This document shows, in pieces, positions 1 through 40,997 of a DNA stretch of 40,997 bases. The stretch covers positions 1-40,997 of the forward strand of contig CAIKTE010000235.1 of the NCBI GenBank assembly GCA_903830285.1. Direction: 5' to 3'. The stretch is from an uncultured Chitinophagaceae bacterium. Lineage in GTDB: Bacteria > Bacteroidota > Bacteroidia > Chitinophagales > Chitinophagaceae. The translations under genes were made by a program, and so were the position numbers. Each line of letters begins with the position of its first letter. Position 1 is the first letter of the stretch. The notes under the pieces were generated by a model, which saw only the letters and a program-made list of their open reading frames with translations, had not been told where the DNA came from and did no database searches.

Positions 1-80
1 GTAAGGTACTCTCTGGCTATAACAATCTTTAACTCCGTTGGATAAATGGGAGGACGGCCCTCTTTCTTCGTTGAACTCAT
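1..80 (-). CDS. Transposase-like protein, N-terminal fragment (runs off left edge)
   Basis: Reading the minus strand from the ATG at 80-78 gives an open frame of 26 residues to the window edge, beginning MSSTKKEGRPP and continuing IYPTELKIVIAREYL. A basic start, a GRPP turn and a helix of the type seen at the head of helix-turn-helix domains resemble OrfA-type transposases of IS3-like elements. Only the first part of the gene is in the window, so neither family nor completeness can be judged. The inference rests on style of sequence only. Confidence 0.5.
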   Translation of the reverse strand, partial: MSSTKKEGRPPIYPTELKIVIAREYL

Positions 81-309
81 AAGTTTTACAATTTACTTAG
101 TTACTCCCCATTTATGTAAAGCTTATTTAGTGTAGGACAGTATCCAGGTAAGATTTTGGGTCTTTTTGGTTCCAAAACTTACCGTTCATCACAATAAAAA
201 AGCCATTTATCAAATCAGGTAAAATAACAGTATTCATACAAGTAGCTGATTTACAGTTAAGTACAATAAAATATACTTCTTCCGCTAGCCTATTACTAAA
301 ATAAACATT

Positions 310-330
310 GTACTATGTGTTGCATAGTAC
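310..330. promoter_or_regulatory. Palindromic operator, probably for the PadR repressor
   Basis: The arms GTACTATG and CATAGTAC are perfect inverted repeats of 8 bases around a 5-base spacer. PadR repressors usually bind palindromes with ATGT-like and ACAT-like half sites. The site lies just upstream of, and overlaps the likely -33 region of, the promoter that would drive the 63-aa gene, padR and pspC, so autoregulation by the PadR protein encoded at 737-1102 is the simplest reading. Confidence 0.65.
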
Positions 331-350
331 CAAATATTCTCTTATCTTTG
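320..350 (+). promoter_or_regulatory. Bacteroidota-type promoter of the PadR/PspC unit
   Basis: TATCTTTG at 343-350 matches the -7 consensus TAnnTTTG of Bacteroidota. A TTG lies 20 bases upstream at 320-322 as a possible -33 element, inside the palindromic operator. Transcription would begin near 355 and give a leader of about 75 bases before the ATG at 432. Confidence 0.6.
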
Positions 351-431
351 TGTTGTCAAAGTAGAAATAGAAAACAAAAAGCTGCTAGACAAAAACAAAC
401 AATCATTTTAAAAAACTAAAAAATAAAGATC

Positions 432-623
432 ATGAAAACTCAATCAAACAATTTCCTTACTCAGCTAGATGCAAGTGAAATGAGTTCTTTAATGCAGGAA
501 ACAAAAGAAAGAATCGCAGTAAACAATGAAACTGCCAATCACAAAAACATTTTAAGCCCGGCAGATTTCTGGAACATTCAGCGTATGACAAGACCAAGGA
601 TCCAAAGAAGATATATTCTTTAA
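432..623 (+). CDS. Small conserved-looking hypothetical protein
   Basis: A 63-residue protein with no signal peptide or membrane segment. The N-terminal half is polar and helical (ASEMSSLMQETKERIAV). The C-terminus SPADFWNIQRMTRPRIQRR, ending in a basic patch plus YIL, resembles a motif I associate with short Bacteroidota proteins of unknown function that carry a tryptophan (F/LWNIQR) before a basic tail. It is the first gene after the operator-controlled promoter and lies 113 bases before padR, so it is probably co-transcribed with padR and pspC. Function unknown; it could be a small regulator or envelope-stress peptide. Confidence 0.65.
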   Translation: MKTQSNNFLTQLDASEMSSLMQETKERIAVNNETANHKNILSPADFWNIQRMTRPRIQRRYIL

Positions 624-672
624 GAGAAGAGAAGCAAGCAACCAAAGCTGAAGCACAAAATTATTTATCACA

Positions 673-718
673 GGCCTGCCATCTTACACTCACCAATGGC
701 AGCATAAGACGGCAGGCC
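673..718. repeat. GC-rich inverted repeat upstream of padR
   Basis: GGCCTGCC (673-680) and GGCAGGCC (711-718) are perfect complements separated by 30 bases, unusually GC-rich for this window. There is no T-run after it, so it is not a standard terminator. It lies between the 63-aa gene and padR and could tune read-through or protect an mRNA end. Confidence 0.5.
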
Positions 719-736
719 GGATTTAAAAATCACAAT

Positions 737-1102
737 ATGGACATCCAGAACACACAAAGCCAGATGCGAAAAGGAGTATTGGAATTTTGTATTTTATCCA
801 TTATCCGTCAGGGCGAAGTTTATCCAAGTGATATTGTTGAGCAAATGAAGACAGCCAACCTGCATATTTTGGAAGGTACTCTGTATCCTTTGCTGACAAG
901 ATTAAAGAATGCGGGACTGCTCACCTACAGGTGGGTGGAAAGCAATAGTGGCCCTCCCCGCAAGTATTTTGTGATGACTGATAAAGGCTTAGACTTTTAC
1001 GGGGAACTCGAAAGAACCTGGAAAGAATTAGCCGATGCGGTACATGCATTAACGCAACCACTGCAACAAGCAGCATCTCAAGAAAATCAAAACCAACTTT
1101 AA
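737..1102 (+). CDS. PadR family transcriptional regulator
   Basis: 121 residues with the PadR winged-helix layout: RKGVLEFCILSIIRQGEVYPSDI near the start, the wing and recognition helix around HILEGTLYPLLTRLKNAGLL, then the signature SGPPRKYFVMTDKG. The C-terminal helix is short, as in PadR subfamily 2, where it supplies the dimer interface. It is followed after 19 bases by the PspC protein gene, a pairing common in Bacteroidota. The palindrome at 310-330 is the likely binding site, so the protein probably represses its own operon until an envelope signal is sensed. Confidence 0.92.
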   Translation: MDIQNTQSQMRKGVLEFCILSIIRQGEVYPSDIVEQMKTANLHILEGTLYPLLTRLKNAGLLTYRWVESNSGPPRKYFVMTDKGLDFYGELERTWKELADAVHALTQPLQQAASQENQNQL

Positions 1103-1121
1103 CCAAAAAATCGAACTGACA

Positions 1122-3356
1122 ATGAAAAAAGTAATCAATATAAACTTTCAGGGCAGGGTAGTTCCCATCGAGGAATCCGCCTACGACATACTCAGAAAGT
1201 ATGTGGATAGTTTAACTAAATTCTTTGCCAATGAAGAAGGAAGCGAAGAGATCATCAATGATATTGAAGGTCGTATAGCCGAATTATTTGGTGAAGCCTT
1301 AAAGAAAGGAAGTACCTGCGTTACCGATGATGATGTAAACAGGATCATCGATAGTATGGGAAGACCCGAAGACTTTGAGGGTGAAGAAAACAATGTAAAA
1401 GCACAGTTGGGTGCTGAAAAAGAAGAACAAAGATCTTCTTCTCAGCAACAATCTTCTTCTGCTAGCAATACAGGGGAACCACGCCGTTATTACCGTGATG
1501 AAAATCATAAAGTATTGGGTGGTGTTTGTTCCGGTATCGCCAATTATTTCGGAATTGATCCGGTAATAGTAAGAGTCATATTCTTAGTAACCACATTTGG
1601 TGCAGGATTTGGGTTTCTTGCATACATGATCCTTTGGATCGCTGCTCCCAGCAGCGCATCCAAAGTGATCGGCTCACAACGTAAACGTCTATTTCGTGAT
1701 CCGGAAGAAAAGATCGTTGCCGGTGTGTGCAGTGGTTTAGCACAATACTTTAATATCAGTGTATGGATCCCAAGATTATTATTCTTAATTCCATTCATCA
1801 GCTTCGTATTTCGTTCTACACATTGGGATTGGTGGGGCTTTCCACACTTCCTAAGCTTATCATTTAGTCCGGGTGCATTATTTATCTATATCATATTCTG
1901 GTTAGTGATCCCTGAAGCAAAAAGTACGGCCGATAAATTAGAAATGAAAGGCGAAAAAGTGGATCTGAATAATATCAAGAATACCATTCAGGGCGATATG
2001 GAAGGATTCAAAGAACGTGCAGAAAAGTTTGGTGCCGAAGTAAAAGAAAAAGCACAGGAATGGGGAAAGGAGTTCACACAAACGGTAGGTGAAAAAAGTA
2101 AACAATTCAGCAGTGAAGCAACCACTGTTGCAAGAGAAGCTTCCACTGTTGCAAGAAATAACAGCAGAGGTTTGGGAGATATCATCGTATTGATGTTTAA
2201 AATATTTGCATACTTTATTTTAGGTGTGGTATTATTTGCAGTAGTGGTTTCTTTATTTGCACTGGGCGTTGTATTTACCAGTTTACTGCCTGCTAAAGAA
2301 TTTCTGATCGCAGATGGTTGGCAGAATATATTTGCCTGGGGTACATTATTCTTCTTTGTTTGGGTACCGGTAATTGGTATCGTAACATTCATCATTCGCC
2401 GTATCGCAAAACTGAGAGGCAACAGCAATTTGATCCGTTATTCATTCTTAGCCTTATGGCTGGTAGGACTATTCTGCTTCATTGGTTTGATCGCATCCTT
2501 AAGAAGCGATTTCCGTTACAGCAATCATGTTGTTGAACAAACAGTAGCCATTGCTAATCCAAAAGTAAACAGCCTTGAACTGACCGTTCCTCCATCCAAT
2601 AAATATTTCAGCAACAGAAGATGGTTTAAGATGGAACCATTTGCAACATTTGATGAAGACACTGTTTTTGTTCAGAATATCAGAGTAAGAATTGTAAAAT
2701 CAACATCAGATAGTTTTCAGGTGATCATGGTAAAACTGGCAAATGGCAGTTCTAAAAATGATGCCGATGCCATTGCATCAAAGATCGTCTACAATATTAA
2801 TCAGAAAGACAGTGTGCTGATGCTGGATAAGGGAATTGCTTTAACACAAACTGAAAAATTCCGTAATCAACAGGTGATATTGACCATTGCAGTTCCGGTT
2901 GGTAAAAAAATAAAAGTGAATGAGAAAATTGGCTGGAACAATTATACACATATGTCTGTTGGCTGGGATGATGAAGACTGGGGCTGGAATTATTACAGCG
3001 ATCAGAATGAAGAAAAATGGAGAAGCAATGTTGAATATATACAAACAGAAAAAGGACTGGAAAGAATAGACAAGCAAAGAGATGATGAAGACAATGATAA
3101 TAGCAATAAAACATTGGATGAATTCAAGAAAAGCAAAGAACAGATCCTGAGAGAAAAAGAACAAAAGCTGAAAGAGTTGAAAGAAATTGATAAGCAATTG
3201 GATACTCCGGCCGACAGTTCAAAGTATCATTATCAACCCGATGCTCCGAAGAAATCAGACAATAAGAAAGCAGTACAATCTGCAAATATAAAATTGCGAA
3301 ATACAGAGTTCCCCGTTATTACCCGTGATCTATTAATGATGCGGTACTCTATCTAA
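1122..3356 (+). CDS. PspC domain-containing membrane protein (two PspC domains)
   Basis: 744 residues. Residues 1-90 form a soluble N-terminal domain (MKKVININFQGRVVPIEE...) typical of Bacteroidota PspC proteins. Two PspC domains follow: one at about 122-178 (RRYYRDENHKVLGGVCSGIA, then a hydrophobic segment) and a second at about 187-265 (KRLFRDPEEKIVAGVCSGLA, then a longer hydrophobic segment). A charged coiled-coil stretch (about 270-340), three membrane segments between about 355 and 465, and a large C-terminal domain with a lysine/glutamate-rich coiled coil complete it. PspC proteins act in cytoplasmic-membrane stress responses. It probably senses envelope state and links to the PadR repressor encoded just upstream; that link is inference. 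Confidence 0.9.
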   Translation: MKKVININFQGRVVPIEESAYDILRKYVDSLTKFFANEEGSEEIINDIEGRIAELFGEALKKGSTCVTDDDVNRIIDSMGRPEDFEGEENNVKAQLGAEKEEQRSSSQQQSSSASNTGEPRRYYRDENHKVLGGVCSGIANYFGIDPVIVRVIFLVTTFGAGFGFLAYMILWIAAPSSASKVIGSQRKRLFRDPEEKIVAGVCSGLAQYFNISVWIPRLLFLIPFISFVFRSTHWDWWGFPHFLSLSFSPGALFIYIIFWLVIPEAKSTADKLEMKGEKVDLNNIKNTIQGDMEGFKERAEKFGAEVKEKAQEWGKEFTQTVGEKSKQFSSEATTVAREASTVARNNSRGLGDIIVLMFKIFAYFILGVVLFAVVVSLFALGVVFTSLLPAKEFLIADGWQNIFAWGTLFFFVWVPVIGIVTFIIRRIAKLRGNSNLIRYSFLALWLVGLFCFIGLIASLRSDFRYSNHVVEQTVAIANPKVNSLELTVPPSNKYFSNRRWFKMEPFATFDEDTVFVQNIRVRIVKSTSDSFQVIMVKLANGSSKNDADAIASKIVYNINQKDSVLMLDKGIALTQTEKFRNQQVILTIAVPVGKKIKVNEKIGWNNYTHMSVGWDDEDWGWNYYSDQNEEKWRSNVEYIQTEKGLERIDKQRDDEDNDNSNKTLDEFKKSKEQILREKEQKLKELKEIDKQLDTPADSSKYHYQPDAPKKSDNKKAVQSANIKLRNTEFPVITRDLLMMRYSI

Positions 3357-3378
3357 ACTCGGTTGAAGTTGGGAGTAA

Positions 3379-3420
3379 AAGTACCTCTTGCTGTTCTCGG
3401 AAGGAGGTACTTCCCTTTTT
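3379..3420 (+). terminator. Rho-independent terminator after pspC
   Basis: AAGTACCTC (3379-3387) pairs perfectly with GAGGTACTT (3404-3412), followed by CCCTTTTT. It begins 22 bases after the PspC stop codon and closes the PadR/PspC unit. Confidence 0.85.
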
Positions 3421-3439
3421 AAAATCAAAACTAATCTGC

Positions 3440-3820
3440 ATGAAAAGTTCAACGAACAATAAACTGATCTTAGCTTTTTCTTTAATCATTGTGATCGCAC
3501 TTTCTTCTTGTCATTACAGACACAATACGAATATTTCTATCCATGAGCAAAGAGATTCTTACGAATTCTATGCCTCGTACAGTAAAAATAAGACCGTAAA
3601 AGTGCAACGTTATTTAGACGAAAGGTTACGATCAAGCGAAAGCTATAGTTCTGAAGTCGGAAATTATGATCTTACCGAAGTGTTGAATGATGACACGAAA
3701 TTTTATATTCGATCAGCACCCGGCAGATTAAAGATAAAACTCGATAAAAGAGAAAATACAGAAGAGTCTTATAAAAGAGTGAAACATATTTGTGAAGGAT
3801 TGAAAGATGTTTTAAAATAA
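3440..3820 (+). CDS. Putative lipoprotein of unknown function
   Basis: 126 residues. The N-terminus has a hydrophobic segment ending in the lipobox LSSC (cysteine about residue 24), so the protein is probably a lipoprotein. The mature part is basic and polar, with the segment DTKFYIRSAPGRLKIKLDK, which has a beta-strand pattern. It lies behind the pspC terminator and 9 bases before the next secreted protein gene, so those two may be co-transcribed. I do not recognise the family. Confidence 0.75.
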   Translation: MKSSTNNKLILAFSLIIVIALSSCHYRHNTNISIHEQRDSYEFYASYSKNKTVKVQRYLDERLRSSESYSSEVGNYDLTEVLNDDTKFYIRSAPGRLKIKLDKRENTEESYKRVKHICEGLKDVLK

Positions 3821-3829
3821 AGATCATCT

Positions 3830-4312
3830 ATGAAAATCAATTTCTCGTTTAAGCAAATGATCATCCTGTCTTTTCTGTTTCTTTCTGCAATTGGACTGCA
3901 TGCACAGGAAAAGAAAGTGGCACCCACATCACAAAGTTTGTATGATGAGATCGCGAAAATGGACAGCATCCTGTTTACGGAATTCAATGCTAAACACTTT
4001 GAAGCTTTTAAAAAATATTTTACTAATGACCTTGAATGGTTTCAGGATAATGACGGGTTAATTTCCTATGATAAAGTATTCGAGAATTTTGAAAAAATGT
4101 TCAAGAATGAAAATAGACTGACAAGAGAATTGCAGAAAGGCAGTTTGGAAGTGCATCCTTTAAAAAATTACGGTGCTATTGAAATTGGAACACATCGGTT
4201 CAGGCATATGGAAAATGGGAAAGAGGAGATCGGCAATTTTAAATTCTTAATGATCTGGCAAAAGAATGATGGAGAATGGAAAATTTCGAGAGTAGTGAGT
4301 TATGATCATTGA
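3830..4312 (+). CDS. Secreted SnoaL/NTF2-like protein (DUF4440 type)
   Basis: 160 residues with a signal peptide ending near LHAQ (about residue 25). The mature part has the cone-shaped SnoaL/NTF2 pattern: an N-terminal helix (MDSILFTEFNAKHFEAFKKY), then FTNDLEWFQDNDGLISYDKV, and closing strands (FKFLMIWQKNDGEWKISRVV). DUF4440 proteins share this fold and mostly lack an assigned reaction. The Asp/Trp/Phe cluster in DLEWFQD would face the pocket. Co-transcription with the lipoprotein gene 9 bases upstream is likely, and the terminator at 4375-4411 ends the unit. Confidence 0.85.
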   Translation: MKINFSFKQMIILSFLFLSAIGLHAQEKKVAPTSQSLYDEIAKMDSILFTEFNAKHFEAFKKYFTNDLEWFQDNDGLISYDKVFENFEKMFKNENRLTRELQKGSLEVHPLKNYGAIEIGTHRFRHMENGKEEIGNFKFLMIWQKNDGEWKISRVVSYDH

Positions 4313-4374
4313 TCTGTTCAGGCGAATAAAATAATATTTAATTTTTCTCTGGTTCAAGCGGTTGTTAGGTTTAG

Positions 4375-4411
4375 AAGCAGTAAGTATAATAACTTACTGC
4401 TTTTATTTTTT
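4375..4411 (+). terminator. Rho-independent terminator before gcvT
   Basis: AAGCAGTAAGT (4375-4385) and ACTTACTGCTT (4392-4402) make a perfect 11-bp stem with a 6-base loop, followed by TTATTTTTT. It ends the 3440-4312 transcript. Its position shows that the longest gcvT reading frame (from 4362) cannot be the real gene start. Confidence 0.9.
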
Positions 4412-4429
4412 CGGGCATAGTGTAATGCC

Positions 4430-4437
4430 TATTTTTG
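4430..4437 (+). promoter_or_regulatory. -7 promoter element of gcvT
   Basis: TATTTTTG matches TAnnTTTG and lies 26 bases before the ATG at 4464 and just after the terminator. A clear -33 TTTG was not found, so this is a partial match. Confidence 0.5.
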
Positions 4438-4463
4438 TCACAGCAATAAAACAAACACCGAAA

Positions 4464-5549
4464 ATGAAAAATACAGCATTCACAGAAAAGCATATTGCAC
4501 TGGGCGCAAAAATGGCGGAATTCGCGGGATACAATATGCCCATCAGTTATAGCGGCATTAATGATGAACATGCAACCGTGCGTAACAATGCCGGAATTTT
4601 TGATGTAAGTCATATGGGCGAATTTATTCTGAAAGGTGAAAATGCTTTGGATCTGATCCAGCGTGTTACTACGAATGATGCTTCCAAATTAACGGCGGGT
4701 AAAGCACAATACAGTTGTTTACCAAATGAAACCGGTGGTATTGTTGACGATTTGCTCGTGTATTGTGTGGAAGAGAATAAAGTGTACATGCTGGTGGTGA
4801 ACGCAAGCAATATTGAAAAGGACTGGAACTGGATCTCCAAATTCAACAGCAAGAATGTGGAGATGCACAATATTAGCGAAAAGACCTGTTTATTGGCTAT
4901 CCAGGGCCCCAATGCCACAAAGATCTTACAGCCTTTGACCGATATTGATATTTTAAACATGAAGTATTACACTTTTGCAAAAGGAAAATTTGCAGGAGTA
5001 GAAAATGTATTGATCAGTGCAACAGGTTATACAGGTGCAGGTGGCGTGGAAATTTATTTTGAGGATAAAAATGGTGATGCAGAAAAAATATGGAATGCCA
5101 TTTTTGAGATCGGCGGGCCACAGGGATTAAAACCGATTGGTCTGGGGGCAAGAGATACACTTCGTTTGGAAATGGGATTCTGTTTATATGGCAATGATAT
5201 TGATGATACAACATCGCCACTGGAAAGCGGATTGGGATGGATCACCAAATTCACCAAAGACTTTACGAATAAAGCGTTTTTTGAAAAGCAAAAAGCAGAA
5301 GGTGTAAAAAGGAAATTGGTAGGATTTGAAATGATCGATCGCGGAATTCCACGCCATGATTACAGCATTAAAGATGCGGCAGGAAATGTGATCGGTAAAG
5401 TAACCAGCGGTACGCAAGCACCATCACTGGGAAAAGCTGTTGGACTGGGCTATGTGGCCGTTGAGCATGCAGCCATGGACAGCGATATTTTTATTGATAT
5501 ACGCAACACATTGGTAAAAGCGAAAGTGGTTAAATTCCCGTTTGTATAG
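4464..5549 (+). CDS. gcvT: Glycine cleavage system T protein (aminomethyltransferase)
   Basis: 361 residues from the ATG at 4464. The enzyme takes the aminomethyl group from lipoylated H protein and passes the methylene to tetrahydrofolate, releasing ammonia. Family features seen: [19 protein letters not shown] at the start, [11 protein letters not shown], then [35 protein letters not shown] in the folate-binding region, and [20 protein letters not shown]. Length and ends match the family. The frame is open back to 4362, but that stretch contains a terminator hairpin and the -7 element at 4430-4437, so the start [10 protein letters not shown] at 4464 is preferred. The other glycine cleavage genes are not in the window. 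Confidence 0.96.
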
Positions 5550-5574
5550 GATATTTTAAATAATATTACCTTTA
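5541..5574 (+). promoter_or_regulatory. Promoter of the DUF4160/DUF2442 pair
   Basis: TTTG (5541-5544), a 22-base spacer, then TACCTTTA (5567-5574), one mismatch from TAnnTTTG. The -33 box lies in the last codons of gcvT. The ATG at 5588 follows 13 bases later. Confidence 0.5.
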
Positions 5575-5587
5575 GTGAAAGTAAAGT

Positions 5588-5821
5588 ATGCCTGAATTGT
5601 TAAGGATATTTGGTCTAAGGTTTTTCTTTTATAGTAATGATCATAATCCACCGCATGTTCATGTTAGAAGTACAGATGGTGAAGCTAGATTTATTATTGA
5701 AACGGTTGAATGCATTGAAAACAATGGGTTGAAAAACAAGGACATCTTTCTTGCTGAATCTATAATTGAAGAAAACAAACAAATATTTTTAGCTCGGTGG
5801 GTTGAATTTTTTAATAAATAA
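5588..5821 (+). CDS. DUF4160 family protein
   Basis: 77 residues matching DUF4160 over its length: MPELLRIFGLRFFFYSNDHN, then the histidine pair PPHVHVRS, and C-terminal EENKQIFLARWVEFFN. The conserved histidines in HNPPHVHV could bind metal or nucleic acid, but no activity is established for the family. DUF4160 genes are often followed by DUF2442 genes, as here (4-base gap), and the pair has the size and layout of a toxin-antitoxin module. That functional reading is inference. Confidence 0.88.
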   Translation: MPELLRIFGLRFFFYSNDHNPPHVHVRSTDGEARFIIETVECIENNGLKNKDIFLAESIIEENKQIFLARWVEFFNK

Positions 5822-5825
5822 GCTG

Positions 5826-6089
5826 ATGAATTTTTTTGATTATAAAGCTACAAAAGCATGGATCGCAGATAATGAAATTCATGTACAACTTTCTGATGGC
5901 AGAGTTGCTCAGCTTGCTATTGCCCAATTTCCATTATTGGCTAAAGCATCCCCTGAACAATTGAACAATTTTGAAATCATAAAGGGTTACGCCTTGCATT
6001 GGCCTGAAATTGGAGAAGATCTAAGTGTTGCAGGCTTTTTTGAAAAACATACAGAGCAAAACATTGTATCCTCAATAGTTACATCTTAA
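5826..6089 (+). CDS. DUF2442 family protein
   Basis: 87 residues from the ATG at 5826, four bases after the DUF4160 stop. A TTG-initiated longer form (5802) would overlap the upstream gene and is less likely. DUF2442 features: [28 protein letters not shown] followed by [22 protein letters not shown]2442 proteins are small, DNA-binding-like and usually sit next to a DUF4160 gene. The two are surely one transcript. Confidence 0.88.
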
Positions 6090-6108
6090 TTTTTTGTCAC
6101 TGTTCAAG

Positions 6109-6495
6109 ATGAATAAAAAGATTTTAGCTTTTCTTTCCTTTAGTTTATTATTATTTGCCTGTCATCGTAAATCAATACCCGGTGGCGAAGGAAATATAGT
6201 GACCGAAACAGGTAATGCTTCTTTTTATTCTGATAAGTTTGATGGAAAACTAACTTCCAACGGAGAAACATTCAAGCAAAACAAATTAACGGCAGCGCAT
6301 AAGAAAATTGCATTTGGTACGAATGTAAAAGTGACCAACTTATCCAATGATAAATCTGTGATCGTTCGCATTAATGATCGCGGTCCATTTGTAAGCGGTA
6401 GGATGATTGATCTGAGTAAAGCAGCTGCCAAACAAATTGATATGATCGATGCCGGAGTTGCGAAAGTGAAGATAGAATATAGAAGAAAGCCGTGA
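6109..6495 (+). CDS. RlpA-like lipoprotein (double-psi beta-barrel)
   Basis: 128 residues from the ATG at 6109; a TTG five codons upstream also keeps the frame. Lipobox LLFAC puts the cysteine near residue 18. The mature domain is RlpA-like: [21 protein letters not shown], then [10 protein letters not shown] and [19 protein letters not shown], the signature of the double-psi beta-barrel with its conserved Asp. RlpA proteins act on peptidoglycan lacking stem peptides at division sites, but many short homologues lack a SPOR domain, as this one does, and their activity is not assured. Confidence 0.9.
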
Positions 6496-6556
6496 GTTAT
6501 GAGCTATGAGTCGCGAGCGTTTTGCTCATAGCTCAAAGCTCGCGACTCATAGCTAA
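6494..6556. repeat. Inverted heptad-repeat tract between rlpA-like gene and comB
   Basis: Bases run in 7-base words (GAGTTAT, GAGCTAT, GAGTCGC), then the reversed words follow (AGCTCAA, AGCTCGC, GACTCAT). A perfect 17-bp inverted repeat joins 6502-6518 to 6538-6554 with a 19-base loop. It has the same form as the tracts in the arginine operon but no gene between its arms. Confidence 0.85.
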
Positions 6557-6612
6557 GCTGTAAATCCCAAATCAGCATCCTTATTCTCATGCTCGCAACG
6601 AAAAATCTAATT

Positions 6613-6620
6613 TATATTTG
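6613..6620 (+). promoter_or_regulatory. -7 promoter element immediately upstream of comB
   Basis: TATATTTG fits TAnnTTTG and ends 7 bases before the ATG at 6628, which would leave almost no untranslated leader. No good -33 TTTG was found at the usual distance, so confidence is moderate. Confidence 0.45.
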
Positions 6621-6627
6621 CGGCCTT

Positions 6628-7350
6628 ATGAATAACAAACCCGTTCTGCATACGATCCTCTCTCCGCGTTTATTGGATATCTATGATGTAAGCAATAGTA
6701 TAGTTGTGATCATTGATGTGTTCAGGGCAACTTCTACTATCTCAACTGCTTTGTTTAACGGTGCTGCGAAAGTGATACCTGTAGATAATGTTGCAAAATG
6801 TATCGAACTCGGGAATGCAACACTCAACAGCATTACTGCCGGTGAACGTGACGGTAAAATAATTGAAGGATTGGCGCATGGTAATTCTCCTGCAGAATAT
6901 CCACGCAGTTTTGTGGAAGGGAAAACTTTGGTATTGACCACTACCAATGGCACTAAACTATTGCATATGGCTTTGAAGAAAGGGGCAGATGAAGTGATCA
7001 CCGGCAGCTTTACTAATCTGTCGGCTGTTTGCGATCATTTGGCTGCCCAACAAAAAAATGTGATACTGGGATGTTCTGCCTGGAAAGATAAATTCAATTT
7101 AGAAGATACTTTGTTTGCAGGTGCAGTGATCAGCCGTATCAAAGAACAATTCACTGTTCATTGCGATTCTTCTCTGATGGCAGAAGATATGTATCATTTG
7201 CATAAAAATGATATGAAAGATTTTATTCGACACACCACACATTGGCACCGCCTGGCTGCATTTGGTTTGGAAAAAGACCTGGAATATTGTGTGAGCGAAG
7301 ATGTGGCCAATATCTTACCTGTTTATAAGAATGGGGCATTGACTGTTTAG
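6628..7350 (+). CDS. comB: 2-phosphosulfolactate phosphatase (ComB-like)
   Basis: 240 residues from the ATG at 6628. ComB removes phosphate from 2-phosphosulfolactate, a step known from coenzyme M synthesis; bacterial homologues are widespread without that pathway and may act on another phospho-acid. Family motifs: SIVVIIDVFRATSTISTALF, TAGERDGKIIEGLAHGNSP, TLVLTTTNGTKLL, ILGCSAWKDKFNLEDTLFAG, and HWHRLAAFGLEKDLEYC near the end. The longer frame from 6589 is rejected because it includes the -7 element. It appears to be a single-gene unit. Confidence 0.92.
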   Translation: MNNKPVLHTILSPRLLDIYDVSNSIVVIIDVFRATSTISTALFNGAAKVIPVDNVAKCIELGNATLNSITAGERDGKIIEGLAHGNSPAEYPRSFVEGKTLVLTTTNGTKLLHMALKKGADEVITGSFTNLSAVCDHLAAQQKNVILGCSAWKDKFNLEDTLFAGAVISRIKEQFTVHCDSSLMAEDMYHLHKNDMKDFIRHTTHWHRLAAFGLEKDLEYCVSEDVANILPVYKNGALTV

Positions 7351-7478
7351 AAAGAAACAAACCTGTGAATATCGGAATAAAAATGCATGCAGGATGCCTT
7401 TTCTTCGCTTCTTTTTTCTTAACAAACATTTCATTCACATAAGCTTCATTTCAAGTAAAAGTATCAACCTCATTCCTT

Positions 7479-7486
7479 TACTTTTG
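7479..7486 (+). promoter_or_regulatory. -7 promoter element of the SNF2 helicase gene
   Basis: TACTTTTG is a full match to TAnnTTTG, 98 bases upstream of the ATG at 7585. No clear -33 box. The palindrome at 7523-7540 lies in the resulting leader. Confidence 0.5.
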
Positions 7487-7522
7487 CAAATTGCCCTTTT
7501 AAGAATGGAAGACAAGTGTGGG

Positions 7523-7540
7523 ATGACTGTTTACAGTCAT
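7523..7540. promoter_or_regulatory. Perfect palindrome in the leader of the SNF2 gene
   Basis: ATGACTGT and ACAGTCAT flank a 2-base centre. It may be an operator just downstream of the -7 element at 7479-7486. No candidate regulator is encoded nearby. Confidence 0.4.
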
Positions 7541-7584
7541 TTTGCAAAGCTGTTGTCCTTAAAAAATAAACCGTCATCTGAACT

Positions 7585-10500
7585 ATGGCTTTACCTTATC
7601 TCGTTAAGCATATCTATAACAATGGCTCTGAAGAAGTGATCCGTCGCGGGAAAAAGATCCATGCATTGGGAAATGTAGAATTGATAGAATACGATGAGTT
7701 GATGAACTCAGTGATATTTCGTGTGAAGGATGACAGTTATGCAACTTATTATAAAGTGCATATCAATAAGTTCAAGGATCCGCAAACCATTTCATTGCGT
7801 TGCACCTGTCCCTATAATTTAAGTGAGGTTTGTCGTCATAAAGCAGGTGCATTATTTCAGTTGCAGGAAATGCTGGACAGGAATATGCTGGGCGATAAAC
7901 ATATGGTATACGATCAGAAGCATACCGTTGTTAAAATGAAACTGCTGGAATTGAAGATGATCCGTATGTTGTCATCACCTGAAAACTTAGAAGCTGCCGA
8001 AGAATATTTGCGCAGTAATAAGGTAACGATACTGGAAGCAAAAGAAGAAAGGATACTCGCTGAAATGGAAGTAGACGGACAGCAATTCAAATTGTTGATC
8101 CAGAAGAACGAAGAACGCAATTTTGATACCAGTTGTAATTGTAATAGTGATACAGAGCATCCTTTGTGTATGCATAAAGATGCTGTGCTGCTGCAATTAC
8201 TGCAGAGTTATGGCCCCAATTATTTCGACAGCATTCGTAACTGGGATAAAGAAAAAAACAAACTCTTATCGTTGTACGGCTATTCATTGGAAGATGATCT
8301 GAATGCTAAATTTGAATTTACCTATCAGGCCGGGAAACCTTTCCTGAAAGTATTGGATACAAGTATTAAACGCGTAGTTGCCAGCACCACATCCAATGAA
8401 CTTCGCCCCAAACCTTCTTATCTGGAAACACCTGCTGAAGCCGAAGCGCAGTTAGTCATGGAGGAAATTGAAGCATCAAAAAAATCGGCCATGAAATTGG
8501 GTGTTGTGATCACAACACACCAGGTTCAATATCCTTATGTTCAGATCGAAGCGGTACAGGGTGAAGCGGATGAGGATTTTGCAAAGTATACAGGCAAAGT
8601 GGAGAAATTAGATCTGAGCCGTTTTGTGAACACAGAGGTTTTTAGTGAAGAAGATAAAATGTTGTTGCAGCAGGTGCGTAAATTATTGCCTGCAGAAGTG
8701 AACCGATATTTGAATCGTAATTCACCATTCAGTGGCATCTGGGAAAATATCATTCAGCAACATGATGATGAATTGCCCGAAGAAACAAGACATCTGATCA
8801 ACGAATACCTTTTATCTAAATTCAAAAAATTATTTACTGAATTGGCAGAAAGTAATTTTGCATTCTATCTGCCTTCTAAAAAAACATTCACTACTGCAAA
8901 CCTGCTGCAGGCTGAATTCTCGTCACATTTTATCGCACCGGAATTCATTGTAAATTATAATAAAGCAAATAGTCAATATGAAGTGGAGTGCAGAGTAAAA
9001 CTGCCATTGGCTGATCTGAATATTACCGAGAACGAATGCGAAGCGCCATTATTCTTTCAATATCATAATCAATTTTTTACCTGGCAAAGAACCGAAGATG
9101 TGATGGTGATGGAGAAATTCATGCCATCAGGAAAACTATTGTTAGATGCAGCAACATGGGGCACACATCTGCATGACTTCATCCTGCCTTTATCAAAAGA
9201 ATACAATGTTCATTTCGGAAATCTGAAGAAAGAAGAAGTAAAAGACATTAAGCCCGAAGCAAAAGTTATTCTGAAAGAGAAAGGAGATTATCTGGTCTTC
9301 CAGCCCGTATTTACGTATAAAGGATATGATGTAAAAGCAGGGGATAAAGAAAAGATCATTTTACCGCAGGCAGATAAATTGTTGGTGATCCAGCGAAACC
9401 TGGAAGCTGAAAAAGAGTTCGTTCAGAAGATAGAAGCATTGCATTCCAATTTTATTCATCCCATCGAAACGGATTCACTGGCATTGAAAGGTGCCGATGT
9501 TTTAAAGAACAACTGGTTCTTTTTATTTGTGGATGCCATGAAAGAAATGCAATTACCCGTATTTGGATTTGATGCATTGAAAAATTTTCGTTTCAATACC
9601 GCAAAACCATCCACTAAAATATTCATCAGCTCGCATACCGATTGGTTCGATGCGAAAGTTGAAATTTTATTCGGCGAACAAAAAGTTACCGTAGCCGATG
9701 TAAAAAAGGCATTGCAGAATAAGCAACAGTTTGTTCCATTATCTGATGGAACACTGGGTATCTTGCCGGAAGAGTGGATCAAAAAATATTCATTGTTATT
9801 CAGGGTGGGTGAGGGTAAAACCTCGAACATGAAACTGAGTAAATATCATTTCAGTGTGATCGAAGAATTGTATCTCGAAAGAAATGAGGAAGAATTATTT
9901 ATTCAGCTAGAAGAGAAATATGAAAAATTAAAATCCAATCATTCCATCAAGACCATTGATGCGCCTGCACATTTAAAAGATGTGTTGAGGCCTTATCAGG
10001 AAAGTGGTTTTCAATGGTTGAATTATTTACGTGAAGTACAATGGGGAGGCATTCTGGCAGATGATATGGGATTGGGTAAGACCGTTCAGGCGCTGTCTTT
10101 CATTCATCATTTAAGAGAAGAGCAGGGATCATTGAAAGCATTGGTCGTTTGCCCTACAACCCTGATGTTCAACTGGCAGAATGAGATCAGAAAGTTCACA
10201 CCATCACTCACCTTTTATATTCATCATGGTGGCGGAAGGATCAGAGAAAGTTTATCACAGGATCATATTGATGTGATCATCACCACTTACGGAACTTTAC
10301 GCAGTGATATCAAACAGTTTGTTGAAGTTGATTTTGATTATGTGATACTGGATGAAAGTCAGGCTATCAAAAACCCCGGAAGTAAAGTAACCAAAGCTGC
10401 TTGTCTGCTCAAAGCCAAGAACCGTCTTTGTTTGAGTGGCACACCTTTGCAGAATAATACCTTCGACATATTTGCACAAATGAATTTCCTGAATCCGGGT

Positions 10501-11373
10501 ATGCTGGGTAGTGTAGAGTTTTTCAAACAGGAATTCTCAGTACCCATCGATAAGTTTGGTGAGAAGGAACAGAAAGACCATCTGCGTAAATTATTATATC
10601 CATTCATCTTGCGCAGAACAAAAGAACAGGTAGCTAAAGACCTTCCTGAAAAACAAGAGATGATCTTATTCTGCGAAATGGGTGAAGAGCAACGAAAGAT
10701 CTATGATGCATACAGAAATGATTATCGCGATAAGATCCTTGGGGTTGTAGATACACAGGGTGTACAAAAATCGCAGCTAACGATCCTGCAAGGCTTGATG
10801 AAATTGCGTCAGATCTGTGATAGCCCGGCAATTGTAAATGAGCAGGAACGTTTCCCGAATGTATCAGTTAAACTCGAAGAAATAGGAAGAGAGATCACTG
10901 AAAATATCAGTAACCACAAGGCATTGATCTTCTCACAATTTTTGGGGATGCTGGCATTGATCAAAGAAAAATTAAAAGAGCTGGGTGTTGTATATGAATA
11001 TTTTGACGGAAGTACTTCTGCACCAGACAGAGAGAAAGCCATTAATCATTTTCAAAATGATGACGAGTGCCGTGTGTTCCTGATCTCATTGAAAGCAGGT
11101 GGAGTAGGCTTGAATTTAACGGCAGCAGATTATGTGTACATCGTTGATCCCTGGTGGAATCCAGCGGTGGAACAACAGGCTATTGACAGAACGCATCGCA
11201 TCGGACAAACAAAAAATATTTTTGCATACCGAATGATCTGTACAGATACTGTAGAAGATAAGATCTTAAAACTGCAGGACCGCAAACGTGCTTTGGCACG
11301 TGACCTCATCACCGATGATGAAGGATTTGTAAAGAGTTTGACAAGAGAAGATGTGGAATATTTATTCAGTTAA
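7585..11373 (+). CDS. SNF2-family helicase with two SWIM zinc fingers
   Basis: 1262 residues. N-terminal SWIM zinc finger: CTC at 73-75, CRH at 83-85 (CxCxnCxH). A second CxC...CxH group at 184-197 (CNC, then CMH) looks like another SWIM finger. After a long middle region comes a SNF2 ATPase from about residue 795: Walker A GILADDMGLGKT (lysine near 832), the Walker-B motif LDESQAIKN (DESQ in place of DEAH), LSGTPLQNN, and helicase C motifs FDGSTSAPDRE, AGGVGLNLTAADYVY and DRTHRIGQT. Bacterial proteins of this kind remodel nucleoprotein complexes, for example RNA polymerase recycling by RapA. Exact substrate unknown. Confidence 0.94.
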   Translation: MALPYLVKHIYNNGSEEVIRRGKKIHALGNVELIEYDELMNSVIFRVKDDSYATYYKVHINKFKDPQTISLRCTCPYNLSEVCRHKAGALFQLQEMLDRNMLGDKHMVYDQKHTVVKMKLLELKMIRMLSSPENLEAAEEYLRSNKVTILEAKEERILAEMEVDGQQFKLLIQKNEERNFDTSCNCNSDTEHPLCMHKDAVLLQLLQSYGPNYFDSIRNWDKEKNKLLSLYGYSLEDDLNAKFEFTYQAGKPFLKVLDTSIKRVVASTTSNELRPKPSYLETPAEAEAQLVMEEIEASKKSAMKLGVVITTHQVQYPYVQIEAVQGEADEDFAKYTGKVEKLDLSRFVNTEVFSEEDKMLLQQVRKLLPAEVNRYLNRNSPFSGIWENIIQQHDDELPEETRHLINEYLLSKFKKLFTELAESNFAFYLPSKKTFTTANLLQAEFSSHFIAPEFIVNYNKANSQYEVECRVKLPLADLNITENECEAPLFFQYHNQFFTWQRTEDVMVMEKFMPSGKLLLDAATWGTHLHDFILPLSKEYNVHFGNLKKEEVKDIKPEAKVILKEKGDYLVFQPVFTYKGYDVKAGDKEKIILPQADKLLVIQRNLEAEKEFVQKIEALHSNFIHPIETDSLALKGADVLKNNWFFLFVDAMKEMQLPVFGFDALKNFRFNTAKPSTKIFISSHTDWFDAKVEILFGEQKVTVADVKKALQNKQQFVPLSDGTLGILPEEWIKKYSLLFRVGEGKTSNMKLSKYHFSVIEELYLERNEEELFIQLEEKYEKLKSNHSIKTIDAPAHLKDVLRPYQESGFQWLNYLREVQWGGILADDMGLGKTVQALSFIHHLREEQGSLKALVVCPTTLMFNWQNEIRKFTPSLTFYIHHGGGRIRESLSQDHIDVIITTYGTLRSDIKQFVEVDFDYVILDESQAIKNPGSKVTKAACLLKAKNRLCLSGTPLQNNTFDIFAQMNFLNPGMLGSVEFFKQEFSVPIDKFGEKEQKDHLRKLLYPFILRRTKEQVAKDLPEKQEMILFCEMGEEQRKIYDAYRNDYRDKILGVVDTQGVQKSQLTILQGLMKLRQICDSPAIVNEQERFPNVSVKLEEIGREITENISNHKALIFSQFLGMLALIKEKLKELGVVYEYFDGSTSAPDREKAINHFQNDDECRVFLISLKAGGVGLNLTAADYVYIVDPWWNPAVEQQAIDRTHRIGQTKNIFAYRMICTDTVEDKILKLQDRKRALARDLITDDEGFVKSLTREDVEYLFS

Positions 11374-11411
11374 ATGTGTTGCCGACAGTTGTGTTTTACC
11401 ACAGAGGAAAA

Positions 11412-11455
11412 GAGTTAAAGAGTTTCACAGAGAACTCTGCGCAACTCTTTAACTC
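11412..11455. repeat. Inverted repeat at the convergent 3' ends of the SNF2 and GH2 genes
   Basis: GAGTTAAAGAGTT (11412-11424) pairs perfectly with AACTCTTTAACTC (11443-11455). It is embedded in a longer symmetrical stretch (11395-11470) with CACAGAG-like words, a type of interspersed repeat common in this phylum. Lying between two converging genes, it may act as a terminator for either, though no strong T-run follows. Confidence 0.7.
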
Positions 11456-11483
11456 CTATTCTTTGTGTTGAATAAATAAGCGT

Positions 11484-14264
11484 CTATTGAACATCGGCAA
11501 TCATCTCATCATTCCTGTTCCAGCCGCTTAGTTTTAATTGTAGTTTTTTATTGGCAATGGTCGCGTTCGGATATGTTGCATCTAGAGTTATCGTTTCTCC
11601 GGGTGCCAATGTAAAATAATTACCGCTCCAATATCCAGGAAATATTTCATCATCGCCTTCTGTTAATTTGGGATGAACGAAGAATGCCATTTGTCTGGTT
11701 GTATTTGCAAATTGAATGCTCCATTTGGTATTGATTACTCCTGTTTCTTTCTTGATGATCTTCACATTCAATTTAGTGGCTGCAATATCTTTCAAGGATT
11801 GGTATTGATGATCTTTTGCAAACCAATACACGTTATGAGAAACCAATTTACCGTTTACATCTTTTAAATTCAACACCACAAAACTCAGCCCTGTGTATTT
11901 GGAAAGAACAGAACTCAATGAAATTGTTTTCTTCACATTGGATGGACCGATATTCAAATTTGTTCTTTGCGAGAACAATTGTTTCCCATTCATATCGTAC
12001 ACAGCTGCATCAACCAATAAATTATTTTCTGCATGATAAGTCCTATTTACAACTGCAACAACAGAATCATCCAGATTCAATTGCACGTGCAGTTTTTCAT
12101 TGGCCGATTGCATGAAATAATATCCGGCATTTGGTGCTAAATAGTAATCGAAGATCTGCCACATCACACTGGGGAATGCAGGATTCAGTTTCCACAACAA
12201 TACACCACCGTTATCATTTAGTTTATGCCCGGCTGCTTCAAAGATCCCTCTGTAACCATCTGCATTCATGATCTGCATCTTATCGGAAAAATCTTTCAAA
12301 CTGGTTGGCGTGCCCAATCTTTTGATCATCTCATAATAATAAAGTTCGTAGTGACCATTACCGGTACATGCATCATGGTAACCCCATGAATTATTGAAAG
12401 GATAAGGCAAAGTTGGATCATGGGTAAGGTTAGTAATATTCTTCGCTAAAGATTCAAAAGGCATTTGTGATGGAATACCTGTTTCATCTTTGAATAACCA
12501 GTCTTTTCCTTCATTCACTTTTGTATAATAATAATTCGGGTCTTCCCATTTATAAGAACCGCCGCTATACACGCCACCGGGTTGGTTATCGGGCCATGAC
12601 ATATTCCAGTCCTTGGGTAAATGTGCAAACCCTGATGAGCATGGAATGAAAGGTCTTGTTCCATCGAGCAATGCCACATTATCACGCATGGCATCATACA
12701 ATTCTTTTCTGGCATGACCTTCATTGCCACCAGTCCAAACCAATAAGGAAGGATGATTGCGCAAACGATAAATGGTACTGATGGTATTATTTACATAAAC
12801 ATTTCCCTGATAAGGATAATTGGGAGATCCTTTAAATTCACCATGTGTATCACCGGTGATCCAGAAATCTTCCCATACCAATAAACCTAATCGGTCGGTT
12901 GTTTCAAAGAAAGCATCGGGAGGTGCAACACCGCCACCCCAGATCCTAACGAGATTGGTATTGGCATTTTTGCAGAGCATTAATTCTTGCGCAAAACGTA
13001 AGCTATCTTCCTGCAGCATCATATCTGGTACCCATGCACCACCCACCAGATGAATGCGTTTCCCATTCACATAGAAATCTCTTTTACTCCAGCCATTCAC
13101 CATAGAATATTTTGAAGCGACCGTCCTGACTCCAAATACAAAGCTGCTGTCATCGGAGATTTCATTGCCAGAAATATATTGCAACCGTATCCTATACAGG
13201 TCGGCATTGCCATAACCATGCGGCCACCAAATATGCGGGTGCTGTAATACTAATTGTTTAAGGTGATCTGCTGTAAATTTTATTTTCTTTTGCTCATTTC
13301 CTTTCAGAGAAATAGTTTGAGAGACGCTGAAACTACCTCCGGTAAAGGTTTCCGGAGAAATGGTTACTTGTAATTTCCCCTGCCGATCTTCCTTGCCGTA
13401 ATTCGCTAATACTAATTGAATATTTAGTTTAGCTGCATTGGTATCGTTAGAAAGAAATGTTGTGCTGATCTTTGGCTGTTGAATTACCACATTTCCTGAG
13501 GTTCTTAAAAAGACCGGTTGCCAGATGCCCATATTGCGGTCTCTTATTTCGGGCATCCAATCCCAGCCAACGGAACAAAGCATGGTAACATTCTTGCCGA
13601 TATCGCCTGTTGGTCCGCCATTCAAATAGAAATCACCTAAAGCGTTTAATTGCGGATGATCGGGTAATCCCGGAAAATCGAGCGGATAGATCTTAACTGC
13701 TAAAATATTTTCTTCTCCTGGTTTGATCGCTTTGCTCACATTCAGGTTAAACTCTGCAAACATGCCAACGAGTTGAGATGAGTCTGCAATTAATTTTCCA
13801 TTCAGCCAAACATCGGCTCTGTAATTGATCCCTTTAAATATGAGTTGAAATAATTTGCCTTTATCAGAAGCAGGAACTGTAAAACTGGTTTTATACCAAT
13901 ATGCTTTTTTCCATGGATTGGGTACATTGGGAATATGAGAGTATTGTGCTAAGTGATATTGATTATTAAAACTATCCGATGCATCGGGGATCAGCATATT
14001 GTTCAAATCCAAATAAGGATTTGGATAAACTTTGTTGGCTACCAGTCCGGTTAAAACGGTTGAAGGAACTGAAACGGTAAACCATTTATCTTTTGATTGA
14101 TATCGGGCAGTTGATAATTCGGCTCCGTTATTCTTTACGATCTCTGAAGATTGTAATAAAAACTGTTTGAGTTGAATTTGTGTAACTGCTGAATTTTGAG
14201 CTGTTACAATCAGCGGAAATAAAAAAAACAGGAACAGGGTTTTTTTAAGGCCAAGCGATTTCAT
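11484..14264 (-). CDS. Secreted glycoside hydrolase family 2 protein (exo-glucosaminidase/beta-mannosidase-like)
   Basis: 926 residues from the ATG at 14264, which begins a signal peptide MKSLGLKKTLFLFFLFPLIV with cleavage after TAQ. A 73-codon upstream extension of the frame has no signal character. Domain order fits GH2: jelly-roll galactose-binding domain (WYKTSFTVPA, GINYRADVWLNGK), immunoglobulin-like domains, then a TIM barrel. Likely acid/base Glu515 is in WTGGNEGHAR; likely nucleophile Glu594 is in FKDETGIPSQMPFESL. The 79-residue spacing and the SQMPFESL segment resemble exo-beta-D-glucosaminidases and endo-mannosidases. Probably acts on amino sugar or mannosyl polymers outside the cytoplasm; substrate not determined. 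Diverges from the outer-membrane protein gene at 14567. Confidence 0.88.
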   Translation of the reverse strand: MKSLGLKKTLFLFFLFPLIVTAQNSAVTQIQLKQFLLQSSEIVKNNGAELSTARYQSKDKWFTVSVPSTVLTGLVANKVYPNPYLDLNNMLIPDASDSFNNQYHLAQYSHIPNVPNPWKKAYWYKTSFTVPASDKGKLFQLIFKGINYRADVWLNGKLIADSSQLVGMFAEFNLNVSKAIKPGEENILAVKIYPLDFPGLPDHPQLNALGDFYLNGGPTGDIGKNVTMLCSVGWDWMPEIRDRNMGIWQPVFLRTSGNVVIQQPKISTTFLSNDTNAAKLNIQLVLANYGKEDRQGKLQVTISPETFTGGSFSVSQTISLKGNEQKKIKFTADHLKQLVLQHPHIWWPHGYGNADLYRIRLQYISGNEISDDSSFVFGVRTVASKYSMVNGWSKRDFYVNGKRIHLVGGAWVPDMMLQEDSLRFAQELMLCKNANTNLVRIWGGGVAPPDAFFETTDRLGLLVWEDFWITGDTHGEFKGSPNYPYQGNVYVNNTISTIYRLRNHPSLLVWTGGNEGHARKELYDAMRDNVALLDGTRPFIPCSSGFAHLPKDWNMSWPDNQPGGVYSGGSYKWEDPNYYYTKVNEGKDWLFKDETGIPSQMPFESLAKNITNLTHDPTLPYPFNNSWGYHDACTGNGHYELYYYEMIKRLGTPTSLKDFSDKMQIMNADGYRGIFEAAGHKLNDNGGVLLWKLNPAFPSVMWQIFDYYLAPNAGYYFMQSANEKLHVQLNLDDSVVAVVNRTYHAENNLLVDAAVYDMNGKQLFSQRTNLNIGPSNVKKTISLSSVLSKYTGLSFVVLNLKDVNGKLVSHNVYWFAKDHQYQSLKDIAATKLNVKIIKKETGVINTKWSIQFANTTRQMAFFVHPKLTEGDDEIFPGYWSGNYFTLAPGETITLDATYPNATIANKKLQLKLSGWNRNDEMIADVQ

Positions 14265-14566
14265 GAAAGATATATTTTCACAAAAATAGAATAGCATAAG
14301 CAGTTTTAATTTTTTATTGTTGTTTCCATGAATTGATCGATAAGGGCAAGGTTTTATGGCAGTCCCAAAACTTTTTTGTACAAGATTAATTTTAACCAAA
14401 CCGAGGGCTAAATCTTCCTTAAAAATGCAGATTACCCGATTAATCTTGCTATTTACCGAAAAGATCACCTCAGGCCTATTCATCTAAACCGTCCACCGAT
14501 ATTTTGAAACTAAGTTTTAATCTGTACAGTAGTTTGCAGTCTAATTGGTATAATCATTTAAAGTTC
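14265..14566. promoter_or_regulatory. Divergent promoter region between GH2 gene and outer-membrane protein gene
   Basis: For the leftward gene, CAAAAATA at 14281-14288 reads TATTTTTG on the minus strand, a full TAnnTTTG match 16 bases before the GH2 start. For the rightward gene only an imperfect match was seen (TATTTTGA near 14498). No palindromic operator stands out in the remaining sequence. Confidence 0.45.
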
Positions 14567-17398
14567 ATGAAAAAAAATATTTTAACTGTATTATTGATCC
14601 TTTGCTCAGGATTCTTAATGGCTCAATCAGGCGGGTCATTAAAAGGGAAAATTGTGGACAGTGTTGGTAAACAATCGCTGAAAGATGCTTCTATTGAAAT
14701 TTTAAAATCAGCAGATTCTTCTAAATTATTGTTGGGATTAGCAACACAGGATGGCAGTTTTGGAATCAGGAATATTCCTATTGGAAATTATATAGCGCGT
14801 ATCTCTTTCTCCAGCTATGCTACTCAGTATAAAAAAATAAAGATCGTAAAAGCGGGTCAGGAAATAAATATCGGAACCATTTATCTGGCATCCATATCAG
14901 ACAGGTTGCCTGATGTGGTGGTTACACAATCCTCTGTTCAGGTAAAAAAAGATACGGTTGAATTTACCGCTTCTCAATTTAAAACTAAACCCAATGCTGT
15001 TGCAGAAGACCTCCTAAAAAAAATACCGGGGATGGATGTGGACAAGAACGGTGCAATTAAATCACAGGGTGAAACAGTGCAAAGGGTATTGGTGAATGGA
15101 AAAAGATTTTTTGGAGATGATCCTAAAATGGCTACAAAAAATTTACCTCCTGATGTGATCGACAAGATCCAGGTGTTTGATGATCTAAGTGATCAAAGTA
15201 AGTTCACAGGATTTGATGACGGTAACAGGGTGAAGACGATCAATATCACGACCAAGAAAAATACTGCAAAAGGATATTTCGGAAAAGTGGTTGGAGGCGC
15301 AGGAACCGATGGTAATTATGATGCCAGTGTAAACATGCACCGCTTTGATGGCAACAGTCAGCTTTCTATTTTAGGACAGGCAAACGATATCAATAAGCAG
15401 AATTTCACACAGCAGGATATTTTAGGAAGTGGCGGTGGACGTGGAGGTGGAGGATTCGGCGGTGGTGGCGGAACCGGTTCAGGTATTACAACAACAATGG
15501 CCGGTGGGTTAAACTTTAAAGATTCCTGGGGTAAACTGAATAGTAATGCATATGGAAGTTATTTTTATAACGATCTTAAAGTTGATGTAGATCAGCAAAG
15601 CCAAACACAAACTATCCTATCTGCAGATTCATCAAACTTTAAAAATTCAGTATCAACATCTCAATCGAAAACACCTAATCATCGTATCAATTTAAATCTG
15701 GAAGAAAATTTTGATACAGCGAATTCATTGGTTGCAAGACCTAATATTACATTTCAAACATCAACCCCAAGTTCATCGTCCTCTTCTGTTACAACAGGAA
15801 CAACCGGTTCGTTGATCAATAGTTCTGTAACTCGTGGTAGCAGTACTAATACAGGGTATAGTATAAGTGGATCAAATGTTCAATTGCGTCATAAGTTCCC
15901 CAAAAAATTCAGAACCATTTCTTTAGATCTTGGTTTTTCCAGCAATTCCAATAACGGTGATGGAGTAAGTTATGCGGTAAACTCATTTTATAAACCTTCA
16001 TTGAGAGTGGATACTTTAAATCAGTATTATATTGATTCTGCTCATTCTTTTACATTTAGTCCGTCATTGTCATATACGGAACCTCTTTCAAAAAGTTCAA
16101 TTCTGGAGTTTAGATATAATTATAGTTATACTAATAGCTATTCAGCCAATAATACTTATGAATTTAATAATGCTTCAAAATTGTATGATAAGTTCGACAG
16201 CTTATACAGCAATACTTATAAATACAACTCTAACTCAAGTACTGCAACAGTGAGTTATCGTTTGCAAAAAACAAAATACAATTTCAATATAGGAACAGGT
16301 GTTCAGTTTACAGACTATACAAGCAACAACACAGTAAAGAATATTATTGTTGCACATAACTATGTAAACTTTATTCCTACTGCGAACTTTGCCTATAATT
16401 TTAAAAGGACAGAAAGCCTTAGGATATTTTACTCAGGCAGAACAGGACAACCCAGTGTTTCCAATTTACAACCGTTAAAGACTATAAGTGGATTAGATAC
16501 AATGATGGGTAATCCCAATCTGAATCCTCAGTTCACTCATTCGATCCGCTTCTTATATACATCATTCGATCCGGTAACCCAGCATATCATGTTTGCGACG
16601 ATCAATGCCAGTATGATCAGTAATGATATTCAAAACTATATCATCCAACATAAGAATGGTACCAAGACAACAACCTATACCAATCTGAGCGGAACATATA
16701 ATGTAAACGGTTATTTCAATTATGGCTTTGCATTAAAGAAACCAAAATCAAATTTAAATTTGACCACCAATGTAGGTTACTCACAAAGTCAAACACTGCA
16801 GGCAACCGATACTTCAGCTGCTCTTTCAAATTATACCAGAAATACAACATTGGGTGAAACGATAAAATGGACCACTAATCTGAAAGATAATTTTGACATG
16901 AATCTTTCCGCAGGTACCAGTTATGTAATTGCCAACAATACATTAAATCCAAACCTCAATTCAAATTATTTTGTGCATACGGTAACTGCAGATTTTACGA
17001 TCTATACCAAAACAGGATGGATATTAGCCTCTGATTTTACCTATACATACAGCGGTAACCGTCCGCCAGGATATAATGCAAGTGTGCCTTTAATGAGTCC
17101 TTCCATTGCTAAACAGTTCCTGAAGAATAAAGCAGGTGAATTGCGATTCAGTGTATTTGATCTCCTCAATCAAAATCAGGCAGTTTCAAGAACAGTTAGC
17201 AGCACCACGATCGTTGATAGTAAGACAAATGTGTTGAAACAATATTTCATGCTTACGTTCACTTATAATCTTCGCAATTTTGCAGGTCAGCAACAAAAAA
17301 TGCCGGGCATGTTCAGAGGAATGCGACCACCGGGTGGATTTGGTGATGGTGGATTCGGCGGCGGTGGCGGATTTGGCGGAGAAAGAAGAAGGAATTAA
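14567..17398 (+). CDS. Outer-membrane beta-barrel protein with carboxypeptidase-like regulatory domain
   Basis: 943 residues from the ATG at 14567, which starts a signal peptide MKKNILTVLLILCSGFLMAQ. Residues about 25-110 are a CarboxypepD-regulatory-like domain (GKIVDSVGKQSLKDASIEI). A plug-like segment follows (VAEDLLKKIPGMDVDKNG, VQRVLVNGKRFFGDDPK), then a large outer-membrane beta-barrel rich in alternating aromatic strands. Two glycine-rich stretches stand out: near residues 286-306 and at the C-terminus (GGFGDGGFGGGGGFGG). The fold matches the TonB-receptor-like barrel family PF14905. Such proteins import or sense substrates; whether this one couples to TonB is not clear. The neighbouring GH2 gene suggests glycan use, as inference. 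Confidence 0.9.
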   Translation: MKKNILTVLLILCSGFLMAQSGGSLKGKIVDSVGKQSLKDASIEILKSADSSKLLLGLATQDGSFGIRNIPIGNYIARISFSSYATQYKKIKIVKAGQEINIGTIYLASISDRLPDVVVTQSSVQVKKDTVEFTASQFKTKPNAVAEDLLKKIPGMDVDKNGAIKSQGETVQRVLVNGKRFFGDDPKMATKNLPPDVIDKIQVFDDLSDQSKFTGFDDGNRVKTINITTKKNTAKGYFGKVVGGAGTDGNYDASVNMHRFDGNSQLSILGQANDINKQNFTQQDILGSGGGRGGGGFGGGGGTGSGITTTMAGGLNFKDSWGKLNSNAYGSYFYNDLKVDVDQQSQTQTILSADSSNFKNSVSTSQSKTPNHRINLNLEENFDTANSLVARPNITFQTSTPSSSSSSVTTGTTGSLINSSVTRGSSTNTGYSISGSNVQLRHKFPKKFRTISLDLGFSSNSNNGDGVSYAVNSFYKPSLRVDTLNQYYIDSAHSFTFSPSLSYTEPLSKSSILEFRYNYSYTNSYSANNTYEFNNASKLYDKFDSLYSNTYKYNSNSSTATVSYRLQKTKYNFNIGTGVQFTDYTSNNTVKNIIVAHNYVNFIPTANFAYNFKRTESLRIFYSGRTGQPSVSNLQPLKTISGLDTMMGNPNLNPQFTHSIRFLYTSFDPVTQHIMFATINASMISNDIQNYIIQHKNGTKTTTYTNLSGTYNVNGYFNYGFALKKPKSNLNLTTNVGYSQSQTLQATDTSAALSNYTRNTTLGETIKWTTNLKDNFDMNLSAGTSYVIANNTLNPNLNSNYFVHTVTADFTIYTKTGWILASDFTYTYSGNRPPGYNASVPLMSPSIAKQFLKNKAGELRFSVFDLLNQNQAVSRTVSSTTIVDSKTNVLKQYFMLTFTYNLRNFAGQQQKMPGMFRGMRPPGGFGDGGFGGGGGFGGERRRN

Positions 17399-17432
17399 TT
17401 ATTCATTATAGTCTGAATAAATTTTATTTAAC
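17399..17432 (+). terminator. Weak terminator after the outer-membrane protein gene
   Basis: TTATTCA (17399-17405) pairs with TGAATAA (17414-17420), followed by ATTTTATTTA. The stem is short and AT-rich, so strength is uncertain. Confidence 0.5.
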
Positions 17433-17673
17433 ATCTAGTTCCGAACTCAGGGACTTCTTTCAATATGAATTATACTAACAGATGTAAGTAATCTGACCAA
17501 TATGGCCATTTTGATGATCATAACGACTTTCACAAAAAAAATGCAGCATTTATTGCAAACTGTTATACTTTTACAGCCTTAAAAATCCTTGTTCACCTTT
17601 TCATTTGAACAATAAGTTGAAACAGATAACATTACATACACAATTAGCGGCAAACCATCCTGCATTGACGGGC

Positions 17674-17733
17674 ATGGGCATTGACTTGTGTACTTCTAAC
17701 TTTCTGTATTTATTACGACGACCTCGTATCTAA
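17674..17733 (+). CDS. Putative arginine-operon leader peptide
   Basis: A 19-codon frame, MGIDLCTSNFLYLLRRPRI, that ends 99 bases before the GTG of the first operon gene. Three of its last five codons are Arg (CGA, CGA, CGT), preceded by hydrophobic residues, the classic layout of an amino-acid attenuator. Hairpins follow at once (17740-17758 and 17760-17786). Ribosome stalling at the Arg codons when charged tRNA-Arg is scarce would change which hairpin forms and so adjust expression of the arg genes. The peptide is too short for ordinary gene calling. Function is inferred from sequence and position. Confidence 0.75.
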   Translation: MGIDLCTSNFLYLLRRPRI

Positions 17734-17739
17734 TATTCA

Positions 17740-17788
17740 TTGCCGTTACTTCCGGCAAAGGGCTGATCATTTATTAAAATAAGCCCAT
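17740..17788 (+). promoter_or_regulatory. Candidate attenuator structures after the Arg leader
   Basis: Hairpin one is TTGCCG (17740-17745) with CGGCAA (17753-17758). Hairpin two is GGGCT (17760-17764) with AGCCC (17782-17786). A competing pairing is visible: GCCCAT (17783-17788) is complementary to ATGGGC (17674-17679), which includes the leader start codon, so the downstream strand may switch partners. No strong U-run follows, so the mechanism may not be classical intrinsic termination. Confidence 0.5.
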
Positions 17789-17832
17789 CGTGTATTTACT
17801 CAAATTTATCATTCCAAACAGTTTTAATAAAA

Positions 17833-18540
17833 GTGGAGAATCAACAACAAATCGTCATTCGTGTAGCAGACCATCTGGATGCACATTATGCCAAACGTAT
17901 TACCGATGAAATGGAATCGTCGGCAATGGCTCGTGGAACCGGTATTGCAAAACGCTCGCCTGAATATGTTGCCGGGAAGATGCTGGAAGGGAAAGCGGTA
18001 ATTGCTGTAACACATACCGGACAATGGGTTGGCTTTTGTTATATCGAAGAATGGAGTCATGGAAAATTTGTTGCAAACAGCGGCTTGATCGTGGCACCGG
18101 AATTCAGGAAAAGTGGCGTAGCAAAACAGATTAAACAAAAAATATTCAATTTATCAAGAGAGAAATATCCCGATTCTAAGATATTCGGTTTAACAACGGG
18201 CTTGGCTGTCATGAAAATAAACAGCGAGCTGGGTTATGAACCGGTTACCTATTCTGAATTGACAGATGATGAGGTTTTCTGGGCAGGTTGCAAAAGCTGT
18301 GTGAATTATGACATCTTAATGAGCAAGGACAGAAAGAATTGTATGTGTACGGCCATGTTGTTTGATCCGAAAGATCATTACGAACCAAAAGAAACAGAAC
18401 AATTCTTTGAAGAAAATAAAAAAGGATTTGAGAGATTGGTTCGCTTTAAACAATGGAAATTATTAAAACCATTTATGAAGAAAGATAATGGAAGCTCATC
18501 TACCTTAAAGATGGTTTTTGCTTTCCTCTTTCATTTTTAA
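17833..18540 (+). CDS. GNAT acyltransferase heading the arginine operon
   Basis: 235 residues from a GTG start at 17833; no upstream ATG exists before an in-frame stop. GNAT features: VANSGLIVAPEFRKSGVAKQI, where RKSGVA corresponds to the acyl-CoA pyrophosphate loop, then KIFGLTTGLAVMKINSELGYEPV. A cysteine-rich segment (WAGCKSCVNYDILMSKDRKNCMCTAML) is typical of this Bacteroidota subfamily and might bind metal. No recognisable argA or argJ lies in the operon, so this protein is the best candidate for N-acylation of glutamate (acetyl or succinyl). That role is inferred from position. First structural gene after the leader; argG follows in 33 bases. Confidence 0.85.
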   Translation: MENQQQIVIRVADHLDAHYAKRITDEMESSAMARGTGIAKRSPEYVAGKMLEGKAVIAVTHTGQWVGFCYIEEWSHGKFVANSGLIVAPEFRKSGVAKQIKQKIFNLSREKYPDSKIFGLTTGLAVMKINSELGYEPVTYSELTDDEVFWAGCKSCVNYDILMSKDRKNCMCTAMLFDPKDHYEPKETEQFFEENKKGFERLVRFKQWKLLKPFMKKDNGSSSTLKMVFAFLFHF

Positions 18541-18573
18541 AATAATTCCTTTCAATAGATAATATTATCAGTC

Positions 18574-19767
18574 ATGGCAAAAAAAGTAGTTCTGGGATTC
18601 AGCGGCGGATTGGATACCACATTCTGTGTAAAGCATTTTGAAGAAAAAGGTTATGAAGTGCACAGCATCATTGTGAACACGGGTGGATTTAACGAAGAAG
18701 AAATAAAGAAGATCGAAGAACATGCGTACAAACTAGGTGTAAAAACACATACTACTGTTAACGCTGTCAAAGGTTATTACGACACAATCATCAAATATTT
18801 GATATTCGGAAATGTGTTGAAGAATAATACTTACCCTTTAAGTGTTAGTGCAGAAAGATTAAGTCAGGCTTTGCATATTGCAGAACACGCCAAAAAATTA
18901 AATGCAGATGCAGTAGCCCATGGCAGTACCGGTGCAGGAAATGATCAGGTGCGTTTTGATATGATCTTTCATATCATGATCCCGGGTATCGAGATCATCA
19001 CACCGATCCGTGACCTGAAATTAAGTCGCGAAGAAGAGATCACTTATTTAAAAAGTAAAGGTGTTGATATGAATTTTGCGAAAGCAGGTTATTCTATCAA
19101 CAAAGGATTATGGGGTACCAGTGTTGGGGGTAAAGAAACATTGAACAGTAAAGGAATTTTACCGGAAGAAGCGTGGCCAACACAAGTCACTGAGTCGGGA
19201 AGTAGGGAAGTGCGATTACATTTTATAAAAGGTGAACTGTTTGAAGTGGATGATAAAAAGTTCTCTCATCCAACAGAAGCCATTCAATATTTACAAACTA
19301 TTGCCGGTCCTTATGGTATCGGAAGAGACATTCATGTAGGTGATACAATCATTGGTATCAAAGGTCGCGTTGGTTTTGAAGCCGCTGCACCTATGATCAT
19401 TCTAAAAGGACATCACGCTTTGGAAAAACATGTTTTAACCAAATGGCAATTGAACTGGAAAGATCAGTTAGCACTATTTTATGGTAACTGGTTGCATGAA
19501 GGACAAATATTGGATCCGGTGATGAGAGATATTGAAGCGTATTTTATCAGCTCACAACAACAGGTAACGGGTGATGCATTTGTTCTATTGCAACCCTATC
19601 GTTTTCAGGTCATCGGAATTGAAAGTAAATATGATCTGATGAGCGCTAAGTTTGGAAAATATGGCGAAATGCATACCGGATTTACAGGAGAAGATGTGAG
19701 AGGCTTCAGTAAGATATTCGGCAATCAAACTTCTATCTATCACAAAGTGAAAGAAGCAGAAGGCTAA
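18574..19767 (+). CDS. argG: Argininosuccinate synthase
   Basis: 397 residues. The enzyme joins citrulline and aspartate using ATP to make argininosuccinate. Motifs: N-terminal PP-loop KVVLGFSGGLDTTFCVKHF, then VNTGGFNEEE, the substrate-binding segment VAHGSTGAGNDQVRFD, TPIRDLKLSREEEI, and SINKGLWGTSVGGKE. Length matches the family. The stop codon is part of the heptad tract that fills the gap to argC. Confidence 0.97.
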   Translation: MAKKVVLGFSGGLDTTFCVKHFEEKGYEVHSIIVNTGGFNEEEIKKIEEHAYKLGVKTHTTVNAVKGYYDTIIKYLIFGNVLKNNTYPLSVSAERLSQALHIAEHAKKLNADAVAHGSTGAGNDQVRFDMIFHIMIPGIEIITPIRDLKLSREEEITYLKSKGVDMNFAKAGYSINKGLWGTSVGGKETLNSKGILPEEAWPTQVTESGSREVRLHFIKGELFEVDDKKFSHPTEAIQYLQTIAGPYGIGRDIHVGDTIIGIKGRVGFEAAAPMIILKGHHALEKHVLTKWQLNWKDQLALFYGNWLHEGQILDPVMRDIEAYFISSQQQVTGDAFVLLQPYRFQVIGIESKYDLMSAKFGKYGEMHTGFTGEDVRGFSKIFGNQTSIYHKVKEAEG

Positions 19768-19839
19768 ACGCTGAAAGCCTATAGCAGGCATTTATTTAAT
19801 AATTGCGTTAAGCCTTAAGCTTTTCGCATTAAGCAAATA
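19761..19839. repeat. Inverted heptad-repeat tract between argG and argC
   Basis: Left arm 19761-19788 consists of 7-base words such as AGGCTAA and ACGCTGA and contains the argG stop codon. Right arm 19805-19839 consists of GCGTTAA, GCCTTAA, GCTTTTC and two further words. The arms are approximate reverse complements with a 16-base loop. The right arm ends 2 bases before the argC ATG. Confidence 0.8.
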
Positions 19840-19841
19840 AC

Positions 19842-20849
19842 ATGAAGATTAAAGTTGGCATCATCGGCGGCGCAGGTTATACAGGCGGAGAATTGATTCG
19901 TTTATTGATCAATCATCCTCAGGTTGAAATATGTTTTATCAACAGTTCAAGTAATGCAGGTAACAATGTAAGTAAAGTGCATGCAGATCTGGTGGGTGAA
20001 ACTGATCTGAAATTTTCAAGTGAATTAAATGAGGATATCGATGTTTTGTTTTTATGTGTGGGACATGGGGATGCGAAGAAATTTTTAGAAGCAAATAATA
20101 TCAGTGATAAAATAAAGATCATAGACCTTTCACAGGATTTCAGGCTTAGTTCAGGTTCAAGTTTCAAGTCGCCAGGTACTAGTAACCAGAAACCTGTAAC
20201 CAGAAACTTTATATACGGTCTTCCTGAATTAAACAGATCAGCAATTCAAACAGCAAATAATATTGCCAATCCGGGTTGTTTTGCTACTGCCATTCAATTG
20301 GGATTATTGCCTTTGGCAAATGCGGGTGTGCTGGGGGATGTATATACCACAGGCATTACAGGCAGTACAGGAGCGGGACAAAGTTTAAGCAACACCTCAC
20401 ATTTCAGTTGGAGGGCGAATAATATATCAGCATATAAAACTTTGCAACATCAGCATATTCATGAGATTCATCAAAGTTTGATTCAGTTACAAGACAATGA
20501 TGGCTTGCATGTTCATTTTGTTCCCTGGCGTGGAGATTTTACGAGAGGTATTTATGTTAGTTCTGTTGTTGATACTTCATTGCCACTGGAAGAAGTAAAA
20601 CAAATTTTCAAAGACTATTATAAAGATGCAGCATTCACTTTTGTTAGTGATACAATGATCGATCTGAAACAAGTAGTGAACACGAATAAATGTTTGATCC
20701 ATATTGAAAAGCAGGGAAATAAAATTGCAATTCATTCAACTATTGACAATTTACTGAAAGGTGCATCAGGACAGGCTTTGCAGAACATGAATTTGATTTT
20801 TAACATAGAAGAAACAACAGGATTAAAACTTAAAGCAAACTATTTTTAG
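19842..20849 (+). CDS. argC: N-acetyl(succinyl)-gamma-glutamyl-phosphate reductase
   Basis: 335 residues. It reduces the N-acylglutamyl phosphate to the semialdehyde with NADPH. Motifs: KVGIIGGAGYTGGELIRLL (dinucleotide binding), IKIIDLSQDFRL, and ANPGCFATAIQLGLLPL with the catalytic cysteine. An unusual insert lies between DFRL and YGLPELN, at about residues 105-123 (SGSSFKSPG...), encoded exactly by a tract of eight 7-base words at 20154-20209. Homologues as I recall them have only a few residues there. The insert falls in a surface loop before the catalytic strand, so the enzyme may still work. Confidence 0.95.
   Translation: MKIKVGIIGGAGYTGGELIRLLINHPQVEICFINSSSNAGNNVSKVHADLVGETDLKFSSELNEDIDVLFLCVGHGDAKKFLEANNISDKIKIIDLSQDFRLSSGSSFKSPGTSNQKPVTRNFIYGLPELNRSAIQTANNIANPGCFATAIQLGLLPLANAGVLGDVYTTGITGSTGAGQSLSNTSHFSWRANNISAYKTLQHQHIHEIHQSLIQLQDNDGLHVHFVPWRGDFTRGIYVSSVVDTSLPLEEVKQIFKDYYKDAAFTFVSDTMIDLKQVVNTNKCLIHIEKQGNKIAIHSTIDNLLKGASGQALQNMNLIFNIEETTGLKLKANYF
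20154..20209. repeat. Heptad-repeat tract inside argC
   Basis: Eight consecutive 7-base words, each starting with G, including GTTTCAA, GTAACCA (twice) and GAAACCT. The same vocabulary (GTTTCAA, TACAAGT) recurs next to the four-helix-bundle pseudogene near 25480. The reading frame of argC passes through. Confidence 0.85.
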
Positions 20850-20865
20850 GCAAAGGGCGAAAGAT

Positions 20866-20928
20866 TTAGGGTATAAGGTGTAAGGTATAGGGTGTAGGGA
20901 GTAAAGTTTGAGGTGTAGGATAAGGGGA
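20866..20928. repeat. Left heptad arm flanking the four-helix-bundle gene
   Basis: Nine consecutive 7-base words, for example ATAAGGT, GTAAGGT and ATAGGGT, begin 17 bases after the argC stop. Its reverse complement is found as the right arm at 21306-21333. Confidence 0.85.
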
Positions 20929-20944
20929 ATTAAAACAAAGAATC

Positions 20945-21319
20945 ATGAGGGACTATAAAAAATTAGAAGTGTGGAAGAAGTCGCATGAGATGTACTTGTA
21001 CATTAAGAAGAATGTTGCTGTTAAATTTCCTAAGGAAGAAAGATATGAGCTTACTTCTCAGTTATTAAGAGCAGCACTTTCCGTTCCTTTGAATATAGTT
21101 GAAGGATGTGGAAGATTTACCGATAAAGATTTTGCTCATTTTTTAGATACAGCTTTGGGTTCAACAAATGAAACAGATTATTGCTGTTTTGCAGCATCAG
21201 AATTAAATTATATAACACAGTCTGAATATGATTCAGCAAACAAATTAATTAATGAGGTAAGGGCAATGCTTATTTCTTTTCTAAAATTTTTAAGAAATGG
21301 TAACAACCCTACACCTTAA
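20945..21319 (+). CDS. Four-helix-bundle protein (23S rRNA intervening-sequence family)
   Basis: 124 residues matching the four-helix-bundle/IVP family: MRDYKKLEVWKKSHEMYLYI at the start, ELTSQLLRAALSVPLNIVEG, and TDKDFAHFLDTALGSTNETDYCCF. The family was first met as the protein encoded within intervening sequences of some bacterial 23S rRNA genes; the fold is also shared by Avd, the accessory protein of diversity-generating retroelements. It is not an arginine enzyme yet sits between argC and argD in the same orientation. Both sides carry inverted heptad arms, and its last residues NPTP and stop codon are part of the right arm. It looks like an inserted, still intact passenger. Confidence 0.93.
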   Translation: MRDYKKLEVWKKSHEMYLYIKKNVAVKFPKEERYELTSQLLRAALSVPLNIVEGCGRFTDKDFAHFLDTALGSTNETDYCCFAASELNYITQSEYDSANKLINEVRAMLISFLKFLRNGNNPTP

Positions 21320-21333
21320 ACCTTAAACCTTAT
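21306..21333. repeat. Right heptad arm flanking the four-helix-bundle gene
   Basis: Four 7-base words: ACCCTAC, ACCTTAA (twice) and ACCTTAT. The reverse complement contains ATAAGGT and GTAGGGT, words found in the left arm. It holds the stop codon of the four-helix-bundle gene, and its last two bases are the first two of the argD ATG. Confidence 0.85.
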
Positions 21334-22510
21334 GACTTTATTCGACGTTTATCCGCTTAACAACATCACTATTACAAAAGCACAGGGCTCATATGTATGG
21401 GATGAAAATGGTGTGCAGTATTTAGATATGTATGGTGGCCATGCGGTTATCAGTATCGGTCATACACATCCCCATTGGGTGAAAAGGATTGAAGAACAAT
21501 TAGAAAAGATCGCATTCTATTCTAACAGCATTATTATCCCCTTACAACAGGAACTGGCAACCAAATTAGGAAAGCTGAGTGGTAAGGAAGACTATCAATT
21601 ATTTCTTTGTAACAGTGGAGCGGAGGCCAATGAGAACGCCTTGAAATTGGCTTCTTTTCATAATGGCAAGAAAAAAATTGTAGCGTTTTCCAAATCATTT
21701 CACGGAAGGACTTCCTTGGCAGTTGCTGCAACGGATAATAAAAATATTGTTGCTCCTGTAAATGAAACAGACAATATTATTTTTCTTCCATTCAATGATG
21801 AAGCTGCTTTGCAGGAATGTTTTGAAAAACAGGGAAAGCAAATTTCTTCTGTGATCATTGAAGGAATACAGGGTGTTGGAGGGATCAATATTGCAAATGA
21901 ATCATTTTTAAAATTGATCAGAACCTTATGTGATGAATACAATGCTGTTTATATAGCCGATAGTGTTCAATGCGGCTACGGCAGAAGCGGACAATTCTTT
22001 GCACATGATTATGCCGGTGTAAACGCTGATATCTATACCATGGCGAAAGGAATGGGTAATGGTTTTCCTGTGGCCGGAATTCTAATTGCTCCGAATATCA
22101 AACCAAAGCATGGCATGCTGGGCACAACATTTGGTGGCAATCATCTGGCATGTGCAGCTGCATTGGCAGTTTTGGAAGTGATAGAAGACGAGAATTTGAT
22201 CAGCATGGCGAAACAAAGAGGCATGTATCTCATCAATAAATTAAAATCAATTGAGGAATTAAAAAATGTTCGTGGTCGCGGATTGATGATCGGCTTTGAT
22301 GTTCCGGAAGAATTAAAAGACCTGAAGAAAAAATTACTGCAGGATCATTTCATATTCACCGGTGAAGCAAAACCCAATGTGATACGATTATTGCCATCAT
22401 TGGCGATCAGCAGAAAACAGGTGGATGAATTTTTAGAAGCATTGAATGAAGCAATTGCGGAGTTGAAATCCCCAACCCCTAAAGCGGAGTTGGAAAACAT
22501 AGCTGAATAA
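21332..22510 (+). CDS. argD: Acetylornithine/succinylornithine aminotransferase
   Basis: 392 residues. A PLP enzyme that transaminates N-acylglutamate semialdehyde to N-acylornithine. Motifs: YLDMYGGHAVISIGHTHP, FLCNSGAEANENALKLA, FSKSFHGRTSLA, ADSVQCGYGRSG (Asp and Gln of the cofactor site kept; Ser where Glu is usual), and TMAKGMGNGFPVAG with the PLP lysine. The C-terminal tail LKSPTPKAELENIAE is encoded by a heptad-type repeat (22467-22494) and probably extends the ancestral end. The start codon lies at the edge of the right arm of the four-helix-bundle cassette. Confidence 0.95.
   Translation: MTLFDVYPLNNITITKAQGSYVWDENGVQYLDMYGGHAVISIGHTHPHWVKRIEEQLEKIAFYSNSIIIPLQQELATKLGKLSGKEDYQLFLCNSGAEANENALKLASFHNGKKKIVAFSKSFHGRTSLAVAATDNKNIVAPVNETDNIIFLPFNDEAALQECFEKQGKQISSVIIEGIQGVGGINIANESFLKLIRTLCDEYNAVYIADSVQCGYGRSGQFFAHDYAGVNADIYTMAKGMGNGFPVAGILIAPNIKPKHGMLGTTFGGNHLACAAALAVLEVIEDENLISMAKQRGMYLINKLKSIEELKNVRGRGLMIGFDVPEELKDLKKKLLQDHFIFTGEAKPNVIRLLPSLAISRKQVDEFLEALNEAIAELKSPTPKAELENIAE
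22467..22494. repeat. Heptad tract in the argD 3' end
   Basis: Words AATCCCC, AACCCCT, AAAGCGG and AGTTGGA follow in register. This is the C-rich/G-rich variety also seen at 22601-22628 and 23948-23975, here in opposite orientation and inside coding sequence. Confidence 0.7.
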
Positions 22511-22527
22511 TGACGAGAACGATCAAG

Positions 22528-22543
22528 TCCCGATATATCGGGA
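22528..22543. repeat. 16-bp perfect palindrome in the argD-argF' gap
   Basis: TCCCGATATATCGGGA is fully self-complementary. It sits between the argD stop and the heptad tract preceding argF'. It could form a small cruciform or be a remnant of another interspersed repeat. Confidence 0.6.
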
Positions 22544-22600
22544 GTGCTGAAACGAATTAAAATTGAAAAACTGGAAACATAATTTAATAACCAACATTTT

Positions 22601-22628
22601 AATTCCCCTTTCGGGGTTAGGGGTATGA
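22601..22628. repeat. Heptad tract overlapping the argF' start codon
   Basis: Words AATTCCC, CTTTCGG, GGTTAGG and GGTATGA. The last word contains the ATG of argF'. The tract matches 23 of 28 positions of the one inside argB (23948-23975). CCCC and GGGG blocks form inverted arms. Confidence 0.8.
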
Positions 22629-23602
22629 AACAATTTATTTCTGTAAACGATGTGCCCGATATCAATGCCTTGGTAAAAAAAGCATTGGCATATAAGGCGA
22701 ATCCTTTTGTTGATAAAACTTTGGGAGCAGGCAAACGTATAGGACTATTATTTTTAAATCCGAGTTTGCGTACACGTTTAAGTACACAGATCGCAGCTAG
22801 CAATCTGGGTATGGAAGCCATTGTTTTTAATGTTGATAAAGAAGGATGGGCACTCGAATTTGAAGAAGGCGCCATCATGAGTGGTAATACTGTTGAACAT
22901 ATCAAAGATGCTGCACCTATACTTGGGAATTATTTTGATGTACTGGCGATCAGAACTTTCCCTTCTTTAAAAAACAAAGAAGATGATTATAGCGAGATGT
23001 TCGTGAATCAATTCATTAAATACGCAGGTGTTCCGGTAGTAAGCTTAGAAAGCGCAACATTACATCCTTTACAATCACTGACCGATATTATTACTATACA
23101 GGAAAGCGCAAAGCTCAAGTCTCAAGGCTCAAAGCTAAAAATCGTATTATCATGGGCACCGCATATTAAACCTTTGCCTCAATGCGTGGCCAATAGTTTT
23201 GCGCAATGGGTGAATGCCTGGGGTGAAGCTGATTTTGTGATCACACACCCGGAAGACTATGAGCTGGATGAACAATTTACAAAGGGCGCAACTATTATAA
23301 AGAATCAGGACGAAGCATTGAAAGATGCCGATTATGTGTATGTAAAAAACTGGAGCACTTATACTGATTACGGTAAGATCTATGAGAACGATCCGGAATG
23401 GATGTTGACGAATGAAAAATTGGCATTAACAAATAGTGCCAAAGTGATGCATTGCTTACCTGTAAGAAGAAATGTTGAATTGAGCGATGAAATACTGGAC
23501 GGACCCAATAGTATCATAACACAGGAAGCAGGAAACAGAGTGTGGGCGGCGCAGGCAGTATTGGCAACCCTCCTAACCTCCCTGAAGGGAGGAACAAAGT
23601 AG
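22625..23602 (+). CDS. argF': N-acylornithine carbamoyltransferase (ArgF' type)
   Basis: 325 residues. It carbamoylates an N-acylated ornithine. Motifs: FLNPSLRTRLSTQIAASNLG (carbamoyl-phosphate loop in the form typical of acyl-ornithine enzymes), HPLQSLTD, WAPHIKPLPQCVANSF and the active-site MHCLPVRRNVE. Residue 90 is Val, in SGNTVEHI, at the position that is Pro90 in the Bacteroides fragilis succinylornithine enzyme and Glu92 in the Xanthomonas acetylornithine enzyme, which points to N-succinylornithine. A heptad tract encodes a loop near residues 163-172 (KLKSQGSKL), and another supplies the C-terminus (LLTSLKGGTK). The start codon lies in a heptad tract. Confidence 0.95.
   Translation: MKQFISVNDVPDINALVKKALAYKANPFVDKTLGAGKRIGLLFLNPSLRTRLSTQIAASNLGMEAIVFNVDKEGWALEFEEGAIMSGNTVEHIKDAAPILGNYFDVLAIRTFPSLKNKEDDYSEMFVNQFIKYAGVPVVSLESATLHPLQSLTDIITIQESAKLKSQGSKLKIVLSWAPHIKPLPQCVANSFAQWVNAWGEADFVITHPEDYELDEQFTKGATIIKNQDEALKDADYVYVKNWSTYTDYGKIYENDPEWMLTNEKLALTNSAKVMHCLPVRRNVELSDEILDGPNSIITQEAGNRVWAAQAVLATLLTSLKGGTK
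23111..23138. repeat. Heptad tract inside argF'
   Basis: AAGCTCA, AGTCTCA, AGGCTCA and AAGCTAA follow in exact 7-base register. The resulting loop is about four residues longer than in the B. fragilis enzyme as I recall it, between ITIxE and the WAPH strand. Confidence 0.8.
23566..23593. repeat. Heptad-type tract in the argF' 3' end
   Basis: Words AACCCTC, CTAACCT, CCCTGAA and GGGAGGA, with CCTCC/GGAGG inverted symmetry. It encodes the last residues of ArgF' and ends 16 bases before the argB start. Confidence 0.65.
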
Positions 23603-23608
23603 AAGATT

Positions 23609-24409
23609 ATGGAGAAGTTATATGTCATAAAAATTGGCGGAACCATTATTGATGATGAGGAGAAATTGAATCAATTTCTTCAATCCTTTTCATCTATAAA
23701 ATCCTCTAAAATCCTTGTCCATGGTGGTGGGAAATTAGCCACCAAATTGGCAAAGCAATTAGGTGTTGAACAACAGATGATAGATGGCAGAAGGATCACC
23801 GATGCAGAAACACTGAAGATCGTAACAATGGTCTATGCAGGTACGATCAATAAAAATATTGTAGCAAAACTGCAGGCATATCAATGCAATGCAATCGGAT
23901 TAAGCGGGGCAGATGGAAATTGTATTGTTTCTCATAAACGCGGTTCTAACTCCCCTTTTGGGGTTGGGGGTATTGATTATGGTTTTGTAGGAGATGTAGA
24001 TGAAGTGAATGCAACTTTATTAAAAAGTTTAATAGATCAAAATATTGCTGTTGTATTGGCGCCGATCACGGTTGATAAAAATGGTCAGTTATTAAATACC
24101 AATGCCGATACCATAGCACAGGAAACAGCTAAAGCATTAAGCAGTTTGTATGATGTTGAATTGATCTATTCGTTTGAGAAAAAGGGGGTATTACTGGATG
24201 TGCATGATGAATCAAGTGTGATCGCAACGATTGATCCGTCATCTTACAAAACATTAAAGGAAGGAAATAAGATATTTGAAGGCATGATACCCAAGCTGGA
24301 TAATGCCTTTTCGGCATTACAAAGCGGTGTTACAAAAGTGATCATTGGAAAAGCGGAGGAATTGGATCAATTAATTTCCGGTAATTCCGGAACAAGCATA
24401 GTTCAATGA
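23609..24409 (+). CDS. argB: N-acetyl(succinyl)glutamate kinase
   Basis: 266 residues of the amino acid kinase family; phosphorylates N-acylglutamate. Motifs: YVIKIGGTIIDDEEKL, KILVHGGGKLATKLAKQLG, MIDGRRITDAETL and AIGLSGADGNCI. Residues 112-121 (GSNSPFGVGG) are encoded by a heptad tract and lie between SHKR and IDYGFVGDV, where homologues have a shorter loop. Six bases separate it from argF'; its stop overlaps the argE start (ATGA), so the two are translationally coupled. Confidence 0.95.
   Translation: MEKLYVIKIGGTIIDDEEKLNQFLQSFSSIKSSKILVHGGGKLATKLAKQLGVEQQMIDGRRITDAETLKIVTMVYAGTINKNIVAKLQAYQCNAIGLSGADGNCIVSHKRGSNSPFGVGGIDYGFVGDVDEVNATLLKSLIDQNIAVVLAPITVDKNGQLLNTNADTIAQETAKALSSLYDVELIYSFEKKGVLLDVHDESSVIATIDPSSYKTLKEGNKIFEGMIPKLDNAFSALQSGVTKVIIGKAEELDQLISGNSGTSIVQ
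23948..23975. repeat. Heptad tract inside argB
   Basis: AACTCCC, CTTTTGG, GGTTGGG and GGTATTG: the same element as at the argF' start (22601-22628), differing at 5 of 28 positions. There it spans a start codon; here it is read in frame within the gene. Confidence 0.8.
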
Positions 24410-25479
24410 GCGAGCAAGAATTAAATACTTTATTTACTGATGCATTCGGCCTGTTAAAAAAGCTGATCGCAACAGCTTCTTTAAGCAAAGAAGAGGAAGA
24501 GACAGCCGAGATCATTCAAATGTTCCTGGAATCTCATGGTGTGGTTACGCATCAATACCTGAATAATATCTGGGCAAGGAATAAATATTTTGATACAAGT
24601 AAACCAACGATCCTTCTTAATTCCCATCACGACACAGTTAAACCAAATAAGGCTTACACATTAAATCCTTTTGAACCCGTTGAAAAAGATGGAAAACTTT
24701 TTGGGTTGGGAAGTAATGATGCTGGCGGATGTTTGGTTTCACTGATTGCAACATTTTTGAATTATCACAAACAGGAAAATTTAAAATACAATATTATCAT
24801 TGCTGCAACTGCGGAGGAAGAGATCAGCGGACCAAATGGTGTTGAGATCTTATTGCCGCGCTTGCCTAAAATAGATTTCGGTATCGTTGGTGAGCCTACA
24901 CTCATGAATATGGCATTAGCCGAAAAAGGTTTGTTGGTATTGGATTGTATCGCTCATGGCATACCCGGCCATGCGGCAAGAGAAGAGGGGGAGAATGCTT
25001 TGTACAAAGCAGTGAAAGATATTGAATGGTTCAAAAATTATAGATTTGAGAGAGTGAGTGATTTGCTAGGACCCATGAAAATGAGTGTGACCATCATCAA
25101 CGCAGGATCACAGCATAACGTGGTGCCAAGTGAATGTAAATTCACGGTGGATGTTCGTGTAAATGAATTGTACAGTTTTGAAGAAGTGCTGGATACGATC
25201 AAAGCAAATGTGGTGAGTGATGTGATCCCGAGAAGTTGCCGTTTGCGTTCAACTTCTATTCCTGTTGAGCACCCGATCATTCAATCAGGAATTCAATTAG
25301 GCAGAACTTATTATGGCTCTCCCACAACAAGCGATAAAGCTTTGATGAGTTTCCCTACCTTGAAAATGGGTCCCGGAGATAGTGCCAGAAGTCACACAGC
25401 AGATGAGTTTATTTATGTGGATGAAATAAAGAACGGAATTGATTTGTATATTCAGTTACTCGATAAAGTAGTTAAGTAA
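24406..25479 (+). CDS. argE: N-acylornithine/N-acylcitrulline deacylase (M20 peptidase family, ArgE-like)
   Basis: 357 residues of the M20 zinc amidohydrolase family. Metal ligands are visible in LLNSHHDTVKP (HxD), GLGSNDAGG, AATAEEEISG (catalytic Glu followed by ligand Glu) and FGIVGEPT. With ArgF' present, the natural substrate in the pathway is N-acylcitrulline rather than N-acylornithine. The first four bases overlap argB. Its stop codon lies in the left arm of the second four-helix-bundle cassette. Confidence 0.93.
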   Translation: MSEQELNTLFTDAFGLLKKLIATASLSKEEEETAEIIQMFLESHGVVTHQYLNNIWARNKYFDTSKPTILLNSHHDTVKPNKAYTLNPFEPVEKDGKLFGLGSNDAGGCLVSLIATFLNYHKQENLKYNIIIAATAEEEISGPNGVEILLPRLPKIDFGIVGEPTLMNMALAEKGLLVLDCIAHGIPGHAAREEGENALYKAVKDIEWFKNYRFERVSDLLGPMKMSVTIINAGSQHNVVPSECKFTVDVRVNELYSFEEVLDTIKANVVSDVIPRSCRLRSTSIPVEHPIIQSGIQLGRTYYGSPTTSDKALMSFPTLKMGPGDSARSHTADEFIYVDEIKNGIDLYIQLLDKVVK

Positions 25480-25509
25480 GTTGCAGGTTTCAAGTTGCTT
25501 GTTACAAGT
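25475..25509. repeat. Left heptad arm flanking the four-helix-bundle pseudogene
   Basis: Five 7-base words: AGTAAGT, TGCAGGT, TTCAAGT, TGCTTGT and TACAAGT. The argE stop codon is inside. The reverse complements appear in the right arm (AACTTGT, AACCTGT). Confidence 0.85.
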
Positions 25510-25544
25510 ATGCGAAGAATTGAATCCTTAAATAAATTTAATTC

Positions 25545-25943
25545 ATGAAAAGTTATCGTGATTTAGAAATATATAAAGAAGGCAAACGGCTTGCAGTGCT
25601 GATTCATAAATTAACTTTGACACTGCCGAAATTTGAGTTGTATGAAGAAGGAAGCCAGATTCGCCGTTCATCGAAAGCCGTGAAAACTCTGATTGTTGAA
25701 GGATAGGGAAGAAAAAGATACAAAGCTGATTTTATAAAATTTCTAGTATACTCACAGGCAGAATGTGATGAAACAATTGTTCACTTGGATTTTTTATTTG
25801 AAACGGAATCTTTTAAAGATTCAACTTCTTATAATGAATTGAAACAAGAATATGAATCGTTAAGCAAAAGGATCAATAAATTTATTCAATGGGTCGATGA
25901 TAATTGGAATGATTTCCCAAAAGCTGAAACCGGAGACAAATAA
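25545..25943 (+). pseudogene. Four-helix-bundle protein gene interrupted by one TAG
   Basis: An otherwise open frame of 132 codons beginning MKSYRDLEIYKEGKRLAVLI, with codon 54 a TAG (25704-25706). After it the frame continues GRKRYKADFIKFLVYSQAEC and DETIVHLDFLF to a TAA at 25941. Family members known to me read EGYGRKRYK here, so the TAG replaces a conserved Tyr. It belongs to the same broad family as the protein at 20945, but to a different branch (longer, with YEEGSQIRRSSK). It lies between argE and argH and has inverted heptad arms. Either a recent nonsense mutation or, less likely, a read-through site. Confidence 0.9.
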
Positions 25944-25976
25944 CTTGTAACCGGCAACCTGTAACATGAAACCGAT
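25921..25976. repeat. Right heptad arm flanking the pseudogene, abutting argH
   Basis: Eight 7-base words in perfect register, mostly beginning AAC: AACTTGT, AACCGGC, AACCTGT and others. It includes the pseudogene stop, and its last base is directly followed by the argH ATG. Confidence 0.9.
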
Positions 25977-27308
25977 ATGAAACTCTGGCAAAAGGATATT
26001 GATGTAAACAAAGCAGTTGAAAATTTTACTGTTGGTAACGACCGTGAGTTTGATCTATTATTAGCGCCTTTTGATGTGATCGGAAATATTGCACACGCTA
26101 AAATGCTTGCAAGTGTTGGTTTATTGACGAATGAAGAATCAGTTACATTAACGAAAGAATTAAAAAATATATATGCCAGCATTCAGCATTCCTCTTTTAG
26201 CATTCAGCCTAATGTAGAAGATGTACATTCTCAAGTAGAATTTTTATTAACTGAAAAATTAGGAGACATTGGCAAAAAGATCCACAGCGCAAGAAGCCGT
26301 AACGATCAGGTTTTAGTGGATGTGAAATTATTTCTTCGAAATGAGATTGAAGAGTTGGTGAATGAGATTCAACCTTTCTTTCAATTACTCATTCAGCAAA
26401 GCGAAAAATATAAAGCACATTTATTGCCCGGCTACACACACTTGCAATTAGCCATGCCATCATCATTCGGTCTATGGTTTGGGGCTTATGCAGAAAGTTT
26501 GGTGGATGATGTTACAGTATTGCAATCGGCTTATAAAGTTGTTAATAAAAACCCTTTAGGAAGCGCCGCCGGTTATGGTTCTTCGTTTCCTATCAACAGA
26601 ACTCTAACTACGCAGTTATTAGGTTTTGCCGATCTCAATTATAATGTAGTGTATGCACAAATGGGACGTGGTAAAGCAGAACGTATCACTGCACAGGCAT
26701 TGGCAAATGTGGCTGATACTTTGGCAAGATTGAGCATGGATATGTGTTTATATCTAAATCAGAATTTTGATTTTGTTTCTTTCCCAACAGAACTCACAAC
26801 AGGCAGCAGTATCATGCCGCACAAAAAGAACCCGGATGTGTTTGAACTCATTCGTTCCAAATGCAACAGTTTAAAAGCATTGCCAAACGAGATCACTATG
26901 ATGACGACCAATCTTCCTTCCGGTTATCATCGCGACCTGCAATTATTAAAAGAACATTTATTCCCTGCTTTTAAAACATTGAAGGATTGTCTGCAGATGG
27001 CTGCTCTAATGCTCAGTAATATTTCTGTAAAAGAAAATATTGTGGCAGATGAAAAGTATAAATACATATTCAGTGTGGAAGAAGTGAATAAACTGGTATT
27101 GCAGGGTGTTCCTTTCAGAGATGCTTATAAAAAGATAGGCTTGGATATTGAAGCCGGTAAATTCACATACTCAACCGAAGTTAATCATACTCACGAAGGA
27201 AGCATCGGCAATCTCTGCAACGATAAAATAGAAGCCATGATGCAGCAAAACCTTACAGCATTTGATTTTGAAAAAGTTCATGCCGCGATTCAAAATTTAT
27301 TGAAATAA
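25977..27308 (+). CDS. argH: Argininosuccinate lyase
   Basis: 443 residues. It splits argininosuccinate into arginine and fumarate. Motifs: VEDVHSQVEFLLTEKLGDIG, KKIHSARSRNDQVLVDVKL, HLLPGYTHLQLAMP and the fumarase-superfamily signature TGSSIMPHKKNPDVFE. A heptad tract (26177-26211) encodes ASIQHSSFSIQP, at a loop before VEDVHSQ where homologues have variable sequence of similar length. It is the last gene of the operon, followed by a strong terminator. Confidence 0.96.
   Translation: MKLWQKDIDVNKAVENFTVGNDREFDLLLAPFDVIGNIAHAKMLASVGLLTNEESVTLTKELKNIYASIQHSSFSIQPNVEDVHSQVEFLLTEKLGDIGKKIHSARSRNDQVLVDVKLFLRNEIEELVNEIQPFFQLLIQQSEKYKAHLLPGYTHLQLAMPSSFGLWFGAYAESLVDDVTVLQSAYKVVNKNPLGSAAGYGSSFPINRTLTTQLLGFADLNYNVVYAQMGRGKAERITAQALANVADTLARLSMDMCLYLNQNFDFVSFPTELTTGSSIMPHKKNPDVFELIRSKCNSLKALPNEITMMTTNLPSGYHRDLQLLKEHLFPAFKTLKDCLQMAALMLSNISVKENIVADEKYKYIFSVEEVNKLVLQGVPFRDAYKKIGLDIEAGKFTYSTEVNHTHEGSIGNLCNDKIEAMMQQNLTAFDFEKVHAAIQNLLK
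26177..26211. repeat. Heptad tract inside argH
   Basis: CAGCATT occurs twice in tandem, then CCTCTTT, TAGCATT and CAGCCTA in exact register (five words). It is translated in frame. Confidence 0.8.
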
Positions 27309-27317
27309 TTTATTGCA

Positions 27318-27355
27318 GAGTTGCCAACCTTCAAAAGGTTGGCAACTCTTGTTTC
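27318..27355 (+). terminator. Terminator of the arginine operon
   Basis: GAGTTGCCAACCTT (27318-27331) and AAGGTTGGCAACTC (27335-27348) make a perfect 14-bp stem with a 3-base loop, followed by TTGTTTC. It is very stable, though the T-run is short. The hairpin may also be an interspersed palindrome, since TTGCCAACC/GGTTGGCAA hairpins are common in this phylum. Confidence 0.8.
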
Positions 27356-27391
27356 TGTGCTTACTTACAACAGACATACAATAAGTTTCTC

Positions 27392-27667
27392 TCACATACT
27401 ATAAATAAGCAAACCGAAAATAACATTCGCGATCAAGGAAATGAATGTGAGTATCAGCAGGAGATTACACAGATACTTTAATCCGGAATATTCACTATTT
27501 ACATTGGATTTATAAAGGCTTATATACTGAAGAGGCATCAATAACATTGAACTCAATCCAAGGTCTCTGCCTTGTAAATGATCCAGATAATAATGAATGA
27601 TAATTTTGCTGATCAGAAAAAGGATGATAGCATATCCGGATAGAGTATGTAGCAAATGTAAAATCAT
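27392..27667 (-). CDS. Small membrane protein of unknown function
   Basis: 91 residues, strongly hydrophobic, with membrane segments near residues 8-28 and 66-89 and a weaker one near 40-53. The N-terminus HLLHTLSGYAIILFLISKIIIHYYLDH has His residues spaced as in small b-type cytochrome-like proteins, but no family can be assigned. It lies 34 bases downstream of porZ on the same strand and may be its last co-transcribed gene. Confidence 0.6.
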   Translation of the reverse strand: MILHLLHTLSGYAIILFLISKIIIHYYLDHLQGRDLGLSSMLLMPLQYISLYKSNVNSEYSGLKYLCNLLLILTFISLIANVIFGLLIYSM

Positions 27668-27701
27668 TTAAGCTGATTAGAAATTCAAAATCCTTGTCGT
27701 A

Positions 27702-30056
27702 TTATCTTCCTCCAATAAAAACAATTTTAGTGACCATTCTTTCACTGCCATCATCATTTCTTACGATCACCAGATACACGCCGGATAAGGCTTTTACACC
27801 GTTATAATTTTTCCCATCCCAAATGGCCTGTCCGCCCAAAGCCCTTGTTTGATATACCAATCTTCCATTTAATTCAGCAATTTTTACCAGACTATTATCA
27901 GCCAATCCGCGAATTGCAATGCTGCCATTATAATTTGGTGGAACGGGATTGGGGAATACCAGTACATTGCTATTTGTTTCGCCGCCTTCTGTAGCGGTAC
28001 TTCTGAAACTGCAAATGCCGGCAAATGTTGCAATGAACACCTCCCCTGTTTGCGGATCGATGTTTATTTTTTTTACATCATTATGTAAGAGGGGGGAATT
28101 ATCTGCAGTAAAATTATAAAGGATCTTATCTCCTTCAGCAGATACTAACCACAGTCCGTTTTTTGTACCAACCCATTTTCTATTGGCACCATCAACTGCG
28201 ATGCATTGTACAGTTTCGTTCTGAAATAAATATCCTGCAAACTGATCCTGTTTGATGATGGGTAAAATGGCATCGCATTTTTGTTGAAAAACAGAACTGG
28301 CACATTGCACAACTGCAATACCATGATCGGTTCCGATCCAGATAAAACCATTCTTATCTTTTGCCAAACAATACACATTATTGCTGGGTAAGTTTCCGGT
28401 ACCGATGCCCGTTTGAAAATATTTCCATTGATCATCACTTGTTGCATCAATGCTGCTGCCATAATTATAACAGAACACTCCATTGTTTCTCGGGCTCACC
28501 ATCCACAATTGATTGGCATCGTCCACGACGATCTGACTCAATGCATTTTCAATATGCGTGAATGGGATGGTGAAACTTTTCCAGCTACCATCTGCTTTTA
28601 AAACTTTCAGATCCTGCGAAGCCGCGTAATTGCTGATCCATAAATTATTGTTTTGATCGAATACCAATCCGCTTACGCGATAACTTGATACATCACCAAT
28701 GGCAGGTTGCAAATAATTTTGTTTGTAGATCTTGATCTTATCATCTTTGATATTTACTAATCCGCCTCCGTAACTTCCCGCCCAAATGCTTTGGTCACGC
28801 GGATCAGCAGCCAATGCTATAAAATCCAAAACAGAATCCAGTGAAGCAGTATTGTAATAACCTTTATCATCCCAAACATCATTGCTAAATGAATAGATAC
28901 CGTTTCGGTTGTAGGTATAATTCCAGGCATCATCAACTGTTCCGGCTGCTGCATATAGAACATTATTTTGAAAAAGGATATCGCCTGTTGCTGTTCCTAA
29001 CGGACCATTTGGAATAAATCGTTCTACAGTTGTTGAAAAATTAGATAGGCCTCCATAGAGATCAGCCACCCAGATACTGCTGTTATCGATCAATGCATTT
29101 TGCGGAAAAGAAATGATTCCTGCCTGCGCAATTGTTTTGATGATCTTTCCTGTAATATCTAATTCGATCACCCTGCTGGCGCCTGCAGTTGTTCTCTGAC
29201 AAACCGTAAGATTACCAGAAGAAGCATTACTGTTTACGATCGGCCAGGCAGCATCAGCATATAACAGGTTCCAATTATTGTTATTTAAAATAAAAAGGGA
29301 ATCATTTTTTTGTACTATGATCTTATTGTTTGTGAATAAGATATTCTTTACGGCACCTGCACTCAAACCATTGCTGCCGCTTAGATTGAGCCAGTTCTTA
29401 TAATCAGCAAGATTATTAGCATTGAGGGCTGCTCTTTTTAATCCTTCATCCGTAGCGGCATAATAATAAGTAGCATCGGTTGTGAACGCATTTACTTTTA
29501 TCTGAGTTCCGTTACTGCCGATAAACCATGTGTCTTTGATCTCGAATTTTGTAAGATCAGTAACAATGATCCCCAATCCGCTACTCAAATATGCAAAACC
29601 ATTCCTGCAAAAAATATTAGAAATAGACTTATTGCCACTGATCGTACTTCGTTTGATATCACTGATATTTTGAACAATACTCCCTTTCAGCAGATCAAGA
29701 TCACTATTATTATAAGCGATCACCAATTGTTGTGTAAGATCATCCCAGCCAATACAACTCACGCCCATTTCATTGAGCCCAGTTATCTTACTGTAACGTT
29801 CAATTTCATTCGTAGCATCAATACTGAAGAGATTGGTTTGTGTGGCACAATAAATTTTATCTCCCTTCAAAACCTGTATCGTATTTTGATAGTTCAGATG
29901 CTCACGCCAGTAGCCGATAGGTGGAATAGGATTCTGTGCGTAAGAAGTGAAATGTGAAATGTGAAATGTGAATAGCGTGATGATTATTTTAACTGCTGTA
30001 TTTATTACAGTATTGCTCTTGACATTTGACATTTGACTTTTCACCATTGACAACAT
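27702..30056 (-). CDS. porZ: Type IX secretion system protein PorZ-like (beta-propeller)
   Basis: 784 residues from the ATG at 30056. PorZ acts at the cell surface in the type IX system, where it helps deliver anionic lipopolysaccharide to the sortase that attaches cargo. Seen: PIPPIGYWREHLNYQNTIQV after the signal peptide, repeated propeller blades with IYCATQTNLFSID, FIWIGTDHGIAVVQ and KWVGTKNGLWLVS, and a C-terminal domain ending VYLVIVRNDDGSERMVTKIV, like a T9SS-type C-terminal domain. The signal peptide region is built largely from two heptad tracts (VKSQMSNVKSN and FTFHISHFTS), and the start codon lies within one. It begins 18 bases after the permease stop. Confidence 0.85.
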   Translation of the reverse strand: MLSMVKSQMSNVKSNTVINTAVKIIITLFTFHISHFTSYAQNPIPPIGYWREHLNYQNTIQVLKGDKIYCATQTNLFSIDATNEIERYSKITGLNEMGVSCIGWDDLTQQLVIAYNNSDLDLLKGSIVQNISDIKRSTISGNKSISNIFCRNGFAYLSSGLGIIVTDLTKFEIKDTWFIGSNGTQIKVNAFTTDATYYYAATDEGLKRAALNANNLADYKNWLNLSGSNGLSAGAVKNILFTNNKIIVQKNDSLFILNNNNWNLLYADAAWPIVNSNASSGNLTVCQRTTAGASRVIELDITGKIIKTIAQAGIISFPQNALIDNSSIWVADLYGGLSNFSTTVERFIPNGPLGTATGDILFQNNVLYAAAGTVDDAWNYTYNRNGIYSFSNDVWDDKGYYNTASLDSVLDFIALAADPRDQSIWAGSYGGGLVNIKDDKIKIYKQNYLQPAIGDVSSYRVSGLVFDQNNNLWISNYAASQDLKVLKADGSWKSFTIPFTHIENALSQIVVDDANQLWMVSPRNNGVFCYNYGSSIDATSDDQWKYFQTGIGTGNLPSNNVYCLAKDKNGFIWIGTDHGIAVVQCASSVFQQKCDAILPIIKQDQFAGYLFQNETVQCIAVDGANRKWVGTKNGLWLVSAEGDKILYNFTADNSPLLHNDVKKINIDPQTGEVFIATFAGICSFRSTATEGGETNSNVLVFPNPVPPNYNGSIAIRGLADNSLVKIAELNGRLVYQTRALGGQAIWDGKNYNGVKALSGVYLVIVRNDDGSERMVTKIVFIGGR
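29944..29971. repeat. Heptad tract in the porZ signal-peptide region (inner arm)
   Basis: AATGTGA occurs three times in perfect tandem, preceded by GAAGTGA. On the minus strand it encodes FTFHISHFTS, the end of the signal peptide. It is the inverted partner of the tract at 30016-30057. Confidence 0.85.
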
Positions 30057-30057
30057 A
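30016..30057. repeat. Heptad tract spanning the porZ start (outer arm)
   Basis: Six words including CTCTTGA, CATTTGA (twice) and CTTTTCA. On the minus strand the words read as rotations of AATGTCA, near-identical to AATGTGA in the inner arm, so the two tracts form an inverted pair around 44 bases. The porZ ATG is inside. Confidence 0.85.
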
Positions 30058-30059
30058 GC

Positions 30060-30067
30060 CAAATTTA
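30060..30067 (-). promoter_or_regulatory. -7 promoter element just upstream of porZ
   Basis: On the minus strand TAAATTTG matches TAnnTTTG and ends 3 bases before the ATG, implying a leaderless or near-leaderless transcript if used. No matching -33 was clear. Confidence 0.4.
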
Positions 30068-30074
30068 CAGCAAA

Positions 30075-31262
30075 CTATTTATCCTGCACGGCAATGTATT
30101 TGCTGATGGTACGATAATTAACAAACCATAGCACCAACAAAATAACTAAGGCAGTAATGCATGTGTAATAAGAAGTAAATGTGCTCACGAAAATATTTTG
30201 TTCCTGCAATAACTGATGCACTTCAAATTGTAATCCTGTAATAGCGATCAGGGAAATAATAATGATGATGATATTGGAAGGGAAGAACTGTTTCATTAAA
30301 AATCTTTGCAATTGTTTGGGTGATGCACCGAGTGTGATCAGCAATTGAATTTCTTCCTTACAGGATGCAATGGTCAATTGAATGAATAAAGTAAAGACCA
30401 GTAATGCAAACAACAGCATCACCGCACCGGTGATCCAGCTCACGTTCACAATGGCAGTTACAATTTGCCTGTATTTGGAAAATCGTGTTTTATCTGCATC
30501 TGTGGTCAGGCCATTATCTTTCAAATATTGCACCAGTGTCGGATTGCCGGGATCTTTTGTTCGTATTACAACCCTTGATGGTTTTGTATTTTGGGTATTG
30601 CCGAAATTTGTATTGGCCCAGTCATTGAATTCCTGCGGCACCAATAAAGAACTGATCCTGTCACTGAAACCAACGATCCTTCCCTTAAAACTAACAGGAC
30701 CCTTATCGGTATTGATATTTACTTTGAATACGATCATCTTCACAATATCCTGTGTAAGCTGGGGCAGGTTTTGTGATAAGGAGAATTGAAAATTATAGAT
30801 ATCCAGAAACATGTTAGGTGCAATCATTGGAATAAAATCATCGCCTTCTTTCCATTTCCAGTCCTTGCTGTTTACATCGATGAATGCAGTGGGAACACTT
30901 TCAAAAGAAATATCCGTATAAAATGGAAAACGATCACTATTACTTTGTACCGATGCTTTAAATCTGCTGGCAGTGAGGATACCTATATCATCAATAAAAT
31001 GCTGTTGTTTTAATTTACTGAGGTCTTCTTCTTTGAATGTAGCAGTGCCGTACGTTTTATTATTCAAGATCTTATTCAGTACTAAAAAGTTGGCAATACT
31101 GTCCTGATTGGTTTTGCTGTGCAACAGATCATCATAATCCACTTGTATCTGAACAGCTGAAAGAATCAGCAATAAAGCAACCGACAAACCAATAATGGCC
31201 ATCACAAATCTTGTGCGGCCGGAGGATGTTTGAATGAGTTTTTTTAAAAGTGTATTCAGCAT
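30075..31262 (-). CDS. FtsX-like ABC transporter permease
   Basis: 395 residues with the FtsX/MacB-type layout: one N-terminal membrane segment (about 18-40), a large periplasmic domain (about 45-275), then three membrane segments (about 275-305, 325-350, 360-385). The cytoplasmic loop TIASCKEEIQLLITLGASPKQLQRFL is the coupling helix region typical of FtsX/LolC-type permeases. The ATPase encoded upstream (31366-32013) is the likely partner. Substrate unknown; lipoprotein or cell-wall-enzyme control are the usual roles. Confidence 0.85.
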   Translation of the reverse strand: MLNTLLKKLIQTSSGRTRFVMAIIGLSVALLLILSAVQIQVDYDDLLHSKTNQDSIANFLVLNKILNNKTYGTATFKEEDLSKLKQQHFIDDIGILTASRFKASVQSNSDRFPFYTDISFESVPTAFIDVNSKDWKWKEGDDFIPMIAPNMFLDIYNFQFSLSQNLPQLTQDIVKMIVFKVNINTDKGPVSFKGRIVGFSDRISSLLVPQEFNDWANTNFGNTQNTKPSRVVIRTKDPGNPTLVQYLKDNGLTTDADKTRFSKYRQIVTAIVNVSWITGAVMLLFALLVFTLFIQLTIASCKEEIQLLITLGASPKQLQRFLMKQFFPSNIIIIIISLIAITGLQFEVHQLLQEQNIFVSTFTSYYTCITALVILLVLWFVNYRTISKYIAVQDK

Positions 31263-31281
31263 TTATATTTTGTCGATTTGT

Positions 31282-31358
31282 TGTCACCCTGAGGCACTCG
31301 AAGGGTGTTGAACGAAAACCCGTTTTATTTATTATGCTTCGAGTACCTCAGCATGACA
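31282..31358. repeat. Large inverted repeat between ABC ATPase and permease genes
   Basis: The 22-base arm at 31282-31303 (starting TGTCACCCTGAGGC) matches the reverse complement of 31337-31358 at 19 of 22 positions, with a 33-base loop. GTCACCCTGAG...CGAAGGGTG repeats are widespread intergenic palindromes. As an mRNA hairpin it might uncouple ATPase and permease levels. Confidence 0.75.
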
Positions 31359-31365
31359 TTCTGTT

Positions 31366-32013
31366 TTATAATTGTAATTTCCTGCTGTAATTAAAATGTT
31401 CATCTTCATCCAGATCGGTCAAAATAAATCCTGCTTGTCTTTTACTGCATTCTTCTGCGATCAATGATGCGGCTTTTGAAATATTTTCATGATCTAAATG
31501 ACTAAAAGGTTCATCCAGTAATAACCACTCAAAGGGTTGGATCAAGGAACGGATGATGGCAATACGTTGCTGTTCGCCATAACTGCACAAACCTGCTCGC
31601 TGGTTCAGAATGCCTGTCACGCCCAGTTTATCAGCCATTTCGTCGATCATGATCGCTTCATAAAATGGCGCTTGCAGCACTCGTTTCAATTCAATATTTT
31701 CTCTGGCAGTCAAGTTTGGAAATAAACGAAGGTCCTGGAAAACGATACTTATTTTATGCTGACGGATCTCTGCCAAAGTATCACCCGTAATATTTTTTAT
31801 TTCCTGATCGTCATAAAAGACCTGTCCCGAATAATCGTGACGAAGTTTATATAAAGTATGAATGAAGGTTGTTTTTCCTGTGCCGCTGGGTGCTTTGATC
31901 TTAACCCATTCACCATGCTGAAACAGAACCGTTTGATTCCACAGATCTGAATTGCGCTGTGAGAATTTATCCTTTAGCGGAATCGGTACAATTTGTTTCA
32001 GTTCAATCTGCAT
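31366..32013 (-). CDS. ABC transporter ATP-binding protein (FtsE/LolD type)
   Basis: 215 residues from the ATG at 32013 (MQIELKQIVPIPLKDKF). Walker A KAPSGTGKTTFIHTLY; Q-loop SIVFQDLRLFPNLTARENI; signature region LCSYGEQQRIAIIRSL, where the usual LSGG is replaced by CSYG while GEQQR is kept; Walker B WLLLDEPFSHLD. It is shorter than many ATPases and ends soon after the switch region (GFILTDLDEDEH, with Asp where the conserved His usually sits). Partner is the FtsX-like permease gene downstream. Confidence 0.88.
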   Translation of the reverse strand: MQIELKQIVPIPLKDKFSQRNSDLWNQTVLFQHGEWVKIKAPSGTGKTTFIHTLYKLRHDYSGQVFYDDQEIKNITGDTLAEIRQHKISIVFQDLRLFPNLTARENIELKRVLQAPFYEAIMIDEMADKLGVTGILNQRAGLCSYGEQQRIAIIRSLIQPFEWLLLDEPFSHLDHENISKAASLIAEECSKRQAGFILTDLDEDEHFNYSRKLQL

Positions 32014-32052
32014 GGTATCTATAATACAAATTAGATAAAAATATAGCTGTAT

Positions 32053-32102
32053 CAAAAAACAATTGGTGTTCCATTTCGCCTAGCTCAATGTTACACCAAT
32101 TG
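32053..32102 (-). terminator. Terminator after the DUF4836 gene
   Basis: On the minus strand CAATTGGTGT and ACACCAATTG make a 10-bp stem around a 23-base loop, followed by TTTTTTG. It lies between the DUF4836 stop and the ABC ATPase start. Confidence 0.75.
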
Positions 32103-32130
32103 CTTATTACAATCATGGATGAGGATCTAT

Positions 32131-33834
32131 TTAGAAATTACCCATGGAAGGATCTAAGAATAAAAAGTGTTCGAAAGTATCATCCTTTTGATGATTCTTT
32201 ACAATGCGGTTGCTGATATTGGTAAACAGGCTGAGTAAAGTAACCAGACTGTTTTGTTTTTCATTCTTTAAGCGCAAACTGAATTCACTGGCGATCTTTG
32301 ATCCGTCATAATTACTGCTGGTGACGATCGCGTCTTTGAATGTTGCTTTGGCAGTAGTGAAAGTAGAACTGTCGCCGGAAGACATTTTATTGGTCTTAAA
32401 ACTTTCGATCACACTTTCAATATTAACATACATTGCCGAAGATTTTCCTTTGATCTGACTCATGACATCTGCACTGATATTGGCTTTGCTCGATTTGGCA
32501 ATATATTGCGCATAGGTCAGAGAATCACTTGCAACGATCAGATTCTTATCATCCACATGCATATAGATCCCAAATACCTGCAACAAAGAACTTGATTTAT
32601 AAGTATTGTTTTCTTTTACGATGAAACCGCTTTCTGCTGCTTTGTCCATGATCTTATTGAAACTGGCTCTGTCACCGATAGCAGCATTGAACACCATTTT
32701 CATATAAGGCGCTTTTGAATCAGTTTTGTTTTCTCTGAAATTATCGAGATTAAGATCAGATATCGCAACAGCAATATCGCCTTTCAAACATTTATACAGA
32801 TCGGCAGTAGTAATATTTGCTTTTTCCAGATAACCGTTCACTAAAGCATCAACATCCAGTTCTTTCATGATGCCGTCAAATATTTCCGGATTAAAGGAAA
32901 GCAGCATAAGACCATTGATATTTTGTGAAGGATAATTTTCGATCATCGAAGTATTCACTGTGGCTCCTGTATATTTCTTAAAGATGGCACTCAATGTTTT
33001 ATTAGGATAGAAATTTGCTTTTGCAGTGATCTGTCCTTCATCAAAGCTGAAAGTAGATGTTGAATAATTGTCTTGCAATAACTCTGTCAGTTTAGGTATC
33101 TGAAAAGGCATGGCACTTAATGCATTCAAACTGCTGGTGGTAGTGCTGAAAGCATAGGCATCTGCTTTTTCTTTGAACAGATCAGTGAATATTGGCTGAG
33201 ATGCCAATGATTCAGTTTCTGCTTGTGTGTAAAATGTATTGACCAGTCTTTTCAGTTCATCCACTTTATCGATCGAAGGTTGACCGGTATGCATCACAGA
33301 ATCCATCTTCCAGCTTTTTGTTTCTGTGTAATGATAATAAGTGGCAATGATGTTTTTATCTGTCCAGCTGATGATACTGCTGTTATTCAACTGCAGATAA
33401 CTGAATTTTTTTTCATTGATCACTTTTCTTCCTTTCAGTTCATCGGCTTTGCGGATAAACGCAAGGAATTTGGCTGAATCCTTTAATGGGGCTATCAGGT
33501 TAACACTCATGCCCTGCATATTATCGGACAGCTTCTTGTTAGTAGCGAAAACAAAGAACTTAGCATTCCATTCAATACCACATTCCTTAAAATTTTTGAC
33601 TAATTCTTTGTGTTTCGCTTTTGATGAATCATTCTCAAAAACTTTATCGATGATACTGTCTACATTGATATTCAGCACTTTTAATTTGTCTTGTAGTGAA
33701 CCCGCGTCCAATGCTGAAACAAAGACCGCATCTTTAGGTATCAATGCAGCTTCTTTCGGGCCCTTGGAAGAACAAGATGTGATCACTGATGCGATCACAA
33801 TTACATATAATGCCTGCTGGAAAAACTTTCTCAT
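32131..33834 (-). CDS. DUF4836 family lipoprotein
   Basis: 567 residues. Lipobox VITSC with the cysteine near residue 21. The mature start KGPKEAALIPKDAVFVSALDAGSL is typical of DUF4836, a Bacteroidota family of large surface or periplasmic lipoproteins without an assigned activity. Further family-like segments: IISWTDKNIIATYYHY, FDEGQITAKANFYPN and LLSFNPEIFDGIMKEL. Its own terminator follows. The preceding gene on the same strand is the GH3 fusion whose end is 64 bases upstream, so the two may be co-transcribed. Confidence 0.88.
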   Translation of the reverse strand: MRKFFQQALYVIVIASVITSCSSKGPKEAALIPKDAVFVSALDAGSLQDKLKVLNINVDSIIDKVFENDSSKAKHKELVKNFKECGIEWNAKFFVFATNKKLSDNMQGMSVNLIAPLKDSAKFLAFIRKADELKGRKVINEKKFSYLQLNNSSIISWTDKNIIATYYHYTETKSWKMDSVMHTGQPSIDKVDELKRLVNTFYTQAETESLASQPIFTDLFKEKADAYAFSTTTSSLNALSAMPFQIPKLTELLQDNYSTSTFSFDEGQITAKANFYPNKTLSAIFKKYTGATVNTSMIENYPSQNINGLMLLSFNPEIFDGIMKELDVDALVNGYLEKANITTADLYKCLKGDIAVAISDLNLDNFRENKTDSKAPYMKMVFNAAIGDRASFNKIMDKAAESGFIVKENNTYKSSSLLQVFGIYMHVDDKNLIVASDSLTYAQYIAKSSKANISADVMSQIKGKSSAMYVNIESVIESFKTNKMSSGDSSTFTTAKATFKDAIVTSSNYDGSKIASEFSLRLKNEKQNSLVTLLSLFTNISNRIVKNHQKDDTFEHFLFLDPSMGNF

Positions 33835-33898
33835 GTTATTTAGTTTGAACTAATACGAAGATAAAGCTTTAGTCGGGCTGTTTGTGTTGATTATATGG

Positions 33899-36886
33899 TT
33901 ACTTCATAATAGCATTATAAATGGCTTCCTGAATCTTTGGACGGATATTGAGCTGGCCTAACTTATTATTATCTCTTGTTGGATTAACATGGCTTGACAG
34001 GAAAATATAGACCAGATTATATTTTGGATCCACCCAAACACAAGTGCCTGTAAATCCTGTATGACCAAAGGTTTCAGGCGAAACTGATCTTGACGGATAA
34101 GCAACTTTCCTGGTCGCATTGTCTTTTTCGGGTTTGTCAAAACCCAAACCCCTGCGACTTACATCGCTGTTGTAAGCAGTGAACTGATCAATGGTCTCTT
34201 TTTTCAATAGCCGAACCCCATTCAATTCGCCTCCGTTCAACAGCATTTGGTACAATTGTGCCAGATCATACGCATTACTGAATAATCCTGCATGGCCGGC
34301 AACACCGCCAAACATGGCAGCACCTTCATCATGTACATCGCCATGCAATAATTGCTGACGAAAATGTTTTTCTAATTCTGTTGGAACAATATTTTCCAGA
34401 GGCATTCTTTCTCTCGGAAGAAAACCGGTGCTTTTCATTTGTAATGGCAGATAAAAATTCTCTCTTACATATTCATTCAAAGGTTTGCCACTGATGGCTT
34501 GTACAATTTTACCTAAGAATATAAAATCCATATCACTATAGATATAATGACCGGGTGCAGTTAATTTACTTTGCAAGATCCTTTTGTTTAAAGTGTCTTC
34601 CCAATCATTGCGTACATATAAATTCTCTGCAACACGAAATTGATGTTGATCGTCGATCACTTTTGAAAAGATGGTCCAGTTAGGCTCGCCTGTTGCTGTA
34701 TCGATCGCTTCACGATAAAAAGGAATGAACTCTTTTAATCCCGCCTGATGCAATAAAATATCTTTCAATTTCAGATCAGCTTTATTGGTTCCTTTCGTCC
34801 AGTTTAAATAATCGCCAATGGTCTTATTGAGATCCAATTTGCCTTCTTCATACAATTTCATTACCGAAACTGTGGTGGCAGAAACTTTTGTTACGGATGC
34901 CAGATCGAAAACCATATCGGTATTCATCGCTTCTTTTTTATCAGAACTCTTATAGCCAAATGCTTTTTGGTAAACGATCTTGCCATCTTTTGCTGCCAAT
35001 ACAACACAGCCGGGATAAGCTGTCTTTAATACCCCGTCATTTGCGATGGAATCAATGATGGCTAATTTTTCCGAACTCATTCCAACTGATTCGGGAGATA
35101 CAGAGGGAAAATAATTATTGTATACAATACCATCCCCGAATTTTAAGTGTTCGCAAACGGTAACAGTTAATTTCCCTTTGGCCTGGATCTTTCCCTGTAA
35201 CCAATCGGCTGCAGCAAGTTGTGTGATATCATCATCTTCATAGCATGCCAAAAGATTAGGCGCATTGCAGAAATTCTTGATCGCATAAGGATTACCGAAA
35301 ACCAGTGTAATACTTTGATCGAGTTGTTGTAATTGATTGATCAGATAAATGCTGGCATTACTCAATGCAAAATTATTCGCTGGTCTTCGGCTGTAATTAT
35401 GTAAGCCGATAATAACTGCATCGTAATTTTTTTCTTTGATGGATCGGATGATCTTATCAGCGCCGTTGCTATCACTTTTATCTGTAGGGATCACTTTATG
35501 CAGATCGTCCATCACCTGATTCCCGATAGAAGCTTTACTGCCGAATAAATAAACATCTGCATTGTCTTCTGTTCTTAATCTTGCAGCAATGGCCGTTTCC
35601 TTTGCAGCACCAATAGAAATATATGCGATCTTTTTTACCACACCCTGACCTCTGCTGACGGAGAGGGGAACAAGGCTTTGATTATTCAATCTTAATAGGG
35701 TCAATGCATTCTTTGATATTAATTCATCGATCTTTTTTGTTTGAACATTCAGATCAGCCACTAAGTTTTCTGTTTCAATGGGTTTGATCTGATTCAATCC
35801 CAGATTATATTTTACCAGTAATACTTTCTTCACTCTTGCATTGATGTCTTTCCATTTTAATTTATGGTGCCGAATAGCTTTACGGATCGTAGCAATACTG
35901 TTGGGAATCTCCTCTGGCAAACAAAGCATATCATTACCGGCGACCAATGATTGCAGAGAAGCTTCTCCTGCTGGATAATATTTAGTAACACCTTTCATGC
36001 CCAATGCATCGGTAAATGTGAGCCCTTTAAATCCCAGTTCGCCGTACAATAAACCCTTGATCGTTTTTTCGGACAGAGATGTTGGTTGATTACTGATGGT
36101 ATCAAGGGCCGGTACAGATAAATGTGCCACCATGATACTTCCCACGCCTGCATTGATCATTTCTCTGAAAGGTGCTAACTCCAATGAATCCAGTTGTGCC
36201 CTTGTTTTATTGATCACTGGCAGGTCTTTATGTGAATCAACGTTTACATCTCCATGACCCGGAAAATGTTTGGCACTTGCCATTACATTCACGTCCTGCA
36301 TGCCTTTCATGTATTCGATGCCGAAGAGAGCCACTTTGTTTTTGTCTTCCCCAAAACTTCTGTCATTGATTACTGGATTATCGGGATTATTATTTACGTC
36401 CACATCGGGTGCAAAATTTACATGGATGCCCATGCGTTTGCATTGCTCGCCAACGGCTGTGCCAAACTGATGAATGAGTTGCGCATCGGGAACCGCACCC
36501 ATCATTAACTGACGCGGAAAATTGATCACACTGTCTAAACGCATACCCAGTCCCCATTCGCCGTCAATGCAGATCATTAATGGTGTTCTCGCAATACTCT
36601 GATAATAGTTGGTGAGATTGGCTTGCCTCACCGGACCTCCCTGAAAAAAGCAAAGTCCGCCGATATTATAATCGTTGATCAGTTTCACTACCCCATCCAC
36701 ATGTTCCTGTGTTAAATTACTATGCGCACGGATGATCATGAGCTGGCCGATACGTTCGTTCTTACTCAGTTTTTTAAAAACACTGTCCACCCAATGTTTG
36801 GATGCTTTGGTTTCTTTATAAAAATGCTGTGCATTCAGTTGACATGTGAGAATCAAAATGCAGAGAAGCAATACTGTTTTGCGCAT
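33899..36886 (-). CDS. GH3 N-acetylhexosaminidase fused to a serine hydrolase (beta-lactamase fold)
   Basis: 995 residues with signal peptide MRKTVLLLCILILTCQLNAQ. Residues about 30-365 are a GH3 domain of NagZ type: ICIDGEWGLGMR, KHFPGHGDVNVDSHKDLP (206-222; His/Asp dyad) and nucleophile Asp293 in LTFTDALGMKG. Residues about 385-590 resemble the GH3 C-terminal domain. Residues about 595-995 are a class C beta-lactamase/esterase domain: SVTK (Ser664, Lys667), YSD (783-785) in place of YxN, and HTGFTG near the end. The pair suggests release of GlcNAc-anhydroMurNAc fragments plus peptide or ester cleavage in the periplasm, i.e. wall recycling. Substrates are inferred. Confidence 0.92.
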   Translation of the reverse strand: MRKTVLLLCILILTCQLNAQHFYKETKASKHWVDSVFKKLSKNERIGQLMIIRAHSNLTQEHVDGVVKLINDYNIGGLCFFQGGPVRQANLTNYYQSIARTPLMICIDGEWGLGMRLDSVINFPRQLMMGAVPDAQLIHQFGTAVGEQCKRMGIHVNFAPDVDVNNNPDNPVINDRSFGEDKNKVALFGIEYMKGMQDVNVMASAKHFPGHGDVNVDSHKDLPVINKTRAQLDSLELAPFREMINAGVGSIMVAHLSVPALDTISNQPTSLSEKTIKGLLYGELGFKGLTFTDALGMKGVTKYYPAGEASLQSLVAGNDMLCLPEEIPNSIATIRKAIRHHKLKWKDINARVKKVLLVKYNLGLNQIKPIETENLVADLNVQTKKIDELISKNALTLLRLNNQSLVPLSVSRGQGVVKKIAYISIGAAKETAIAARLRTEDNADVYLFGSKASIGNQVMDDLHKVIPTDKSDSNGADKIIRSIKEKNYDAVIIGLHNYSRRPANNFALSNASIYLINQLQQLDQSITLVFGNPYAIKNFCNAPNLLACYEDDDITQLAAADWLQGKIQAKGKLTVTVCEHLKFGDGIVYNNYFPSVSPESVGMSSEKLAIIDSIANDGVLKTAYPGCVVLAAKDGKIVYQKAFGYKSSDKKEAMNTDMVFDLASVTKVSATTVSVMKLYEEGKLDLNKTIGDYLNWTKGTNKADLKLKDILLHQAGLKEFIPFYREAIDTATGEPNWTIFSKVIDDQHQFRVAENLYVRNDWEDTLNKRILQSKLTAPGHYIYSDMDFIFLGKIVQAISGKPLNEYVRENFYLPLQMKSTGFLPRERMPLENIVPTELEKHFRQQLLHGDVHDEGAAMFGGVAGHAGLFSNAYDLAQLYQMLLNGGELNGVRLLKKETIDQFTAYNSDVSRRGLGFDKPEKDNATRKVAYPSRSVSPETFGHTGFTGTCVWVDPKYNLVYIFLSSHVNPTRDNNKLGQLNIRPKIQEAIYNAIMK

Positions 36887-37501
36887 AAAAAGAATTGAAG
36901 AGACAAGGTAGCAAAAACCTGCAAGACCATGATGGTTTTTGCGGTTAATTGGAAGATCGGTAATAGTTTTTGGAAAGGTTTTGTTCGACTCCGATTCGGC
37001 AGAGATTCAGCATCGGTTCGCTCATCCTTCGTTGAGCGCTTTATTTTAACTGAAAACTGTAAAACTGCATAAAGTGGAGAAGAATTGATCTGCTTACTCA
37101 AAGCCGTATTTCCTTCCTGAATGATTATTATCTCCTTCGTGACTTTTGGCTGCTTTCTTCGAGAGTTCTTCGGAATGCCTCGAACAAAACAGCAATAAGC
37201 TAGCAGTAAGTTACGAAGAGATCACGAAGAAAAGGTATAGAAATGCTGGATGAAAATGCTAAATTTTAAATGAAAACTACGACTAAAAAAATTTAAGTAT
37301 CAGTTAAAAAAATCAACTGTTTTTATTTGGTTCAACCTTATATCCCATAATAATTTTGTGCAACACTTTAAAGTAAAGAATACACTTCAATAAAATACGG
37401 TCAAAAGAAAATGGTTTTTTTTGTGAGTGTTTCTGTGATTTAAAAATTATTTGAAAAGTTCTGGCTTGTGAGTAAAATGGAATATCGATAACATTTAGAA
37501 T
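36887..37501. other. 615-base intergenic region with repeats and a promoter
   Basis: No convincing gene. An 82-codon frame overlapping the GH3 start is rejected. Repeat-like hairpins: CCGAT/ATCGG and CGCTCA/TGAGCG near 36990-37045, and an imperfect inverted repeat at 37130-37145 against 37208-37222 (ATCTCCTTCGTGACTT against a one-gap match), enclosing a TTCGAG/CTCGAA hairpin (37158-37184). The promoter at 37326-37358 serves the next gene. Confidence 0.55.
37326..37358 (+). promoter_or_regulatory. Bacteroidota-type promoter of the 37502 gene
   Basis: TTTG (37326-37329), 21-base spacer, TAATTTTG (37351-37358): the best full -33/-7 match in the window. It predicts a leader of about 140 bases before the ATG. 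Confidence 0.65.
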
Positions 37502-38074
37502 ATGGGAAACAAAAATTCAATATCAGTAAAAATCGTTTATGCCTTCATTGCAATAATTATTTACGTAAGTCCTATTTTATCGCAAACTGCGGATACTAGT
37601 ACAAATCATCAGGTAACTACGCTATTGAAATTAACTGTTGGCCAGGAATCTGGTTTTGAATGGGAGCAGAAAATAAGTAGGACAGCGACAGTAAGTTTAT
37701 TTGCCGGGCTTGGTGTAGGCTTTCTGACCGATGATTTTGACTATACTGCAGCAATAGCAATTGTTCCTGTATTTAATGTAGTATATAAGAAATATTATAA
37801 TCTGGATATGCGAATTAAAAATGGGAAAAGCATTTATCATAATTCGGGGAATTTTTTAACGGCTAAGGTCGATATATATATGCCAGTGAAAGATCAAAAT
37901 TATATAGGCATCGTTTTTTCAGAAGGTTGGGGGCTGCAGCGTTCAATAAACAAAAAAATAAATTATGAATTTGTATTAGGCATAGCACAACATTTCTTTT
38001 TCGATGATCCCTCCCAATATCCATATGTCAAGCTGGAGCCACTTGTAAAAGTGGCTTTTTCTTATGTTCTATAA
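37502..38074 (+). CDS. Putative outer-membrane beta-barrel protein
   Basis: 190 residues with a signal peptide (IVYAFIAIIIYVSPILSQ). The mature part alternates aromatic and polar residues in short strands (ATVSLFAGLGVGFL, AIVPVFNVVYKKYYNL, NFLTAKVDIYMPV) and ends with YVKLEPLVKVAFSYVL, a terminal aromatic strand, as in small outer-membrane barrels. No family recognised. A terminator-like hairpin overlaps its last codons. Confidence 0.7.
   Translation: MGNKNSISVKIVYAFIAIIIYVSPILSQTADTSTNHQVTTLLKLTVGQESGFEWEQKISRTATVSLFAGLGVGFLTDDFDYTAAIAIVPVFNVVYKKYYNLDMRIKNGKSIYHNSGNFLTAKVDIYMPVKDQNYIGIVFSEGWGLQRSINKKINYEFVLGIAQHFFFDDPSQYPYVKLEPLVKVAFSYVL
38037..38063 (+). terminator. Terminator-like hairpin inside the end of the 37502 gene
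   Basis: AGCCACTT (38037-38044), loop GTAA, AAGTGGCT (38049-38056), then TTTTCTT. The stop codon is at 38072-38074, so the structure is within coding sequence. Confidence 0.55.
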
Positions 38075-38135
38075 TCGTGCAATCATAGAAGATATCATTT
38101 CCGATCTATTGAAAGTTTGGAAATAAAAACAAGAA

Positions 38136-38477
38136 ATGAGTAAAACCATTAAAGTAAAAGGGACGGTAATAAATTTAATAGATAAAGATCATAAAGACTT
38201 TATCTCACTTACTGATATTGCAAAATACCGAAATGTGGTTGAGCCATTCGCTATTATTAATAACTGGATGCGAAGCAGAAGTACTATTGAATTTCTTGGT
38301 TTATGGGAAAAGCTCAGCAACCCGATTTTTAAACCTCTCGAATTCGAGAGGTTTAAAAATGAAGCAGGAAACAACTATTTTGTTCTATCACCTCAAAGAT
38401 GGATAGAAACAACTAATGCAATAAGTATTATATCTAAGTCCGGCAGATATGGAGGAACATTTGCCAGGCTATCCTAA
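38136..38477 (+). pseudogene. KilA-N domain protein, C-terminally truncated
   Basis: 113 residues. KilA-N features: INLIDKDHKDFISLTDIAKY, then NWMRSRSTIEFLGLWEKLSN and FVLSPQRWIETTNAISI, then KSGRYGGTF. In homologues the domain continues after GGTFA with about KDIAFEFASWI; here it changes to RLS and stops where the bipartite palindrome of the adjacent transposon begins (38468). KilA-N proteins are DNA-binding factors common in phages and mobile islands. Truncation by insertion is the likely history. A 36-bp palindrome lies in its coding sequence. Confidence 0.85.
38325..38360. repeat. 36-bp perfect palindrome within the KilA-N gene
   Basis: ATTTTTAAACCTCTCGAA (38325-38342) is followed directly by its exact reverse complement (38343-38360), no spacer. 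It encodes the ordinary KilA-N segment IFKPLEFERFKNE, so it is not a simple insertion. Confidence 0.9.
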
Positions 38478-38530
38478 GAGTTAGCGCAGCGCTCTTTGGA
38501 TGTATAATAAAAGCCAGACTTTGTCTGGCT
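38468..38530. repeat. Left bipartite REP-type palindrome of the RAYT element
   Basis: Begins GCTATCC, then a 22-base variable middle, TGGAT, then TAATAAAAGCCAGAC with the hairpin AGCCAGAC/GTCTGGCT (38512-38530). It matches in inverted orientation the 63-base unit at 39152-39214 and starts where the KilA-N reading frame is broken. Confidence 0.85.
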
Positions 38531-38575
38531 AAAATATATTGTATAATTAAATAATCATGCTTTTTATCGGCAATT

Positions 38576-39148
38576 ATGCACTACGATGGTTATAAAATAA
38601 GAGATCAGCAAGCAATATATTTCATCACCTTTGCTACTGTACAATGGGTAGATGTATTCAGCAGGTATTGTTATGCAGAAACATTACTTGAGAGTTTACG
38701 ATTTTGTATAAAAGAAAAATATTTATCTCTGCATGCATAGTGTTTAATGAGCAATCATATTCATCTTATTATAAGTTCACAAAAAGGAAATCTTTCAGAT
38801 ATTTTAAGAGATTTCAAAAAATTCACTTCTGGTAGTATCATTAAACAAATTGAAAGCAATGCAGAAGAAAGTCGTAAGAACTGGATGCTCTGGATATTTA
38901 AAAAGGCAGGTGAAAATAATAACAGGAATAAGAATTACCAATTCTGGCAACAAGATAACAGACCCATACAATTAGAAACACCAAAATTCACTTTGTCTAA
39001 ATTGTTGTACTTGCATAATAACCCTGTTAAAGCAGGCTTAGTAGAGAAAGCAGAAGATTACTTATTGAGCAGTGCAAGAGATTTTAATGGAGGTAAAGGA
39101 TTATTACCCATTGATCATTTGAATGCTGCATATGATTTGCGGCAATGA
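38576..39148 (+). pseudogene. REP-associated tyrosine transposase (RAYT, Y1_Tnp) with one in-frame TAG
   Basis: Reading from the ATG at 38576 gives MHYDGYKIRDQQAIYFITF and so on, with codon 55 a TAG (38738-38740), then CLMSNHIHLIISS in the same frame to 39148 (190 codons). The HUH motif HIHLI and the catalytic Tyr in KLLYLHNNPVKAGLV are present. Homologues read HAYC or YAYV before MSNH, so the TAG replaces a Tyr. REP-type palindromes in opposite orientation flank the gene, as in REPtrons, where the RAYT nicks such hairpins. Translation from the internal ATG (38747) would lack the first strand of the fold. Confidence 0.88.
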
Positions 39149-39151
39149 ATT

Positions 39152-39214
39152 CCAGACAGAGTCTGGCTTTTATTAAAGAAATCCATAGACACCCTTCGGA
39201 AGTCAATGGATAGC
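39152..39214. repeat. Right bipartite REP-type palindrome of the RAYT element
   Basis: CCAGAC/GTCTGG hairpin (39152-39166), then TTTTATTA, then ATCCATAGACACCCTTCGG and ending GGATAGC. Read on the minus strand it is the left unit in nearly the same layout (GCTATCC, 22-base middle, TGGAT, TAATAAAAGCCAGAC). Confidence 0.85.
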
Positions 39215-39224
39215 AATGAAACAA

Positions 39225-40409
39225 TTAATTCACACCAAAGGGCTTTATTTTAAGTTCTGTTGATTTGGGCTCTTTATAAGAATTGATCCAATCTGTTATA
39301 GCAGATAAAAGATTGCCATTCTTGTCAGTGATCTTGAAACTCTGATCCATTTCCCAAACTACCATCGGTATGCCGTAAGATTTCAATACATCAGCCACAT
39401 CTCTTATAAAGTTGTTTCGATATTTATCGGGAATAGTAGCAATGGTTCCTGTTTCTGTACAAATGATCGGTACATTATTTCGCATGGACCATTCATGCGC
39501 CATCATGAACATTTGATGTATATAAGCCTTATTTGCTTTCTCGGAATAATGCTGATAATTATAACTCATGTCCTTATCATTCCTTGCTTTTTCAGTTATG
39601 GGCGGCATTTCATTGGCAGCATATGGATAAGGCAATCCAGTTAAATAGGTATTTGTTTTATCCCAGGGTGCGCCCTGATGAGTAAATATATAAGGGTTAT
39701 AAAAGTGGAAAGAATATAAAACTTTATCATCCCCGGGTATGGGATTCAATCCCTGAAATCCTCTCACACTCATATATCGGTTAGTTCCAACGATCCAGTA
39801 GCGTTGTCTATCTAAGGGTCTGAGTCTTGCCATGGCCATTTTATTCACCATTTCCCAGGTCTCGTCAAATTTGGCTCTTGGCTCATCATACAATTCAAAA
39901 TATAGATTATTATAACCTTTTCCCTTAAATAAGTTGATGATCTGCGCCCAGATCTTAATGCCTTTTTCTGCATCAGCCATTATCCGTTCATTCGTTATTC
40001 GGTTGGATGCAGATTCTCCAAATTCATGAAATGAAAGGATCATGGTCATGTGGTGTACATTGATATAATCAAAAGCCAGGCTTATTTTCTTCTTCACTTC
40101 CTCAGTGAATGTTACTTTATCATTCTTCAGAAATAAAGTAAAATCCATGGGTAATCTAACAGTCTTGAATCCAAGTTTATATGCAGTTGTGAGGTTCTTT
40201 CCATTTCCTGCCTGCAGGATCACATCTGCAGTACTCCAGTAATGTTCCAATAGAGAAATATTAACGCCTGCATCAAATAGTGGTACAAATCTCTTTTGAA
40301 ATTCAGGGATATCGGTTTGAGCAATGGAAGACGAAACGATGCAAACAATAATAAGGAAGGGAAACACCCATTTCAATGGCATGCAGTAGCGAGCAGTAAT
40401 CTTTTTCAT
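39225..40409 (-). CDS. Secreted glycoside hydrolase family 5 (cellulase-like)
   Basis: 394 residues; signal peptide with hydrophobic core WVFPFLIIVCIVSSSIA. GH5 features in order: GVNIS, FKTVRLPMDF (conserved Arg), MILSFHEFGE (His), ELYDEPRA (acid/base Glu176), SFHFYNPY (His/Tyr) and nucleophile Glu319 in PIICTETGT, then VVWEMDQSFKI (Trp). The motif before the acid/base is DEP, where NEP is the near-invariant form in clan GH-A, so Asp175 replaces the usual Asn; activity may be altered. No carbohydrate-binding module seen. Single-gene unit. Confidence 0.9.
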   Translation of the reverse strand: MKKITARYCMPLKWVFPFLIIVCIVSSSIAQTDIPEFQKRFVPLFDAGVNISLLEHYWSTADVILQAGNGKNLTTAYKLGFKTVRLPMDFTLFLKNDKVTFTEEVKKKISLAFDYINVHHMTMILSFHEFGESASNRITNERIMADAEKGIKIWAQIINLFKGKGYNNLYFELYDEPRAKFDETWEMVNKMAMARLRPLDRQRYWIVGTNRYMSVRGFQGLNPIPGDDKVLYSFHFYNPYIFTHQGAPWDKTNTYLTGLPYPYAANEMPPITEKARNDKDMSYNYQHYSEKANKAYIHQMFMMAHEWSMRNNVPIICTETGTIATIPDKYRNNFIRDVADVLKSYGIPMVVWEMDQSFKITDKNGNLLSAITDWINSYKEPKSTELKIKPFGVN

Positions 40410-40460
40410 TTGGAAGTCTTAGGGTTAATGTAGTAGCAATTTAACTCATTTATTCGTAAA

Positions 40461-40500
40461 CCGCTATCCTTAGATTCCGAAGGATGTCTAAGGATAGCGG
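40461..40500. repeat. Third REP-type palindrome between GH5 and DUF4395 genes
   Basis: CCGCTATCCTTAGA (40461-40474) and TCTAAGGATAGCGG (40487-40500) are perfect 14-base arms. The centre TTCCGAAGGATG matches the middle of the right RAYT palindrome (TTCCGAAGGGTGTC), so it belongs to the same family, without the second hairpin. Confidence 0.85.
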
Positions 40501-40506
40501 TATTTG

Positions 40507-40997
40507 TTATTTAGTTTTTGTGTTGCTATTAATTCCAAACATATCATAGGGTGGTTTGCTGAACTGATCTTTACAGCATACGACCATGAGGACTACGAAT
40601 AGGATAAATCCCAAAACGATCAGCAATTGAGCTCCGGATATTTTTTGAATAGCCTGTCTTGATTTGATATCACAAATTTCACCCGGACAATACTGCGCTT
40701 TTTCTTTATAGATCAGAGAATAGAATTTGCAGCCCAAACAAATGCCGAATACAGATTCGAAGAATAAGAAGATCAGGCAAACAAGACAAATAATGCCTGT
40801 TATCGGGCTATAGGCATTTACGAGAATAAAGAAAATGAACATGATCGCACCCAGTATCACACCGATGATCCATGCGATCTTTTTTTGCTTTGCCCCAACA
40901 TATTCCGGTGTTTGATTCTTTACGATCATTCTTGCAATGATCAATGAAGGAGCAAATCGGGGATTGATAAAAACGCGGATGATAAAATCTGTGAGAA
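40507..40997 (-). CDS. DUF4395 family membrane protein (5' end outside the window)
   Basis: The frame stays open past the TTG at 40944 to the window edge: upstream residues read TDFIIRVFINPRFAPS before LIIARMIVKNQ, which fits the DUF4395 pattern in which an R-hydrophobic-PR/YSP segment precedes the second half. The first membrane segments are therefore outside the window. Visible: KKIAWIIGVILGAIMFIFF, a second membrane pair, the motif GICLGCKFYSLIY with two cysteines spaced CxxC, and a further C-terminal segment. DUF4395 proteins often accompany thioredoxin or sulfur-related proteins; no activity is established. Confidence 0.85.
   Translation of the reverse strand, partial: LTDFIIRVFINPRFAPSLIIARMIVKNQTPEYVGAKQKKIAWIIGVILGAIMFIFFILVNAYSPITGIICLVCLIFLFFESVFGICLGCKFYSLIYKEKAQYCPGEICDIKSRQAIQKISGAQLLIVLGFILFVVLMVVCCKDQFSKPPYDMFGINSNTKTK

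Follow-up and report, generated by a model that had tools for sequence, protein, structure and literature searches.

Inverted arrays of short words around S23-family genes: a candidate small mobile element of bacterial operon spacers

S23-type genes, which encode a four-helix-bundle protein and are known so far chiefly from inserts in ribosomal RNA genes, were found here in operon spacers, flanked by two arms that are built of a short repeated word and inverted with respect to one another. Comparison of genomes showed the association of arm, gene and arm, the presence or absence of the unit in sister species, and the occupation of the same site by different lineages. With moderate confidence, we propose that left arm, S23 gene and right arm form one small mobile element (about 400-500 bp) with a word-recognizing protein. 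The protein probably recognizes the word of its own arms, and the element itself would be able to move. More tentatively, at rather less than even chances, such elements may form a new class among bacterial mobile elements, with members in several phyla and with a lone Avd-like protein that reads its own arm word, many private word-protein pairs diverging jointly; IVSs would be the rRNA members of this class, and much of the so far unexplained intergenic heptanucleotide repeat DNA of bacteria would be its gene-less debris.

Results

Two arm-flanked genes in an arginine operon

The window (the whole stretch of DNA analysed, 40,997 nucleotides) carries element 1 in the argC|argD spacer and element 2 in the argE|argH spacer, neither of them within a 23S rRNA gene. 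Their parts are:

20867-20903, forward strand: left heptad arm of element 1; lag-7 tract, score 18; word GGTNTAA; aligned core 20873-20899
20945-21319, forward strand: open S23 gene of element 1, encoding a four-helix bundle of 124 aa; PF05635 E 3.4e-35, TIGR02436 E 3.3e-32
21306-21333, reverse strand: right heptad arm of element 1; reverse complement of the left arm; lag-7 tract 21306-21332, score 16
25480-25509, forward strand: left arm of element 2, lying directly 3' of the argE stop; word AGGTTNC; pairs with the right arm
25545-25943, forward strand: S23 pseudogene of element 2; PF05635 with one internal TAG; TIGR02436 also matches
25941-25972, reverse strand: right heptad arm of element 2; lag-7 tract, score 11; pairs with the left arm; 4-nt gap to the argH start codon

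The arms of element 1 (20873-20899 and 21307-21333) are complementary at 24 of 27 positions without a gap, and those of element 2 (25480-25509 and 25943-25972) at 24 of 30. In both cases none of 2000 base shuffles and none of 2000 random window pairs paired as well, bearing out the original prediction that inverted arms surround both genes. The 7-base build ascribed to all four arms was evident in both arms of element 1 and in the right arm of element 2, but the left arm of element 2 was only weakly 7-periodic and contained no lag-7 tract scoring ≥10; TRF called a 14-base repeat there, at 25478-25509. The gene of element 1 is open, whereas that of element 2 carries an in-frame TAG at codon 54 (25704-25706) and is therefore a pseudogene in this genome; argE|argH copies elsewhere have a TGA (G002) or an open frame (G004). 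The proposed contacts between arms and codons were mostly confirmed. The stops of argG, argE and both S23 genes touch or sit in arms, the right arm of element 1 containing the S23 stop; the argD ATG (21332) lies at the end of the same arm, and the argH ATG begins 5 bases past the last aligned arm base. Element 1 holds a single gene, with PF05635 as the sole Pfam match, and PF01797 (Y1 transposase) was absent from the Pfam scan of the gene flanked by its arms.

At a threshold score of ≥10, the entire 41-kb window contained 10 tracts at lag 7 and 0, 5, 1, 1, 2, 1 and 0 at lags 5, 6, 8, 9, 10, 11 and 13, respectively. Heptad tracts occur inside coding sequence, too, and elsewhere in the window. 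Tracts other than those of the two elements included:

19766-19835, no strand assigned: argG-argC gene-less hairpin; lag-7 tract 19805-19835, score 10; weakly paired
20153-20207, no strand assigned: gene-less heptad insert inside argC; in frame, 10 extra residues, word like that of element 2
23103-23140, no strand assigned: heptad tract within the argF' coding sequence; lag-7 score 19

Of the gene-less argG-argC and argD-argF' tracts, claimed to share the build of the elements, the former pairs weakly, 82 of 2000 shuffles doing as well, and the latter is of another build, a non-heptad palindrome, CCCCTAACCCC/CGAAAGGGG. Among congeners, the argG-argC site has a similar hairpin in G002, while in G001, G003 and G004 its spacer is 350 nt long and contains an open frame. 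The argC insert falls at a gap in the ArgC of four congeners and six other loci compared, and it matches an arm of element 2 at 25 of 30 positions (16 of 2000 permuted words did as well). Species comparison revealed different heptad tracts at the argF' position in some other species.

Arms accompany S23 genes in many genomes

Arrays of 7- or 8-base repeats on both sides, mutually reverse-complementary, were found at 145 of 206 PF05635 genes and at 3 of 367 control genes, which had no S23 hit within 700 nt. The remaining 61 PF05635 genes lacked at least one of the two properties, and four near-duplicate pairs persist in the pool of 206 (L039, L056, L059; L058, L060). Both properties were present in 99 of 124 loci collected by likeness or genus, in 28 of 52 from the phylum-wide set, which comprises the best-scoring matches only (30 loci and 20 further stretches), and in 10 of 21 other copies of eleven genomes; outside loci picked for resembling the window's gene or for belonging to its genus, the figure was 46 of 82. 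Of 37 rows in one match list, 30 have loci, one input set of 31 elements lost 3 to filters and 7 as doubles, and 9 copies from G037 were kept, the others repeating the phylum set or failing the filters.

PF05635 and control genes were separated by inverted complementarity with an AUC of 0.938, and by periodicity with AUCs of 0.888 and 0.854. When the set was reduced to <60% identity, 62 of 103 genes had both properties; the left arm was fitted by its own right arm at 18.9 and by the right arms of others at 9.4, and for 57 elements the own right arm was the best of all 103. Plasmid copies, 7 of which were taken from 15 hits, scored 21-33, two of the seven being one shared segment.

Chance periodicity was ruled out, since lags 5, 6, 9 and 10 hardly distinguished S23 genes from controls. 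So was a strict seven-base period: period 8 was elevated in the phylum-wide set and is visible by eye in, for example, L112, L127, L140 and L141. Some loci had direct rather than inverted arrays or no clear pair (e.g. L233, L153, L124, L122, L128, L147 and L158). The predicted family of inverted heptad arms around such genes is thus present far beyond the arg operon, and the lack of enrichment that had been named in advance as its refutation was not borne out.

The word follows the protein

The word differs between lineages (GGTNTAA in lineage A, AAAGCT in lineage C) and tracks the protein (Mantel r 0.689, the best of 999 permutations giving 0.138; 9 of 133 elements were excluded for flanks or coverage), and the correlation holds also at different sites. 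At S23 identities of 0.8-0.9, four-fold sites had covered 85% of the distance to chance and the arm match 13% of that to background, although the two quantities, arm score and four-fold identity, are measured differently. As judged from these alignments, the words are conserved beyond synonymous decay. Co-descent and concerted evolution could preserve them even if nothing recognized them.

In comparisons of relatives that share >0.8 identity but occupy different sites, the left arm of one element fitted the right arm of another as well as its own (17.0 cross versus 16.4 own; 17.6 versus 17.7); a deltaproteobacterial group of five yielded no tracts by the method used. Exact pairing is therefore not what is kept, and it is unsupported as the conserved property. 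Mismatches between arms were G-U in 227 cases and A-C in 269 over 172 elements (132 and 171 in a separate count), so that there is no sign of an RNA stem being kept under selection.

These results weaken an RNA-level view, in which the elements would be mRNA counterparts of the rRNA IVS: the arms would pair in the transcript, RNase III would cut the stem, the element would be tolerated or used for separating cistrons, and the protein would be an RNA-binding passenger. This view draws on the sense direction of most copies, their inverted arms and intercistronic position, on the Avd-like fold, which has been seen in a DGR ribonucleoprotein structure, and on the Coxiella IVS, whose heptamer-bearing stem is cleaved by RNase III, as described in passages of the source cited (PMC4990558). 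We nevertheless consider it unlikely, given the absence of a G-U excess, the equality of cross-element and own fit, and an Rfam search of 19500-26500 with no match at E ≤1.

Gene-less tracts and selection on the protein

In G037, 51 lag-7/8 tracts were found in 400 kb, one of them having an S23 gene no more than 700 nt away. The gene-less words of this genome matched resident arms at 15.02, as compared with 10.92 for permuted words (sd 0.41, maximum 12.12). Overall in G000, the genome to which the window belongs, gene-less words scored 10.13 against resident genes and permuted words 10.66; they were diverse, and most were unrelated to the resident genes. The gene-less derivatives originally proposed are thus supported in G037 and by the argC insert, but not in G000 as a whole.

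The preponderance of gene-less tracts in G037 and the diversity of words in G000 speak for an explanation in which heptad hairpins, being prone to slippage, move or arise by themselves and carry the S23 gene in their loop by chance. That the word follows the protein and that G037 gene-less words match the resident arms argue against it, as does the purifying selection on S23 (median omega 0.042, with 0 of 306 unsaturated pairs >0.5), and we regard such a passenger role as quite unlikely.

The protein and possible partner enzymes

The AlphaFold model of the gene 1 product (pLDDT 94.9) matches 2GSC with a TM of 0.89. It has the same fold as Avd of diversity-generating retroelements, as portrayed in the cited passages (PMC10053308; 4DWL, 8UBE), with a TM of 0.77 to 4DWL, and the Avd sequence model finds it as a remote match (E 1e-5). 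Unlike Avd, it scores 25.8 bits against a cut-off of 80, and S23-bearing genomes may lack a reverse transcriptase (below). The median net charge of S23 is no more than +2, and so gives no evident sign of nucleic-acid binding. Structures of PF05635 proteins have been solved, and the literature passages cited here assign them no function. None of the PADLOC models of anti-phage defence matched the one protein scanned.

A resident enzyme might move the elements in trans. It could be a reverse transcriptase, by analogy with DGRs, or, by analogy with REPINs, a transposase of the Y1/RAYT type. This would fit the Avd fold and remote Avd match, and Y1_Tnp was present in 10 of the 11 S23-bearing genomes searched, although G000 has only a broken copy, on this contig. 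However, RVT_1 was found in 52 of 118 Bacteroidota genomes and PF05635 in at least 90 of the 118 (up to 16 in one genome among the matches listed). RVT_1 was absent from 6 of the 11 S23-bearing genomes searched, including G124 (17 S23 matches), G132 (13) and G127 (12 in 1.0 Mb), and G003, which has 8 S23 matches and is listed as 100% complete, lacked both RVT_1 and Y1_Tnp at E ≤0.001. A reverse transcriptase partner is thus rejected as a requirement for present-day upkeep, and we judge movement by either enzyme improbable.

Empty sites and exchange of occupants

Within one genus whose ArgD proteins are 92-93% identical, argC|argD is empty (14 nt) in G001 and G004, and is occupied by lineage A in G000 and lineage B in G003; argE|argH is empty (18 nt) in G001 and filled in G000, G002 and G004. 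The lineage A protein is closer to L031 (84% identity) and to Pedobacter copies (75-80%) than to the lineage B protein found at the same site, argC|argD (47%). Empty sites, suggested beforehand as a check in sister species, indicate that the elements are not ancestral to the operon. Among loci picked by similarity to one arg-operon protein, S23 hardly followed its host at argC|argD, where S23 and ArgD identity correlated at r 0.13; at argD|argF' r was 0.28, and 256 of 385 and 81 of 136 host pairs, respectively, with ArgD ≥85% identical had S23s <65% identical. The recurrence of the argC|argD position in Chitinophagaceae and Pedobacter loci notwithstanding, an old, vertically inherited operon gene with chance or terminator-like repeats around it can be dismissed in view of the empty sites, the unrelated lineages inside one genus, the r of 0.13 and the scarcity of such arms among controls (3/367).

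There were 130 pairs with S23 identity ≥85% at different arg-operon sites; in the 80 most similar, homology extended from -37 to +34 around the gene (IQR -44 to -32 on the left, 24 to 43 on the right). In 80 sampled same-site pairs, it reached the limit of about ±200. Homology between copies at different sites, as aligned here, stops at the arms.

Most copies lay in sense orientation, 3 of 164 being reversed; one plasmid copy was fully reversed. Of the 88 copies that lie outside the arg operon, 73 had a gene of the same strand on either side, equal to the 83% baseline for other genes. No transposition was seen in the genome comparisons, and no target-site duplication was apparent by eye at the junctions of the congeners compared, which define no insertion mechanism. 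The G037 copies read all had different words, so that no recent burst was seen, and phage carriage found zero matches in 50,697 phage records.

Discussion

We favour the reading of left arm, S23 gene and right arm as one small mobile element. Its arms would be tandem arrays, inverted with respect to each other, in which a word of 7 or 8 bases recurs in degenerate form, with word and protein forming a lineage-specific pair. The Avd-like four-helix-bundle protein would bind the repeated word, in all likelihood in the form of DNA or of a single strand, an oligomer may join both arms together, and cutting and joining may be performed by a host enzyme. Insertion would be mostly into intercistronic gaps in the sense direction, with decay giving rise to pseudogenes, half-elements and gene-less hairpins. 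The IVSs of 23S rRNA that carry an S23 ORF would be those elements whose insertion happened to hit rRNA.

Foldback transposons, such as FB, Galileo and Tetris of Drosophila, have inverted terminal repeats that are internally repetitive; they are eukaryotic and much longer, and autonomous copies contain a transposase. The elements described here resemble them in their inverted termini of short tandem repeats (145/206 S23 genes versus 3/367 controls), but have one four-helix-bundle gene of about 125 codons and, in element 1, no transposase.

The comparison with the 23S IVS made in the original prediction was strengthened. As presented in passages of the source, IVSs with an S23p ORF (e.g. in Coxiella and Leptospira) have a scattered distribution and are horizontally transferred; the Coxiella IVS has complementary ends and tandem heptamers upstream of its ORF, their number varying between strains; and a mobility component encoded by the IVS ORF has already appeared in print as a theory (PMC4990558). 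The two share protein family, complementary ends and sense orientation. They differ in that the elements here lie outside rRNA, in operon spacers, with several copies per genome and gene-less forms, and in that their arms are degenerate 7/8-mer arrays on both sides, with lineage-specific words and no G-U bias.

REPIN/RAYT systems, as outlined in the cited passages (PMC3116915), likewise combine a cognate gene with short inverted repeats that can form hairpins outside genes, and many of their copies have no gene; here, gene-less tracts with the words of resident arms were seen in G037 but not in G000 overall. The cognate gene here is no Y1 transposase, and the arms are 7-8-mer arrays whose word varies by element. 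STRR heptanucleotide repeats (GGGNATC) of cyanobacteria and Xanthomonas are intergenic, genome-wide, variable in repeat number and generally without mobile-element association; the cited passages describe no link to S23 genes or inverted pairs (PMC4692102).

Our findings provide the common PF05635 proteins with a genomic context open to bench experiments, and they tie together three puzzles: the S23 ORFs in rRNA IVSs, the orphan four-helix-bundle genes and the intergenic heptanucleotide repeats. Operon spacers, and even stretches within enzyme genes, are filled by such sequence. If recognition is real, word and protein would constitute a protein/DNA-word pair that diverges fast enough for its recognition code to be read by comparison.

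S23 elements in the arginine operon

The window is one entire contig (C235) of the 3.99-Mb draft genome G000. Within its arginine operon, the identities of argC, argD, argF′ and argE were confirmed by Pfam domains. The names argG, argB, argH and GNAT are presumed and served as query labels only. The original prediction placed two four-helix-bundle genes in this operon, each within inverted arms of 7-base words. Both genes are members of the family, each matching PF05635 and TIGR02436 (hereafter S23 genes).

Features of the window
6468-6541, heptad tract, word TGAGTTA, resembling a gene-less hairpin
20945-21319, S23 gene 1, between argC and argD
22463-22629 and about 23940-23970, palindromic CCCCTTT-GGGG repeats of a non-heptad type
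25545-25943, S23 gene 2, between argE and argH, with an in-frame TAG
26177-26208, argH coding stretch; heptad-like words vary among congeners, protein length unchanged
29940-29972 (GTGAAAT words) and 30019-30051 (TTTGACA words), heptad tracts where the minus-strand gene 27702-30062 has its 5′ end; by eye, each is partly the inverse of the other

The arms were complementary at 24 of 27 bases around gene 1 and at 24 of 30 around gene 2, and for both genes this pairing was equalled by none of 2000 shuffles and none of 2000 random window pairs. The 7-base period expected of the gene 2 arms was only partly borne out: they are complementary, but the left arm is weakly 7-periodic and contains a 14-base repeat. 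Of the gene-less tracts described as having the same build, the argG-argC hairpin is weak and the argD-argF′ tract is a non-heptad palindrome of a different type. The argG-argC spacer carries a hairpin in G000 and its congener G002, and is a 350-nt stretch with an open frame in the congeners G001, G003 and G004 (loci L245, L247 and L007).

The same anatomy in other genomes

All six PF05635 matches in G000, one of them a fragment, have repeat tracts on both sides by eye, each with its own word. Loci were collected from five genomes of the genus (30 loci, including these six), named genomes chosen by likeness to the window gene (79), a selection of the top-scoring matches across 118 Bacteroidota genomes (50), eleven genomes reached via the likeness loci (30; several are MAGs, with records labelled deltaproteobacterial, cyanobacterial and Patescibacteria/Dojkabacteria), the S23-bearing genome G037 (14) and plasmids (7 of 15 hits). 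Filtering and removal of doubles, plasmid loci left out, gave 206 distinct S23 genes. The controls were 367 genes from the first 109 loci (genus and likeness), each more than 700 nt away from any S23 gene.

Lag-7 tract scores (left/right) were 10.9/12.7 for S23 genes as compared with 4.9/5.9 for controls, and lag-8 scores were 5.8/5.8 as compared with 4.4/4.6, while at lags 5, 6, 9 and 10 the two sets were nearly alike. Inverted complementarity separated S23 from control genes with an AUC of 0.938. Periodicity and inverted complementarity occurred together at 145 of 206 S23 genes and 3 of 367 controls, confirming the enrichment proposed as a check in other genomes. By source, both were present in 99/124 (genus and likeness), 28/52 (phylum-wide, some copies having period 8), 10/21 (other copies of the eleven genomes) and 8/9 (G037). 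When the set was reduced to proteins less than 60% identical, both were present in 62 of 103, complementarity exceeded the control 95th percentile in 84 of 103, and the own right arm was the best fit of 103 for 57 elements. The seven plasmid copies (six cyanobacterial, two of these belonging to a single shared segment, and one Gemmatirosa) had inverted-arm scores of 21-33. Among the exceptions, the arrays of loci L233, L153 and L124 appear direct rather than inverted, and loci such as L122, L128, L147 and L158 lack a clear arm pair.

Of 164 elements flanked by genes on both sides, 149 had both neighbours on their own strand and 3 were fully reversed. Outside the arg operon the same-strand proportion (73/88) equals the 83% baseline of other genes there, of which 2% are fully reversed; thus, only the scarcity of reversed copies is notable for something that inserts. 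A fully reversed element was found on a Calothrix plasmid. Two plasmids of one Calothrix strain (L255, L256) share one element together with its neighbours, indicating one shared segment rather than independent insertions. Elements occupied argC|argD, argD|argF′, argE|argH, argB|argE, GNAT|argG and argG|argC, cas6|cas4 on two cyanobacterial plasmids (L257 and L259, the latter adjoining cas1d), a plasmid spacer that separates parB from an AAA-ATPase gene and, recurrently by eye, the gap before a thiolase-like gene.

Gene and arms form one unit that comes and goes

The likeness between the left arm of one element and the right arm of another increased with protein identity, and did so between different sites as well (0.06 below 40% identity, 0.41 at 80-90%). 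Across 124 elements the Mantel r between arm and protein similarity was 0.689, and the highest value among 999 permutations was 0.138. In four lineage groups, of which two overlap, word profiles of left arms correlated with those of reversed right arms at 0.93-0.98. Different-site pairs at arg-operon sites with S23 identity of at least 85% numbered 130; in alignments of the 80 closest pairs, homology had a median start at -37 and end at +34 relative to the gene, which are the outer arm edges, whereas in 80 sampled same-site pairs it extended roughly to the end of the stretch. We conclude that the arms and the S23 gene are one unit.

Empty sites, sought in sister species, were found among congeners whose ArgD proteins are 92-93% identical. 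At argC|argD, G001 and G004 have an empty 14-nt gap, G000 an element of lineage A and G003 one of lineage B. The argE|argH gap is 18 nt in G001, carries the element in G000 (TAG), G002 (TGA) and G004 (open), and in G003 is an unrelated 274-nt stretch. At argC|argD, the proteins of the two lineages share 47% identity, while lineage A is 84% identical to the copy at locus L031 and 75-80% to Pedobacter copies. S23 and ArgD identity at argC|argD were scarcely correlated (r 0.13, 44 elements): S23 proteins were less than 65% identical in 256/385 host pairs with ArgD at least 85% identical, and more than 75% identical in 62/407 with ArgD below 75%. At argD|argF′ (23 elements) r was 0.28, with 81/136 and 0/60 for the same classes. 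By eye, spacers lacking the gene were short, or else contained decayed remnants, heptad hairpins without a gene, or other repeats and genes; the maximum was three S23 genes per arg operon (L036).

Gene-less tracts

G037 is a single 5.1-Mb contig with 14 PF05635 matches. In the 400 kb of it that were sampled, tracts with a score of at least 13 numbered 31 at lag 7, 15 at lag 8 and 0-4 at lags 4, 5, 6 and 9-13. Only one of 51 lag-7/8 tracts scoring at least 12 had an S23 gene no more than 700 nt away. For twelve, an inverted partner lay at most 500 nt downstream (null 1); the loop was 14-27 nt long in nine of them, and one of the twelve is the S23 element itself. The idea that gene-less tracts derive from the element found support in G037, where the words of the 50 other tracts matched resident S23 arms at 15.02, as compared with 10.92 for word-permuted arms (sd 0.41, maximum 12.12) and 11.57 for other genomes' arms (maximum 13.56), but not in G000 overall, where 23 tracts matched no better than the comparison (10.13 versus 10.66). 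The G000 argC gene has an in-frame 10-residue heptad insert, absent from ArgC of four congeners and six other loci compared, that is alike at 25 of 30 bases to an arm of the argE|argH element (equalled by 16 of 2000 permuted words). The argF′ coding sequence has a heptad tract at window 23103-23140; at this place loci L085 and L031 carry longer inserts built of different words.

What is conserved

The S23 protein is under strong purifying selection (median omega 0.042, 306 unsaturated pairs), with W10, Q39, S46, N50, E53, G54 and R57 invariant in a 22-sequence alignment. For different-site pairs, decay was scaled toward chance at four-fold sites and, for arm match, from own-arm toward background level; the measures are unlike, and the trend alone counts. 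At S23 identities of 0.9-1.0, 0.8-0.9, 0.7-0.8 and 0.6-0.7, four-fold sites had decayed by 73, 85, 94 and 100%, and arm match by 23, 13, 36 and 64%, respectively. This indicates that arm words are kept, as the protein is. Own arms fitted each other no better than they fitted arms of close relatives, and arm mismatches showed no G-U bias (227 G-U, 269 A-C). The conserved property is the lineage word in an inverted array rather than an exact stem. By inference, this favours a protein that recognises the word of its lineage rather than an RNA stem. The suggestion of an mRNA-level counterpart of the 23S rRNA intervening sequence (IVS) agrees with the unit and its inverted arms, but is weakened by the lack of G-U bias and by own arms fitting no better than relatives' arms.

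Proposed mechanism and relation to known systems

The unit, its polymorphism and the lineage words are the steps that comparison demonstrates. An S23 oligomer (a solved Xanthomonas relative is described as a homopentamer; PMC4990558) might bind several repeats per arm and join the two arms by bridging; a host activity would then excise the unit or copy it into gaps between cistrons, slippage could alter repeat number, and gene loss would leave hairpins behind. Y1 transposase was found in 10 of 11 S23-bearing genomes searched, with no match at E ≤ 0.001 in G003, which has eight S23 matches. In the window, a Y1_Tnp (PF01797) match at 38618-38872 contains an in-frame TAG, and the transposase gene is probably broken.

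A diversity-generating retroelement is ruled out for the family, many hosts having no reverse transcriptase, and a resident reverse transcriptase is unnecessary for element upkeep; a passage of one paper on these retroelements remarks on PF05635/Avd homology (PMC10053308). For the window element, REPIN/RAYT is ruled out by the flanked gene and a 23S IVS by location. Among the open-access titles and abstracts listed, subscription journals being mostly outside this scope, no report linked S23 genes outside rRNA to inverted heptad arrays. The nearest passages in print are in papers on the Coxiella IVS (PMC4990558), Xanthomonas/Nostoc heptamers (PMC4692102) and REPINs (PMC3116915), and a figure legend in a CRISPR survey names the PF05635 domain. 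The element most resembles an IVS with foldback-type ends.
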